A stretch of DNA of 64,000 nt from Corynebacterium sp. BD556. Lineage in GTDB: Bacteria; Actinomycetota; Actinomycetes; Mycobacteriales; Mycobacteriaceae. Where the stretch lies: NCBI RefSeq assembly GCF_038452275.1, contig NZ_CP141643.1, positions 124,001 through 188,000 of the forward strand, in the 5' to 3' direction. Shown piece after piece: positions 1 through 64,000 of the stretch. The translations under genes were made by a program, and so were the position numbers. The notes beneath the pieces were generated by a model, which worked only from the letters and a program-made list of their open reading frames with translations, did no database searches and was not told where the DNA came from. Positions within the stretch are counted from its first letter, which is position 1; each line of letters opens with the position of its first letter.

Positions 1-755
1 GCTTGCACATCCACCGGGTCGCTGAACCGGCGCCCGGGGAAGAAGGAACGCTTCATGTACCCGTTGGTGCGCTCGACGATGCCTTTAGATTCCGGGTCCC
101 GCGGTGGGGTCTGAACGATTCTGCAGCACAGCGCCCCGCCGAATGCGGCAACAGGCTCGCACAGCTTCGCCTTGCCAATCCCGGGCTCGTGATCCCACAC
201 GAGCCGATCTGGTACCGCTTGGAAATCACGTGTTATCAACTGCCACATCCCGGCGATCAAGTCATCAGTCGTGCGCGAGGGAAGCACACACGCCGCAGCG
301 AAACGAGAATGCGAGGCTGCCATCACCAACACCGGCAACGCGCGGTAGACCCCATCAGCATCAGGTAGTCCACCCGGTGCAAAAGTGAGATCACATTGGA
401 TCTCACGCCCCGGGGCGTGAGTAAGGGTATCGACTGGGTCGGCGGGCATATACTCAGTCCGGATCCTGGCAACGTGTTTGCGAAACCATGAATCCGAGCC
501 TGTCCAGCCCACTCGCTGAGCCAACACCTTGGCATTAAGCTGCGGTGTTTCCGTGAGAAGTTCCCTGACCTGCGGTTCAAACGGATCGAAACTCGTGCCT
601 TTGGCATCCCGTGGCTTGTAACAAGGCGGCGAATCTGAAGCCAAAGCCTTCTCCACCGTCTTCTTCGCACAGCCCACTTCGGCCGCGATCTTCCTCAATG
701 ACAGACCCTGCCCACGCAGGTATCGGATCTGCGCCCATTCCTCCAATGAAATCAC
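1..755 (-). CDS. istA: IS21-family transposase IstA, N-terminal 251 residues (partial)
   Basis: DNA transposase of the IS21 family, which works with the AAA+ helper IstB. The frame is open from a GTG at 755 to the left edge. The N-terminus has a helix-turn-helix-like stretch (SLEEWAQIRYLRGQGLSLRKI). It is followed by an integrase core of the DDE type: GREIQCDLTFAPGG holds the first Asp, VWDHEPG the second, and DPESKGIVERTNGYMKRSFF the Glu region. That last motif is highly characteristic of IstA. No stop or frameshift is visible in the part present. The start is uncertain because no strong Shine-Dalgarno sequence precedes GTG 755; ATG 759 is out of frame. The gene is cut by the window edge. 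Confidence 0.85.
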   Translation of the reverse strand, partial: MISLEEWAQIRYLRGQGLSLRKIAAEVGCAKKTVEKALASDSPPCYKPRDAKGTSFDPFEPQVRELLTETPQLNAKVLAQRVGWTGSDSWFRKHVARIRTEYMPADPVDTLTHAPGREIQCDLTFAPGGLPDADGVYRALPVLVMAASHSRFAAACVLPSRTTDDLIAGMWQLITRDFQAVPDRLVWDHEPGIGKAKLCEPVAAFGGALCCRIVQTPPRDPESKGIVERTNGYMKRSFFPGRRFSDPVDVQ

Positions 756-825
756 CCATCCAATCTTTTCCGGGTGGGCTACTTTTCGAGGAGCGTTTTG
801 GGCTACTTTTCAAAGAGCGCTGACA
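1..825 (-). mobile_element. IS21-family insertion sequence, 5' part (runs off the left edge)
   Basis: The right boundary is placed at 825. Read on the minus strand, the sequence starts TGTCAGCGCTC, followed by two near-copies of an AAAAGTAGCCC motif at about 774-790 and 804-819. A terminal TGT and multiple terminal repeats are typical of IS21 ends. The istA-type gene starts 70 bp inside. An istB-type gene would be expected beyond position 1 and cannot be seen, so completeness is unknown. Confidence 0.8.
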
Positions 826-1260
826 ATCCCTCGTCCTCGACCTTAAGACCCAGGCGCAGGATGCGCCAGTCAAAACCGATCATGCCTTTCAGTCTGGTCG
901 ACACCTGATTGACCTCGTTCAATCTGGTGATTCTATGGTTCAAAGTCAGTCGCACGAGTGGAGCATGACAGAAACCAATCAGGCCGATTCGGTTACCGCG
1001 CTAACAGAGCGTGAGGGCTTTGAACTCTAGAGTCCCGCGGCTAGCTTGATATAAGTGCAGCAAAGTAGCGAGCTAGCAAGATAGCACGCTATCCAAATAG
1101 CAGTTAGTCTGATATGAGCGGGATGGTACCGGCCCTCGGTGTATGAAGGGGCACACCCTGTCGGTTTGAAGCAGACCGGTACCGCACCGTTAAAGAGCAA
1201 GGCCGCTTGCGGCCGCGCTAGCACAACGAGCGAAGCGAGGCGGGAGCAGTTCGTTAGGGG
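826..1260. other. Gene-poor interval with a truncated coding-like frame
   Basis: No complete gene is supported. On the minus strand a coding-like frame runs from about 1000 to the IS21 boundary, with segments such as RLKGMIGFDWRILRLGLKV. It terminates 2 codons after a TTTGAAAAG that belongs to the IS, so it looks like a gene fragment cut by the IS21 insertion. On the plus strand a 21-codon frame starts at ATG 965 behind GAGTGGAG and ends just before the TAGC repeat cluster. I cannot identify either. Confidence 0.4.
1039..1107. repeat. TAGC repeat cluster A (putative partition or operator site)
   Basis: Within 70 bp the motif TAGC occurs repeatedly in contexts such as GCTAGCTTG, AGTAGCGAGCTAGCAAG, ATAGCACGCTATCC and AATAGCAG, in both orientations. 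Similar clusters lie in and just after the ribbon-helix-helix gene (about 2878-2915) and upstream of the recombinase gene (about 5997-6056). All three occur around a ParA/RHH gene pair, so they may be binding sites of the RHH protein. Binding is inferred. Confidence 0.5.
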
Positions 1261-1311
1261 TCACTCACGAAGCTTGCTGGGGTCTGAACCCCGGAAAGTG
1301 GACACGGAGTT

Positions 1312-2214
1312 TTAATCAGATGCGGTTTTGAGTATAGCTGTTTCGGAAGATTCAAAGGCGTTCGGCGAACGATAGCCGCACCTCGAGTGCAGGCGTTTGG
1401 TGTTGTAGCGACTGCACCATTGGAACACGTCCCGGCGACACACCAGCTGACTGGCGAAAACAGGTGCATCTTGAAGGACTTCCCGTTTCAACGTGGCGTT
1501 GAACGACTCCGCCAGAGAATTATCCGCGCTGGTACCAATTGCTCCCATCGATTGGGTAACACCGAGACGTTCACATAGTCTTCGGTACCGATCAGAGGTG
1601 TATACACTGCCATGATCGGAGTGGAAAATCGCTCCGTCAAGCCCGCCACGGATCCCGTAAGCCATCATCAAAGCCTCTTCAACTAACTCCGTACGCATGT
1701 GGACGGCGATCGCGAAACCGGTCAACTGCCGCGAGTAGCAGTCGATGACCGTCGCCAGGTACATATTCGACCCATCTGCAATCGGGAGGTAGGTGATATC
1801 GCCGACGTAGACCGTGTTTGGTTTCTCCGCGGTGAAACGGCGTGCGAGCAGATCCGGAAACGTCGGAGCGCGTTTCGCAGACACCGTGGTCTTTACGCGG
1901 CGTTTCTTGGTGTAGCCGAACAATTCCATCTGGCGCATCAGCCTGGCGGTGCGCTTGTGATTGAGGCGATCATCGCTGGTCGGATCCGAGTTGATGGCCG
2001 CTGTGATGCGTTTCGCCCCGTAACAGCCGTTCTCAGCTGTGAACACGGCCTTGATCCTCGCTCCCAGCGCCGCGTCAGCGACGAGGCGTCGCCGGCGGGC
2101 AGGAGCAGCAGATTTCCACTTGTAGTAGGAGGACCGGTTGATCTTCAGGACCTCACATAACCGCTTGACCTCGTAGAAGTCTCGGTGGTCATCAACGAAC
2201 TGAAAGCGGTTCAC
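1312..2214 (-). CDS. IS3-family transposase OrfB (copy 1)
   Basis: Catalytic DDE integrase subunit of an IS3-family element, 300 aa. The N-terminus (FYEVKRLCEVLKINRSSYYKW) is the HTH_21 region. The rve core follows with the first Asp in YVGDITYLP, the second in FHSDHGSVYTS and the Glu in DNSLAESFNATLKREV. The C-terminus has the usual RLHSRCGYRSPNAFE. The GTG start at 2214 overlaps the orfA stop (GTGA), which allows translational coupling; a frameshifted OrfAB fusion is the usual IS3 mechanism and may also occur. It is identical in translation to the copy at 3893-4795. Confidence 0.93.
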   Translation of the reverse strand: MNRFQFVDDHRDFYEVKRLCEVLKINRSSYYKWKSAAPARRRRLVADAALGARIKAVFTAENGCYGAKRITAAINSDPTSDDRLNHKRTARLMRQMELFGYTKKRRVKTTVSAKRAPTFPDLLARRFTAEKPNTVYVGDITYLPIADGSNMYLATVIDCYSRQLTGFAIAVHMRTELVEEALMMAYGIRGGLDGAIFHSDHGSVYTSDRYRRLCERLGVTQSMGAIGTSADNSLAESFNATLKREVLQDAPVFASQLVCRRDVFQWCSRYNTKRLHSRCGYRSPNAFESSETAILKTASD

Positions 2215-2552
2215 CAGTTCGTCTCTTCCGCGAAATATTTGGCCGCCTTGCGCAGGATCTCTCGTTCTTCCCGTAGCGTGGCGTTTTCGCGTTCCAGCAT
2301 GCGGATGCGTTCGGCATCGGAGAGTCCTTGAGCAGGAGTACGTTCGCTGTTGGCTGCGGCGATCGGGCTGGCGACTTTTTCACCGTTGGCGTTGGTTTTG
2401 GTGCCGGTGCCGAAGGCGTCGAGCCAGGTGCGCAGGGAGTTGCGGTTGACCCCGAGATCGGAGGCGATCGCGTTGATCGTGGCTCCAGGGGTCGACTCGT
2501 ACAACGTCACTGCGTCACGCTTGAACTGCTCGGTGTAGGTCTTGCGTGGCAT
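2211..2552 (-). CDS. IS3-family transposase OrfA (copy 1)
   Basis: Small DNA-binding subunit of the IS3-family element, 113 aa from ATG 2552 (MPRKTYTEQFKRDAV). An upstream GTG at 2570 would add 6 residues. It has the HTH_Tnp_1 fold (INAIASDLGVNRNSLRTWLDAFG, residues about 28-50). A C-terminal leucine-zipper-like coiled coil (ERIRMLERENATLREEREIL) normally mediates pairing with OrfB. It ends in the GTGA overlap with orfB. Confidence 0.9.
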   Translation of the reverse strand: MPRKTYTEQFKRDAVTLYESTPGATINAIASDLGVNRNSLRTWLDAFGTGTKTNANGEKVASPIAAANSERTPAQGLSDAERIRMLERENATLREEREILRKAAKYFAEETNW

Positions 2553-2877
2553 GGTGGAAAGGTACCTCACTTCCCCAGCGAAATGCTGGTTTCAGCGTGT
2601 CCACCACCAAGGGGTCAGGTCCCTGATGGCGCTGGTGACTCCCATTTCAAAGGTGGCAAGTTGTGGAATGGGAGAAGCCTCGATCTCGCGGGCGATGTCT
2701 GGCCACTCGACACCTAAAGTACGCAGGTGCCAGGCAAGTTCTGTGGCGAGGTCTTCAACAAGGTTGATGTAGCTGTTGTGGTCAGCGACTTCAATGTATC
2801 GGGCATCGTGGAGTTGGGCGATAATTTGGGCCAGCGGGTTCACAAGGATCGTTTCCTTCCGTGTTCCGGTAGTGTGG

Positions 2878-2915
2878 GCTTGCTTGGTAGCTTGCTAGTT
2901 GTCTAGCTTGCTCGC
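2878..2915. repeat. TAGC repeat cluster B at the 3' end of the RHH gene
   Basis: The stretch contains GGTAGCTTGCTAG and TCTAGCTTGCTCGC, that is, copies of TAGCTTG and its inverse. It overlaps the last codons of the RHH gene (SQASKLDN) and the gap before the 78-aa gene. It resembles clusters A and C and is a candidate binding site for the RHH protein. Confidence 0.4.
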
Positions 2916-3122
2916 CTGCGAGGTTGCTAAGTGTTTGCGTATGAGCTCGGTGACGATCTCGGTGACCGTCGTGTCCTGGTCAGCGGCGAGTCTGCGCAGG
3001 TCGCGTTTCATGTCTGGGGTGATACGGATGTTGAGCTGGACCTCTTGCTTAGGCACCCGCTGCATGGACTGTGCGGCACTTGTAATTGGCCTGCTTTTGG
3101 TTGGGCGACGCATGGAGTTCAT
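2895..3122 (-). CDS. Ribbon-helix-helix DNA-binding protein, putative ParG-like partition partner
   Basis: A 75-aa protein with a flexible basic N-terminus (MRRPTKSRPITSAAQS) and a C-terminal ribbon-helix-helix. The sequence QEVQLNIRITPDMKRDL forms the beta strand and first helix, and TTVTEIVTELIRKHLATS the second. This architecture, next to a small ParA, is that of ParG-type centromere-binding proteins, which bind short repeats, repress their own operon and stimulate the ParA ATPase. Its ATG at 3120-3122 overlaps the parA stop (TAATG), so the two are translationally coupled. Specific function is inferred from this pairing; a CopG-like repressor is the alternative. Confidence 0.75.
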   Translation of the reverse strand: MNSMRRPTKSRPITSAAQSMQRVPKQEVQLNIRITPDMKRDLRRLAADQDTTVTEIVTELIRKHLATSQASKLDN

Positions 3123-3706
3123 TAGCTCAGCTCCTTTACCAGTTCTGCGAGGATCGTGTCATAGCCATGGAGTTTGGTTGGCACTTGCCCAAAGCTTTTT
3201 TTGATACTTTCGCGCTGGGGGATTCCAATCTTGAAAGTCGGGATATGCTCTTCCTTGAGGGCTTCGCGCAGTTCCTGCAGTGAGTTCGTGTTGGGGATGA
3301 CTGAGGTTAATAACACGGTGACTGGAGTGGTCCCGGCCAGATCGGTGGTGGACCACATGCGGTTGACCTCGATGCTGGATGGCCTGGTCGGCACGATAAC
3401 GTGGTCTGCGGCCTGAATAGCCGCATCGATAATTCCGGATTCACCTGGAGGGCAATCGATGATGATCCACTCGGTGTTAGCCGGCCTGATTCGGGTGAGT
3501 GAGCGCGCGTTTGCGGGAAAGACGTCGAAGGGGAGGGGAGTGTTCGCATCCTCTGCTTGCTGAGCCCATTCCGTGGCGGATCCCTGAGGGTCTCCATCGA
3601 GGACGTGGACCTGCTTGCCCTGGTTTGCGAGGGCGGTGGCGAGATATATGGCTGAGGTGGTTTTTCCAGTCCCACCTTTGAGGTTGCAAAGGGTGATGAT
3701 TGGCAT
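3122..3706 (-). CDS. parA: ParA/ParF-like partition ATPase
   Basis: Cytoplasmic P-loop ATPase of the small, plasmid-type ParA class, 194 aa, lacking the N-terminal HTH of long ParAs. The deviant Walker A box is at residues 9-16 (KGGTGKTT). Walker A' and B are represented by VHVLDGDPQGSATEW and WIIIDCPPGESGI. The ATG at 3706 follows AAGGAGACAAA, an excellent ribosome site; the open frame continues upstream into the IS but only by accident. The upstream recombinase stop (3717) overlaps this ribosome site and the RHH gene follows with a 1-base overlap, so int, parA and RHH form one operon. This is how low-copy plasmids secure inheritance. Confidence 0.9.
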   Translation of the reverse strand: MPIITLCNLKGGTGKTTSAIYLATALANQGKQVHVLDGDPQGSATEWAQQAEDANTPLPFDVFPANARSLTRIRPANTEWIIIDCPPGESGIIDAAIQAADHVIVPTRPSSIEVNRMWSTTDLAGTTPVTVLLTSVIPNTNSLQELREALKEEHIPTFKIGIPQRESIKKSFGQVPTKLHGYDTILAELVKELS

Positions 3707-3892
3707 TTTGTCTCCTTTAAAGTTGTGCGGCTTTAACGAGTCCGCGGATGTCGTTTGACGACTTGGTATACCGTTGGGTCGTTTCGATGGATTCGTGACC
3801 AAGGGCTTCCTGAATCGCGATGATGTCCTGACATTGCGCATAGGCAGTTGTCGCGAACCGGGGTCTGAACCCCGGAAAGTGGACACGGAGTT

Positions 3893-4795
3893 TTAATCAG
3901 ATGCGGTTTTGAGTATAGCTGTTTCGGAAGATTCAAAGGCGTTCGGCGAACGATAGCCGCACCTCGAGTGCAGGCGTTTGGTGTTGTAGCGACTGCACCA
4001 TTGGAACACGTCCCGGCGACACACCAGCTGACTGGCGAAAACAGGTGCATCTTGAAGGACTTCCCGTTTCAACGTGGCGTTGAACGACTCCGCCAGAGAA
4101 TTATCCGCGCTGGTACCAATTGCTCCCATCGATTGGGTAACACCGAGACGTTCACATAGTCTTCGGTACCGATCAGAGGTGTATACACTGCCATGATCGG
4201 AGTGGAAAATCGCTCCGTCAAGCCCGCCACGGATCCCGTAAGCCATCATCAAAGCCTCTTCAACTAACTCCGTACGCATGTGGACGGCGATCGCGAAACC
4301 GGTCAACTGCCGCGAGTAGCAGTCGATGACCGTCGCCAGGTACATATTCGACCCATCTGCAATCGGGAGGTAGGTGATATCGCCGACGTAGACCGTGTTT
4401 GGTTTCTCCGCGGTGAAACGGCGTGCGAGCAGATCCGGAAACGTCGGAGCGCGTTTCGCAGACACCGTGGTCTTTACGCGGCGTTTCTTGGTGTAGCCGA
4501 ACAATTCCATCTGGCGCATCAGCCTGGCGGTGCGCTTGTGATTGAGGCGATCATCGCTGGTCGGATCCGAGTTGATGGCCGCTGTGATGCGTTTCGCCCC
4601 GTAACAGCCGTTCTCAGCTGTGAACACGGCCTTGATCCTCGCTCCCAGCGCCGCGTCAGCGACGAGGCGTCGCCGGCGGGCAGGAGCAGCAGATTTCCAC
4701 TTGTAGTAGGAGGACCGGTTGATCTTCAGGACCTCACATAACCGCTTGACCTCGTAGAAGTCTCGGTGGTCATCAACGAACTGAAAGCGGTTCAC
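3893..4795 (-). CDS. IS3-family transposase OrfB (copy 2)
   Basis: DDE transposase subunit, 300 aa, identical in translation to the copy at 1312-2214, with the same DDE motifs and the same GTG start overlapping the orfA stop. Nothing suggests it is inactive, so the element can probably still move. Confidence 0.93.
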   Translation of the reverse strand: MNRFQFVDDHRDFYEVKRLCEVLKINRSSYYKWKSAAPARRRRLVADAALGARIKAVFTAENGCYGAKRITAAINSDPTSDDRLNHKRTARLMRQMELFGYTKKRRVKTTVSAKRAPTFPDLLARRFTAEKPNTVYVGDITYLPIADGSNMYLATVIDCYSRQLTGFAIAVHMRTELVEEALMMAYGIRGGLDGAIFHSDHGSVYTSDRYRRLCERLGVTQSMGAIGTSADNSLAESFNATLKREVLQDAPVFASQLVCRRDVFQWCSRYNTKRLHSRCGYRSPNAFESSETAILKTASD

Positions 4796-5133
4796 CAGTT
4801 CGTCTCTTCCGCGAAATATTTGGCCGCCTTGCGCAGGATCTCTCGTTCTTCCCGTAGCGTGGCGTTTTCGCGTTCCAGCATGCGGATGCGTTCGGCATCG
4901 GAGAGTCCTTGAGCAGGAGTACGTTCGCTGTTGGCTGCGGCGATCGGGCTGGCGACTTTTTCACCGTTGGCGTTGGTTTTGGTGCCGGTGCCGAAGGCGT
5001 CGAGCCAGGTGCGCAGGGAGTTGCGGTTGACCCCGAGATCGGAGGCGATCGCGTTGATCGTGGCTCCAGGGGTCGACTCGTACAACGTCACTGCGTCACG
5101 CTTGAACTGCTCGGTGTAGGTCTTGCGTGGCAT
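4792..5133 (-). CDS. IS3-family transposase OrfA (copy 2)
   Basis: HTH and coiled-coil subunit, 113 aa from ATG 5133, identical in translation to the copy at 2211-2552. It overlaps orfB by the same GTGA. Confidence 0.9.
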   Translation of the reverse strand: MPRKTYTEQFKRDAVTLYESTPGATINAIASDLGVNRNSLRTWLDAFGTGTKTNANGEKVASPIAAANSERTPAQGLSDAERIRMLERENATLREEREILRKAAKYFAEETNW

Positions 5134-5996
5134 GGTGGAAAGGTACCTCACTTCCCCAGCGAAATGCTGGTTTCAGCGTGTCCACCACCAAGGGGTCAGG
5201 TCCCCGGTGGCGTAGCGTATGAAGGGTCCATTGTCCAGGCAGACTTCTCGCCGCCAGTTTCCCGATCCATTTGGGGGATAGATGGCCGTGAACGTTTCCG
5301 GGGAAGAGCCACTTTTGTCCTTGGGACTGCTTAGTGATCATGATCATTAGGTCGGGGGGAACGGGAAGCATTCGGGCTTTCCGGCCTTTGCCATGGACTG
5401 TAAGTGTTCCCCATCCATCCTCTGCAGGATGGATGTCTGCCGCCGCTATCGATGCTATCTCGGCGCTTCTTAATCCCAACTCCGCAGCTAGGCGCAAGAT
5501 GAGCGTAAGGCGTTGGCTTCGCGTTGCCAGAGCCTTTCTAATGGCGGTGTCTGGTGCTGGCCGTGGGGGTGGCACGGGACGTCGAACGGACTTCAGAAGA
5601 AGGGAAGGGTCTTTGGTCCCGTAGCGCTCGGACCTCCATTGAAAGAACAGCCGAACGGAAGCATGGTATGAGTTGCGTGTTTCTGGTGCCCAATTCTTGC
5701 TGCCACTCCACGTCACTAGAGTGTCGCTTGTTACGCTTTCAGGGTTTCTTTCCCCGCACTGGCGAGCAAGTGTGCGCAGGTGACGAATCCGGGTGTCTAT
5801 GGTGGTGGCCGTGCGCCCCTGGGCTCTGAGGAACAACTCGAACTTGAGGAGGTCGGGTTCCCAATCATGGGGGATCGGTCTGAGGTGAGGCCGCTGTGAA
5901 ATAAGCATTCTCTCATACTCGAGGACCCGTTGTTGTCTCCGCGTATCGTAATTGAACGTGTCGGGTAATTCCTCGTTCGACTGCAGCGCGCCCCGT

Positions 5997-6056
5997 TGCT
6001 AGCTCCGTAGCGTGCTACCTGGCTAGCATGGTAGCGGCTTAGCAAGCTAGCTCGGA
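5997..6056. repeat. TAGC repeat cluster C upstream of the recombinase-parA operon
   Basis: Sixty bp contain TTGCTAGCTCC, GTAGCGTGCTACC, GGCTAGCATGGTAGC and TTAGCAAGCTAGCTC, many of them palindromic. The cluster lies about 90 bp upstream of the recombinase start, where the operon promoter should be. It is therefore both a candidate centromere and a candidate operator. The position is as expected for a ParG-type autorepressed partition operon; binding is inferred. Confidence 0.5.
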
Positions 6057-6106
6057 TTTCAAAAAAAAGTTGGTGCAGCAGGCGTGCAAAACGCCAATAA
6101 GTAGCC

Positions 6107-6146
6107 CATAACCCAGAGGTCGTAGGTTCGAATCCTGCCCCCGCTA
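6107..6146 (+). tRNA. 3' fragment of a tRNA with CAU anticodon (attachment-site remnant)
   Basis: The stretch begins in the anticodon (CATAACCCAG) and continues through GAGGTC to a perfect T-arm (GTAGG-TTCGAAT-CCTGC). It ends with a 7-base 3' acceptor strand (CCCCGCT) plus discriminator A. No matching 5' half (it would start AGCGGGG) is present; the sequence to the left is unrelated. Tyrosine recombinases commonly use tRNA 3' halves as att sites with crossover near the anticodon loop, and a recombinase gene lies next door. This is therefore best read as one att junction of an integrated element. It is not a functional tRNA. Confidence 0.75.
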
Positions 6147-6155
6147 CTAATCCGG

Positions 6156-6190
6156 AACCCTCGGTTCGCGAAAGCGAATCGGGGGTTTCT
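6156..6190 (+). terminator. Rho-independent terminator after the tRNA fragment
   Basis: The inverted repeat CCCTCGGTTCGC - GAAA - GCGAATCGGGGG is followed by TTTCTT. It lies 10 bp after the tRNA 3' end, as expected for the original chromosomal tRNA gene. This suggests that the DNA to the right is the chromosomal side of the junction. Confidence 0.75.
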
Positions 6191-6209
6191 TGCATTGCAT
6201 CGACCTTCT

Positions 6210-7639
6210 GGGTTAAGTAGCAAAAAGGGGTTAAGTAGCAAAAAGTGTGTCCGCTCGGCGTGTTGCGGGGCGGGCACACCGTTTGTTACTTCATGGGGCC
6301 TTTTCTGATTCCTATCGAGTGTTCGTACTCGGTTGGGATAGCGTTGTCGTAGAAGGCTGGTCGGCCTGTTTCCTGGTCGGCTTTGTTGTGGTCTTCTTCG
6401 ACAAGATCGTTGACTTTGGCGAGTTGATCTTGGCCGAAATTGCACTGCCTGGCGATCTTTAATGGGTCGTCAGGCAGTTGCGTTTTCGAGTGCAGGTACC
6501 ACTCGAGCATTCTGCGTTGGCGTTCCCCGGACCTGCCGCGATGCGCGTCGGCGATGCGTTTGAGCTGGGCGTTGACGCCGCCTTCCAGACTGTTTGTCGT
6601 TGAAGCCCAGCGTTGAAGCTCAAGCGCATTCGGTGGTGGCTGCAGGTAGGTAAACAGCCATCCTTTCCGTGAGAGGTGCAGCAGGGAGTTGTATGCCTTG
6701 CGAACTCGCAGATGGGTCCATTCCCACTGGTTGTTGAGTGTGCGGCGCTCTTTTGGCACGAGCGTTTTCTCATTGAGGAATGCTGTGAATACCTGTCCGA
6801 AGTCGTGCAGGCGTAGTGTCCAGTCGCGTGCTTGGTCCAAGGTGGTGATACGGGTCAATTTCAACGCCAGGGCGTAGATGGCTTTGCCGGCGTCGGTGCG
6901 TGGTCGTGATGTGGTGTAGTGGCGGATGACGCGTTGCGCATGGACGAGGCATCGTTGGATCATCGCGTTCGGCCAGCAGGCTTTAATCGCAGTAAGTGCG
7001 CCTTGTCCGCCGTCGAGGACGACGCAGAGCGGCTCAGCGATTTTGCGGAGTAGCTGCGTGTAGGCGTGGGCGGTTTCGTGTTTGGTCCAGTGCCATGCGA
7101 TGACGTGGTCGTGGCTGGCTGCGACGAGCAAGCATCCGGCGGCGGTGTAGGTGCCGTCGATGAAGATCTGGTCGTAGACGCGCTGTGGGTCACCGTCGTT
7201 GGGGATGTCGATGAGCCAGAACGGTTTGAATCGGCGGTCAAGTGTCCAACGGCTTACCCCTTGTTGCTGGGCGAGTTCAGACAACGTTGCCGTGGAGGTG
7301 GCATAAGAGACGAAGGCTTTAAAGTCGCGGGCCTGCGTGCGGTCGGTGCGGGTTCGTGTCGTGGAACTGCCGCAGTTCGGGTCCTTGCATCGCCACCTGG
7401 TTGTGCCTTTAGAAGTGGTTCCGTTTTTCTTCATTTGCCCAGCGCATATCGGGCATCGTGGTCTGTTTTTACTCACCCGGAAAGCACACCAAACCCCCGT
7501 TTAGCACATGCGGGTGCCATTCCGGTGGATTGAACACTAATCGGGCGGATATAAGGTCTTGATGCTTATGTCCGCCCGATTTACCCGTTCTGATCAGTAA
7601 TAATGCTGAAAGTTAGACACACTTTCTGCTACTTAACCC
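6210..7639 (-). mobile_element. IS1249-like element (IS256-type) with one duplicated end
   Basis: The outer end at 7639 reads inward GGGTTAAGTAGCAGAAAGTG. The other end reads GGGTTAAGTAGCAAAAAGTG starting at 6228, one mismatch apart. Directly outside it an 18-bp tandem copy (GGGTTAAGTAGCAAAAAG) starts at 6210. I see no target duplication at either possible boundary. The element contains a single transposase gene. Confidence 0.8.
6286..7476 (-). CDS. IS1249-family transposase
   Basis: DDE transposase of about 396 aa, with GTG start at 7476. The N-terminus is a zinc-ribbon-like module (CPICAGQMKKNG ... WRCKDPNC), then an HTH region (LSELAQQQGVSRWTLDRRF). The catalytic core has its first Asp in DQIFIDGTYTAAG, its second in CVVLDGGQGAL and its Glu near TTNSLEGGVNAQLKRI. 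I recognise the overall sequence as close to IS1249 from Corynebacterium xerosis. The frame is complete and undamaged. Confidence 0.88.
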   Translation of the reverse strand: MSKNRPRCPICAGQMKKNGTTSKGTTRWRCKDPNCGSSTTRTRTDRTQARDFKAFVSYATSTATLSELAQQQGVSRWTLDRRFKPFWLIDIPNDGDPQRVYDQIFIDGTYTAAGCLLVAASHDHVIAWHWTKHETAHAYTQLLRKIAEPLCVVLDGGQGALTAIKACWPNAMIQRCLVHAQRVIRHYTTSRPRTDAGKAIYALALKLTRITTLDQARDWTLRLHDFGQVFTAFLNEKTLVPKERRTLNNQWEWTHLRVRKAYNSLLHLSRKGWLFTYLQPPPNALELQRWASTTNSLEGGVNAQLKRIADAHRGRSGERQRRMLEWYLHSKTQLPDDPLKIARQCNFGQDQLAKVNDLVEEDHNKADQETGRPAFYDNAIPTEYEHSIGIRKGPMK

Positions 7640-7681
7640 TGGATAGATCTCTCGGATGTTTGCATTCTATATTCGTAAGTA

Positions 7682-7710
7682 GGAAAGCCCAGGTTAACGC
7701 TGGGCTTTCC
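7682..7710 (-). terminator. Terminator of the bacteriocin gene pair
   Basis: A perfect 11-bp inverted repeat, GGAAAGCCCAG - GTTAACG - CTGGGCTTTCC, lies 17 bp beyond the stop of the 36-aa peptide gene on the minus strand. Its U-tract is weak (TTTCCTAC). It is symmetric enough to act in both directions. Confidence 0.65.
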
Positions 7711-7727
7711 TGGGTCGGTGGAGTGGA

Positions 7728-7838
7728 CTACGTCCGATCCCTCAATTTTCTTGACAGGCGAAGATACATCAGGGTGATCGTCAGAGAGTAGATCAGTAGA
7801 AAGAGCGCGATGATCATTAGCCAGGATTCTTGTGTCAT
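7728..7838 (-). CDS. 36-aa single-span membrane peptide, candidate bacteriocin immunity peptide
   Basis: ATG 7838 is preceded by AGGAGA, which overlaps the stop region of the upstream bacteriocin gene (6 bp between stop and ATG), so translation is probably coupled. The peptide begins MTQESW, has one hydrophobic span (LMIIALFLLIYSLTITLMYL, residues 7-26) and ends in a basic tail (RLSRKLRDRT). A small membrane peptide encoded directly after a bacteriocin precursor is a classic immunity arrangement, but the function here is inferred. It is followed by the terminator at 7682-7710. Confidence 0.65.
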   Translation of the reverse strand: MTQESWLMIIALFLLIYSLTITLMYLRLSRKLRDRT

Positions 7839-7844
7839 GGTCTC

Positions 7845-8615
7845 CTACTTGCAGATGGCGTTAGTTGCTCCAGTGCAGCCCAGTGTAGCGATCAGTCCGC
7901 AGACTGACGCGCATCCAAGACCGGCCAAGCCATTTACAAACCCCAGTCCAAGGCAGATTCCATAGCAACCAGCAGCTCCACCCGTCCCACAGAGTGCACC
8001 CACGCCCCATTCGCAGGCTCCCTGGGTTTGAAAAGCCGGGTCCATCGGGCTGTCCGGGGCGGTGGTAGTATTACCTTCCTTGTCGACATGGCCATGCCAC
8101 AGTAGCTCTCCGTCGCTCAACATCCATGATTCATATTGGCCGGTTGCTGGGTCAAATTGCCCAATTCGGTACGTCTGCACGTTGACCACTTCGGAAAGTT
8201 CGAGGTCGACGGCAATACGGTAAAACTCAAAATTCTGAGGGGTTTCCTTGGGATCCGATACCGGAGCGGCAGTAACCCAGACCTTTCCTTCAGAGGCAAC
8301 CGCAACGTTCGCTTTTTCCCAATCCAGAATAGTGGTGGCATCAATCGCAGACATATGTTCCTGCGCAATTGATTTCGCTTCGTTGGTTTGGTCTTTACTG
8401 AGCTGCACCGGGGTAGCTGATTCCGTCGCGTCTCCACAGGCACTTGGGCGACTGGGTGCGGATGTATCGGTTTCGACTGTAGCGTTTGGAGGCGGTGTGC
8501 TACTGCCTAGGGATGATGCATGAGCTACACTGTTGGCGAGCATTAGGGCAACTACAGCAAACAAGGTGAGTGCAAGTACTCCAATGCGGAGCCAACGTAG
8601 TGATTGAACTTTCAT
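7845..8615 (-). CDS. Secreted halocin-C8-like bacteriocin precursor
   Basis: A 256-aa preproprotein. Residues 1-33 form a signal peptide (LRIGVLALTLFAVVALMLA, then AHA). Residues about 34-198 are a hydrophilic pro-region. The last 57 residues, starting ACEWGVGALC, contain eight cysteines in a Gly/Ala-rich hydrophobic setting (GCYGICLGLGFVNGLAGLGC, ASVCGLIATLGC, AICK). Cysteine-dense hydrophobic C-termini after a long pro-region are typical of halocin C8 and its actinobacterial relatives, where the C-terminal part is released as the antimicrobial peptide. In halocin C8 the N-terminal part gives immunity; whether that holds here is unknown. The ATG has TAGGAA upstream. The region between IS elements suggests horizontal acquisition. 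Confidence 0.8.
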   Translation of the reverse strand: MKVQSLRWLRIGVLALTLFAVVALMLANSVAHASSLGSSTPPPNATVETDTSAPSRPSACGDATESATPVQLSKDQTNEAKSIAQEHMSAIDATTILDWEKANVAVASEGKVWVTAAPVSDPKETPQNFEFYRIAVDLELSEVVNVQTYRIGQFDPATGQYESWMLSDGELLWHGHVDKEGNTTTAPDSPMDPAFQTQGACEWGVGALCGTGGAAGCYGICLGLGFVNGLAGLGCASVCGLIATLGCTGATNAICK

Positions 8616-8799
8616 GGTTCCTACCCTCGGGGTTCCAACCTACTTACGGGGGAGGGCGGGGGCGCTGTGCGATCACCTTAAGCACAATCTCAATTGCCCC
8701 CACAAATAACGATATAGCAAGGTGATTTGACAGACAATAGAAATTCGATGTAAGTATACTTTCGTATACTTCTTCCGATTTTCCACCGATGGGTCGGGC

Positions 8800-9022
8800 G
8801 TGTCCGTTAGCATCTGACACATCAGATCCGGGGATGCCTGGGTGAGTGGCTCATCGAGGTAGGTGGTCGGGTCGATATGCTTCGGAGTCAACGTCCACCC
8901 GCGTGGTAAGTCCTTTCGAGGAGATGTGAGAGTTGATTCGAAAGGTATCCACGATGGTCGCCCTCATCGGTGCCGACATGAGCACTCACCACGGATCACA
9001 GATACACCACGCTAACGGACAC
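8800..9022 (-). mobile_element. Internally deleted IS256-family (mutator) relic, MITE-like, 223 bp
   Basis: It is bounded by a perfect 12-bp inverted repeat, GTGTCCGTTAGC at 8800 and its complement ending at 9022. Inside, on the minus strand, are the upstream region and only the first 28 codons of a mutator-type transposase. The frame then runs directly into the opposite terminal repeat. No target duplication is visible. Confidence 0.65.
8808..8891 (-). pseudogene. IS256/mutator-family transposase, N-terminal 28 codons only
   Basis: The start MTPKHIDPTTYLDEPLTQAS, then PDLMCQML, is the recognisable N-terminus of corynebacterial IS256-family transposases of about 400 aa. After this the sequence is the terminal repeat of the relic, so more than 90% of the gene is missing. 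The frame continues without homology to about 8673. Confidence 0.7.
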
Positions 9023-9297
9023 TGATAATGGGAGTGCGGGACAAGAACCATCCGGAATGACCCACTAACGGACTGGCCACAATCTGATTGTGTGCCTTCG
9101 TTGCGATCTGTCTTCCGGGCTGGTTCTCGCCCCGCACCGCGATCCGGCGATTCGGTCATGACCTCATAGGAGCGTGACCTCTCACCGTGAGCACCCCGGC
9201 AGGTGCCATAGTAGTAGTCCCATCAGTGTCCTGTCTGCTCGAACCCTCGGATCAGCGGCTACCTTCATCACTTCCCTATGCGAAAGCGTTGACAGCC
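9023..9297 (+). other. Non-coding segment upstream of the IS110-family gene, possible bridge RNA region
   Basis: About 275 bp without a supported gene. IS110-family elements encode a structured bridge RNA in a non-coding end; in many it lies upstream of the transposase. This segment is the right place and size, with GC-rich local repeats (for example TCTTCCGGGCTGGTTCTCGCC). I could not fold it or define the IS end, so the assignment is only positional. Confidence 0.35.
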
Positions 9298-10527
9298 ATG
9301 ACCACAGACATCGACCTCTCCGCAAGCCCCGTCGCCGGGGTCGACACCCACACCGACACCCACACCGTCGCCGCGGTGACCCCAACCGGCCGGCACCTGA
9401 CCACCGAAACCTTCCCCACCACTAGGCCCGGCTACACACACCTCGCCGAGTTCCTCAGCAAGCACGGTGTCGGCGCCGTCGGAGTAGAAGGAACCAACTC
9501 CTTCGGTGCCGGATTAACCCGGCACCTCATAGACCGTGGCTACACGGTCGTTGAAGTCCTGCGCCCGGCCCGCAGCATTCGACGCCGGGACGGGAAATCA
9601 GATCCGGTGGATGCCCTTGCCGCCGCGCGACAGGTCCTGACCGGGGAAGGGCTGAGCACGCCTAAAGATTCCACGGGCCCGGTGGAGTCGTTACGAGCGT
9701 TACAGATCACCCGGAAACAGCTGGTGTCCACCACCGCGAAACTCATCACAACGATGAAGTCGTTGCTGGTCACAGCCCCTGATGACATCCGCACCCGCTA
9801 CGCCACGATGACCAATCACGCTCTGGTCAACGCGTTGGTGTACTGCCGACCGTCGTCGGATGGTACTGATCCGCGAAATGGTGTGCTGACCAGCCTGAAG
9901 ATTCTGGCCACGACCTACCGCGCATTGCGGGTGCAGTGCGATGAGCTGGAAACCCGGATCGCTGCCCTGGTGTCAGTGATCAATCCCCATGTCAGCAACA
10001 TCGTGGGATGTGGGGCTCTTGTTTCCGCTGATCTGCTGATCAGCATCGGCGATAATCCGGAGCGCATCCACTCCGAAGCAGCGCTGGCGCACTTATGTGG
10101 AGCGGCTCCACTGCCGGCAAGCTCTGGGCGAACCAACCGGCACCGGCTCAATCGTGGTGGTGACCGGCGGGCGAACTCAGCGTTGGACCGAATCGCTATG
10201 GTGAGGATGAAGTGTGACCAGCGCACCAGGGAGTACGTCGCCCGGCGTACCGAGGAGGGGTTGTCGAAAAGGGAGATTATTCGCTGCCTGAAGCGCGCGA
10301 TCGTCCGGGAGATCTACCGGGTCATATGCACCAGGCGCAGTACGCCACAGCCCAGGGATCTTCGTCGGGATGAGTTGAAAGAACTGCGTATCGCGAAGCA
10401 TCTCACCCAGGTGGTTGTAGCGAAGCATTTGGGGTGTGCCCCGGCGAGGATCAGTGACATCGAGACTGGAAAACGTCCGTTGACGGAATTAGCATCGGCC
10501 TACGAAAAATTTCTGAAAAGCGCTTGA
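9298..10527 (+). CDS. IS110-family transposase with C-terminal HTH
   Basis: Recombinase with an N-terminal RuvC-like DEDD domain (GVDTHTDTH first Asp, VGVEGTNSFGAGL Glu, RRRDGKSDPVDALAAA for the DxxD pair). The C-terminal transposase_20 domain has GCGALVSADLLISIGD and CGAAPLPASSGRTNRHRLNRGG, which carries the presumed nucleophilic serine. The last 55 residues (ELRIAKHLTQVVVAKHLGCAPARISDIETGKRPL) form an XRE-like HTH beyond the usual core. ATG 9298 puts the catalytic Asp near residue 16 as in relatives; an upstream GTG at 9187 would add 37 residues without family features. The frame is intact, 409 aa. Confidence 0.88.
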   Translation: MTTDIDLSASPVAGVDTHTDTHTVAAVTPTGRHLTTETFPTTRPGYTHLAEFLSKHGVGAVGVEGTNSFGAGLTRHLIDRGYTVVEVLRPARSIRRRDGKSDPVDALAAARQVLTGEGLSTPKDSTGPVESLRALQITRKQLVSTTAKLITTMKSLLVTAPDDIRTRYATMTNHALVNALVYCRPSSDGTDPRNGVLTSLKILATTYRALRVQCDELETRIAALVSVINPHVSNIVGCGALVSADLLISIGDNPERIHSEAALAHLCGAAPLPASSGRTNRHRLNRGGDRRANSALDRIAMVRMKCDQRTREYVARRTEEGLSKREIIRCLKRAIVREIYRVICTRRSTPQPRDLRRDELKELRIAKHLTQVVVAKHLGCAPARISDIETGKRPLTELASAYEKFLKSA

Positions 10528-10550
10528 CACAATATAGGAGCATCACAACC

Positions 10551-11197
10551 ATGCGAATCGCCGGCCTGTCCGGCAAAGGCAAAGGCGCAACTCCCACAAC
10601 GACCCGCACACCCAAAGGCCCTGATCTTCGACCAGATCTGGTCAATCGGGCTTTCAGAGACGATGGCCCCCACCGCCGTGTGGGTGGCTGACATCACCTA
10701 AGTTCGCACCCGGAAGGGTTTCGGCTATACCGATTTTGTCACCGACGTGTTCTCCCGACGAATTGTGGGATGGGCGTTGTCTGACTCAATGCGCACTGAG
10801 GCATTGCCGCTTAAGGCTCTTCATCAAGCCATAGTGTGTGCCAAGGAGACCACGGGCCTTGTTCACCATTCGGATCACGGCTCGCAGTACGTCAACATTG
10901 TCTACAACGACAGGCTAGCCGAACATGACATCGCTGCTTCTACTGGGGCTATCGGCGACTCCTACGCCAACACCTTGGCTGAAAATGTCAACGGTTCCTA
11001 CAAGAATGAACTCATTCATACTCGGACGTGGAGCGGCGTTGTTGATGTATGAGGTCGCCGCGATCAAATGGGTCAATTGGTGGATCGAGTCCAGGCTTCA
11101 TCAGTCTCTCGGGTATCGCACACCGGCTGAGGTTGAATCACAGTTTCGGCGCAGCAACCCGGCCCAAGGAATAATGGAAATCAAGGCAGATACCTAG
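10551..11197 (+). pseudogene. Decayed IS3-family transposase OrfB (C-terminal part)
   Basis: Fragments of a second, different IS3 orfB lie in three frames. WVADIT is followed by a TAA stop where a Tyr codon is expected (about 10691-10700). VTDVFSRRIVGWALSDSM, HHSDHGSQYVN and SYANTLAENVNGSYKNE carry the catalytic core. After VVDV a 1-bp insertion near 11050 shifts the frame to WVNWWIESRLHQSLGYRTP. An earlier shift near 10675 separates the first part. With at least three lesions and no orfA, it is a dead remnant. Confidence 0.85.
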
Positions 11198-11284
11198 GAA
11201 CAAAACCCGGGGCACTTCATCCCGCTATAGACCCCGGAGGCGCAAATGTTGATCAGATATTAAGGTCCGTCACCCGTTGTGGTC

Positions 11285-11962
11285 TTATACAAGCCTGTAC
11301 CCGGAGCCGCGGATCGTTTCCACCTTCTCAGCGCCGATCTTTTTGCGTAGGGTTCGAATGTAGACGTCTACGACGTTTGAGCCGGGGTCGAAATCCATCC
11401 CCCACACCATGCTTAGCAGTTGGGCGCGGGAGAGGATCTGGCCGGGGTGGCGCATGAGTGTCTCCAGTAGTCCGACTTCGCGCCGCGACAGGTCTTTCCA
11501 CTTCTCACCTACTTGAACCCGTTGGGTGCGCAGGTCGAGGACGAGGTCGCCTCGAACCAAGCGGAATCCGCCGTCGGTGGGGGAGTTTTCGCTGCTGGCC
11601 ACCTTGTCCGCTAGGCGCAGGCGGACGCGGGCTAGCAGCTCGGCAAATTGGAAGGGTTTGGGCATGTAGTCGTCGGCGCCGCCTTCGAGGGTGCGGATCC
11701 GATCTTCCAGTTTGGTGCGGGCTGTGAGCACGATAATGGGCAGTCCGACTCGCAGGGCGCGTAGTTGTTCTAGGACATCGGCCCCGTCCATGTGGGGCAA
11801 GCCCAGGTCGAGGATCATGAGGTCGAAATCCCCGGAGCGGGCCATGGCGAAGGCGAAGGGGCCTGAATCGACGACGTCGCATGCGTACCCGGCGGAGATC
11901 AGGCCACGGCTGATGAAGTCGGCGATACCGCGGTCGTCCTCCGCTATGAGAATCCTGCTCAT
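11285..11962 (-). CDS. OmpR-family response regulator
   Basis: A 225-aa two-component regulator. The receiver domain (residues 1-115) has the acidic pocket AEDD, the phosphoacceptor Asp52 (LMILDLGLP) and Lys102 (YMPKPF). The C-terminal winged helix (about 130-225) contains LSRREVGLLETLMRHPG and SNVVDVYIRTLRKKIG. It lies 12 bp downstream of its cognate kinase gene on the same strand. Targets are unknown; the linked operon with a DASS transporter and glycerate kinase is a candidate. Confidence 0.92.
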   Translation of the reverse strand: MSRILIAEDDRGIADFISRGLISAGYACDVVDSGPFAFAMARSGDFDLMILDLGLPHMDGADVLEQLRALRVGLPIIVLTARTKLEDRIRTLEGGADDYMPKPFQFAELLARVRLRLADKVASSENSPTDGGFRLVRGDLVLDLRTQRVQVGEKWKDLSRREVGLLETLMRHPGQILSRAQLLSMVWGMDFDPGSNVVDVYIRTLRKKIGAEKVETIRGSGYRLV

Positions 11963-11974
11963 GGGTTGTTATCC

Positions 11975-13456
11975 TTACATATTTAAGTCTGGCTGGTTGG
12001 GCGAATCTGCGGCCTCGGCGGGCTCTGGTGCTGGGATGATGAGGCCGAAGATTGATCCCAGGCCGACGGTAGATTCGACGAAGGCTCGGCCGCCGTGGGC
12101 TTCCCCGATTGCTTGGACGATGGACAGTCCTAGGCCGGCACCGTCGGGGCGGTGGGTGCCGCCGGCGTTGGTGCCGCGGGCGAATCGGCTGAATAAGGCG
12201 GCGCGTTGTTCTTCGGGGATGCCGGGGCCGTGGTCGCGGACCCAGATCCGCAGAACTCGGTCGGGGCCGGTGCCGACGAATTCGGATGCTAAGTCGATGG
12301 GGCCGTCGCTGTAGCGCAGGGCGTTGCCGTAGAGTTCGAGGATGGCTTCGGTCACGCGTTGCTCGTCGAGGGTGACGGTGCCTTCGGCGACGTCGACAAG
12401 CCGGAGTCGGTCGCTGATGGTTTGGCCTTTGTCCTCAATGTCGATGGTCAGTTCGGCAACATCGACATCGGTGGGGTGGAGGAAGTCGCCGGCGTCGGCA
12501 ACGGCGAGGGTGAGCAGATCGTTGACCATTCGCGCCATCCGGTCGAGTTCTGCGGTGGCCAGCTCGATGGAGCGGGTGCGTTCGGTTGGGCTGGAGCATT
12601 CCAGCAGTTCGAGTTGCCCCCGGACGACGGTAATTGGGGTGCGCAGCTCGTGGCCGGCATCGTCGACGAATTTCCGCTGTTCCTCGTAGGCTGTTTCGAG
12701 GCGGTCGAGCATTGCGTTGAAGGTAGCGGCGAGCTGGGCGATTTCGTCCTTGCCGCTGACGGGCACGCGCCGGGTCAGGTCAGAGTTGCTTATCGACGCC
12801 GCCACTTCCCGCACCTTGCGCACCGGTGCAAGGATTTGCCCCGCAATGAGCCAGGCGATAAGCACTGACGTTGCCAGCCCACCGAGAGCCAGCAGGGAGA
12901 GGGTGCGGATTTCGGCGGCGACGGCGGCTCGCCCTTCGGCGGTGAAAAACGCCACGGCGAACAGCGACGGTGCCTGTTCTGGGGCGGCGGTGATATCGAT
13001 GCGGCCCCAGTGTGCCGGGCCTCGCTCGGAATCGTGAAAGACTCCGGCGACGTCCGGGGAGGTGAGGATCTCCCTCACCAGGGGATCATCCGGGTTCATC
13101 GGCTCCGGGTGGGAACCGCTCAGTGCCGATAGATCCATCTGGATGAGCTGGCCGTTGCTAAATCCGATGAAGGATTCGGTGCGTTCCGGGATTTGGCGCG
13201 AAAGGTAGACCTCGATCAGCCGGTTCGCGGAGGTGAATGGTTGGGCTGTTTCCGGGTCGGTGCCGCCGGCAGCGAAGCGACGAAACTCCTCGATCTCTTG
13301 CTCGACGGCAGCATTCGCCCCATCGGTGACTTGCGATAACAACACTGTGCGTGAAATGACGACAACGCTGGTCAACGCCACGAGGACCACAGCGGTGATC
13401 CACATGACGATGCGCCAGCGCAGGGAGGCACGTCTATTAGTCGTCATCCCAGTCAT
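11975..13456 (-). CDS. Membrane sensor histidine kinase
   Basis: A 493-aa kinase. TM1 is at about residues 15-37, an extracytoplasmic sensor region spans about 42-184 and TM2 lies at about 185-207. HAMP is at about 205-257, and HisKA has the phosphorylatable His269 in GHELRTP. The HATPase domain has an N box (ELYGNALRYS), a G1 box (WVRDHGPGIP) and a G2 box (GAGLGLSIV). The start codon (ATG 13456; ATG 13447 is an alternative) lies inside the end of the upstream gene, so translation is probably coupled. The sensor region is clearly paralogous to the protein at 16849-18282 (shared RxLLEVYLxRQIP and NGQLIQM-like segments), so both may sense related signals. Confidence 0.92.
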   Translation of the reverse strand: MTGMTTNRRASLRWRIVMWITAVVLVALTSVVVISRTVLLSQVTDGANAAVEQEIEEFRRFAAGGTDPETAQPFTSANRLIEVYLSRQIPERTESFIGFSNGQLIQMDLSALSGSHPEPMNPDDPLVREILTSPDVAGVFHDSERGPAHWGRIDITAAPEQAPSLFAVAFFTAEGRAAVAAEIRTLSLLALGGLATSVLIAWLIAGQILAPVRKVREVAASISNSDLTRRVPVSGKDEIAQLAATFNAMLDRLETAYEEQRKFVDDAGHELRTPITVVRGQLELLECSSPTERTRSIELATAELDRMARMVNDLLTLAVADAGDFLHPTDVDVAELTIDIEDKGQTISDRLRLVDVAEGTVTLDEQRVTEAILELYGNALRYSDGPIDLASEFVGTGPDRVLRIWVRDHGPGIPEEQRAALFSRFARGTNAGGTHRPDGAGLGLSIVQAIGEAHGGRAFVESTVGLGSIFGLIIPAPEPAEAADSPNQPDLNM

Positions 13457-13904
13457 CGTCGTCGTCGTCCCAGTCGTCGTAGTTCTGGTAGTTCAGTTGC
13501 GGCTGCGGTGCCGGGGCGGGAGCGGGAGCGGGAGCGGGTGCGGGTGCGGGGGCAGGTACTGGCGCAATCGTTGGAGCCTGCTGACGGGCAGGTTCTCGCG
13601 TCGCGTCCCGAGCTGGCCCCGTGGCGCCCGGGTTATTTGCTGTGTTGTTGTCGGGGTTATTTCCGGGGTTGTTTGCTGGGCTGTTTGCTGGGCCGGTTGC
13701 TGAGCTGGTTTCGGTGCTAGTTCCGGCACCAGCAGACGGCTCGGCCGAGGGATCCCCGACGGTGACAGTGGCATTGGCCGGGCTGATGTTCGGGGACTGG
13801 ATGTTGCTGGCCAGCGCGACCCCGGCGATGACGACCAGGCCCAAGAGGGCAAGGACTGCCAGCAAAGGAGCGAATCGACGGCCATTGGACACAAGCTGTG
13901 ACAT
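13437..13904 (-). CDS. Small membrane-anchored Pro/Ala-rich protein with acidic tail
   Basis: A 155-aa protein of unknown family. It has an N-terminal hydrophobic segment (FAPLLAVLALLGLVVIAGVALA, about residues 11-32) and then a Thr/Ser/Asn/Pro-rich low-complexity stretch with NNPGNNPDNN. A run of about 18 residues of alternating Pro-Ala follows, and the end is rich in Asp and Trp (DDWDDDDDDWDDD). It is probably anchored in the membrane or exported with the tail outside. A good ribosome site (AGAAAGGT) precedes ATG 13904, and the 3' end overlaps the kinase gene by 20 bp. It is therefore first gene of the kinase-regulator operon; it could be an accessory sensor or cation-binding protein, but function is unknown. 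Confidence 0.8.
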   Translation of the reverse strand: MSQLVSNGRRFAPLLAVLALLGLVVIAGVALASNIQSPNISPANATVTVGDPSAEPSAGAGTSTETSSATGPANSPANNPGNNPDNNTANNPGATGPARDATREPARQQAPTIAPVPAPAPAPAPAPAPAPAPQPQLNYQNYDDWDDDDDDWDDD

Positions 13905-14098
13905 TTTTTACCTTTCTGCGGTTGGGGTGTCACCAACTAGTCTGAGTCCGCGAGGTGAAGCTGCCGTGAAGTGGAAATGAGGAAGTCTTCATCTAACTCT
14001 CAGTCTCGGTCGTTGTTTCCCCGGTTGAATGCCTAGTATCGCAGCATTTTCAGGCTGCTGCAGGCGTTATTGACTATGGTTCCGGCACGCAGTGCGTC

Positions 14099-15316
14099 TT
14101 AGGCGGTCTTGAACTGGTTGCGCACAGTGTCCTCCCGCCGGCCGGAGACGGCGCAGCCCAGCATGAGAAGGCGGATGGTGCGCTCGGCGGCGTCGATAAG
14201 CAGCTGCCGGCCGTCACGGACGGCATCCTCGAGCGCCATGGGAACCGTCATGATGGAAGCGATGGCGCCGATGCCCACCTCGTGAACCTGCGGGGCGCCC
14301 TTGCCCAGGGAACCGGCCAAGGCGAGGACGGGCACCCCATTTGCTTGGGCACGCCGGGCGATTTCGGCGGGGACTTTGCCGCGCGGGGTTTGGAAATCGA
14401 TCGCCCCTTCGGCAGTGATGATCAAATCCGCGCTGGCAACCAGGTCGTCGAGGTCGGCGGGGCAGGGCAGATCACCGAGGAGGACATCGAAACGATCACG
14501 CGCCGTCGCGCCCAAGGCCATAAGGCCAGCCCCCAACCCGCCGCTGGCGCCTGATCCGGCCCCGAGGTGCAGGTCAGCGGCGGGCGAGAAAGTCTCATCC
14601 AAGAGATCCGCCCAATGCTCCAACGCCTTGGCCAAAGTTTTGACCTGCTTTCTCGTTGCGCCCTTCTGTGGGCCAAAAACCTGCGCTACACCCGCAGATC
14701 CAGTGAGCACGTTGTGGATGTTGCACGCCAGGGTGATCTCAACCTCGGCCAGCCGAGGGTGAAGGCCCGACGTATCGATGCGTGCCGCCCGGGCCAGTTC
14801 AGCCCCGCCCGCACCGATTTCGGCACCTTGGTCGTCCAGGATCCGGGCACCGAGCGCCGCCAGGGCGCCGGAGCCGCCATCGGAGGTACCTGAGTCGCCA
14901 CAGCCGACGATAATGCGCTCCACTCCGCGGTCAAGGATGGCGGCGATGAGCTCACCGACCCCGCGGGTGGTCGTGGCGGTAGGGTCTCGCAGATCACGCG
15001 GCACCAGGCTTAACCCTGCGGCCGAGGCCATTTCCAAAACGGCAACGGAGCTTTCGGGAAACTCCAGCCACGTCGCTGTGACCTTCTTGCCCACCGGCCC
15101 GGTGACTTTGGCGGTGTGGGTGATCGCGCCGGGGCGTTGGGCCAGAATCTCCACTGTTCCTTCGCCTCCGTCGGGCACGGGGTAGAGGTCGACGCGTACA
15201 CCGGGAAGGACGCGGCGCACACCCGCGGCGATGGATTCGGCGACGTCGACTGCTGAGAGCGACTCTTTGAAACCGGAAGGGGAAACGAGGATGCGTTCGG
15301 GTAGGTACATGGTCAT
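14099..15316 (-). CDS. glxK: Glycerate kinase (GlxK/GarK family)
   Basis: A 405-aa cytoplasmic kinase that phosphorylates D-glycerate, feeding it into glycolysis or the serine pathway. Family signatures are ILVSPSGFKESLSAVDVAESI at the N-terminus, PVPDGGEGTVEIL, GCGDSGTSDGGSGALAALG and ITAEGAIDFQTPRGKVP. Length fits the family (about 380-400). Start ATG 15316 has AAAGGAG 7 bases upstream. It lies 27 bp after the DASS transporter gene in the same operon, which suggests the transporter brings in glycerate or a related acid. Confidence 0.93.
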   Translation of the reverse strand: MTMYLPERILVSPSGFKESLSAVDVAESIAAGVRRVLPGVRVDLYPVPDGGEGTVEILAQRPGAITHTAKVTGPVGKKVTATWLEFPESSVAVLEMASAAGLSLVPRDLRDPTATTTRGVGELIAAILDRGVERIIVGCGDSGTSDGGSGALAALGARILDDQGAEIGAGGAELARAARIDTSGLHPRLAEVEITLACNIHNVLTGSAGVAQVFGPQKGATRKQVKTLAKALEHWADLLDETFSPAADLHLGAGSGASGGLGAGLMALGATARDRFDVLLGDLPCPADLDDLVASADLIITAEGAIDFQTPRGKVPAEIARRAQANGVPVLALAGSLGKGAPQVHEVGIGAIASIMTVPMALEDAVRDGRQLLIDAAERTIRLLMLGCAVSGRREDTVRNQFKTA

Positions 15317-15343
15317 GATGTTCTCCTTTGAAAGGTCAGAGGG

Positions 15344-16852
15344 TTAGAGGTAGAGGGGAAGGCCGAGTAACGGCCAGATGAAAAATGCAAACGCGGCAGT
15401 GACCGCAAAATGCATCGGCGCCAACAGCGCGGACATCCGCATCAGATCGGAGGTGCGGTAGTGCGGTGGCGAATCCGGATCATCATTTCCTTGGAAGATG
15501 GCCAGCGGCTTCGCCGAAGCCGGCAGTGTGTGACAGAAACCGGCCGCCGCAGTGGAGATAAATGCCGCGGCCACGGGGTTGACTCCCACGGTGGGGGCGA
15601 TGGCGATGACGATGGGCACGAGCACTGCCGAGCGCGCCGACCGGGACTGGATGACCAGGTGGGCCGCAGTCGAGAGGACGATGACGGCCAGCACAAATAC
15701 CCACCCCGACAGGTCAGCGGGCAGCCACCTGGTAAGCAGGGCCGCCGCCCCTGATTTGGTCAGTGCCTGACTGATCGCGATTGTTGCCGTCATAAACAAC
15801 AACAGCGACCACGGCACCTTCTTCACTGTGGATCCGAGATCCTCGGTGCCCAGGTAGGGGGAGGTGATCAAGAGCGCCCCCAGCACAGCCACCATCGCTG
15901 GCGGGATGCCGTGGACGTTTTCGGTAAACCACAACACGACCGCCACACCGAGGATGAGCACGGCGCGGTATTCGCTGGAGCTCAGCCGCGCGGACAAAGG
16001 GGCACCTTGGGTCAGCGCCTCGCGGGTGATGTCCAGTTCGCTGCGCCGCTGGGTTGAGGTGGACAGGGCGCAGAAGATGATTTCCGACGCCACATGGGAA
16101 GACACCAAAGCCAACGGCAGTCCGAGGATCATCCAGCGGGTGAAGCTAAAGCCGCTCATGCCCGCCCCCGTGAGGATCTGGTCGGTGATCAGGTGCGCGC
16201 CCGCGCCGATGAGTGAGGCCACTGCCGAAAACAGCACGACCGACGGCAGCGCAAGCGCCAGAACCCGCGACAGCCAGGCCGGCACGACCGCAGTAAGTGC
16301 GACAAACACCGGCAGAACCAGCGCAGCCCGGCCACTCGTCGCGGGCACAGCGAACGCCGTGCACACCACAGACAAGGTGAGCAAGTGCACGAGCACCCGC
16401 GGCGAGGTAACCCCCACGCTGAGCGCTACTGCCGCCCGCACTGCGAGGCCCGAGGAGGTAACCGCAGAGGCGATGATGAACGCGCCGATGAGAAGCCACA
16501 CTGTTTCGTCGCCAAGCGGGGCGAACAAGTCGTCCACGTCGATGACGCCGATGAGCACAATGACGCTGGCAGCGCCAAGGGCCACGTAGGTGTCTGAAAC
16601 TTTGGAAAACACCCACAGCCACACCGCCGCCGCGAACACCACGAGGGTGGCGCGGGCATCTGGGGTGACCTGCTCTGGCAGGGGAACCAGCCACAACACC
16701 ACGATGAGTGCTGCCAAAATGCTGCGAATGATCTGCGTGATCGTGAGGGTGCGCAAATCCGGCAGGCTGGCTCGCGGCGGCGGAGGCACATGCAGCGACG
16801 GGGGAGGGGTAGTGGCAACCCGGTAGGCCGGGCCGTACATGAGCTGACTCAT
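15344..16852 (-). CDS. DASS/SLC13-family anion transporter
   Basis: A 502-aa integral membrane protein with about 12 hydrophobic segments after a Pro-rich cytoplasmic N-terminus. Family-typical segments include DETVWLLIGAFIIASAVTSSGLA, RTSDLMR near the C-terminus and the repeated SNT-like regions. The C-terminal half matches sodium:dicarboxylate or sulfate symporters (for example NPVAAAFISTAAAGFCHTLP). Substrate cannot be read from sequence; co-transcription with glycerate kinase points to glycerate or another small organic acid. Its ATG overlaps the stop of the upstream sensor-like gene (ATGA). Confidence 0.87.
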   Translation of the reverse strand: MSQLMYGPAYRVATTPPPSLHVPPPPRASLPDLRTLTITQIIRSILAALIVVLWLVPLPEQVTPDARATLVVFAAAVWLWVFSKVSDTYVALGAASVIVLIGVIDVDDLFAPLGDETVWLLIGAFIIASAVTSSGLAVRAAVALSVGVTSPRVLVHLLTLSVVCTAFAVPATSGRAALVLPVFVALTAVVPAWLSRVLALALPSVVLFSAVASLIGAGAHLITDQILTGAGMSGFSFTRWMILGLPLALVSSHVASEIIFCALSTSTQRRSELDITREALTQGAPLSARLSSSEYRAVLILGVAVVLWFTENVHGIPPAMVAVLGALLITSPYLGTEDLGSTVKKVPWSLLLFMTATIAISQALTKSGAAALLTRWLPADLSGWVFVLAVIVLSTAAHLVIQSRSARSAVLVPIVIAIAPTVGVNPVAAAFISTAAAGFCHTLPASAKPLAIFQGNDDPDSPPHYRTSDLMRMSALLAPMHFAVTAAFAFFIWPLLGLPLYL

Positions 16853-18282
16853 GACTGCACCTCCCCATCCACGGAAACCGGCAGGTCAAGGCCGGTAATG
16901 GTGCCTAAACCGCGGGTTGACTGCGCCCAAGCTTTGCCGCCGTGGGCGTCGGCAACTGCCCGCAGCAGCGCTAAACCAGCCTGGTTGCCTTCTGGGTAGG
17001 CGGTATTCGGATGCCAATCCAAAAGCTGATCGAGCCGCGCGGATTCACAGCCGACACCACTTTCGCGTACCCACAGCGACAAAACACCGTCATTTAACTC
17101 GGCGCCGAGCTCCACGGGCGTCGATAGTTGCGCGCAAAACCGCGCCGCCTCGCTCATCGCCAAGATGACGGAGTCCAGGTTCAACGTCACCGGGGTTGTG
17201 TCGTTGGTGTTGCTGACCAAAGCCACCGGCAGGCCGTTGGCACGCAGCTGCTTTTCGACGTCACGTCCCACCGACTCCGCAGGCACCGTCACCGCCGTGT
17301 CCGAGGGACGCGAACCTACGGTCAGCGAAGACAGCGTCGTTACCGTCGCCAGTATCCTGGCGCCTTCCTCAGCCTCGGCGTGCAGTGCAGCATCGCCTGT
17401 TTCGGCAGCGCTTTGACGGACCCGGTCGAGCCAAGCACGGGTCTGAGATTCAAGGCGGGCAAGGATACCCTGGTAGGCGTCATCAGCGACGTCGATACGC
17501 TCCAGCAACGTGTTAAACGTCCGCGCCAGGTCGGCGGTATCGGCGTCCCCGTGCTCCGGCACCGGCACCCGTTGGCCGCGATGCCGCGAGTTTAAGCCCG
17601 CGGCTGCCGTGCGCACCTGGCGCACCGGGTCCAACAAGCTGCCGGCCACGAACCAGGCCAACCCCGCAGCCAACAGCAGCGCACCCACGCTGATGATGGA
17701 GATTACGCGCAGATTAGCCGCTACCCCATCCCGGCCCGTATCGGTAAACCGAGCTGCCAGCAGCGCCGTGTCTGTGCCTTCCACTGTCACCGTCGCCCAG
17801 TGCACCGGACCCAGATCCGGATGTTCGAAAACTCCAGACGGGGAGCGGCTTTCCAAAGCGGTGGTGACCAGCGGTTCACCCGCTTGCAAGGGCCGCGGGC
17901 TGTTCGCCATCTGAATCAACTGGCCCCCTACGACACCGACGAGCGCCTCGTCGGGCCCAGGAATTTGGCGGGCCAGATACACCTCCAGCAAACGTTGTGG
18001 AGACTCGAACGGGGCCGATGTTTCCGGGTCACGTCCCTCAGCGGCGAACGTGGCAAACTCCTCCGTCTCCTGAACGACGTCCTCATTAGCGTGCTCGATA
18101 ACACCCGTGAGCAGCACGGTGCGCGTAGTCAGGATGAGCACCACAAGCGTCAGCGCCACCAACGCGAGAAACCACGTAACTATGCGTTTGCGGAAGGAAC
18201 CGAAAGCCGTATGCCGGCCCGGGGAAGATACAATTTCTTGAACCATGCCATCCATCATCAAAGCCGACAGTGAAGCCCACAT
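16849..18282 (-). CDS. Degenerate histidine-kinase paralogue lacking catalytic residues
   Basis: A 477-aa protein (465 from ATG 18246). Its layout matches the kinase at 11975-13456: TM1 about 35-55, extracytoplasmic region with RLLEVYLARQIPGPDEALVG and GQLIQMANS, TM2 and HAMP. Where the neighbour has GHELRTP it has RLESQTRAWLDRV, so there is no phosphoacceptor His. The ATP lid is also broken: WVRESGVGCES replaces the G1 box and NQAGLALLRAV the G2 box. It should not autophosphorylate by the usual route. It may act as a sensor that modulates the intact kinase or the transporter encoded next to it (ATGA overlap). Neither start has a strong ribosome site. Confidence 0.85.
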   Translation of the reverse strand: MWASLSALMMDGMVQEIVSSPGRHTAFGSFRKRIVTWFLALVALTLVVLILTTRTVLLTGVIEHANEDVVQETEEFATFAAEGRDPETSAPFESPQRLLEVYLARQIPGPDEALVGVVGGQLIQMANSPRPLQAGEPLVTTALESRSPSGVFEHPDLGPVHWATVTVEGTDTALLAARFTDTGRDGVAANLRVISIISVGALLLAAGLAWFVAGSLLDPVRQVRTAAAGLNSRHRGQRVPVPEHGDADTADLARTFNTLLERIDVADDAYQGILARLESQTRAWLDRVRQSAAETGDAALHAEAEEGARILATVTTLSSLTVGSRPSDTAVTVPAESVGRDVEKQLRANGLPVALVSNTNDTTPVTLNLDSVILAMSEAARFCAQLSTPVELGAELNDGVLSLWVRESGVGCESARLDQLLDWHPNTAYPEGNQAGLALLRAVADAHGGKAWAQSTRGLGTITGLDLPVSVDGEVQS

Positions 18283-18857
18283 GAGACAGAGATGAGGGAC
18301 TTTTCATGCACGAAAATATCCAGCGCACCCCTGGAAAAAGCGCCGGCAAAAAGCAACCGCTACCTCGGGTTTTATGCCCGGAGACTATCCCGGAAAAAAG
18401 ATCGCAGCTCGATGGTGGTTGACTACACTCAACTGCTTGAGCTACCTAGCGCCGCCCGCCTAAAAGCGGCGCTGGTCGAGGAAACTCAACACCGCAGCGG
18501 TCTTGGCCCTCACCTTTTGACATCCGCATTGACCCCACGCCCCGAAAGGCTCAACCGGGATTATCGCGGCCGACTCGCCACACCTGGAGGTTTCATACAC
18601 CCGCTCAGGCACCAGCGACGAGCTGGCGCCCAAGACCGCCAGACCTCCCGCACAGTCGAAGGGACAGATACACCACTTACCAGGTTGTGACCCCTTGCGG
18701 TGTGCGGGTCGTGAGAGGTGCTTGCCTTGCCGCCTGGACAGAGATGGCTGGGCAGCCGCATGAGCTGGGCGTTTCGTTTTTCAACGTCGTTGAGGTCTGT
18801 GCATCGCGGTTATATGTCTGTAGGTGGTCTGGGTTTTCTCCGCTTTGCACACGGCTA
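18283..18857. other. Interval without a recognised gene
   Basis: A plus-strand frame at 18292-18690 (132 codons) and a minus-strand frame at 18561-18761 exist, but neither resembles a known family or has a good ribosome site. A possible hairpin (AGCGCCGC - GCGGCGCT, about 18450-18473) lies in the middle. The left end must contain the promoter of the sensor-transporter-kinase operon. The rest may be gene debris. Confidence 0.4.
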
Positions 18858-19802
18858 CTACATCCACTGTGGGCCGACGCGGGTGGTGATGCCCATGGGT
18901 TCGATGTGGACGACTGTTTCGGCGGCGCCGAGTGTGCGGGCGATGCCTTCTTCAACCAGGTCGGCGTAGTCGTGGGAGTGGTCAACACTCCACTCGCCGG
19001 GTACCTGCATGACGATATTGACTAGGCGGTCGCGTCCGAAAGCAACGGTGCGCACGGAAGTAAAGTCGACGCCTTTGGCGGCGGCGAAATCGGTGAGGAA
19101 GGTGTCGATGGCGGACAGTTCGTCGTCGGGAAGCGCTTGGGATAGAAGGCCCTGAATGGACTTTCTAAGCAGACGGTAGCCAGTGAAAATGATGTTGATT
19201 CCCACTGCTAGGGCGATGATCGGGTCGAGGATTTCCCAGCCGGTTGCAGTGACTAACGCAATGCCAGCAAGCACCCCCACGGTGGTCCATACGTCGGTAA
19301 GCAGGTGCCGCCCGTCCGCGTCGAGGGCAGCGGAGCGGTAGCGTTGGCCTGCGCGGATCAGCACCATGCCAACAAGCAAATTAAGCAGCGTCGCAACAAC
19401 GGACAGCGCGAGGCCAATGGAGACTTGCTCGATAGGTTGCGGGTGGATAAGGCGATCAATCGCTGTGTAGATGATCGCGATGGCGGCGACCAGGATCATG
19501 GTTCCTTCAACCTGGGCGGAAAAGTACTCGGCTTTGGCGTGGCCGAAGTGGTGGTTGTCGTCGGCGGGTTTCGCAGCGACTTTCAAGGCCCACAGTCCCA
19601 CAGCGGCGGCGACGAGGTTGATGACGGACTCGATGGCGTCGGAAAGCAGACCAACTGAGCCGGTGATGGCAGCGGCGACGAGCTTCAAAGAGATTGTCGC
19701 AAGGGATACGACAATGGCCAGCCACATGAATCTTTCGAGCAGCTTCTGCTCGCGCTCCACATGGGGAGGGGTCGGTATCGGGACCGATCCTAAAGTAGGC
19801 AT
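18858..19802 (-). CDS. Cation diffusion facilitator (CDF) metal exporter
   Basis: A 314-aa inner-membrane protein of the CDF family, which exports divalent metals such as Zn, Fe or Mn by proton antiport. Six membrane segments are visible. Metal-site motifs include LLSDAIESVINL in TM2 and ALDADGRHLLTDVW in TM5 (the HxxxD-type pair). A His-containing loop (DDNHHFGHAKAEY) follows TM2. The C-terminal cytoplasmic domain has DHSHDYADLVEE and VVHIEPMG. ATG 19802 (with another ATG at 19805) follows AAAGG; the longer frame to 19868 has no ribosome site. It is a single gene; the metal is not identifiable. Confidence 0.9.
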   Translation of the reverse strand: MPTLGSVPIPTPPHVEREQKLLERFMWLAIVVSLATISLKLVAAAITGSVGLLSDAIESVINLVAAAVGLWALKVAAKPADDNHHFGHAKAEYFSAQVEGTMILVAAIAIIYTAIDRLIHPQPIEQVSIGLALSVVATLLNLLVGMVLIRAGQRYRSAALDADGRHLLTDVWTTVGVLAGIALVTATGWEILDPIIALAVGINIIFTGYRLLRKSIQGLLSQALPDDELSAIDTFLTDFAAAKGVDFTSVRTVAFGRDRLVNIVMQVPGEWSVDHSHDYADLVEEGIARTLGAAETVVHIEPMGITTRVGPQWM

Positions 19803-19947
19803 CATCAACCTTTCGCCGAAGGAAGCAGCATCACAAAGCGACAACAATACTAAGGGGATTTTCTGCAAGGCCGTTGAATCATCACCAGTGCGGGCGCTGT
19901 GAGAGAAAAGATGGAAAAGAGCTGATGGCGCTTACAGGCATCCGCAG

Positions 19948-20625
19948 TTAAAGCAGCTCAAGTACAGCTTCGGCCACGCCCGCCGCACTCATCGGGTTCT
20001 GGCCGGTGACCAGGAAGTCATCGACAATGACGTGCTTAGACATGGGCATCCGTGCTGCGCTGAACTTTCCAGCCTGCTGGGTGAGTTTTTCTTCCAGGCT
20101 AAAGGGCACCTCTAAACTGCGGCGGGCCAGCTTTTCTTCCGCCCACGTGTAGCCGGTGACGCTGCGCCCGTCGAGGAGGTGGGTGCCGTCGGCCAGTGGG
20201 ACGTCGAGAAGCCCGGCGGGGCCGTGGCAGACCGCAGAGATGATCTTGCCTGCGGTGGCGAAGTGGGCAAGGGCCGCCTTGAGCGCTTCATCCTCAAAGT
20301 CGAACATGGTGCCGTGCCCGCCGACGAGGTAGATCCCGCCGTAGTCCTGCAGCGGCACCGTGGCTAGCGCCGGGGTGGTATCGAGGGTGTCCATGAAGCC
20401 CGCATCCTCGTAACGCTTGTTCGCGCCGCCAGCGAAAATGAACGGCGCGGACAGACTCATCGGGTCCAGCGGCACCACACCGCCGACGATACTGGCTAAA
20501 TCAACCTCGTGACCGGCGCGGGTGACAACGTTGTAAAAGCTGGTGTATTCGCCAAACCACATGCCGGTGCGGTGCCCGGAGACGTGGTAGCGGTGTGTGG
20601 ATGTTGCTACGGCGAGAAACTTCAT
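19948..20625 (-). CDS. DJ-1/PfpI-family protein (Hsp31/glyoxalase-III-like)
   Basis: A 225-aa cytosolic protein of the class I amidotransferase-like superfamily. The nucleophile-elbow Cys133 lies in SAVCHGPAGLL, preceded by YGGIYLVGGHGTMFDF, as in Hsp31-type glyoxalases and chaperones. Length fits that group. ATG 20625 overlaps the stop of the thiF-like gene (ATGA), so the two are coupled; the frame extends further upstream only as an overlap with thiF. A link to thiamine metabolism is not evident. Detoxification of methylglyoxal or protein repair is the usual role and is inferred here. Confidence 0.87.
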   Translation of the reverse strand: MKFLAVATSTHRYHVSGHRTGMWFGEYTSFYNVVTRAGHEVDLASIVGGVVPLDPMSLSAPFIFAGGANKRYEDAGFMDTLDTTPALATVPLQDYGGIYLVGGHGTMFDFEDEALKAALAHFATAGKIISAVCHGPAGLLDVPLADGTHLLDGRSVTGYTWAEEKLARRSLEVPFSLEEKLTQQAGKFSAARMPMSKHVIVDDFLVTGQNPMSAAGVAEAVLELL

Positions 20626-21752
20626 CGTTCCAAATCTACGCCGTGCTCGTTGGTGCCGCCGGGCAGACTGCTCAATGTCAGGCCAAGCTTTGCGGCTGCA
20701 CCGGAAAACCTCTCCACGAAGCGTTCGGAGCGCACCCCGGAGGCGCAGTAGACCAGCACATTTTGCGCTGGTTTGTCGCGCAGGTCGCGCAGGAGCCTCT
20801 CCCCGCTCCCCGGCTGTTGCTCCCACTGGGAGGTGGGCAAAAGCTCGCCCGGGCGGTGCAGGTCCTGCAATGCTTTCTCGTGGATCTCGCGCACGTCGAT
20901 TAAAGCGTCGGCGGTGTCGATAAGCTGCCTGCCCCAAGTCTTTCCGCGGCACGCCGGCGTGCCGTAAAAACCCAAGGAAGTCACTGGCGGGCGCGCCGGG
21001 TCGGGTGTGACCGTGAAATGGGAGATCCGGGTGGTTAAAGCGTCATAGATGTGCAGCTTGCCCGGCTGCGAATCACCTAGACCGGTGAGGTGTTTGACCA
21101 CCTCGGTGGCCATCAGTCCGCCGACAACGGAAGTGGTCACCCCCAAAACTCCGGCGGTGGCGCAGTCCGGCACCGCGTCCGCCGCGGGCTGGTCGGGGTA
21201 GAGATCGCGCATCCCGGCACCATCTACGGGCGCGCCGGGCCCGGACCACCATAAGGCGACATCGCCCCGGTAGCGCAGAACCGAACCCCAAACAAGGGGG
21301 GTGCCGGTGATCTCGGCGGCGTCGGCGGCGAGATATTTGGTGGAGAAAGTATCGGAGCCGTCGACCAGCACGTCCACGCCGCGCAGCATTGCTAGGGCGT
21401 TGTCGGCCGTCAGCCGGGCGCGCAGGGCATTGATGGTGATGCCTGGCTGTAAGCCCGCCAGCCTTTCGGCTGTGACGTCAACTTTGGGGCGGCCGACATC
21501 GGCGGCGGTGAACAGGATCTGGCGGTGAATGTTAGTCAAGGAGACAACATCGTCATCGATCACTGTGATCGTGCCGACCCCCATCGCCGCCAGGGATTGC
21601 ATCACCGGGCACCCGAGGCCGCCAGCCCCGATGACGAACACATGAGCGCCGTACAATTTCTCCTGCTGTTTTAGGCCAAAGCCAGGCAGGTTCATGTGGC
21701 GGGCGGTGCGACGAAGCTCATCGTGAGGCAAAAGGGTGCGCTGCGGGCTCAT
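20622..21752 (-). CDS. thiF: ThiF/MoeB-type adenylyltransferase with C-terminal rhodanese domain
   Basis: A 376-aa E1-like enzyme. The N-terminal adenylation domain has the nucleotide motif GAGGLGCPVMQSLAAMGVG, DDDVVSLTNIHRQ, DGSDTFSTKYLAAD and PDCATAGVLG. The C-terminal rhodanese domain (from about residue 280) has VLVYCASGVRSERF with the active Cys. Such fusions activate the C-terminal Gly-Gly of sulfur carriers (ThiS or MoaD) and can pass sulfur on. A thiS with C-terminal GG lies in the thiamine operon beyond the BCCT gene, so ThiF is the likely role; MoeB/MoeZ activity is an alternative. Confidence 0.88.
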   Translation of the reverse strand: MSPQRTLLPHDELRRTARHMNLPGFGLKQQEKLYGAHVFVIGAGGLGCPVMQSLAAMGVGTITVIDDDVVSLTNIHRQILFTAADVGRPKVDVTAERLAGLQPGITINALRARLTADNALAMLRGVDVLVDGSDTFSTKYLAADAAEITGTPLVWGSVLRYRGDVALWWSGPGAPVDGAGMRDLYPDQPAADAVPDCATAGVLGVTTSVVGGLMATEVVKHLTGLGDSQPGKLHIYDALTTRISHFTVTPDPARPPVTSLGFYGTPACRGKTWGRQLIDTADALIDVREIHEKALQDLHRPGELLPTSQWEQQPGSGERLLRDLRDKPAQNVLVYCASGVRSERFVERFSGAAAKLGLTLSSLPGGTNEHGVDLER

Positions 21753-21952
21753 GGCTCCACATTAGGTCACCTCCGCAAAGTGAAGGACCGGCGTGAAACT
21801 GAGATTTCTGTGATGCCGCTGCGATCTCCCCACAAAGACCTGTCACGTGCTTTTCAAAGACCGTGTGCCGGTTTGGATCAGGCGAACCGCTGATGTTTTG
21901 CATATGCAGGAACTTGTGAATCTGGGCGCTGACCCACGTAGGGTAGGGCCAC

Positions 21953-24464
<2,512 letters not shown>

Positions 24465-24668
24465 CTAACCTCCCTGCACCGCAGTGAGGATGTCCACGTG
24501 AGCGCCCTCGGCAAGCTCGGTGGTGCCCCACGCTGAGCGGGGAACCACCTCTCCGTCGACGGCAACAGCAGTGCCAGCGCCAGGCGCTTCACCCAACACC
24601 TCCACGGTGAGTTCTTCCACGGTGCGCGCCTCAATGGTGCGCGCAGCGGCGTTGACAAAAATGTTCAT
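24465..24668 (-). CDS. thiS: Sulfur carrier protein ThiS
   Basis: A 67-aa ubiquitin-fold protein starting at ATG 24668 (MNIFVNAAARTIEARTVEEL) and ending in the obligatory Gly-Gly (VDILTAVQGG), which is adenylated by ThiF and converted to a thiocarboxylate. Its start overlaps the thiO stop (ATGA), and thiG follows by 6 bp. Length is normal for the family. Confidence 0.95.
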   Translation of the reverse strand: MNIFVNAAARTIEARTVEELTVEVLGEAPGAGTAVAVDGEVVPRSAWGTTELAEGAHVDILTAVQGG

Positions 24669-25750
24669 TGCGTTCTCCTGTCGGTGGCGTGGCGTTCGGG
24701 GGCGCACGCCGAAAGGTCGATGGACGGGGTGCGGTTTTCCACCAGCTCCGCGCCGCAGCGCGCGGCCAGCGAGGCAAGAAGGATGCCGTGGCGGAAGTAG
24801 CCGCTGGAGACGACCACCCGCTCGCTGATCCGCCCCAAATAGGGCAGATCGTCCGGGGTGCCGGGGCGGGCGCCGGCGGTGGCCTCCACAAAGTCGCAGT
24901 CTTCCACGCCGGGAACAATCTCAATGGCGTCGCGCAGCAGTTGATGTACTCCGCTGACCTGCGGATCTGGGCGGTCGTCCTCGCGGCTTGTCGCCCCCAA
25001 CGTGAGAGTGCGGTCTGCGCGGGGGATCAAATAAATCGGCCGGTTTTCCACGAAGCCACGCACCACGTGGTTGATGAGCGGGTACTGGTGCTGCGGCACC
25101 CACAGTTGCACAACATCGCCGTAGACCGGCCGCAGATCCAGCAACCCGCCAGTTAACTCGCGCGCACCGAGGCCAGCGCACACAATGACCTGGTCGGCGT
25201 CGACCGCGTCGAGGTCAGTGACCCTTTCTTCGATGAAGTCCACACCGGCGCTTTCGCAGGCGCGGTAAAGCGCGCGGGTGAACAGGCGCGGCTGGACTTG
25301 GTGGTCACCTTCAATGCGCACAGCCCCGGCCAGCGCTGGGGACAACGCCGGCTCCAGCTTTCGGGCCGCGCGGGTGGTGAGCTGTTCAACCTGCATTCCA
25401 TGGGCGTGCTGGTAGGCGCGCAACTGTTCTAGGTGCGTGCGGTCGGCGCGGTCGCGGGCAACAACCAAGGTTCCCTCGGTGCGGTAGCCGGTAGGCGCGT
25501 GTGTGTACTTTTCTGTTAACCGGATCAGCTCCGGATACCAGGCGGCGGCCTGGGCCATCAGCGGAAACAGAGGCTCTTGTTTATAAACCACCTCCGCTGT
25601 GGGCGCCAGCATCCCGCCCGCGTGGTGGGAGGCACCGGACAGTGGGGCGAAGTCAAAAACCTTCACGTTGTGGCCGCGGTGCGCCAAGGTCAAAGCCGTA
25701 GCTAGCCCAATGATGCCGGCGCCGATGACGGCAACGCTGCGTTTAGTCAT
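24665..25750 (-). CDS. thiO: Glycine oxidase ThiO
   Basis: A 361-aa FAD-dependent oxidase that supplies dehydroglycine for the thiazole ring. The dinucleotide-binding motif is at the N-terminus (VAVIGAGIIGLATALTLAHRG, glutathione-type GxGxxG). A DAO-family core with GASHHAGGMLAP and a C-terminal TLTLGATSREDD ... SGYFRHGILLA region follow. The stop overlaps the thiS start. The gene is 12 bp after the GNAT gene in the same operon. Confidence 0.93.
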   Translation of the reverse strand: MTKRSVAVIGAGIIGLATALTLAHRGHNVKVFDFAPLSGASHHAGGMLAPTAEVVYKQEPLFPLMAQAAAWYPELIRLTEKYTHAPTGYRTEGTLVVARDRADRTHLEQLRAYQHAHGMQVEQLTTRAARKLEPALSPALAGAVRIEGDHQVQPRLFTRALYRACESAGVDFIEERVTDLDAVDADQVIVCAGLGARELTGGLLDLRPVYGDVVQLWVPQHQYPLINHVVRGFVENRPIYLIPRADRTLTLGATSREDDRPDPQVSGVHQLLRDAIEIVPGVEDCDFVEATAGARPGTPDDLPYLGRISERVVVSSGYFRHGILLASLAARCGAELVENRTPSIDLSACAPERHATDRRTQ

Positions 25751-25762
25751 CTCGTTTCCAGC

Positions 25763-26209
25763 CTATTTCTGGACAGGGCGCCGCAGCCTCATGCGGCGGT
25801 GCGCAACACCGGCGTCGAGGAACTCCTCGCCTTCCGCGACGAAGCCGTATTTGTTGTAGTAGCCGACTAGACCAGACTGAGCGTCGATAAGCAAGTCGCC
25901 GTCCCAGCGCCGGGTGAAGTCTATGCAACCAAGAACAATCTCGCGGCCCAGGCCCGTGCCGCGCGCCTGGGCCGCGACAACGAAACGGCCGAAACGGGAG
26001 CCGGTGGAAGTGGGAAACACCCGCGCGCAGCCAAGCAGTCGGCCATTGGTGTCGCGGGCGAGCACGTGGAAAGTGTCCGGCTGGATGTCAATGTCATCCA
26101 GCTCGTTGTAGGGGCATTGCTGCTCGGCAACGAAGACGTCGACGCGGAGGCGGAAAAGCTCGAAGGCTTCGCGGGAGGTCATCTCGTCTAAGTGGAGGAA
26201 ATCAATCAT
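25763..26209 (-). CDS. GNAT-family N-acetyltransferase, ElaA-like
   Basis: A 148-aa acetyltransferase. The N-terminal LFRLRVDVFVAEQQCPYNELDDID is the ElaA signature. The acetyl-CoA loop is RFVVAAQARGTGLGREIV. Substrate is unknown. It lies 3 bp after the MFS gene and 12 bp before thiO in the riboswitch-led thiamine operon. It may therefore act on a thiamine precursor or simply ride along. Confidence 0.88.
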   Translation of the reverse strand: MIDFLHLDEMTSREAFELFRLRVDVFVAEQQCPYNELDDIDIQPDTFHVLARDTNGRLLGCARVFPTSTGSRFGRFVVAAQARGTGLGREIVLGCIDFTRRWDGDLLIDAQSGLVGYYNKYGFVAEGEEFLDAGVAHRRMRLRRPVQK

Positions 26210-26212
26210 GTC

Positions 26213-27361
26213 TTATGTGCGGTTTAGGTAGCCGGCGCGGATCTGGCTGTGGCGCAGCAGGGCTGCGGCTATAGCCACACCGGAAAGTACGAAGAAAGGA
26301 AGGGAAGGGCCAACGCGCGGCTCCAGCCACTGCATTAGCGGCGGCAGCCCAAAGCCAATATATGTGGCGCAGTAGTACGCACCCAGGATACGGCCGCGGT
26401 GTGAAGGTGGGGAGTAGGCGTTGACGTCAAGCAGCCCGTCACGCAGACACAGGCCGTAGGCGGTGCCCAACATCAGCGTTGCCACCACGAAGGCGGGCAA
26501 CGGCGGGGCAGCGCCTGCCACCGCCACCAGCAGAAAGCCGGCGGCGGCGAAGCAGATACCCACCACCCCGGCGCGCGGGCCCCAGGCGAAGCGGCGCCCG
26601 AGGGCCTGCACGATCAGGCCCGCACCGAAACCGAGCACGGCCGCCACACCAGGCAAAAACACCCCGGTGGAAAAATAGTGCGCAACACGGGCAGACAGCC
26701 CGATCAGCGAGGTAGTGATGGCGGCAAAGACCCACATCGCCACCGGGACTGAAGTGGCCAGGGCCTTTGCTGGCGAGGCGGTGGTGTCAACACTCGGGCC
26801 GGGGTTAGCGTTGTCGATGATGCGGGGCTCATCCCCGGCGTGAAGAGAAAACCCCATCGCGGCCAAAGAGGCGGCGATGGTGAGCACGAAAGGTGTCCAC
26901 AGCGGGGCGAAGACCATCTCCGCCACACCAGAGATCACCGGCCCAGAGGCGAAACCGGCAGTGAGCACGATGCCAGCGACGGTGGCTCCGGCCGCCCCAC
27001 GCAGGCGTGTTGCCCAAGCGGTTCCGGCGCTGACGACGAGGCCTACGCCCAGGCCGACGACGAGGCGGCCAGCCAAAAGTCCAAGGGTGCCGTGGTCGAG
27101 CATGAGGACGAGGTTTCCAACCACAGCGATTGCGCTGCCTGTCATAGCCACCGGGCGTCCGCCGTAGCGGTCTGCGAGAGCGCCTCCGGCCAGCAGACAA
27201 GGAAGCAGCCCCACCGCGTAGATGCCGTAGGCGCCGTTGACTAAAAGAGCCGACAAATGCAGCTTTTCGCGCAGCACCACAAGGACGGAGGCGAAGTGAT
27301 TCGCCGCCCACCCCGCGGTGAACAGGAAGGCGACAACGCTTGCGAACACCTTGTTTTTCAT
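26213..27361 (-). CDS. MFS transporter in the thiamine operon
   Basis: A 382-aa membrane protein with 12 predicted spans of the major facilitator type. The conserved loop between TM2 and TM3 reads GGALADRYGGRPVAMTG. It starts 9 bp after the thiE stop and is followed by the GNAT gene after 3 bp, so it is certainly co-transcribed with the thiamine genes and should respond to TPP. Transport of thiamine, a precursor or a degradation product is an inference from this position; the family does not fix the substrate. Confidence 0.87.
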   Translation of the reverse strand: MKNKVFASVVAFLFTAGWAANHFASVLVVLREKLHLSALLVNGAYGIYAVGLLPCLLAGGALADRYGGRPVAMTGSAIAVVGNLVLMLDHGTLGLLAGRLVVGLGVGLVVSAGTAWATRLRGAAGATVAGIVLTAGFASGPVISGVAEMVFAPLWTPFVLTIAASLAAMGFSLHAGDEPRIIDNANPGPSVDTTASPAKALATSVPVAMWVFAAITTSLIGLSARVAHYFSTGVFLPGVAAVLGFGAGLIVQALGRRFAWGPRAGVVGICFAAAGFLLVAVAGAAPPLPAFVVATLMLGTAYGLCLRDGLLDVNAYSPPSHRGRILGAYYCATYIGFGLPPLMQWLEPRVGPSLPFFVLSGVAIAAALLRHSQIRAGYLNRT

Positions 27362-27370
27362 GGGCTCTAT

Positions 27371-29914
<2,544 letters not shown>

Positions 29915-31162
29915 TTAGGTTAACGCTTTGTTGTGCGGTGCGCTGACATAAGGCTCCAGGCGCTTCGTGGGCCCGTAGGACAAACGGCGGTGAAGCTGCT
30001 CGAAGGGGCCCTGACGGCCGGCCGCTTCGAGGACGGAAGCGAGGATGAGGGTAATCAACCAAACAACGACGGCTACAGCGGTGCGCTCAGTGATCGTGGC
30101 GGTAACGCCGATGCCTAAGGTAAACGGCATGCACAACAGGATAAACAGGACGGACTGCATAAGGTAGCCGCTCATGGAGCGCTTGCCTAGGGCAAGGAAG
30201 GGGTAGGTCCAGGCAGGTGCCGGCTGTCCGGCGTTAATGCGGCGCTGTAGCGGGGCGCTGGCGAGGGCGAGGGCGGCGAGGATGCCGGGCCCAGTCAACA
30301 GGCCGACGCCGGTGTTGCTCACGTAGAAGGGCAACTCAAAGGCGGGGTCGATGATTTGCAGCGCGGCGAGCGCGAGAGGGATGCCGCTGGCAGCAATGGC
30401 GACGGCGGCGATGACCGTCCACGTCACCAGGGTGCGGCGGTGCTTGTCGACGTCCACCAAAACCCCTTCCCGGGCCCACACGTAGCCCAACAGCACTAGC
30501 CCACCGAGGGAAAACAGTGCTATGGGGAGGTTGAGTAAGGCACTTTGCGCAGCGCGGGCGTTTTCCGCCAGGTAGAGAGCCGGTGTAGCGAGTTCCTCTG
30601 TGGGTGTTGCCCAGGGCAGGTCGGAGGGGTCAAAGAGCAAGTAGAGGACAACGGCGTTTAAAACCATAAAGGTTGCGGAAAGGGCGAGCGCGCTGTAGGC
30701 GATGATGCGCAGGGTTTTGGTTTTTTGCGTCAGCATCAGTGCCATGGCTACCCCGAGGAAGCCGTAGGTGGTCATGATGTCGCCGTAGAAAAACACCAAG
30801 GCATGTACGAGCCCGAATAGGGCTAAGAAGCCGTAGCGCCGGGCGAGGACCTTCCGGGCTTTGGCGGCGGGATAGTTTTTGCTGTGGAGGTTGGCGGCGA
30901 CAATACCGAAGCCGAATCCCAGCAAGGTGGAAAACATGGGCAGTCCGCGGACGTGGACGAACAGCGCCGCGAAGACTGCGGTAGCTGAGTCGATTGCGCT
31001 GCCGGTGTCGATGCCTCCCAGTGACCAACCGGGGGCTGAGTTTGAGTCGAACATCCAGGCCTGTGTTGCATTTGCGGTGGCGATGCCAAGCAGCGCGAGG
31101 CCGCGGGCGAGGTCGGCGACGATGAGACGGGGGCGCTGTCCCGAAGTGGTATTCACCCTCAT
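29915..31162 (-). CDS. DUF418-family membrane protein
   Basis: A 415-aa protein with about 10 hydrophobic segments. It starts RPRLIVADLARGLALLGIATANA, the usual opening of the DUF418 (YeiB-like) family, and ends in the DUF418 domain (YPFLALGKRSMSGYLMQSVLF). Function is unknown. ATG 31162 gives the family-typical N-terminus; the open frame upstream lies opposite the protease gene and is not used. The stop at 29915 is directly followed by the TPP riboswitch, so read-through transcription into the thiamine operon is possible. Confidence 0.87.
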   Translation of the reverse strand: MRVNTTSGQRPRLIVADLARGLALLGIATANATQAWMFDSNSAPGWSLGGIDTGSAIDSATAVFAALFVHVRGLPMFSTLLGFGFGIVAANLHSKNYPAAKARKVLARRYGFLALFGLVHALVFFYGDIMTTYGFLGVAMALMLTQKTKTLRIIAYSALALSATFMVLNAVVLYLLFDPSDLPWATPTEELATPALYLAENARAAQSALLNLPIALFSLGGLVLLGYVWAREGVLVDVDKHRRTLVTWTVIAAVAIAASGIPLALAALQIIDPAFELPFYVSNTGVGLLTGPGILAALALASAPLQRRINAGQPAPAWTYPFLALGKRSMSGYLMQSVLFILLCMPFTLGIGVTATITERTAVAVVVWLITLILASVLEAAGRQGPFEQLHRRLSYGPTKRLEPYVSAPHNKALT

Positions 31163-31343
31163 CACACTAACAACACGAAGCGGGCGCTGTGGCAACAATT
31201 CTTGGTGCGGAAAGACACGCGGGAAAGACACGCGGGGGAGACACGCGGGGGCGCTAGGTGAAGAAATGCAAGAAAATACCGGGCAATGGTGGCAAAGTGT
31301 TAAAAGTTGCTTGTTGAGCCTGCTGAAAACTCGAAGGGGAAGC

Positions 31344-32426
31344 GTGACCACCACAAAATACCTGCGCCGTTTGGGCGTCATTGTTGCTACTGCCTGCACC
31401 GTTGCGATGGGACTTCCCCTTGCAAACGCACAAATGCTGCCCGGTGGAGTGCAGCACAATTTCCCGCAGTCCATCCCCGAGGTGCTAAACCAAAACACCG
31501 CCGCGGTGGAGCGGGCCTTGCGCGATGTAGAGGCGGTCAAAGAACAGCTCGAAGGAGCATTCCTGCAACCCCTCACTCAGATTCAGCCGCAGCTTGTCAC
31601 GGACTACGGCGGCGTGAGCCCGGACGAGGTCACCACATTGCCGGTTTTCCCGGAGCCGCTACCTTACGAGGACCCGAATTACCAGTGGCGCACAGACTCC
31701 GTCTCCAAAGTTCTGGCGGCGAAACCGCTTGCAGGTGAGGTGCTGCACCGCGTGCCGGGCTCCTTCCATGACGCTCCGCGTATTCCGCACGAGGCGGAGC
31801 AGGCGCAAAACGAGGACAATGTTTCCCTCTACGGGCCAGGCACTCCGATTTACGTCGGTCAAAACATGTGCACCGTCGCCGTCGCTGGATATGACGATGC
31901 CGGCCGCAAAATTGCTCTGACTTCGGGGCACTGCGGCGAGCCGGGAACGAACGTGTTTTCGGCTGATTCGCCGGGGGTGGGCGCCTCCGGCACCGTTGTC
32001 TCGAGCAACTCAGACCTTGACTACTCGGTCATTGAGCTTGGTTCAAACGCCGAAGTTTCGCGTACCTACAACGGCACCACCATCAATGCGCTCGGGGGCA
32101 AGCCGCGCCGTCCCGGTCAGGTGGTGTGCAAAACGGGTGTTGCTTCTGGGTACACCTGCGGGGCAACTTTCCACGATTGGGAGCACGAGAACATTAGCCA
32201 GGTGTGTGCCATGCCCGGCGACTCTGGGGCTCCACTGATGGCGGGTGACCGGTTGGTGGGAATGGTCGCTGGCGGCATTGCGCCGCCCGAGTTAAACCTG
32301 CCGTGCTACTCGCCGCTGCAGGGCGCGGTTCACGCGCCGACGCGCAGCTTGCGCATGGATTCTGTCATCACGGCGCTGGAGTTGACGGAGGGCCCGGGGC
32401 GCGGGTTTAGCCTGCCAGAAAACTAA
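31344..32426 (+). CDS. Secreted trypsin-like serine protease (S1 family)
   Basis: A 360-aa exported protein. A signal peptide ([23 protein letters not shown]) ends at about residue 29, and a pro-region of about 130 residues follows. In the protease domain the triad is His196 (TSGHCG), Asp226 ([10 protein letters not shown]) and Ser294 (MPGDSGAPL). Cys pairs around CTVAV...GHC and CKTG...YTC fit chymotrypsin-fold proteases. The start is GTG 31344 with GAAGGGGA upstream; the frame extends to 30879 but those codons lie opposite the DUF418 gene and have no signal for initiation. The pro-region suggests a zymogen. Substrate is unknown. Confidence 0.88.
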
Positions 32427-33192
32427 GCGCAGATTCGTGCAGGTGGCCGTTGGTTGCTATTGCGTCGCCACCGTGCGGGCCGTCCTCGCCGGCCAGCGAC
32501 GTGAAGCGGCCCCCTGCCTCGGCGACGAGCACCGCTAAGGGGGCAAGGTCCCAGAGGGAGACTTCGGGTTCGGCGGCGATGTCGACTGCTCCTTCGGCGA
32601 CGAGACAGTAGGAGAAGAAGTCGCCGTAGCCGCGCAGCCGCCAGCACTTTTCCGTCAGGGCGATGAAGTTGTGTTGGAGGCCGCGCTCCTTCCAACCTGA
32701 GAGGGAGGACATGGCCAAGGAGGCGTCCGCAAGGGTGCCAACGCCGGAGACGTGCAGGCGTTTGAGCGGTCCGGCGTTGAAATAACGCCAGGCGCCAGCG
32801 CCTTGGGAGGCGTACCAGCGGCGCGCGAGCGCGGGCGCTGAGACGACGCCGACGACGGGTTCGCCGTCGACAAGCAGCGCGATCAGCGTCGCCCATACAG
32901 GCACTCCGCGCACGAAATTCTTCGTTCCGTCGATGGGGTCGATGACCCACTGGCGGCCCTGAAAGACCGCGTCGCCGCCGAATTCCTCGCCGACGATGGT
33001 GTCGAAGGGGCGGGCCTGGGTGAGTTTTTCGCGCAGGGCTCGCTCCACTGCAAGATCGGCGTCTGTCACCGGCGTCATGTCCGGTTTCGATTCCACCGAT
33101 AGGTCCGCGGCTTCGAAGCGCTCGAGGGTGATCGCATCGGCGGCGTCGGCGAGTTCAAGTGCCAAAGCGAGGTCGTCTGCGTAGTTAGCCAT
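32407..33192 (-). CDS. hisN: Histidinol-phosphatase HisN (inositol-monophosphatase fold)
   Basis: A 261-aa Mg-dependent phosphatase. Motifs are [35 protein letters not shown] (metal site) and [20 protein letters not shown]. In corynebacteria the last missing histidine-pathway phosphatase is an IMPase-like HisN encoded next to a second IMPase and prfB, as here. Start ATG 33192 overlaps the end of the upstream IMPase gene by 8 bp. The 3' end overlaps the protease gene on the other strand by 20 bp. Confidence 0.88.
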
Positions 33193-33982
33193 GGTGCTCA
33201 AGCCTAGTGGCTATGTCGTCGACTATTTGTGCGTTTCCGGCGACGCACCATTGCACTCCACCCGCGGCGACTTTGATTGCTTTGCCGCCGACGGCTTCGA
33301 TTAGTGCTTTGCCGGGTAGCCAGTCCCAGTCGGCGACGCTGTGTTGCAGCCACGCGCCGAGTTGCCCGGAGGCGATGTTTGCAAGATCGACGGATCCCGC
33401 GCCCCACATGCGGATTGTGGCGGCGTCGCGGGTCGCACCGAGCCACGCATTGAGCACTTTCTCGTCGCGCATGCACGTCGGGTGCAGGTAGGTCACCAGG
33501 GCTTCTTCGCTTATCGACGTCTCCCTTAGCGTGCCTAACGTCACCCCGTTTCGGGTGGCGGTGCCGTTGTCGCAGACCCATGTGGTGTGTGTGGCGGGCC
33601 GGTTGATGGCGGAGACGGGGATGTTTTCTCCTTCGGTTAAGGCGACGGCGGAGCAGAAGTAGTCGGAGCCTTGGGAGAAGTTGAAGGTGCCGTCGACAGG
33701 GTCGATGACCCAGGTGCGTTTGCTGGTGGCTTCTTTAGCCGCGCCTTCTTCGCCGATAATGCCGTCGTTGGGCCGCAGTGCGGCTAGTGCGCCGGCGATG
33801 AAGTCTTCGGCGGCGCGGTCGGCGTCGGTGACGACGTCTGAGACAGAGGTTTTGTAGTCGGTGTTCAAACCGGTGTCCCTCATGCTCAGGGCGAGGGTGC
33901 CGGCGTGGGTGACAAGGGCTGCGGCAAGGGTTGCGTCGGTGGAGGCGCGGTGTGTGTCTATGAACGTCTCGAGAGTCGGCAT
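33185..33982 (-). CDS. Inositol-monophosphatase family protein
   Basis: A 265-aa phosphatase paralogous to HisN. Motifs are [33 protein letters not shown] and [21 protein letters not shown]. It probably hydrolyses inositol phosphate or another sugar phosphate; the exact substrate is not readable. ATG 33982 is 41 bp from the divergent prfB start, and hisN overlaps its 3' end, so both IMPases are co-transcribed. Confidence 0.88.
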
Positions 33983-34023
33983 GCTTCCATTATGGGCGCG
34001 TATCTCCGCTAAGGTGGAGCCTT

Positions 34024-35121
34024 ATGTACCCTGAGGTTTCTTCGCGTATTCAGCAGCTTGATTCGACGCTGTCGACCATTGAGAAGGTGATGGATCCGGA
34101 GGGGATGTCTGCCCGCGCGCGCGAGCTGGAGCAGCAAGCTGGGGATCCTTCGCTGTGGGATGACCCGGACCATGCCCAAAAGGTAACTACTGAGCTGGCC
34201 AATGTTCAGGCGCGGCTGCGCAAGCTTGCGTCGTTGCGCACTCGTATCGACGACCTTCCGGTGATGGTGGAGCTTGCTGAGGAAGAGGGCGAAGCTTCGC
34301 TTGTCGACGACGAGCTGGACGCTTTGGAGAAGCAGGTTTCTGCCTTGGAGGTCCAAACGATGCTCTCTGGTGAGTATGACGAGCGGGAGGCTGTTGTGCA
34401 CATCCGCTCGGGTGCTGGCGGTGTCGATGCCGCCGACTGGGCGGAGATGTTGATGCGTATGTACGTGCGTTGGGCGGAGAAAAGCGATCATAAGGTCGAC
34501 GTCTACGACATCTCTTATGCTGAGGAGGCGGGGATTAAGTCAGCAACTTTTGTTGTGCATGGCGAGTATATGTACGGCCAGCTTTCTGTCGAACAGGGAG
34601 CGCACCGCCTGGTGCGCATTTCACCTTTTGATAATCAAGGTCGGCGGCAGACCTCCTTCGCGGAGGTGGAGGTGCTGCCCGTGGTGGAGCAGACCGATCA
34701 TATCGACATTCCGGATACGGAGATCCGCGTTGATGTCTACCGTTCCTCGGGCCCGGGTGGGCAGTCGGTGAATACGACTGACTCCGCTGTGCGCATCACT
34801 CATATACCCACCGGGATTGTGGTGACTTGCCAGAATGAGAAGTCTCAGATTCAGAACAAAGCTTCGGCCCTCAATGTTTTACAGTCGAAGCTGTTAGAGC
34901 GTAAACGCCAAGAGGAAAAGGCGGAGATGGAGGCGCTTGGTGCGGGCGGCAACGCTTCTTGGGGCAACCAGATGCGCTCCTATGTTTTGCACCCGTACCA
35001 GATGGTTAAGGATCTGCGTACTAATTACGAGGTGGGAAATCCGCAGAAGGTTCTCGACGGTGACCTTGACGGGTTTTTGGAGGCTGGTATCCGCTGGCGC
35101 ATGGACGAATCCCAGGAATAA
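34024..35121 (+). CDS. prfB: Peptide chain release factor 2
   Basis: A 365-aa class I release factor for UAA and UGA. The codon-recognition SPF motif is in [16 protein letters not shown], and the catalytic GGQ in [20 protein letters not shown]. The frame is continuous, so the programmed +1 frameshift known from E. coli prfB is absent. The gene is divergent from the IMPase pair, and ftsE follows after about 36 bp, an order conserved in corynebacteria and mycobacteria. Confidence 0.96.
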
Positions 35122-35157
35122 TTTTCAGCAACACCCGTAACAGGTAGGGTGTGTTTT

Positions 35158-35850
35158 GTGATTAGATTTTCGGCCGTCACCAAAAGCTACCCAACGTCGA
35201 GTCGGCCTGCCCTGGATAACATCTCCCTCGAGATTGCCAAGGGGGAGTTCGTCTTTCTTATCGGCCCCTCGGGCTCCGGCAAGTCGACTTTCCTGCAACT
35301 GATGATCCGCGAGGAAAATGTCGACAGCGGAGATATCTTTTTCAACGACTTCCACGTCAACGCCCTCAAAGGCAGCGAAATTAACCGGCTGCGCCAGTCC
35401 ATCGGCTACGTTTTCCAGGACTTTCGCCTGCTGCCGAAGCTGAGCGTGCGCGAAAACGTGGCCTTCGCACTGGAGGTGACCGGCAAATCTAAGGCGAAGA
35501 TAGCCAAATTGGTGCCGGAGGCCCTGGAGTTGGTCGGGCTTGACGCCAAGGCCAACCGCATGCCGCACGAGCTCTCCGGTGGGGAGCAGCAGCGCGTCGC
35601 CATTGCGCGCGCCTTCGTCGATCGTCCCTCCTTGGTGCTCGCCGACGAACCCACAGGCAACCTCGACCCCACCACCGCAGACGAAATCATGGGGTTGCTC
35701 GCCCGAATCAACCGGCTCGGCTCGACGGTGGTCATGTCTACGCACAATGCCCGCGCCGTCGACGATATGCGCCAAAGGGTTATCGAGCTGAACTTGGGCA
35801 GGCTAGTTCGCGATGAGAAACATGGGGTTTATGGATCGGAGGCCCGCTGA
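35158..35850 (+). CDS. ftsE: Cell-division ATP-binding protein FtsE
   Basis: A 230-aa ABC ATPase that works with FtsX to activate peptidoglycan hydrolases at the septum. Walker A is GPSGSGKST, the signature [15 protein letters not shown], and Walker [14 protein letters not shown] choose GTG 35158 ([11 protein letters not shown]), which matches family N-termini; a GTG 9 bp upstream is an alternative. The stop overlaps the ftsX start (TGATG). Confidence 0.96.
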
Positions 35851-36752
35851 TGAATTGGTCGTTTATCTTCCGCGAAGGTTTCAAGGGCCTGGGCCGCAAC
35901 ATCACCATGACTATTGCCCTGGTCATCACCACGGCGTTGTCCCTCGTGCTCGTCGGTGCCGGAATCCTCATTTCCCAGGCCACCGCCGAAACGAAGGGCC
36001 TGTACCTGGACCGCGTTGAGGTCATGATCGAACTGAGCGAGGAAATCTCGGCTGCGGACACCGACTGCTCCAGCCCCGAGTGCGCGAAGGTGCGCGACAC
36101 GCTCCAAGCCAATAGTGGTGTTGAACAGGTCACCTTCCGCAACCGCCAGCAAAGCTACGAGCGCTTCGTCGAACTGTTCCAAGACACGGAACCGGAGCTG
36201 GTGCGCGAGACTACTCCGGATGCTCTGCCGGCCGCCCTGCACGTGCGATTGACTGATCCGTCCGATACCTCCCCCATCGACGAGGTCCGCGATATGCCGC
36301 AGGTGGCTGTGGTGACGGACCAGGCCGACACCGTGCGTGAGGCTGCGGGCACCATGGACACCTTCCGCAACGTCGCCTTCCTGGTGGCGGCGGCGCAAGC
36401 GGTTGCAGCGGTGTTTCTGATTGTCAACATGGTCCAGCTCGCGGCCTTTAACCGCCGCGAGCAGATCAGCATTATGCGCATGGTGGGTGCGTCACGGTGG
36501 TTTACCCAGGCACCTTTTGTGCTTGAGGCCGTCATCTCAGTTTTCATTGGTGGTGTCGTGGGTACCCTTTCAGCGTGGTTGACCAAGCGCTACCTCGTCG
36601 ACCCGATGCTGCACACCCTTTACGCCTCCCAGTTGATCGCCCGGGTGCCGGATTCCGCGGTGTGGACGGTCATGCCGCTGGCCACGCTCGCTGCGATTGT
36701 GGTGGGTGGGGTGGCCGCCCAGGTTGCTCTGCGCAGTTATGTACGCAAGTAG
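35850..36752 (+). CDS. ftsX: Cell-division protein FtsX
   Basis: A 300-aa membrane partner of FtsE with four spans: one near residues 20-42, then an extracytoplasmic domain of about 120 residues containing two Cys (TDCSSPECAKV), and three C-terminal spans. MVQLAAFNRREQISIMRMVGAS is the conserved loop. It transmits ATPase action to cell-wall hydrolases such as RipC-type NlpC/P60 proteins (known in relatives). Confidence 0.95.
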   Translation: MNWSFIFREGFKGLGRNITMTIALVITTALSLVLVGAGILISQATAETKGLYLDRVEVMIELSEEISAADTDCSSPECAKVRDTLQANSGVEQVTFRNRQQSYERFVELFQDTEPELVRETTPDALPAALHVRLTDPSDTSPIDEVRDMPQVAVVTDQADTVREAAGTMDTFRNVAFLVAAAQAVAAVFLIVNMVQLAAFNRREQISIMRMVGASRWFTQAPFVLEAVISVFIGGVVGTLSAWLTKRYLVDPMLHTLYASQLIARVPDSAVWTVMPLATLAAIVVGGVAAQVALRSYVRK

Positions 36753-36773
36753 GCGGGTAGACTGCAAGGGGTT

Positions 36774-37265
36774 ATGTCCAAAAGAAAGAAGAAACAGACC
36801 CACAGTTCGACCATCGCGTCGAACCCTAAGGCGCGCCACGATTACCACATTCTTGACACGTACGAGGCTGGCATTGCCCTGGTAGGCACAGAAATAAAGT
36901 CGTTGCGCGAGGGCCGGGCCAGCCTGGTCGAGTCCTTTGCGACCATCGACAACGGTGAGGTCTGGTTGCGCAACCTGCACATCCCGGAGTATTCGCGTGG
37001 CTCGTGGACGAACCACAGCCCGCGCCGGACCCGGAAGCTTTTGCTGCACCGCCGCGAGATCGACTCGCTCGCCGGCAAGGTCAAAGACGGCAACCGTACC
37101 CTTGTTCCGCTGGCGCTATACCTCAAAGAGGGCAGGGTTAAGGTGGAGCTGGGGCTTGCCCAGGGCAAGCAGGACTACGACAAGCGACGCTCCATCAAGC
37201 AGCGCACCGAGGACCGAGAAATTGCGCGTGACCTCGGGCGGAAGTTTAAGGGGATTAAAGCATGA
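36774..37265 (+). CDS. smpB: SsrA-binding protein SmpB
   Basis: A 163-aa partner of tmRNA in trans-translation. Signatures are NPKARHDYHILDTYEAGIALVGTEIKSLREG, HIPEYSRGSWTNHSPRRTRKLLLHR and a basic C-terminal tail (YDKRRSIKQRTEDREIARDLGRKFKG). It lies 21 bp after ftsX. The tmRNA gene is found 690 bp downstream, the classic neighbourhood. Confidence 0.97.
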   Translation: MSKRKKKQTHSSTIASNPKARHDYHILDTYEAGIALVGTEIKSLREGRASLVESFATIDNGEVWLRNLHIPEYSRGSWTNHSPRRTRKLLLHRREIDSLAGKVKDGNRTLVPLALYLKEGRVKVELGLAQGKQDYDKRRSIKQRTEDREIARDLGRKFKGIKA

Positions 37266-37900
37266 AAAAGGCACTCATTACCGGCGCATCGCGGGGCATC
37301 GGCCGTGCCATTGCCGGAGAGCTTGGCAAGGACCACCACATTTATGTTGGTGCGTCGAGGGATGCGAGTGGGGTCGTTGACAAACTGCCGTCTGCCGAGC
37401 CTTTCGAGGTGGATTTGCGTGATCCGGCCGCCATCAGGAAAGCTGCTGCCGCGATTGATGATCTTGATGTGTTCGTGCATGCCGCCGGTCTGTTTCCCAA
37501 GGGCAGGTTTGAAGATCTTTCCGCTGCCGCCTGGCGCGAGGCTTTCGAGGTCAACCTCTTTGCCGGCGTCGAGCTGACGCGCCTTTTGCTGCCAGCGCTA
37601 CGACGCTCCCGCGGCCTCATCATCACCATCAATTCCGGCGCGGGCTTTCATGGCGTGGAGGAAGGCACCGCCTACTGCGCCACAAAGTTTGCCCTGAAGG
37701 GCTTTACCGACGCGCTGCAGATTGAGGAGAAAGGGCAGGTGCGAATCACCTCTTTGCATCCTGGGCGCACCGACACCGACATGCTTGACGGCCCGGAGCA
37801 CGACGAGCGTCCGAAGATGGATCCGGTGAACGTGGCAAAGGCTGCCCGCTTGGCTGTGGACGCAGAGGCGACCGTCGAGTTCTTGCGCATTGCCCCGTAA
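37262..37900 (+). CDS. Short-chain dehydrogenase/reductase
   Basis: A 212-aa SDR-family oxidoreductase. The cofactor motif is KALITGASRGIGRAIAG, the NAG-like segment VFVHAAGLFPKG, and the catalytic Tyr and Lys are in YCATKFALKGFTDAL. It is shorter than many SDRs (about 250) because the C-terminal lid is reduced. The start overlaps the smpB stop (ATGA), so expression is coupled. Substrate is unknown. Confidence 0.9.
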   Translation: MKKALITGASRGIGRAIAGELGKDHHIYVGASRDASGVVDKLPSAEPFEVDLRDPAAIRKAAAAIDDLDVFVHAAGLFPKGRFEDLSAAAWREAFEVNLFAGVELTRLLLPALRRSRGLIITINSGAGFHGVEEGTAYCATKFALKGFTDALQIEEKGQVRITSLHPGRTDTDMLDGPEHDERPKMDPVNVAKAARLAVDAEATVEFLRIAP

Positions 37901-37950
37901 GTGGCTAAAGTAATCTCCTCTACGGCTTATGCACTTCCCGCCGTAGCGAT

Positions 37951-38332
37951 GGGGATGATATGGTTTCGACTCCATTGATCAAGCCAGGGGAAGCGTGCCG
38001 GTGCAGGCTGGAGACCACCGTGAGCGTCGCAGCGAACAATAAACGCAGAGAAGAACTCTCAGCGTGACTACGCCCTCGCTGCCTAAGAGCTAGCGACCGC
38101 GTGTCTGTCAGGCCGGGCTCGTCCCCGTCTTGGTACCTGGCATCGACTTAGGGGACTTGCCTTCCGGCCCTGTCAGTGGGGCCTTGGGAGGGACTTTTTA
38201 CACTGGCTGGGCCCGTCATCTGGACATGTTCGCCTGATCCGGAGGGCCGAGTAGAGACTGTGTGCGGACTGCGCACGGAGAAGCCCTGGTGCGGTAATGG
38301 AGGACCCGGGTTCAATTCCCGGCATCTCCACC
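37951..38332 (+). ncRNA. ssrA: tmRNA (ssrA)
   Basis: The 5' end GGGGATGATATGGTTTCGAC and the 3' end GGTTCAATTCCCGGCATCTCCACC pair as the tRNA-like acceptor and T-arm. The resume codon is GCA at 38045, and the tag reads AEKNSQRDYALAA followed by TAA at 38084-38086. It matches the corynebacterial tag pattern with a one-residue insertion relative to the C. glutamicum tag as I recall it. CCA is not fully encoded. It acts with SmpB to rescue stalled ribosomes. Confidence 0.96.
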
Positions 38333-38336
38333 GGTG

Positions 38337-38376
38337 GCCCCTTTATTTCCCGCCTCAAGGCGGGAAATAAAGGGGC
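38337..38376 (+). terminator. Terminator after tmRNA
   Basis: A perfect 18-bp inverted repeat, GCCCCTTTATTTCCCGCC - TCAA - GGCGGGAAATAAAGGGGC, is followed by TTTCTCCTTTG. It starts 5 bp after the tmRNA end. Confidence 0.92.
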
Positions 38377-38652
38377 TTTCTCCTTTGTAAAAACGGTTCT
38401 CGCGCAGCGCTTTGGAGATTCGGGTTTAGGTGTTGTGTTTGATCGGGGTGTGGTCTGCAGTGCAGCGCCTGGGGAGTGCCGGGTGTTGTAAACAATGCTG
38501 CTGCTGCTGCTACTGCTGCGTTGTAGCTTGCGTGGGCGCGGTTGTGGCGGGTCGAACCGGTGGTGCTACCCCCGTCGCGAATTAGGAAACACTTCTGTGC
38601 TGTAATTTTGTGCAGTGGTGGGGGTAAGGGTTGGATAACTTAAGAAAACCCC
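38377..38652. other. Intergenic region before the siderophore operon
   Basis: No gene is supported. A short GCTGCTGCTGCTGCTACTGC run lies near 38503. The 3' part leads into the iron box and should hold the promoter of the siderophore-transport operon. Confidence 0.5.
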
Positions 38653-38671
38653 TTAGGTTAGGCGAGGCAAC
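38653..38671 (+). promoter_or_regulatory. Putative DtxR iron box
   Basis: TTAGGTTAGGCGAGGCAAC matches the 19-bp DtxR consensus (TTAGGTTAGGCTAACCTAA) perfectly in its first 11 bases and in about 14 of 19 overall. It lies 30 bp upstream of the binding-protein gene, with a ribosome site AGAAGGAG in between. Iron-dependent repression by DtxR is therefore likely. Confidence 0.75.
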
Positions 38672-38701
38672 CCTATTTACTTTCACAGAAGGAGTGCGTT
38701 T

Positions 38702-39730
38702 ATGTCACGCTTAACCCCCAAAGCGGCAGTTGTCGCCCTCGCCGCAGTTGCTTCCCTCGGGCTTGCTTCCTGCTCCAATGCGGCACAGGACGCGCCGGAG
38801 GGCTCGTCGTCCTCCGCCGCCTCTGCAGCTAGTTCTGCGGCTGGGTCCGAGTCCAGCACTGTGACCGTCACGGACAACACCGGAACCAAGGAGGTTCCGA
38901 GCCCGCCGAAGCGGGTTGTTGCTTTGGACAACCGCTCCTTCGAAATCCTCGCCCAATGGGGCATCAAGCCCGTCGCGGCCGCCCGCACGCTCGTTCCGGT
39001 CACCATTCCGGAAATCGGAGATGACGAGAGCATCGACGACATCGGAAACCACCGCGAGCCTAACCTGGAAAAGATCGTCGCCGCTGACCCGGATGTGGTC
39101 GTTTCCGGCCAGCGCTTCCAACGCTATGACGAGGAAATTCAAAAGCTGGTTCCGAACGCGGTCGTGCTCGACTTTGAACCGCGTGACGGCGAGAGCCTCG
39201 ATGAGGAGCTCGTCCGCCTGACCACCAACCTCGGAGAGGTCTTTGGCAAACAGGACGAAGCGAAAAAGCTTGTCGACGACTTCAACGCCGCCCTCAAGCG
39301 TGCCAAGGATGCCTATAACCCAGAGCAAACCGTGATGGGGCTCAACGTCTCCGGCGGCGAGATCGGCTACGTTGCCCCCAGCGTTGGCCGTGTCTGGGGC
39401 CCGGTCTTTGACATCGTTGGCTTCACCCCGGCGCTGGAGGTGGACAACGCCTCGGGCGACCACCAGGGCGACGACATTTCCGTTGAGTCCATCGCTCAGG
39501 CTAATCCGGACTGGATCGTTGTCCTCGACCGCGACGCGGGTATTCGCAGCCAGAGTGACTCCCCGGCAGCAAAGGCTGTCATCGCCGATTCGGCTCCGCT
39601 GAAAAATGTCACCGCTGTGATGCAAGATCGGGTCTACATCGCTCCAAACGACACCTACACCAACGAGTCGATCATTACCTACACCGAAATCCTCAACGAG
39701 CTCGCTGACATCTTCGAGGCAGCGAAGTAA
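38702..39730 (+). CDS. Siderophore-binding lipoprotein of an iron ABC transporter
   Basis: A 342-aa substrate-binding protein. A lipoprotein signal (AAVASLGLASCSN, lipobox LASC at about residues 20-23) is followed by a Ser/Ala-rich linker and a two-lobe FecB/FepB-like fold (PPKRVVALDNRSFEILAQWGIKPVA; DIGNHREPNLEKIVAADPDVVVSG). It captures a ferric siderophore outside the membrane. It is first in the operon with two permeases and an ATPase and has an iron box upstream. The particular siderophore is unknown. Confidence 0.92.
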   Translation: MSRLTPKAAVVALAAVASLGLASCSNAAQDAPEGSSSSAASAASSAAGSESSTVTVTDNTGTKEVPSPPKRVVALDNRSFEILAQWGIKPVAAARTLVPVTIPEIGDDESIDDIGNHREPNLEKIVAADPDVVVSGQRFQRYDEEIQKLVPNAVVLDFEPRDGESLDEELVRLTTNLGEVFGKQDEAKKLVDDFNAALKRAKDAYNPEQTVMGLNVSGGEIGYVAPSVGRVWGPVFDIVGFTPALEVDNASGDHQGDDISVESIAQANPDWIVVLDRDAGIRSQSDSPAAKAVIADSAPLKNVTAVMQDRVYIAPNDTYTNESIITYTEILNELADIFEAAK

Positions 39731-39813
39731 CCGCTGAGCTGGATTTAGAAACAAAGGTGTAGTGTAATTCTCCGGACCGATGTTGCTCGGAGATGAGGAA
39801 GGAGCCAGTTGGC

Positions 39814-40785
39814 GTGAACGAAACAGCCGTCAACAATGGCTCCTCCACCGACTGGAAGTTAATCGCAGCGGCCGGAGTAGTCCTCGCCCTTCTCGTTCTT
39901 TCCCTGCTTGTCGGCCAGTACGACATTTGGAGAAATATCGACGGCTTCCACATGTTTCGCCAAACCCGCATGCCGCGCACGCTCGCGCTTGTGCTGGCGG
40001 GCGCGGCGATGGCGATGAGCGGGTTGATCATGCAGATGCTCACGCAGAACCGTTTTGTCGAGCCAACCACCACAGGCACAACCGAATGGGCCGGTCTTGG
40101 CCTGCTAACCACCTTCGTTTTCTTCCCCGAGGCGACGATCCTGCTGCGCATGGTCGTCGCCGTGATCTTCGCCTTCGTGGGAACCGCAGTCTTTTTTCTC
40201 TTCCTGCGTCGCGTCAAGCTGCGCTCCAGCCTGATCGTGCCGATCGTAGGTATCATGCTTGGGGCCGTGGTCAGCTCGGTGTCCACATTCTTCGCCTTGC
40301 AGACGAACCTGCTGCAATCGCTGGGCGTGTGGTTTGCCGGGTCTTTTACCAGCGTGATCGCCGGCCAGTATGAAGTCCTCTGGGTTGTGCTCGTGGTGGT
40401 CATCGCCGTGTTCTACTACGCCGATAAACTCACCGTCGCCGGTTTGGGCGAAGATATTGCCACGAATGTGGGGATTAATTACAACAGGATCGTGCTCGTT
40501 GGTACCGGGCTTGTGGCAGTCGCCGCCGGCGTGGTGACCGTCGTGGTGGGCCACCTGCCGTTTCTGGGTCTTATCGTGCCCAACCTCGTGAGCATGCTGC
40601 GTGGCGACGATATCCGCTCCAACCTCCCATGGGTATGTGTGTTGGGCATCGGCACCGTTACCGTATGCGACCTTCTTGGCCGCACGATCATCGCGCCTTT
40701 TGAAATGCCGGTTTCAGTCATCCTGGGGATCGTCGGCGCCTTCGTCTTTATCCTGTTGATTGTGAGGCAAACGCGCCGTGGCTGA
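39814..40785 (+). CDS. FecCD-type iron-siderophore permease 1
   Basis: A membrane permease of 323 aa with about 9-10 spans. The FecCD signature is visible in RMPRTLALVLAGAAMAMSGLIMQMLTQNRFVEP and in VVGHLPFLGLIVPNLVSMLRG, the loop that contacts the ATPase. GTG 39814 has AAGGAG 9 bases upstream; ATG 39793 would add 7 residues but would start inside that site. Its stop overlaps the second permease gene by 8 bp. Confidence 0.92.
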   Translation: MNETAVNNGSSTDWKLIAAAGVVLALLVLSLLVGQYDIWRNIDGFHMFRQTRMPRTLALVLAGAAMAMSGLIMQMLTQNRFVEPTTTGTTEWAGLGLLTTFVFFPEATILLRMVVAVIFAFVGTAVFFLFLRRVKLRSSLIVPIVGIMLGAVVSSVSTFFALQTNLLQSLGVWFAGSFTSVIAGQYEVLWVVLVVVIAVFYYADKLTVAGLGEDIATNVGINYNRIVLVGTGLVAVAAGVVTVVVGHLPFLGLIVPNLVSMLRGDDIRSNLPWVCVLGIGTVTVCDLLGRTIIAPFEMPVSVILGIVGAFVFILLIVRQTRRG

Positions 40786-41800
40786 AACATTGCACATCTC
40801 CAGGAATGTCGGCGCCTTCCAGACGTCGACAAGCAAAAAGCGCTACTGGATCATCTTTAGCGCCCTCGTCGCGGCCTCCATCTTCTTCATCGCGGGACTT
40901 TTGTCCTACGGCAACCCCGTAGAATTCGGCACGAAGGGCTACTGGCTTATCGCGCAACGCCGCCTGAACTCGGTGATCGCCATGTTGATCGTCGCTATGT
41001 GCCAGGCAGTGGCGACGGTGGCCTTCCAGACCGTGACGAACAACCGAATCTTGACGCCTTCGATCATGGGTTTTGAATCGCTCTACATCGCGATTCACAC
41101 TTCGACCGTGTACTTCCTTGGGGCCGCTGGCCTCAACAACGCCCGCACTACAACCATGTTCATCGGGCAACTCGCGTTAATGATCGCGCTGTCACTTGTG
41201 CTGTACTCGTGGCTAATCGCAGATTCGGCCTCCAATATGCACGCGATGCTGCTGGTCGGCATCGTCATCGGCGGGGGACTGGGCAGCTTGTCGACGTTCA
41301 TGCAACGCATGCTCACCCCCAGCGAATTCGATGTGCTCACAGCGCGCCTCTTCGGTTCCGTCAACAACGCCAGCCCGGAGTTTTATCCCATCGCCATCCC
41401 ACTGGTTGTCGCCGCGGTGGCGCTCATGTACCTCAACTCGAAGAAGCTGAACATCTTGGCATTGGGGCGCGATGTCTCCATCAACCTTGGAGTGAGCCAC
41501 CGCGGCAACGCGATCTACACGCTGGTTCTGGTGTCGGTGCTGATGGCAGTTTCGACGGCTCTGGTCGGCCCCATGACCTTCCTCGGGTTCCTCGTCGCCA
41601 CACTCGCGTACCTTGTCACCGACACTTACGACCACCGCTACATTCTTCCGCTGGCCTTCCTCATCGGATTTGTGGTCTTAGCGGGCGCCTACTTCATCAT
41701 GAACCACATCTTCTACGCACAAGGTGTGGTCTCCATCATCATCGAGCTCGTGGGAGGCATCACCTTCCTGGTAGTCATCCTCAGAAAGGGACGGCTGTGA
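40778..41800 (+). CDS. FecCD-type iron-siderophore permease 2
   Basis: A 340-aa permease, partner of the first; the two form the heterodimeric channel. Family regions are RRLNSVIAMLIVAMCQAVATVAFQTVTNNRILTPSIMGFE and GPMTFLGFLVATLAYLVTD. GTG 40778 overlaps the preceding gene. The end overlaps the ATPase start (GTGA). Confidence 0.92.
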   Translation: MAETLHISRNVGAFQTSTSKKRYWIIFSALVAASIFFIAGLLSYGNPVEFGTKGYWLIAQRRLNSVIAMLIVAMCQAVATVAFQTVTNNRILTPSIMGFESLYIAIHTSTVYFLGAAGLNNARTTTMFIGQLALMIALSLVLYSWLIADSASNMHAMLLVGIVIGGGLGSLSTFMQRMLTPSEFDVLTARLFGSVNNASPEFYPIAIPLVVAAVALMYLNSKKLNILALGRDVSINLGVSHRGNAIYTLVLVSVLMAVSTALVGPMTFLGFLVATLAYLVTDTYDHRYILPLAFLIGFVVLAGAYFIMNHIFYAQGVVSIIIELVGGITFLVVILRKGRL

Positions 41801-42552
41801 TTACGCTTAGCGACGTCCGCAAGGACTACGGCGACGACGTCGCCATCGGCCCAGTCAATATACAAATCCCCTCCGGCGGCATCACCGCCCTCGTGGGACC
41901 CAACGGTGCCGGCAAGTCCACGCTTTTGACGATCATTGGGCGGCTGCTCGCCGTCGACTCGGGCACAGTAGAGGTCGCCCAGATGGATGTCACCTCCAGC
42001 AAATCGAAGGACTTGGCGAAAGTCATATCGATTCTGCGCCAGGAAAACCACTTCATCACCAGGCTGACTGTCAGGCAGCTCGTCGGCTTCGGGCGCTTCC
42101 CGTACAGCCAGGGCAGACTGACAGCCAAAGACGAAGAAATTATCTCGAAGTACATCGATTTCCTTGGCTTAGAGGACCTGGAAAACCGCTACCTCGACCA
42201 GCTCTCCGGCGGGCAGCGCCAGCGCGCCTACGTGGCGATGGTGCTGTGCCAAGAAACGGACTACGTGCTGCTCGATGAACCCCTCAACAACCTCGACATC
42301 GCGCACTCCGTGGACATGATGCGCCATCTTTACGACGCCGCCCACGACCTCGGCCGCACAATAATCATCGTGCTGCACGACATCAACTACGCCGCGCGCT
42401 ACGCGGACTACATCTGCGCCGTCAAAGACGGTCAAATCGAGGCCTTCGGCACCCCAGCCGAAATCATGCAAAACAAGCTTCTCAGCGACATCTTCAACAC
42501 AGAAGTGCAGGTCATCGAGGGCCCTCATGGCCTACTCGCCGCATACCATTAG
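41797..42552 (+). CDS. Iron-siderophore ABC transporter ATPase
   Basis: A 251-aa FepC-type ATPase. Walker A is GPNGAGKST, the signature LSGGQRQRAYVAMVL, Walker B YVLLDEPLNNLD and the switch His is in IIIVLHDINYAARYAD. GTG 41797 overlaps the permease stop and follows AGAAAGGG; the frame extends upstream to 41209 but that part overlaps permease 2 and is not used. It completes the four-gene uptake operon. Confidence 0.94.
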   Translation: MITLSDVRKDYGDDVAIGPVNIQIPSGGITALVGPNGAGKSTLLTIIGRLLAVDSGTVEVAQMDVTSSKSKDLAKVISILRQENHFITRLTVRQLVGFGRFPYSQGRLTAKDEEIISKYIDFLGLEDLENRYLDQLSGGQRQRAYVAMVLCQETDYVLLDEPLNNLDIAHSVDMMRHLYDAAHDLGRTIIIVLHDINYAARYADYICAVKDGQIEAFGTPAEIMQNKLLSDIFNTEVQVIEGPHGLLAAYH

Positions 42553-43130
42553 TGAACTGCGTGTTTGCTTTGTTGTGTGGGGGTGGTTAATGTGTTGTTT
42601 CGCCGCTGCGGCGTTGTTGTGGTGGTGTGAAGTTCATAGTGGTGCGGGAGTTTGGTCTGGTTTGGCTGGATTTTGACTTTTGTTTACTGTTTGTGTAACT
42701 TCGTTATTCGCTGCTTCTGCGGCTCTGGTGTGTAGCTGGGGTTTTGTGGGGGTGTGCGTGTGTTGTTTGAGAACTCGATAGTGTGCCAATTCAAGCATTT
42801 TTTGTTTGTGTTCATGGTTGTGTTTGTTTGGTTGTGTGCCGTGTGTGCCTGGCTGCTCTTTGTGGGTGGTGGGGGTGCGTGCCGGTGGGTGGTGTCTGAA
42901 CCAATGATTGGATGCTGCTTCACGTGACGTTTTTGCGTGGTGCATGGTGGATGAATGTTTCGCTGTGAACTATTTTTTGCCAATCTCCTGTTGTGCCCCG
43001 TCGGGTGTGGGGGTTGGTTGCAGTAATTTTTGGATTGCCAGTTCATCGCATGTTGTGTGTGGTGGTTGGTTTGTTTTTTGTTGGGTTTTGGGCTTTTCAC
43101 GGCCTGTTTCGCTTTTGTGTTGAAACTTTT
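42553..43130 (+). other. rrn promoter and leader region
   Basis: About 580 bp without a gene, strongly rich in G and T on the plus strand. It contains a promoter-like pair at 42673-42701 and the leader motif TTGTTTGAGAACTCGATAGTG near 42760. A related motif recurs in the 16S-23S spacer. Both are of the kind involved in antitermination and RNase III processing of actinobacterial rrn transcripts. Confidence 0.6.
42673..42701 (+). promoter_or_regulatory. Candidate rrn promoter
   Basis: TTGACT (42673-42678) and TAACTT (42696-42701) are separated by 17 bp, about 430 bp before mature 16S. The -10 is not ideal, and other promoters may exist in the leader. Confidence 0.45.
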
Positions 43131-48124
<4,994 letters not shown>

Positions 48125-48152
48125 CCGAAGAAGAGTTCTGTATGCACCAAAC

Positions 48153-48179
48153 GCGTCCACTATGCAGTATCTGACACAC
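48153..48179 (+). repeat. Downstream half of the 23S processing stem
   Basis: GCGTCCACTATGCAGTATC and the following TGACACAC are nearly the reverse complement of 44942-44967. Pairing across 23S would create the long duplex cut by RNase III. Confidence 0.75.
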
Positions 48180-48256
48180 CACGTCTGCTACATAAGCCAC
48201 AATAAATCAATTAAGGTCCACTGCCCGACAAAGGCACGGACACATCCCCAAAATGT

Positions 48257-48375
48257 GTCGGTGGTTGATGGCGGCGGGGAAACGCCCGGACACCATTCCG
48301 AACCCGGAAGCTAAGCCCGCCCGCGCTGATGGTACTGCATCCGGAAGGATGTGGGAGAGTAAGTTACCGCCGACC
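48257..48375 (+). rRNA. rrf: 5S ribosomal RNA
   Basis: The ends GTCGGTGGTTGATGGCGGCG and TAAGTTACCGCCGAC pair. The internal CGCCCGGACACCATTCCGAA and CCGGAAGCTAAGCCC blocks are the conserved loop regions of 5S rRNA. Confidence 0.95.
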
Positions 48376-48394
48376 CAACAACTTCACAACACCC

Positions 48395-48424
48395 CAACCC
48401 CCCTTCACACCAAAAGGGGGGTTG
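48395..48424 (+). terminator. Terminator of the rrn operon
   Basis: CAACCCCCC - TTCACACCAAAA - GGGGGGTTG, then AGGCATTTTAA, 20 bp after 5S. Confidence 0.85.
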
Positions 48425-48747
48425 AGGCATTTTAAGGCATGACTTTTTAGGCAACCGCAATGAGCAAAAACCAATCGTTTGCACAGAGCAGGAGGGACTT
48501 GCACAGTCCGTGTTTTCGGGTTGGCAGCAGCCCGCTTGGTTGACAGCGATCTCTCTTTGTTGTTTGCTTCTTGCTGCTGCTGAGACCTCAAGCATTTGTG
48601 ATGATCCAAGGTTTATGCCGGAGTGTTTCTTGCGCCTTGGCTTGTAGTGCCCTCAGGAGCAGGTACAACCTCGTCGTTGTTGACTGAAAACCACAAAACG
48701 CCCGCAAAATGTCAGAGACACATTGCGGGCGTGTGGGCCTGTGTTGA
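48425..48747. other. Gap between the rrn operon and the YhgE gene
   Basis: No gene is supported. A direct or palindromic signal around ACCACAAAACGCCCGCAAAATG / CATTGCGGGCGTGTGG (about 48690-48738) forms an inverted repeat with core CGCCCGCAA and TTGCGGGCG. It could be the terminator of the minus-strand YhgE/Pip gene. Confidence 0.5.
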
Positions 48748-50820
48748 TTAGTAGGTGATAGAGGTGAAAGGTTCCTCACCCAGGCGCATCTCGCGGCCTT
48801 CGCGGCGGTCTTCTTCGATCTCGTTAGCGGCGCCGGCGCGGCGCGCGTTGTAGATCATCGAGCTGCCGACCAATGCGACAACCGTGAAGATCGTAAGAAC
48901 AAGCAGTCCGACCCAGAAGGTGCCGTCGTATAGACCATCCGTTGCCCTCATGAAGATGTCGCGGGCGTAGCTCATGGGGTGAATGGCGTGGAAGAACTGT
49001 AGCGGGCCGGGGATGGTGGGCAGCGGCCACACACCACCGAAGACGAACAGCCCGAGGGCGAAGAAGCCGACGGAGAACAGCCCGCCGACAAGCCGGCCGA
49101 ACATGACGCGGAAGAATTGGAACAATGCCGCGCCGTTGGCAGCAATGGACGCGACGACGACGGCCATGGCGAACCAGTTGTCGGGCCTCCAACCGGTGAT
49201 CACCGAAATGGCGGTAAAGACGCCCATGATGCCAAGGTTGATCAGGAACATCAGACCGAAGGCGCGCAGAATCGGGCCCATCGGGGTGCGGCTGTCTGCG
49301 CGCCGACCCACAACGTGGGGCAGCAGTGCGGAAAGCACCGACATGATCAGGTAGCCAAAGATCAGCATGACGATGAGCGAGAAACCGCTTTCGATGGTCT
49401 TGACGGTGGGGTTGGAGGCATCAACAAGGCCCTGCGTTGGGTGCATGTTGGTTTCGTTGAAGATGATCGGCACAGCCATCTGGCGAGCGGAGTCGGATAC
49501 CTTCGTCACCACCGGCGCGTTCTTCGCGCCTTCCTCCAACTTCTCGGTCAGCTCTCCGGAACCGTCTTTAAGCTTGCCGACGCCTTCCGCAAGCTGCCCG
49601 CCACCGCTGCGCAGCTGGGTAGTTCCGTCCTTCAAACGCACCGTGCCGTCTTTGAGCTGAACGGTGCCGTTGACAAGGCGGTCGGTGCCGCTGCGCAGCT
49701 CCGTGGAGCCGTTAGCGAGCTGCTGGGAGCCGTCGACAAGCCTGTTGACGCCGTTGAGATAAGGCGCATTCGGGTCGTTGAGGTTGTAGCTCATCTCTCG
49801 TGTACCGGCGCGCAGGCGGTTGAGTTGGGAAACCATGTTTTCTGGGTTGCCCGGATCCAACCTGGATATTGAAGCGTTAAGTCTGTCCGCCTCAGCGGTC
49901 ATACCAATGGAGTGCAAAGTGTCTACAACCGGGCGGACCTGGCCCACCACGCCCTGGACCTGCTCCAGCAGCGGAATCAGGGTGCCGGTGAGTTGCTGCA
50001 CGCCGCCGTCGATCTGTGCCGCGCCGTCACCAAGTTGGCGTGTGCCATCCTTCAAGGTGGACAGGCCGTTGCTCAGTTCGCGGGCGCCGCTTTCCAGGCG
50101 CTTCGCGCCGTCGTTGAGCTGGACTGCGCCCGATCCAAGTTCGGTCACGCCAGCGTCGAGGCGGGCGGCGCCGTCGTCGAGCTGGCCGATGCCGTTGACG
50201 GCACGGCCGGTGCCGTCTTGCAGTCGGAGGAGACCGTCGTCGATCTTCTTCGAGCCGTCCGCGGCTCTCCTGATGCCGTCGCCGAGCTGGTTCATGCCCG
50301 TCAGGGTTTCGGTGGCATAAGTTTCGGAGATGGTGTGAGAGATCTCCGCTTGCAGCTGCGGGATCAGGCCCGCGGTGAGCACTGCACCGTTGGTGCCTCC
50401 GTAGTCGTTGTAGTCAACCTGGATCTGAGATTGCTGCGGATTCTCCGAGATCAACGAGACGGTATCGGCTGAAAAGTCTTCCGGAATGGTGACCACAAAC
50501 AGGTAGTCGCCGCGGGTCAAACCCAACCGCGCTTCTTCAGCGTTTGTCTCGTGAAAGTTCAGGTAATCGGTGTCAAGCAAACCCTTGACAATTTCATCGC
50601 CCACAACACGGAACTCGCCTTTGGATTCGGCGCCCTTGTCTTCGTTGACGATAGCTAGCGGAACATTGGGGAGGGATTTGCTCGGGTCCCACATTGCCCA
50701 CATGTATGTGGCGGAAATGAGCAAGGGGACGACGAGGGTGAGGACGATGAGGGTTCGGGCTAGGCGACTGACCGGTCGCCAATCGAGGACCTTGGATAAT
50801 CCAAAGCGCGTGGAGGCCAT
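48748..50820 (-). CDS. YhgE/Pip-family membrane protein
   Basis: A 690-aa protein with one N-terminal span (about residues 24-45), a long extracytoplasmic region and six C-terminal spans resembling ABC-2 permeases. The outer region (about 195-420) is a run of heptad-like repeats of the type DGAxxLxxGxxxL (for example GQLDDGAARLDAGVTELGSG), diagnostic of YhgE/Pip proteins. The family includes the Lactococcus phage infection protein and the type VII-linked EsaA-like proteins. The role here is unknown; possible ones are export or surface assembly. Confidence 0.9.
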   Translation of the reverse strand: MASTRFGLSKVLDWRPVSRLARTLIVLTLVVPLLISATYMWAMWDPSKSLPNVPLAIVNEDKGAESKGEFRVVGDEIVKGLLDTDYLNFHETNAEEARLGLTRGDYLFVVTIPEDFSADTVSLISENPQQSQIQVDYNDYGGTNGAVLTAGLIPQLQAEISHTISETYATETLTGMNQLGDGIRRAADGSKKIDDGLLRLQDGTGRAVNGIGQLDDGAARLDAGVTELGSGAVQLNDGAKRLESGARELSNGLSTLKDGTRQLGDGAAQIDGGVQQLTGTLIPLLEQVQGVVGQVRPVVDTLHSIGMTAEADRLNASISRLDPGNPENMVSQLNRLRAGTREMSYNLNDPNAPYLNGVNRLVDGSQQLANGSTELRSGTDRLVNGTVQLKDGTVRLKDGTTQLRSGGGQLAEGVGKLKDGSGELTEKLEEGAKNAPVVTKVSDSARQMAVPIIFNETNMHPTQGLVDASNPTVKTIESGFSLIVMLIFGYLIMSVLSALLPHVVGRRADSRTPMGPILRAFGLMFLINLGIMGVFTAISVITGWRPDNWFAMAVVVASIAANGAALFQFFRVMFGRLVGGLFSVGFFALGLFVFGGVWPLPTIPGPLQFFHAIHPMSYARDIFMRATDGLYDGTFWVGLLVLTIFTVVALVGSSMIYNARRAGAANEIEEDRREGREMRLGEEPFTSITY

Positions 50821-50873
50821 GTAGTTTCCTTTCGCTTTTTGCTTAGGAAACTAAAGTAATCTAATCCGTAGTG

Positions 50874-51542
50874 TTAGGAAAGCAATTCTCCAACAAAAAT
50901 AAGAGTGTTTTTTGCGTCCCGTACATCTTTGAGTGCCTGAGCGGCCTTTTCCAGCACTTCCCACTGGTTGCGGGGGATGGATTTGCGGGCAGTGGAAACG
51001 ACGGAATAGTCGGGGGTGCCCCAAGCAATCGGCATGGGGGTGATGGTTTGCCACTGGTCTTTGCTGTGCACGCTGCGTTGCCCGCCGATCGCGACAACAG
51101 GCACATGAGCACCCTCGTGGGCATCCTCTTGAGGAAGGAAGCGGATGTTGCGCGCTGTCACCGCCCACCTCGGAGGAAGCGCCGGATCGACGTTGGTGTT
51201 GACGAGGGCCAAAAGGACGTAGTCGGTGCCGTTGCGCTTGGCCACGACGGCGGGAGCGATCGGGTGGGTGTCGTAGAGTTTTTGTGCCGAGCCGACAGAT
51301 TTCGGGATAAGAATGCCGACGATGAGCATGGTCACACCGAAAAGCACCAGACCAAGAGAGCCGAGTAAACGCCAAGGGGAGTCAGGTGCAACCTGCAACC
51401 AGATGATCACGCCTGCGATCAACGAAATGATAAACAGGCTGATCCCGGACAGCTTCAAACTTCGGGTATCGCGCAGCATTTCGTTGTGTTCCTTGGCGTA
51501 TTGTTCATCAACCTCAAAGCGGAACACCTTCATATTGCTCAT
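50874..51542 (-). CDS. Conserved membrane protein, DUF3239-like
   Basis: A 222-aa protein with two adjacent hydrophobic segments (ISLFIISLIAGVIIWL and LLGSLGLVLFGVTMLIVGIL, about residues 34-80) and a C-terminal cytosolic domain containing AVVAKRNGTDYVLLALVNTNVDP. I believe it is the corynebacterial DUF3239 family; function is unknown. It starts 11 bp after the XPB helicase stop, so it is probably in that transcript. Confidence 0.75.
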   Translation of the reverse strand: MSNMKVFRFEVDEQYAKEHNEMLRDTRSLKLSGISLFIISLIAGVIIWLQVAPDSPWRLLGSLGLVLFGVTMLIVGILIPKSVGSAQKLYDTHPIAPAVVAKRNGTDYVLLALVNTNVDPALPPRWAVTARNIRFLPQEDAHEGAHVPVVAIGGQRSVHSKDQWQTITPMPIAWGTPDYSVVSTARKSIPRNQWEVLEKAAQALKDVRDAKNTLIFVGELLS

Positions 51543-51553
51543 ACGTACTAATC

Positions 51554-53194
51554 CTAGAGATCCTCGGCGTCGACGAGACGGTAGGCGTAGCCCTGCTCCG
51601 CGAGGAAACGCTGGCGGTGCATCGCATACTCCGCGTCGAGGGTGTCGCGGGTAACCACGGTGTAGAACACGGCCTCCGCCCCGTCGTTCTTGGGGCGCAA
51701 CAGCCGCCCGAGGCGCTGCGCTTCCTCTTGCCGGGAACCGAAGGTCCCGGAGACTTGGATGCCCACCGCCGCTTCTGGCAGGTCGATGGAGAAGTTCGCC
51801 ACCTTGGACACAACCAGGGTGGAGATTTTCCCGGCCCGGAAATCACCAAAAGCTTCCTCGCGTTTGCGGGTGCTTGTCTTTCCATCGATCAGCGCGGCGC
51901 CGGTTTTATGTGCAATTATTTCAAGCTGTTCAAGGTAAGCCCCAATGATGAGCACCTGCTGGCCTTCATACGCGCGCAAAAGCTTGTCGACGACCCCCAA
52001 CTTCGCTTCCGAACACGCAGCGACCCTGTAGCGTTCGCGGGTTTGCGCGGTGGCGTAGACAAGCCGTTCCTCGCTTGACATGGTGGTGCGCACCTCCACA
52101 CATTCGGCGGTGGCAATGTAGCCGGCCATCTCAAGTTCTTTCCACGGAGCGTCGTAGCGTTTCGGGCCGATGAGGGAAAAGACATCGTCTTCGCGGCCGT
52201 CTTCGCGCACGAGGGTGGCGGTCAGCCCCAGCCGCCGACGCGACTGCAGGTCCGCTGCCATGCGAAACACTGGGGCGGGCAAAAGATGAACCTCGTCGTA
52301 GATGATGAGACCCCAGTCGCGGGAATCGAAAAGCTCCAAGGCGCGGTACTCGCCTTTCGTTTTGCGGGTAACCACCTGGTAGGTGGCGATGGTGACTGGG
52401 CGAATTTCCTTTTTCTCCCCTGAGTACTCGCCGATTTCCGCCGGTGTCAAGGTGGTGCGACGCAGGAGCTCGTCGCGCCATTGCCGGCCGGCGACTGTGT
52501 TGGTCACCAGGATCAGCGTGGTGGTTTGGGCCTGCGCCATTGATGCCGCACCAACGATCGTCTTGCCGGCGCCGCAGGGCAGGACCACCACGCCCGAGCC
52601 GCCCGCCCAAAAAGCCTCGGTGGCGTATTGCTGGTAATCGCGCAGCCGCCAGTTAGTTGTGTCGAGGGAGATCGGGTGGGATTCGCCGTCGACATAGCCG
52701 GCGCGGTCATCGACTGGCCACCCAATTTTGGTCAGCTCCTGTTTGAGGCGGCCGCGCTCGGAGGGGTGGACGGTGGCGGTGGTGGCGTCGACAAGCGTGC
52801 CCACAAACGGGGCGATTTTGGCGTGGCGGGTGACCTCCGTCAGCAGCACAGCCTCGTCGGCCTCCAAAGTAAGGCCGTGGGCGGGGCTTTTAATCAAACG
52901 AATCCGGCCGTAGCGGGCCATGGTTTCGGCGACGTCGACAAGCACAGCCTGGGGGACAGGAAAGCGGGAGTAGCGCTCCAAAACATCCACCGCAGTTTCC
53001 GCGTCGAAGCCGGCGGCACGCGCATTCCACAGCGCCAGCGGGGTGATGCGGTACGTGTGGACGTGCTCCGGGGCGCGCTCAAGCTCGGCGAAAGGAGCAA
53101 GCGCCGCCCGGGCGAGCGTGGCCTGCGGGTGCGCGGTTTCCAAAAGAACCGTCTTATCCGACTGGACGATCAAAGGACCGTCGGGCAATAGCAA
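51554..53194 (-). CDS. XPB-type DNA repair helicase
   Basis: A 546-aa SF2 helicase. An N-terminal XPB domain is followed by Walker A (VVLPCGAGKTIVGAASMA), DEVH-type motif II (LIIYDEVHLLPAP), motif III (LGLTATLVREDG) and the C-terminal motif VI (QEEAQRLGRLLRPK). The start is TTG 53194, 5 bases after GGAGG, reading LLPDGPLIVQSDKTVLL as in mycobacterial XPB. The upstream neighbour is its usual helicase-associated partner. It is thought to act in nucleotide excision repair or transcription-linked unwinding. Confidence 0.93.
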   Translation of the reverse strand: MLLPDGPLIVQSDKTVLLETAHPQATLARAALAPFAELERAPEHVHTYRITPLALWNARAAGFDAETAVDVLERYSRFPVPQAVLVDVAETMARYGRIRLIKSPAHGLTLEADEAVLLTEVTRHAKIAPFVGTLVDATTATVHPSERGRLKQELTKIGWPVDDRAGYVDGESHPISLDTTNWRLRDYQQYATEAFWAGGSGVVVLPCGAGKTIVGAASMAQAQTTTLILVTNTVAGRQWRDELLRRTTLTPAEIGEYSGEKKEIRPVTIATYQVVTRKTKGEYRALELFDSRDWGLIIYDEVHLLPAPVFRMAADLQSRRRLGLTATLVREDGREDDVFSLIGPKRYDAPWKELEMAGYIATAECVEVRTTMSSEERLVYATAQTRERYRVAACSEAKLGVVDKLLRAYEGQQVLIIGAYLEQLEIIAHKTGAALIDGKTSTRKREEAFGDFRAGKISTLVVSKVANFSIDLPEAAVGIQVSGTFGSRQEEAQRLGRLLRPKNDGAEAVFYTVVTRDTLDAEYAMHRQRFLAEQGYAYRLVDAEDL

Positions 53195-53222
53195 TGCAGC
53201 CTCCAGTTTTCGAGCAAATCAT

Positions 53223-55283
53223 CTAAGCGAGCACTGCCTTGGTAACGCGCGGCAATGCAATGCGCACTACCTTGCCAGAAGCCGCATCGACAAGATCTGC
53301 CTGGCCCGCGGTAACCGACAACGGAAGGGCGGTCAGGGTGCGGCCGCGGCCATTTTTGTCGACGTAGCCCAAAAGCACATGCCGGCGCGCCCGAACCGCG
53401 GCCTTCAGAGTAGTCACCGTGTCCGGGTTATCCGGGCTATCCGGGGAGTCCTCGGTGCTTTTCTCGCGCAACGCGGCGAGCACCCTGTCTACGTGGTGCT
53501 CATCTAAGTGGCGCTCCCGCGGCAAAGTCGAAGGCGTCGGACGCACCAGAACCGGCTCGGGAGCGACGTTGAGAGTGGCACCCGTGGAATCCTCCGCGCT
53601 AGGCTGCAGCCCCGCCTCCCGCAACTCGGCGAGCAGGCGGGGCAGCGGCTGGTGGCCCACCGCCACCGTCGGGGCGAGCACCCGCAGGGAGGCAACCTTC
53701 CTGGCCGCCTCGGCGATAAGGGCAGGGTCAGCGCAACGCACATAGCTCACCGCCTGGCCGACGCGCAGCGAGCCGTGGTGACGGGCGACGTCCGCGATGA
53801 GAAAAGTCAGCGCCTGCGGCACTTCGCCGGCGGCATGATCTTTCAGCCACTCGATGAGCTCTGCGGCGGTGCGCCCCGCGTTGAGCGCGGAGCGTATTGA
53901 TTCCTCAGTGACGCGGTACACACTGGCCAACCCCGGCGACTCGAGAGTAGCGAAGGACTCCAACACCGTGGCCATCTCCGGGGGTAAAGGCCCAGGCGCG
54001 AGCACCGTCATATCGGCTTGGGCGATGACGTAGGTGGCTTCGGCAGGCACCAGATCTTTGGCGGCGGCAGCGACATCGGCGTGGGTGAGAAGGGCGCGGG
54101 CAGGCGAGGAGGCGCACGGCCCGACCAGGGCGCCGAGGTGCTGCGCTTCGGCGATGAGGGCGCCGATCAGCTTTGGCGACATCCCTGAAGCCACCACTGG
54201 GGAAGAAAACAGCAGGTTGTGGTGAATATCGCCGCCGGCGGAGCGCAACAGCGCAAGGCGCGCGGCGCGAATGGAGGGCACCCGCATTTCATCGGCGAAC
54301 AGCCGCACTTCATCGGCGCGGTCGGCGCGCCACGGGGAGGCAACCCATCCGGCAAGGAGAACCGCCCACTGGTCCGACCGAGTTAATTCCATCCACTTCA
54401 GGCCGTCGCGGGTGGCAGCTAAAACGTCGGTGCCCTCGTCGTCGCCGCGCCCGATCAGCCCGGCCGCTTCAGCGGTGGTCAGCGCAACAGCGGGGGAAAA
54501 GCCCAGGGACTTCTCCAACGTGGCGCTGGCCCGCACGCCGAGGGAGCCGTCTTTGTTCAGCGCCACAGGAGATGACAGGAGATGCATGAGCACTTGGCGC
54601 ACTTCGCGCACCGCTTGTAGCCCCGCGGCGGCGGCTTGTGCATCAGCTCCCGAACAATCTGCAGACGCGGCGGGCCTGAAGGGGAAAATGCGGGGGCTGA
54701 GCCCGCGCAGTGCCTCCCGCACGGGCCGCGGCAGGCGCACTGTGGAATCGTCCACGCGGACAAGAAGGCCTAAGTCGGTGAGTTCGGCGGCAGGCCCGGT
54801 GGGCGCGGTGCTTAACCCAACGCCTCCGGCGGCGGCGAGGGTTTCGATGACCTTGCGCTGCCTGTCCGAAAGTGCGGCGAGTTTTTCTTCGAGGTTGTCT
54901 GGGATGCGGTCGAGGATCCGCCACCCGGCAGGCAGGCTGCTAAGCGCGCCGGGCACGATGCGCAGCGCGTCGTTGGGCCCGTACATCAGGCCGCGCCTGC
55001 GCAGCTTGTCGACGCACCCTGCTACGTCGAGCCCATGACCGCCGAGCGAGTCCGCCGGGACTGGTTCGAGTTCGGCGCCCAGGTCACCGGCTGTTTCCAG
55101 TACAGCGAGATCGGCCGCGTTGAGATCCCGCAGCGCTCGCGCCAGTGAGGCTGGTAGCGCGAGACGGGTCGCCAGGGAACTTAAGGAGGGCGGGATTGGG
55201 AAGGTCGCGTCGGGGCGGGCGCGGACAAGCTCGCGGAGCTCGTCTTGCGTCATTTCCGCGAGTGCGGTGAGGAAATCAGACAT
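53223..55283 (-). CDS. Helicase-associated domain protein, XPB partner
   Basis: A 686-aa protein without helicase motifs. It opens with LAEMTQDELRELVRARPD and has a C-terminal region (RHVLLGYVDKNGRGRTLTALPLSV) typical of the WYL-like/helicase-associated C-terminal domain proteins encoded next to actinobacterial XPB. It precedes the XPB gene by 28 bp. Its function has not been worked out; a loading or regulatory subunit is an inference. Confidence 0.85.
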   Translation of the reverse strand: MSDFLTALAEMTQDELRELVRARPDATFPIPPSLSSLATRLALPASLARALRDLNAADLAVLETAGDLGAELEPVPADSLGGHGLDVAGCVDKLRRRGLMYGPNDALRIVPGALSSLPAGWRILDRIPDNLEEKLAALSDRQRKVIETLAAAGGVGLSTAPTGPAAELTDLGLLVRVDDSTVRLPRPVREALRGLSPRIFPFRPAASADCSGADAQAAAAGLQAVREVRQVLMHLLSSPVALNKDGSLGVRASATLEKSLGFSPAVALTTAEAAGLIGRGDDEGTDVLAATRDGLKWMELTRSDQWAVLLAGWVASPWRADRADEVRLFADEMRVPSIRAARLALLRSAGGDIHHNLLFSSPVVASGMSPKLIGALIAEAQHLGALVGPCASSPARALLTHADVAAAAKDLVPAEATYVIAQADMTVLAPGPLPPEMATVLESFATLESPGLASVYRVTEESIRSALNAGRTAAELIEWLKDHAAGEVPQALTFLIADVARHHGSLRVGQAVSYVRCADPALIAEAARKVASLRVLAPTVAVGHQPLPRLLAELREAGLQPSAEDSTGATLNVAPEPVLVRPTPSTLPRERHLDEHHVDRVLAALREKSTEDSPDSPDNPDTVTTLKAAVRARRHVLLGYVDKNGRGRTLTALPLSVTAGQADLVDAASGKVVRIALPRVTKAVLA

Positions 55284-55334
55284 ACGGGGGTAAGTTTACG
55301 TGCGTTTTGGCCGCGCACATGAAAGAATGAGGGC

Positions 55335-55529
55335 ATGGCTAAAGATGTTGAGAAGATTGGTCGCGCGAACCCAGCGTGGCCGGAGCACACCCCAGCGGAC
55401 CTTCACCCCGTCACGGAGATCACTTCCACTCTTGCGGGTGCTAGTAGCCCGTTCGGAAACGACGTAGTGCTGCCCAGGCCTTATGAGGAAACTGGTTACG
55501 TTCACCCGACCACGCGCATCAACCGTTAG
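55335..55529 (+). CDS. Small conserved corynebacterial protein, 64 aa
   Basis: It starts at ATG 55335, divergent from the helicase-associated gene. The protein (MAKDVEKIGRANPAWPEHT to TGYVHPTTRINR) is hydrophilic, without signal or span. Similar small proteins lie at this place in other corynebacteria as far as I recall. A terminator follows directly, which supports a real gene. Function is unknown. Confidence 0.75.
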   Translation: MAKDVEKIGRANPAWPEHTPADLHPVTEITSTLAGASSPFGNDVVLPRPYEETGYVHPTTRINR

Positions 55530-55546
55530 GGCGCAGTAGATTCTTT

Positions 55547-55577
55547 ACCCTCACGCTTCGGCGCGAGGGTTCTTTTT
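55547..55577 (+). terminator. Terminator after the 64-aa gene
   Basis: ACCCTCACGC - TTCG - GCGCGAGGGT followed by TCTTTTTA, 18 bp after the stop. Confidence 0.88.
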
Positions 55578-55972
55578 ATGCAGTTTGGTCCCCCTTGACT
55601 CAGGTTTTGGCACAAACAGCAGTAGCCGAACTCGACGACAGCGAAAAGCTCATTATCGAGTTCGATTGCGCTTAGGCCACCGCAGCAATCCTGCGGTGGG
55701 CGAGGCGACAGTGAACACGGCATCGACCGTTTCGGGCAAAACCGCAGCGCAGGCGGGAAAGTTACCGTGCTAAAAAGCCGCCGTCGGTTAGTGAAGCTGC
55801 GAAAGAGGGCATCTACCACGACAGCCGATTGTGAAGCGGAAAAACCCAGCTCAGCGCCACCTACGCGCCGTAAGGGCGCGGCCGCACTAACTGACTGGTT
55901 GCGCGTTTTGCAGAAAAACGCGTGGGCGTCGAAGTATCCCGATTGGCCTTTTGCGGCAGAGAGCGAAAAGCA
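55578..55972. other. Gap with coding-like fragments
   Basis: No convincing gene. A plus frame from TTG 55597 reads LTQVLAQTAVAELDDSEKLI and stops at 55674. A hairpin CCACCGCAG-CAATC-CTGCGGTGG lies at about 55677-55699. A second plus frame (GTG 55767 to 55976, 69 codons, very basic N-terminus, ending WASKYPDWPFAAESEKH) follows GGGAAAG. Together they could be remnants of one gene, but I cannot identify it. Confidence 0.35.
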
Positions 55973-56188
55973 CTAGGTGAGTACACGGGGTTGATCCGGG
56001 TATGCAAGTGAGGTGTTGTGCAAAGCTTGAGACAACTCTGTATGCCTTGCGGCGCCGGTTTCCTCGTCGCATCCGCCCACGAGTGTTAAACAGTTGGCGG
56101 CAAGCTCGCGCGAATGCGGGAGAAAAAGCAACGTGGCAGAAAAGAGCAGCGCCACCAAAAAGGCCCGCAAGCTTCTGAGAGCCGCCAC
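55973..56188 (-). CDS. Possible small secreted protein, 71 aa
   Basis: A GTG-started frame with a signal-peptide-like N-terminus (LRAFLVALLFSATLLFLPHS, then ELAANC). A short mature part with two Cys (ANCLTLVGGCDEET) follows. It ends 70 bp beyond the rpf stop on the same strand. The ribosome site is weak and I know no relatives, so it may be spurious. Confidence 0.4.
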   Translation of the reverse strand: MAALRSLRAFLVALLFSATLLFLPHSRELAANCLTLVGGCDEETGAARHTELSQALHNTSLAYPDQPRVLT

Positions 56189-56258
56189 ATACAGCTAACC
56201 CCCGAAGCGCCGGGAAGCTTAAAGGAGTGCAGCGCTGGGGGGGCGGGCTATGGGGGCT

Positions 56259-57104
<846 letters not shown>

Positions 57105-57302
57105 TTATAACGATTGAGTCACGTGGCGACTGGGCGGTTTGGAAATTGTTGCCTTGTCAGCCAATGTTCATGCAGGTCATGCTAACCTGCATGTAATTTG
57201 TGAACTATGTCACATGCTCGGTTTTCGGTCATTGGCGCGGGGTTGAGCCCCGGGTAGAATGGCGAACTTTAAGCGATATTTTTTAAAAGCAAGGGAGATC
57301 TC

Positions 57303-57686
57303 ATGCCGATCGGTAAGGTCAAATGGTTCGACGCCGAGAAGGGCTTCGGCTTCGCCTCCAACCCGGGCGACGAGGACGTATTCATCAGCAAATCGGTCCT
57401 ACCCGCAGGTGTCGAGGAACTCGTCGCAGGTCAAAGAATCGACTTCGATTTCGCCGCCGGCCGCCGCGGCCCGCAGGCGCTGCGCGTAGAAATCCTGGAC
57501 ACGCCGAAGCGGCGCCCGGTCCACCGCCGCAAACCGGAGGAACTAGGCAGCATGCTTGCCGACGTCATGACGCTGATCGAAACCCAAGTTCAACCCGCCC
57601 TGACCAGGGGCCGATACCCAGAGCGCAAGGAGGGCCGCCAGGTAGCGGAGATTCTGCGGGCAGTGGCAAAAGAGCTCGACGCCTAA
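57303..57686 (+). CDS. Cold-shock-domain protein (CspB-like) with C-terminal extension
   Basis: A 127-aa protein. Residues 1-66 form the cold-shock domain with RNP1-like KGFGFA and RNP2-like DVFISKSVL. The basic linker (TPKRRPVHRRKPEE) and a helical C-terminal part of about 45 residues (LADVMTLIETQVQP...) are typical of the long actinobacterial CspB. It binds single-stranded RNA or DNA. ATG 57303 follows AAGGGAGATCTC. The stop lies 2 bp from the convergent DUF2771 gene. Confidence 0.92.
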   Translation: MPIGKVKWFDAEKGFGFASNPGDEDVFISKSVLPAGVEELVAGQRIDFDFAAGRRGPQALRVEILDTPKRRPVHRRKPEELGSMLADVMTLIETQVQPALTRGRYPERKEGRQVAEILRAVAKELDA

Positions 57687-57688
57687 AC

Positions 57689-58186
57689 TCAGTCGAAAGA
57701 CACAGACCAAGTAGCAACGACGGGGACTTCCTCCCCGTCGTTTTTCGTATCCACAGCAAGGAAGGACACCTCGGCCACCACAAGCCTTGCCCCGTTAACG
57801 CGCGCGTCGACAACCGCCTCCGAAGCCTCGCCGGACTGGAACAACTGCTCGCCGTTGGCCTCCGGGTCGTCGTAAATGCTCAGCAACTTCCAGCTAGAAC
57901 TCGCAATTTCGCGCGGCACCGTGAACTTCACCACAGCCGACTCATCCAAAGTCATCGACGGGGGCTGCCCGCCAACACATTGCTCGTCCAGCTCACAGAC
58001 GGTATAGGGGCCAATTAGCTGCGTCGCAGCACCATTTTCCACTGCTACACTCAGCTCCCGCACCGGCGTCAAGGGGCGGTTTTTCTGCCACTCCCAGAAG
58101 AAATACATGCTGGCGGCGAGAACCACCACCGCCACAATGAGTGTCGGAAGAAGTTTCCACACCGGAGTTTTCGCAGATGAAGCCAT
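57689..58186 (-). CDS. DUF2771-family membrane-anchored protein
   Basis: A 165-aa protein with one N-terminal span (LLPTLIVAVVVLAASMYFFW, about residues 12-31) and an extracytoplasmic domain with two Cys (YTVCELDEQCVGG). The arrangement is that of the DUF2771 family found in this gene neighbourhood of corynebacteria and relatives. Function is unknown. It lies 10 bp after the glutaminyl cyclase-like gene. Confidence 0.8.
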   Translation of the reverse strand: MASSAKTPVWKLLPTLIVAVVVLAASMYFFWEWQKNRPLTPVRELSVAVENGAATQLIGPYTVCELDEQCVGGQPPSMTLDESAVVKFTVPREIASSSWKLLSIYDDPEANGEQLFQSGEASEAVVDARVNGARLVVAEVSFLAVDTKNDGEEVPVVATWSVSFD

Positions 58187-58196
58187 GGGCGAAAGT

Positions 58197-58973
58197 CTAA
58201 CCCGCAGGCACCAAGCGCACCCTGTAAAGGTCGGGCCAGCGCTTTCCGCTCAAGTAGAACTCCTTGCTGCCAGGGATGTGCGCAATACCGTTAAGAACAT
58301 TGTTCGGGTCAGCCACCGCGTTGTTTTCCAGCCCCGAAGCATCGATGACAGCAGTGACCTCCCCGGTCGCGGCGTCGATACGCACGATGTCAGTGGTTAA
58401 GAAAATATTGGCGTAGACATCGGAGCCTACGCACTCAAGCTCGTTGAGCCCCGCTACCGGGGAGCCCTCCAACGTGACCTCGAAACGCTCACGCTCCGCC
58501 AGAGAGTCCGGGTCCATGCGGCGCAGCTTGGAAGTGCCATCAGAGTAGATCACCTCATCGCCGCGCGAACAGATCCCCCAACCCTCCCCCTCAATATCGA
58601 CGCGGTCTAGCTCCTCAAGGGTAGCGGCGTCACGCTTGAGAGCCACCCCGTCTTTCCACGTCAACTGCCACAGGTGATCGCCCACCCGCGTAATGCCCTC
58701 ACCGAAAAACTCCGGGTCCAGATCAACAGACTGCAGCTCCTCGCCCTCAAGGTTAACGCGGTACAGGCGGGACTGGCCCACCTGGCCCGTGGCGACGTAG
58801 AGCGAGGAGTCGTCGGCAAGCTCAAGGCCCTGCGTGAAACTGCCCTCGTTGAAGTCGTAGCGCTGCTGAACCTCGGCCCTGAGCTGTTCCACATCGGCAA
58901 CGGGTTGCCCGCTGCAGGCGCTTAGGAGAAGCAACACACAAGGAACACTTAGAAGGCGAACATTTAGACCCAT
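58197..58973 (-). CDS. Glutaminyl-peptide cyclotransferase-like lipoprotein
   Basis: A 258-aa exported protein. The lipobox (LLLLSACSG) places the Cys at about residue 20. The rest is a five-bladed propeller-type glutamine cyclotransferase (YDFNEGSFTQGLELADDSSLYVATGQVGQSRLY; VNGLNELECV-like block; DPNNVLNGIAHIP). Enzymes of this type form N-terminal pyroglutamate on exported proteins. ATG 58973. Confidence 0.88.
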   Translation of the reverse strand: MGLNVRLLSVPCVLLLLSACSGQPVADVEQLRAEVQQRYDFNEGSFTQGLELADDSSLYVATGQVGQSRLYRVNLEGEELQSVDLDPEFFGEGITRVGDHLWQLTWKDGVALKRDAATLEELDRVDIEGEGWGICSRGDEVIYSDGTSKLRRMDPDSLAERERFEVTLEGSPVAGLNELECVGSDVYANIFLTTDIVRIDAATGEVTAVIDASGLENNAVADPNNVLNGIAHIPGSKEFYLSGKRWPDLYRVRLVPAG

Positions 58974-59002
58974 GCAACCTATTGTGCACGTTCTGCCGCA
59001 TA

Positions 59003-59725
59003 ATGGGGGATGTGTCTAACTCGTCACGATCGCTACATACCAACCCGCTTCTCAGCGCGCGTGCCGTCGCTGTCGCACACGAAGCATTGTCAGAAATGGG
59101 GGAGATCGGCGAGCATATCGGCGTCGCCGGTGTGACCAAGAACGTGGCCACCCACCGTTTCGCCGCCGACGTGCCGGGCTACCCCGGGTGGGAATGGAAC
59201 GCCGTGCTGGCATGCGCGACCGGGTCGAAATGGATCACAGTCAATGAGGTCGCCCTGGTGCCGTCGCCAAGCGGCGAAGCCCTCGAAGCCCCCGATTGGG
59301 TGCCGTACTCCGAGCGCGTCAGACCAGGCGATCTGGGGCCGGGCGATCTCATGGAGCCGCCAGCTGATGACTTTCGCCTGACCCCCGACTCCTTCGCCCG
59401 CAACGCCGTGACCTTCCCAGGGCGCGACACCAAGCACTACCTCACCACCGAAGGCCTGCAAGATGCGAAGAAACGCTGGCGCTCCGGCGACTACGGCCCC
59501 ACGAGTGAATTTGCCGAAAAAGCCACGCTGTACTGCCGTTCCTGCGCCTTCTGGCTGCCTTTGTGTGAACCCGTCGGCGAAACATTCGGCGTATGCGTCA
59601 ACGAGTTCTCCGCAGACGGCACTGTCGTCGCCGCCAGCTACGGCTGCGGCGCGCACTCCGACACGAAGCTGCCGGAAGAAGCCGAAACGGAGCAGGCTTA
59701 CGACGATGAGCTGCCCCTGTATTAA
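59003..59725 (+). CDS. DUF3027-family protein
   Basis: A 240-aa cytosolic protein. The sequence RFAADVPGYPGWEWNAVLACATGSKWITVNEVALVP, then WVPYSERVRPGDLGPGDLM, is the DUF3027 core. A Cys-containing segment (YCRSCAFWLPLC, then FGVCVNEFS) near the C-terminus could bind metal. I choose ATG 59003; a TTG at 58982 and a GTG at 59012 are alternatives. The family is actinobacterial, with unknown function. Confidence 0.82.
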   Translation: MGDVSNSSRSLHTNPLLSARAVAVAHEALSEMGEIGEHIGVAGVTKNVATHRFAADVPGYPGWEWNAVLACATGSKWITVNEVALVPSPSGEALEAPDWVPYSERVRPGDLGPGDLMEPPADDFRLTPDSFARNAVTFPGRDTKHYLTTEGLQDAKKRWRSGDYGPTSEFAEKATLYCRSCAFWLPLCEPVGETFGVCVNEFSADGTVVAASYGCGAHSDTKLPEEAETEQAYDDELPLY

Positions 59726-59772
59726 AGTTTGGTGCGAATCGAACGCGCACAACTTTGCATAAGGGGACCCTG

Positions 59773-61203
59773 GTGGCGACAGCAACAGCGGTAGACAAGT
59801 TTTTTCATATTTCGGAGCGAGGCTCGACGGTCGGAACTGAAATCCGCGGCGGCATCGTCACCTTCTTCGCGATGGCCTACATCGTGCTTCTCAACCCCCT
59901 AATCATCGGCACAGGCGCCGACAGGGAAGGCACCGTCTTAGGCATCCCCCAGGTTGCTGCCGCTACCGCACTGGTCGCCGGAGTCATGAGCATCCTCTTC
60001 GGCGTGGTGGCCAAATACCCCTTCGGCATCGCCACAGGCTTAGGGCTCAATTCCCTAGTTGCGGTGACCTTGGTGGGCCAACAAGGCCTGACCTGGCCGG
60101 AAGCGATGGGTTTGGTGGTAATCGACGGCATTATCATCTGCATCCTGGCGGTCTCCGGCTTTCGCACCGCAGTATTCCGGGCGATTCCGGACTCCATGAA
60201 AGCCGCGATGTCAGTGGGCATCGGCATGTTTATCGCCATGATCGGGCTTGTCGACGCCGGCTTTGTCCGCCGCATCCCCGACGCCGCCCTAACCACCGTG
60301 CCCGTTCAACTGGGCATCGGCGGCTCAATCGCCTCCTGGCCGACCTTCGTATTCATCATCGGCCTCATCATCTGCGGCTACATGGTCACCCGCAACGTCC
60401 CCGGTGGGCTTTTCCTCGGCATCGTGATCACCACCATCATCTCCCTGGTCGTGGAATCCTTCGTGGGTGCCGGGTCCTCCGCCGAACGCCCGACGGGATG
60501 GTCGCTTGCCGTGCCGCGCCTGCCGGACTCTTTCGGCGGCGCACCTGATTTGTCCATTGTGGGAAAGATCGACCCGGTCGGAGCCTTCATCCACGGCGGA
60601 GTCATTGCCACCTCTTTGCTGGTTTTCACCCTGGTGTTGGCCAACTTCTTCGACGCCATGGGCACGATGACGGCGCTAGGAAACCAAGCTGGCCTCAACG
60701 ATGAGTCCGGCTCCCTGCCCGGCATGAAGCGCGCCCTCATCGTCGAAGGATTCGGCGCCGTCGTCGGCGGCGGCGCCTCGGTATCCTCGAACACGGTCTA
60801 CGTCGATTCCTCCGCCGGCATCGCTGACGGTGCCCGCACCGGCCTGGCCAACGTAGTCACCGGCATCTTGTTTCTCCTCGCGATGTTTTTCACACCCCTC
60901 TACGAGATCGTTCCCATTGAGGCAGCCGCCCCGGTCCTGGTCGTCGTGGGAGCGCTGATGATGATGCAAGTAACCAAAATTGACTGGTCGCAGTTCTATA
61001 TTGCGCTGCCAGCCTTCCTCACGATCGTGACCATGCCGTTTACCTACTCAATCGCCCACGGCATCGGCGTCGGCTTCATCACCTTCACCCTCATGGCAGC
61101 TTTTGCTGGCAAGGCCAAGCAGATCCACGGGTTAATGTGGGCTATCTCCATTTTGTTTGTCATCTTCTTCGCGCATGGCCCGATCATGGAGGCCCTAGCC
61201 TAA
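59773..61203 (+). CDS. NCS2-family purine permease (AzgA-like)
   Basis: A 476-aa membrane transporter with 12-14 spans for uptake of hypoxanthine, guanine or adenine. Signatures are EIRGGIVTFFAMAYIVLLNPLIIG, FGIATGLGLNSLVA and FFDAMGTMTALGNQAG plus GGASVSSNTVYVDSSAGIADGARTGLAN. GTG 59773 has AAGGGGA at the right distance; the 6 codons upstream to TTG 59755 run through that site. The stop is one base from the methyltransferase start. Confidence 0.92.
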   Translation: MATATAVDKFFHISERGSTVGTEIRGGIVTFFAMAYIVLLNPLIIGTGADREGTVLGIPQVAAATALVAGVMSILFGVVAKYPFGIATGLGLNSLVAVTLVGQQGLTWPEAMGLVVIDGIIICILAVSGFRTAVFRAIPDSMKAAMSVGIGMFIAMIGLVDAGFVRRIPDAALTTVPVQLGIGGSIASWPTFVFIIGLIICGYMVTRNVPGGLFLGIVITTIISLVVESFVGAGSSAERPTGWSLAVPRLPDSFGGAPDLSIVGKIDPVGAFIHGGVIATSLLVFTLVLANFFDAMGTMTALGNQAGLNDESGSLPGMKRALIVEGFGAVVGGGASVSSNTVYVDSSAGIADGARTGLANVVTGILFLLAMFFTPLYEIVPIEAAAPVLVVVGALMMMQVTKIDWSQFYIALPAFLTIVTMPFTYSIAHGIGVGFITFTLMAAFAGKAKQIHGLMWAISILFVIFFAHGPIMEALA

Positions 61204-61998
61204 ATGCAGCGCACCGTCATCACGGACCCACAAGACGCGCGCCTTGATGATATCCGCAACCTGAAGCACTCCGACGCCCGCAAAGACTTGGTCTACGGGG
61301 AAGGCCCGCTGGTGTGTGCACGGCTTGTCGAGTCGCGCTTCAAGGTGCGCAGCATTATCGGCTTCGGTGGGCGCCTGGACACCTTCCTCGCCGACTACGG
61401 AAAGCATGTGACCTGCCCAGTCTACGAAGTCACCCGTGAGATCCTGGGTGAAGTAGCAGGCTACGACATGCACCGAGGCCTTTTGGCCGTAGGGGAGCGC
61501 GCCGAACCTCTGTCCGTCGAACAAGTCATGGACGGGGCGCGCACCCTCGTGGTGCTTGAGGGCGTCGGTGACCACGAAAACATCGGCTCGCTGTTTCGCA
61601 ACGCCGCAGGCATGGGTGTCGACGGGCTGCTTTTCGGGGCGTCTACCGCAGACCCGCTGTACCGCCGCAGCATCCGCGTGTCCATGGGGCATGCCCTCCG
61701 CACCCCGTTCGCGCACCTCGAAGGAACGAACACCACATGGCAGCGTTCCCTGGACAAACTCCGCAACGCCGGCTGGTGGCTTGTCGCTTTGACCCCCTCC
61801 GACGATGCTCTCCACCTCAAGGAGGCCATCGCCGGCAAAGAGAAGGTCGCATTCCTCGTCGGTGGTGAAGGGCCAGGGCTGACCGAGCACGCAATGCGCG
61901 CAACAGATGTCCGCGCAAAAATCCCGATGTCGCCCGGCACAGACTCGCTGAACGTGGCAACATCCGCCGCCATCGCGTTCTACGAACGGATGCGTTAG
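61204..61998 (+). CDS. TrmH/SpoU-family RNA methyltransferase
   Basis: A 264-aa SPOUT methyltransferase that adds a 2'-O-methyl group to tRNA or rRNA. An N-terminal substrate-binding domain is followed by the knotted domain with motif 1 LEGVGDHENIGSLFRNAAGMGVDGLL, motif 2 VAFLVGGEGPGLTEHAM and motif 3 IPMSPGTDSLNVATSAAIAFYE. ATG 61204 follows the permease stop directly, so the two are co-transcribed. It converges with the DUF6928 gene (4-bp overlap). Confidence 0.92.
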   Translation: MQRTVITDPQDARLDDIRNLKHSDARKDLVYGEGPLVCARLVESRFKVRSIIGFGGRLDTFLADYGKHVTCPVYEVTREILGEVAGYDMHRGLLAVGERAEPLSVEQVMDGARTLVVLEGVGDHENIGSLFRNAAGMGVDGLLFGASTADPLYRRSIRVSMGHALRTPFAHLEGTNTTWQRSLDKLRNAGWWLVALTPSDDALHLKEAIAGKEKVAFLVGGEGPGLTEHAMRATDVRAKIPMSPGTDSLNVATSAAIAFYERMR

Positions 61999-62840
61999 CG
62001 ATCCGAGTGCCGGATCCGCTCTACGACACTGTCGCGCATGCTGCCAGCTTTGCGTTTGAGTGACTTAGCCCAGCGTTTCACCACAGCCACCGAGGCATCG
62101 GCGAACTGGGCGAACTCACCTCCGTCCGGTTCTTCCGCGGCGACCTCATAGTCGTCGTAACCCTTATCTTTCTCCGCGAACTTCGCGGCGACTTCCGCCA
62201 CAGACTTCGTCGGGCGTTTGCTCGGCTCAATTTTCGGTTCCGCGCGTCCATCCACGGCGTAGCCAACAACGTGAATATCGGGTCCATCCGGGGAGATCTC
62301 CGTGCCCAGCCAGGATTCCTGAGCGGCGTGGGCGAGATCCTTCGGCACGAAAGGCAACGCAATACCGCCGACTTGCTTCGCCTTCTCACCGGACCAGAAA
62401 GGCAGTTCAAAAGACTCCGGCAGCCCCATGTCCTCAATGACAGTTTCCCGAGTCGCCGCGAAGGCGCGCAACGTTTCAGTGCCGCAGAAGTGTGCAAACG
62501 CCGCGAAGTCACTGTTGGTGCCAACCGCAGTGACGTAAACATGCTTCGCAGGCAGGCACTGGCGCAGCTGAAGCAAGGCGTTGGAAAGCGCACCGACTTT
62601 TTCAACATAGGTTTGCACAACCGCGATTCCCGGGAAGCCAGCAATGTAGAACTCCGAGGGTCCCGGGTGGGAGGAACGGTTGAGGGGAAACTCCCCGATC
62701 GGGGTGATCGGCCACGCCGGATTCAGTTGGGCAAGCAACTTACGTCCGAAGCCGCGGTTAGGTTTCGGCTCATTCGTAATAACCTCAGAAGGGGAGGCGG
62801 TGTCGACGAACCAGAACGTGACTACGGAAGGAAAATCCAT
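61995..62840 (-). CDS. DUF6928-family protein
   Basis: A 281-aa cytosolic protein starting MDFPSVVTFWFVDTAS. It has a globular first part with two Cys (QCLPAKHVYVTAVGTNSDFAA and HFCGTETLRAF) and a charged C-terminal part with basic stretches (KRWAKSLKRKAGS). I believe it belongs to the actinobacterial DUF6928 family; no function is known. ATG 62840 has GTGAGGTGG upstream; a GTG at 62858 would start inside it. Confidence 0.75.
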   Translation of the reverse strand: MDFPSVVTFWFVDTASPSEVITNEPKPNRGFGRKLLAQLNPAWPITPIGEFPLNRSSHPGPSEFYIAGFPGIAVVQTYVEKVGALSNALLQLRQCLPAKHVYVTAVGTNSDFAAFAHFCGTETLRAFAATRETVIEDMGLPESFELPFWSGEKAKQVGGIALPFVPKDLAHAAQESWLGTEISPDGPDIHVVGYAVDGRAEPKIEPSKRPTKSVAEVAAKFAEKDKGYDDYEVAAEEPDGGEFAQFADASVAVVKRWAKSLKRKAGSMRDSVVERIRHSDR

Positions 62841-62864
62841 CGGGTTTGTCCACCTCACGTGTTT

Positions 62865-63677
62865 CTAGCGGCGCGGGCGTTTCGTGTTGGTACGCACGCC
62901 CAGCAGCACATCCTCCCAATGCGGAGTAACCGCGCGGCGGCCTCGCTTCTGCGGTTGGGTCTCCGGACTCGGGTGGAGCAAAAGATCACCCTCGATGATC
63001 TCATCTGATTCTTCTGCCTGCTCAGCAGCCTGCGGCTGAGACTGTGCTTCCTCCCCGGTAACGCCGATCGCAGTGAGGGAGCGAACCGGCTGAACGAAGT
63101 CAGGGTCGGTGAGATCGGCGGCAATGGCGTTGCGGGCCTCAGTAATAGGAGGTGAACTCATGGAGCGCGTGAAAGTCCAGGTGGCATCGTTGTCCGACAG
63201 GCCTGCCTGCCAGCGCACGTGCACCACCCAAGAATCTCCCGGTTCGCGGGTCGCGTCCCAGGAGGCTTCTGAAATTGAGTGACCGCGAGCCGCGAAGGCG
63301 GTGGCAAGAATCTCAAAGAGGTTAAGCTTCGCTGGTCCGTCCGCGCGCACGGGGTGCGATTGCTTGGCGGCTTCAGCGATCTGGCTGCGCTCAAGCAGCA
63401 CCGGGTGAGCGTAGGCCTCGATGCGGGCAGGGGAAACTCCCATTTCCTCGGCCAGTTCCTCAACCGTGGCGCCAGCGCGGATCCGGGCCTGAATCTCATT
63501 GGGACGCATTGTCAAAACGGTCGCAACCGTCGGCTCTGGCTCGGGTTCCGGCTCAGTTTCGGTTTCGGCTGCGACTTCGAGCTCAGCGCGTGCAAGCTGG
63601 TAGCGGACATCATCTTTGTCCCGCAGGACAAAGAACGTCTCAGTCGATTCCTCCTCTATGAGGTACAGCTCGCGCAT
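62865..63677 (-). CDS. sepH: Septation protein SepH (DUF3071)
   Basis: A 270-aa protein that in Streptomyces and Mycobacterium promotes FtsZ assembly. The N-terminal DUF3071 region MRELYLIEEESTETFFVLRD is followed by the helix-turn-helix-like IQARIRAGATVEELAEEMGVSPARIEAYAHPVL. A central SWVVHVRWQAG domain and an acidic disordered tail follow, ending GRRAVTPHWEDVLLGVRTNTKRPRR. An acidic Glu-Pro repeat (TETEPEPEPEPT) interrupts the N-terminal domain. ATG 63677 follows AAGGAG. It lies between serC and DUF6928 on the same strand. Confidence 0.9.
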   Translation of the reverse strand: MRELYLIEEESTETFFVLRDKDDVRYQLARAELEVAAETETEPEPEPEPTVATVLTMRPNEIQARIRAGATVEELAEEMGVSPARIEAYAHPVLLERSQIAEAAKQSHPVRADGPAKLNLFEILATAFAARGHSISEASWDATREPGDSWVVHVRWQAGLSDNDATWTFTRSMSSPPITEARNAIAADLTDPDFVQPVRSLTAIGVTGEEAQSQPQAAEQAEESDEIIEGDLLLHPSPETQPQKRGRRAVTPHWEDVLLGVRTNTKRPRR

Positions 63678-63718
63678 CGAAACTCCTTCTGGACAGCTCA
63701 GGGTCAATGGCCTTTACC

Positions 63719-64000
<282 letters not shown>

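Follow-up and report, generated by a model that had tools for sequence, protein, structure and literature searches.

A halocin-C8-like precursor gene and a single-span membrane peptide gene behind it form a likely bacteriocin and immunity cassette in Corynebacterium

The window, by which we mean the whole 64-kb stretch of DNA analysed from a 2.35 Mb Corynebacterium genome, carries a pair of adjacent genes that probably constitutes a two-gene cassette, made of a bacteriocin precursor and of a single-span membrane peptide likely to give immunity to the precursor's core, a reading drawn from sequence comparison. With less assurance, we lean towards the wider view that the producers of halocin-C8-like bacteriocins in Corynebacterium and Staphylococcus are protected by a family of one-span peptides of 25-44 residues, among the smallest of known immunity proteins, which spreads together with the toxins as a two-gene cassette, is kept by non-producers as a stand-alone resistance gene missed by gene finders, and replaces the immunity that halocin C8 has built into its precursor. 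The features of the pair are the following:

7845..8615, minus strand: precursor gene, an ORF with an ATG start encoding 256 aa, with NF040679, TIGR04449 and TIGR04450 matches at residues 182-256
8514..8615, minus strand: hydrophobic leader seen in the sequence, residues 1-34, a predicted signal or anchor helix (helix 5-28 in the structural model)
8046..8408, minus strand: N-terminal domain, residues 70-190, a predicted pro-domain (helix and antiparallel sheet in the structural model, cystatin/PepSY-like)
7848..8018, minus strand: predicted mature antimicrobial core, residues 200-256, with 8 Cys (three helices in the structural model)
7842..7846, minus strand: AGGAG, a ribosome-binding-like site that shares bases with the precursor stop codon and lies 3 nt ahead of the peptide ATG
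7728..7838, minus strand: 36-aa single-span peptide, the proposed immunity peptide, an ATG ORF of a conserved family (pN/pS 0.10 over four genes)
7767..7823, minus strand: hydrophobic span of the peptide, residues 6-24 (mean Kyte-Doolittle 2.36), with an FLx[IV]YS motif and a basic tail after it
7681..7712, minus strand: 12-bp inverted repeat 3' of the peptide gene, a possible transcript end without a U-run

The sequence-only reading had described a secreted 256-aa precursor ending in 57 residues with eight Cys, and a 36-aa ORF starting six bases past its stop codon. Both descriptions are borne out by the open reading frames, by the Cys at positions 201, 209, 217, 221, 235, 239, 247 and 255 of the precursor and by the 6 nt that separate the precursor stop from the peptide start, secretion being a prediction. 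The strong ribosome site that it gave the peptide is present as the AGGAG but, placed as it is, is not clearly strong; its perfect 11-bp hairpin exists as an inverted repeat (arms AGGAAAGCCCAG...CTGGGCTTTCCT), although of 12 bp and lacking the U-run. The RNA fold of this hairpin has an energy of -21.5 kcal/mol and a z of -4.55, and a terminator scan of 7500-9000 returned no terminator-like site, the hairpin being without a T-run. Under a combined small-ORF filter (22-45 aa, an ATG start, an upstream AGGA, GGAG or GAGG, and a 19-residue window with a mean Kyte-Doolittle value above 2.0), the peptide gene is the only such ORF found on both strands of the 64 kb.

The pair had also been placed in an IS-rich island, and Pfam confirms transposases on both sides of it. 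These genes give the context and lie outside the cassette:

6286..7476, minus strand: Mutator-type transposase downstream of the pair (PF00872)
9187..10527, plus strand: IS110-family transposase upstream of the pair (PF01548, PF02371)
1312..2214, minus strand: rve-domain transposase (Pfam), with a second copy of identical translation at 3893-4795

The IS copies at 1312-2570 and 3893-5151 flank a ParA-type ATPase gene (3122-3886) in an arrangement like that of a composite transposon, and a phage-integrase-type ORF at 5096-5908 runs into the second copy. Elsewhere in the window, ARAGORN calls an 88-nt tRNA-Ala(ggc) at 24517-24604; this call may be false, since nothing in the window reaches the Rfam gathering threshold for a tRNA. 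Plasmid searches for the locus gave no match, and a related-locus search with a single protein found no relatives among 31 stretches.

The precursor was next compared with curated protein families. TIGR04449 aligns residues 200-256 with positions 3-64 of 69, which is nearly the whole model, at 23.6 bits for a cut-off of 24; NF040679 matches residues 197-256 only, at 75.1 bits for a cut-off of 200; and TIGR04450 reaches 21.6 bits for a cut-off of 27. Hence the proposed check against halocin C8-like profiles succeeds in that the core matches the models, but the window's protein misses them all by curated score. Nine of the ten scanned relatives pass TIGR04449 (24.4 to 36.7 bits), P0001 scoring 21.5, and the relative P0003 attains 27.4 bits with TIGR04450. 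At E<=0.01 the precursor has at least 50 relatives, 45 of them with PF27906, among the best 7995 candidates scored; the named ones in that same set belong to Corynebacterium, Staphylococcus, Planococcus and several Bacillus-like genera. The closest named relative is a Corynebacterium cystitidis protein with 97% identity. On the level of genomes, the NF040679 cut-off is passed in 0 of 242 Corynebacterium and 6 of 84 Staphylococcus genomes, and an NF040679 match is present in 8 and 10 of them, respectively. Against PDB sequences the precursor profile gave one weak match only (8smq, E 0.012). Furthermore, Cys221 and Cys235 are both present in 15 of 41 aligned proteins and both missing in 26 (one via a gap), neither ever occurring alone; presence or absence together is the pattern of a disulfide.

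Small ORFs after homologous precursors, which the sequence-only reading proposed to look for, are present behind those of Corynebacterium and Staphylococcus, divergent loci being without them. The family thus assembled has members of 25-44 aa with the motif F-L-x-[IV]-Y-S-x-x-[IV]-[TS] (few exceptions), followed by a hydrophobic stretch and a basic end. Of the 242 Corynebacterium genomes, 25 matched a 12-row profile of the peptide at E<=0.1, and 19 of these did so at E<1e-6; the reversed profile matched three of the same genomes at E<=0.1, with a best value of 0.025 and none below 0.01, and this control rules out generic transmembrane similarity as the source of the matches. Among the 84 Staphylococcus genomes the peptide is found in 15 at E<1e-4 and in 17 at E<=0.01, and nine genomes have both the peptide and an NF040679 match. 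The loci of S. coagulans, S. intermedius and S. argensis, which were fetched via the precursor, carry members of 25-28 aa directly behind it, and 1-18 nt separate the peptide's start codon from the toxin's stop codon in the 18 loci for which this was measured. In a co-occurrence test including all NF040679-positive genomes, the peptide is present in 6 of 8 positive and 13 of 234 negative Corynebacterium genomes (Fisher 2.6e-6) and in 9 of 10 positive and 6 of 74 negative Staphylococcus genomes (Fisher 1.3e-7), genomes being taken as independent in both cases. Judged by this conservation, the peptide is a real gene and a member of a conserved family. No curated NCBIfam family covers the 17 peptides of the family that were searched (best E 0.049), and the peptide profile had no match among PDB sequences. 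The best Pfam match of the same 17 peptides is PF11628, the T-cell receptor zeta chain (E 4.4e-5; matched by 12 of them). Kinship was rejected, given that the window peptide scores 17.2 bits for a cut-off of 25 and that the match covers a short transmembrane stretch; the likeness is read as convergence, possibly upon a helix-dimer surface.

The fate of toxin and peptide was then followed in 36 loci, namely the 19 Corynebacterium genomes at E<1e-6 and 17 Staphylococcus loci at E<1e-4; six Corynebacterium genomes at E 0.001-0.1, Staphylococcus G263 and G315 and a second weak G243 match were left out as chance or unclear. The toxin frame is intact in eight loci (G000, G043, G064, G200 and, in Staphylococcus, G246, G261b, G271 and G272), and so is the peptide in all eight. 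In G245a the toxin is open with its start unseen, and this locus was assigned to neither the intact nor the damaged class. In 12 loci the toxin is damaged or a relic, and here the peptide is intact in ten (G017, G122, G193, G132, G188 and, in Staphylococcus, G243, G267, G273, G261a and G245b) and damaged in two (G129, G313). The remaining 15 loci, from 9 of the 19 Corynebacterium genomes and 6 of the 17 Staphylococcus loci, have no recognisable toxin. For this scoring, G261a was taken as damaged because its reading frame changes within the leader, and the relics of G188 and G245b, read by eye, were counted, while possible last codons in G076 and G190, also by eye, were not. The remnants ahead of the peptide are of 11 residues in G132 (tblastn) and 8 residues in G188 (by eye), and none of the 11 Corynebacterium genomes whose peptide is an orphan or linked to a relic has a TIGR04449 match.

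As the peptide makes up about one eighth of the cassette and is therefore a small target, the fact that 10 of 12 damaged loci retain it is weak evidence by count alone. When 4 of the 19 genes from Corynebacterium are pooled, pN/pS of the peptide is 0.10; when 14 of the 17 from Staphylococcus are pooled, it is 0.17. In the pair G243 and G267, whose toxins are both damaged, the peptide has accumulated 6 synonymous and no non-synonymous changes, and the last 90 toxin codons 20 synonymous and 18 non-synonymous ones. The toxin end of G267 differs from the intact one of G261b by 24 synonymous and 5 non-synonymous changes, and the two G261 copies differ from each other there by 11 and 0; the toxin end of G267 is thus still constrained, which marks the damage there as recent, and the peptide may have been conserved partly before that damage occurred. 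Between G200 and G122, the latter with a broken toxin, the toxin end shows 1 synonymous and 7 non-synonymous changes and the peptides differ at three residues, and selection on the G122 peptide may be relaxed. The peptide also stands out from its surroundings in pairs of loci of which at least one has no toxin beside it: G000 and G218 share 105 of 108 positions in it, with 300 bp upstream that cannot be aligned (15/28) and 70% identity downstream; G261b and G245b share 69 of 75 versus 59% and 56% in the flanks; G248 and G281, both orphans, share 67 of 75 versus 57% and 51%. G272 and G273 are identical over 75 of 75, with 76% upstream (with gaps) but 93% downstream. The IS elements on either side of the pair and the decay of several relatives would also suit a defunct locus, left over in an IS-rich region and without a function today. 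We hold this to be most improbable, as both ORFs are intact in the window and in G043 and as substitutions between intact pairs are constrained, the toxin pN/pS being 0.10 for G261b/G246 (Staphylococcus) and 0.34 for G043/G000.

Outside these two genera, a sample of 250 Bacilli genomes contains the peptide in 16 at E<=0.001, five of which are Staphylococcus genomes already counted. Of the other 11, a single one (G395) has a halocin-like match, located elsewhere in the genome. Seven of these genomes carry the peptide at fixed sites and have no NF040679 match. In three (L127/G461, L128/G493, L129/G393) it follows the gene of the HtpX membrane protease, with the sequence MFESALELGIV[LI]FLLIYSITVSLMLMS[AV]KKKS, and in four (L123/G544, L124/G408, L125/G552, L126/G343) it occupies one conserved site beside an opposite-strand DegV gene; one HtpX and one DegV gene were identified by family search and the others from near-identical translations. 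Given such toxin-free copies, the family may serve a different function, or have acquired one, and the copies at fixed Bacilli sites may represent either resident immunity or that other function. Taken further, the HtpX- and DegV-linked copies, together with the nine Corynebacterium genomes and six Staphylococcus loci lacking any toxin remnant, would be compatible with a general small membrane protein, for instance a regulator or client of membrane quality control, which was acquired behind the toxin and is unconnected with immunity. We consider this unlikely in view of the gene order and close spacing that toxin loci of two phyla share, of the co-occurrence statistics, and of a 246-genome Actinomycetota sample in which the peptide was found in its own genome and in one weak match only (E 2.3e-4, a 77-codon open frame).

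A peptide that is hydrophobic, cationic, 25-44 aa long and near enough to the toxin for one transcript could likewise be a second toxin component, membrane-active together with the core as in a two-peptide bacteriocin. This appears very unlikely, since the peptide has no leader, no common exporter lies beside it (by eye), and its conservation without the core would preserve a useless or self-harming gene. Indeed, inspection by eye of six intact loci revealed no exporter, protease or further immunity gene common to the neighbours; an exporter was rejected as part of the cassette on the basis of these loci and one damaged copy, and the cassette hence looks self-sufficient and mobile. The peptide both adjoins the toxin and is present in non-producers, two signs expected of an immunity gene. 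Its presence and conservation without the toxin fit an immunity gene and not an export helper or a second toxin, so that the pair is read as bacteriocin plus immunity, the immunity role being likely because the peptide is linked to the toxin, is under selection and outlasts the toxin's loss. The antimicrobial and immunity pair suggested by the sequence-only reading thereby gains support from the core-model matches and from the related small ORFs behind homologous precursors.

According to the mechanism that we propose for this bacteriocin and immunity pair, the precursor would be exported and its N-terminal domain, predicted to be cystatin/PepSY-like, would prevent the core from acting before an extracellular protease releases it. 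This core is predicted to consist of three helices with three disulfides, plus a fourth in 8-Cys cores, and would then damage the membranes of competing Gram-positive bacteria. For the peptide we predict a place in the membrane of the producer, the basic tail pointing into the cell; through its conserved Tyr-Ser...Thr/Ser face it would bind either the core once inserted or the target site of the core, thus blocking the attack. A comparable case is PepI, the immunity peptide of Pep5, which is short, has one membrane span, adjoins the toxin gene and bears a charged C-terminal end; it guards against a lantibiotic and, with 69 aa, is longer than the 36-aa peptide, the two being likened by general description only.

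The cassette resembles halocin C8 in that its precursor has a hydrophobic, Cys-rich C-terminal core, here predicted to be freed from the N-terminal part. It differs by its Gram-positive host and by a shorter core, of 57 aa with 8 Cys, against the 76 aa given for halocin C8 in PMC11509114. It differs also by the separate small membrane gene behind the precursor: the title of Sun 2005, as cited in PMC12893001, has a single gene directing both production and immunity. According to PMC11509114, ProC8 yields HalI and the 76-aa HalC8, and export takes the Tat pathway; inspected by eye only, the precursor leader in the window shows no twin-arginine pair. The same core is found in NF040679 (halocin_of_epi) and TIGR04450 (Gpos_C8_like), and the Staphylococcus members above the NF040679 cut-off carry the same small peptide behind them, whereas the precursor of Corynebacterium differs in the sequence of its N-terminal domain and falls far short of that cut-off; the small peptide itself is outside both models. 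Within the literature matches listed, as judged by title and abstract opening and with subscription journals thinly represented, none concerned Gram-positive halocin-C8-like genes with a companion peptide.

This comparison raises an alternative, namely that immunity resides in the N-terminal domain of the precursor, as for halocin C8, and that the peptide helps to export, fold or activate the precursor. The predicted model of the N-terminal domain resembles folds frequent in inhibitory pro-domains; moreover, TIGR04450 is described as an immunity/bacteriocin fusion, and halocin C8 offers the precedent of one gene for both functions, with ProC8 giving HalI and HalC8 (PMC11509114). Yet a toxin accessory is useless without a toxin, and an intact, conserved peptide persists at loci that have a broken toxin or none. 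We thus regard this alternative as improbable, to about the same degree as that of a general membrane protein, and retain the peptide as the likely immunity factor.

On this last reading, some Gram-positive relatives of halocin C8 appear to carry a dedicated immunity gene that is short enough for annotation to miss. If this is true, a marker of 25-44 codons could predict the sensitivity of Corynebacterium and Staphylococcus to this class of bacteriocin, and a one-helix peptide would offer an unusually simple model of an immunity peptide blocking a membrane toxin. It also provides a search recipe, which is to look for conserved one-span ORFs just behind Cys-rich secreted precursors.

Divergent halocin-like loci without the peptide occur in 2 of the 8 Corynebacterium genomes with an NF040679 match (G145, G078) and in 1 of the 10 such Staphylococcus genomes (G285). 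The latter was rejected as an exception for the same toxin, its core having a different Cys pattern. The G145 precursor (L026:7520-7840) is a divergent halocin-like protein that scores 30.5 bits with TIGR04449, and in both G145 and G078 (L026, L027) the toxin is followed by a multi-span ORF, of 107 aa in G145, which has no Pfam or NCBIfam match and is a different candidate immunity gene. The peptide profile found nothing in the three genomes of L057, L059 and L062 (Ornithinibacillus, Lysinibacillus, Oceanobacillus), and no peptide lies behind their toxins; membrane-type ORFs are located upstream of the toxin instead, as leads only. In Staphylococcus G248, a precursor-like ORF of 169 aa (L115:1896-2405) without a Pfam or NCBIfam match lies near the orphan peptide on the opposite strand; it has a Gly-rich C-terminal segment ending in Cys-Phe, and with a hydrophobic ORF of 63 aa nearby it perhaps constitutes another bacteriocin with its immunity. 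Finally, ABC transporter-like ORFs were seen by eye upstream of the peptide in G132 (L053) and G024 (L050), accompanied by a response regulator in G132, where the 11-residue toxin remnant lies between the transporter-like ORFs and the peptide.
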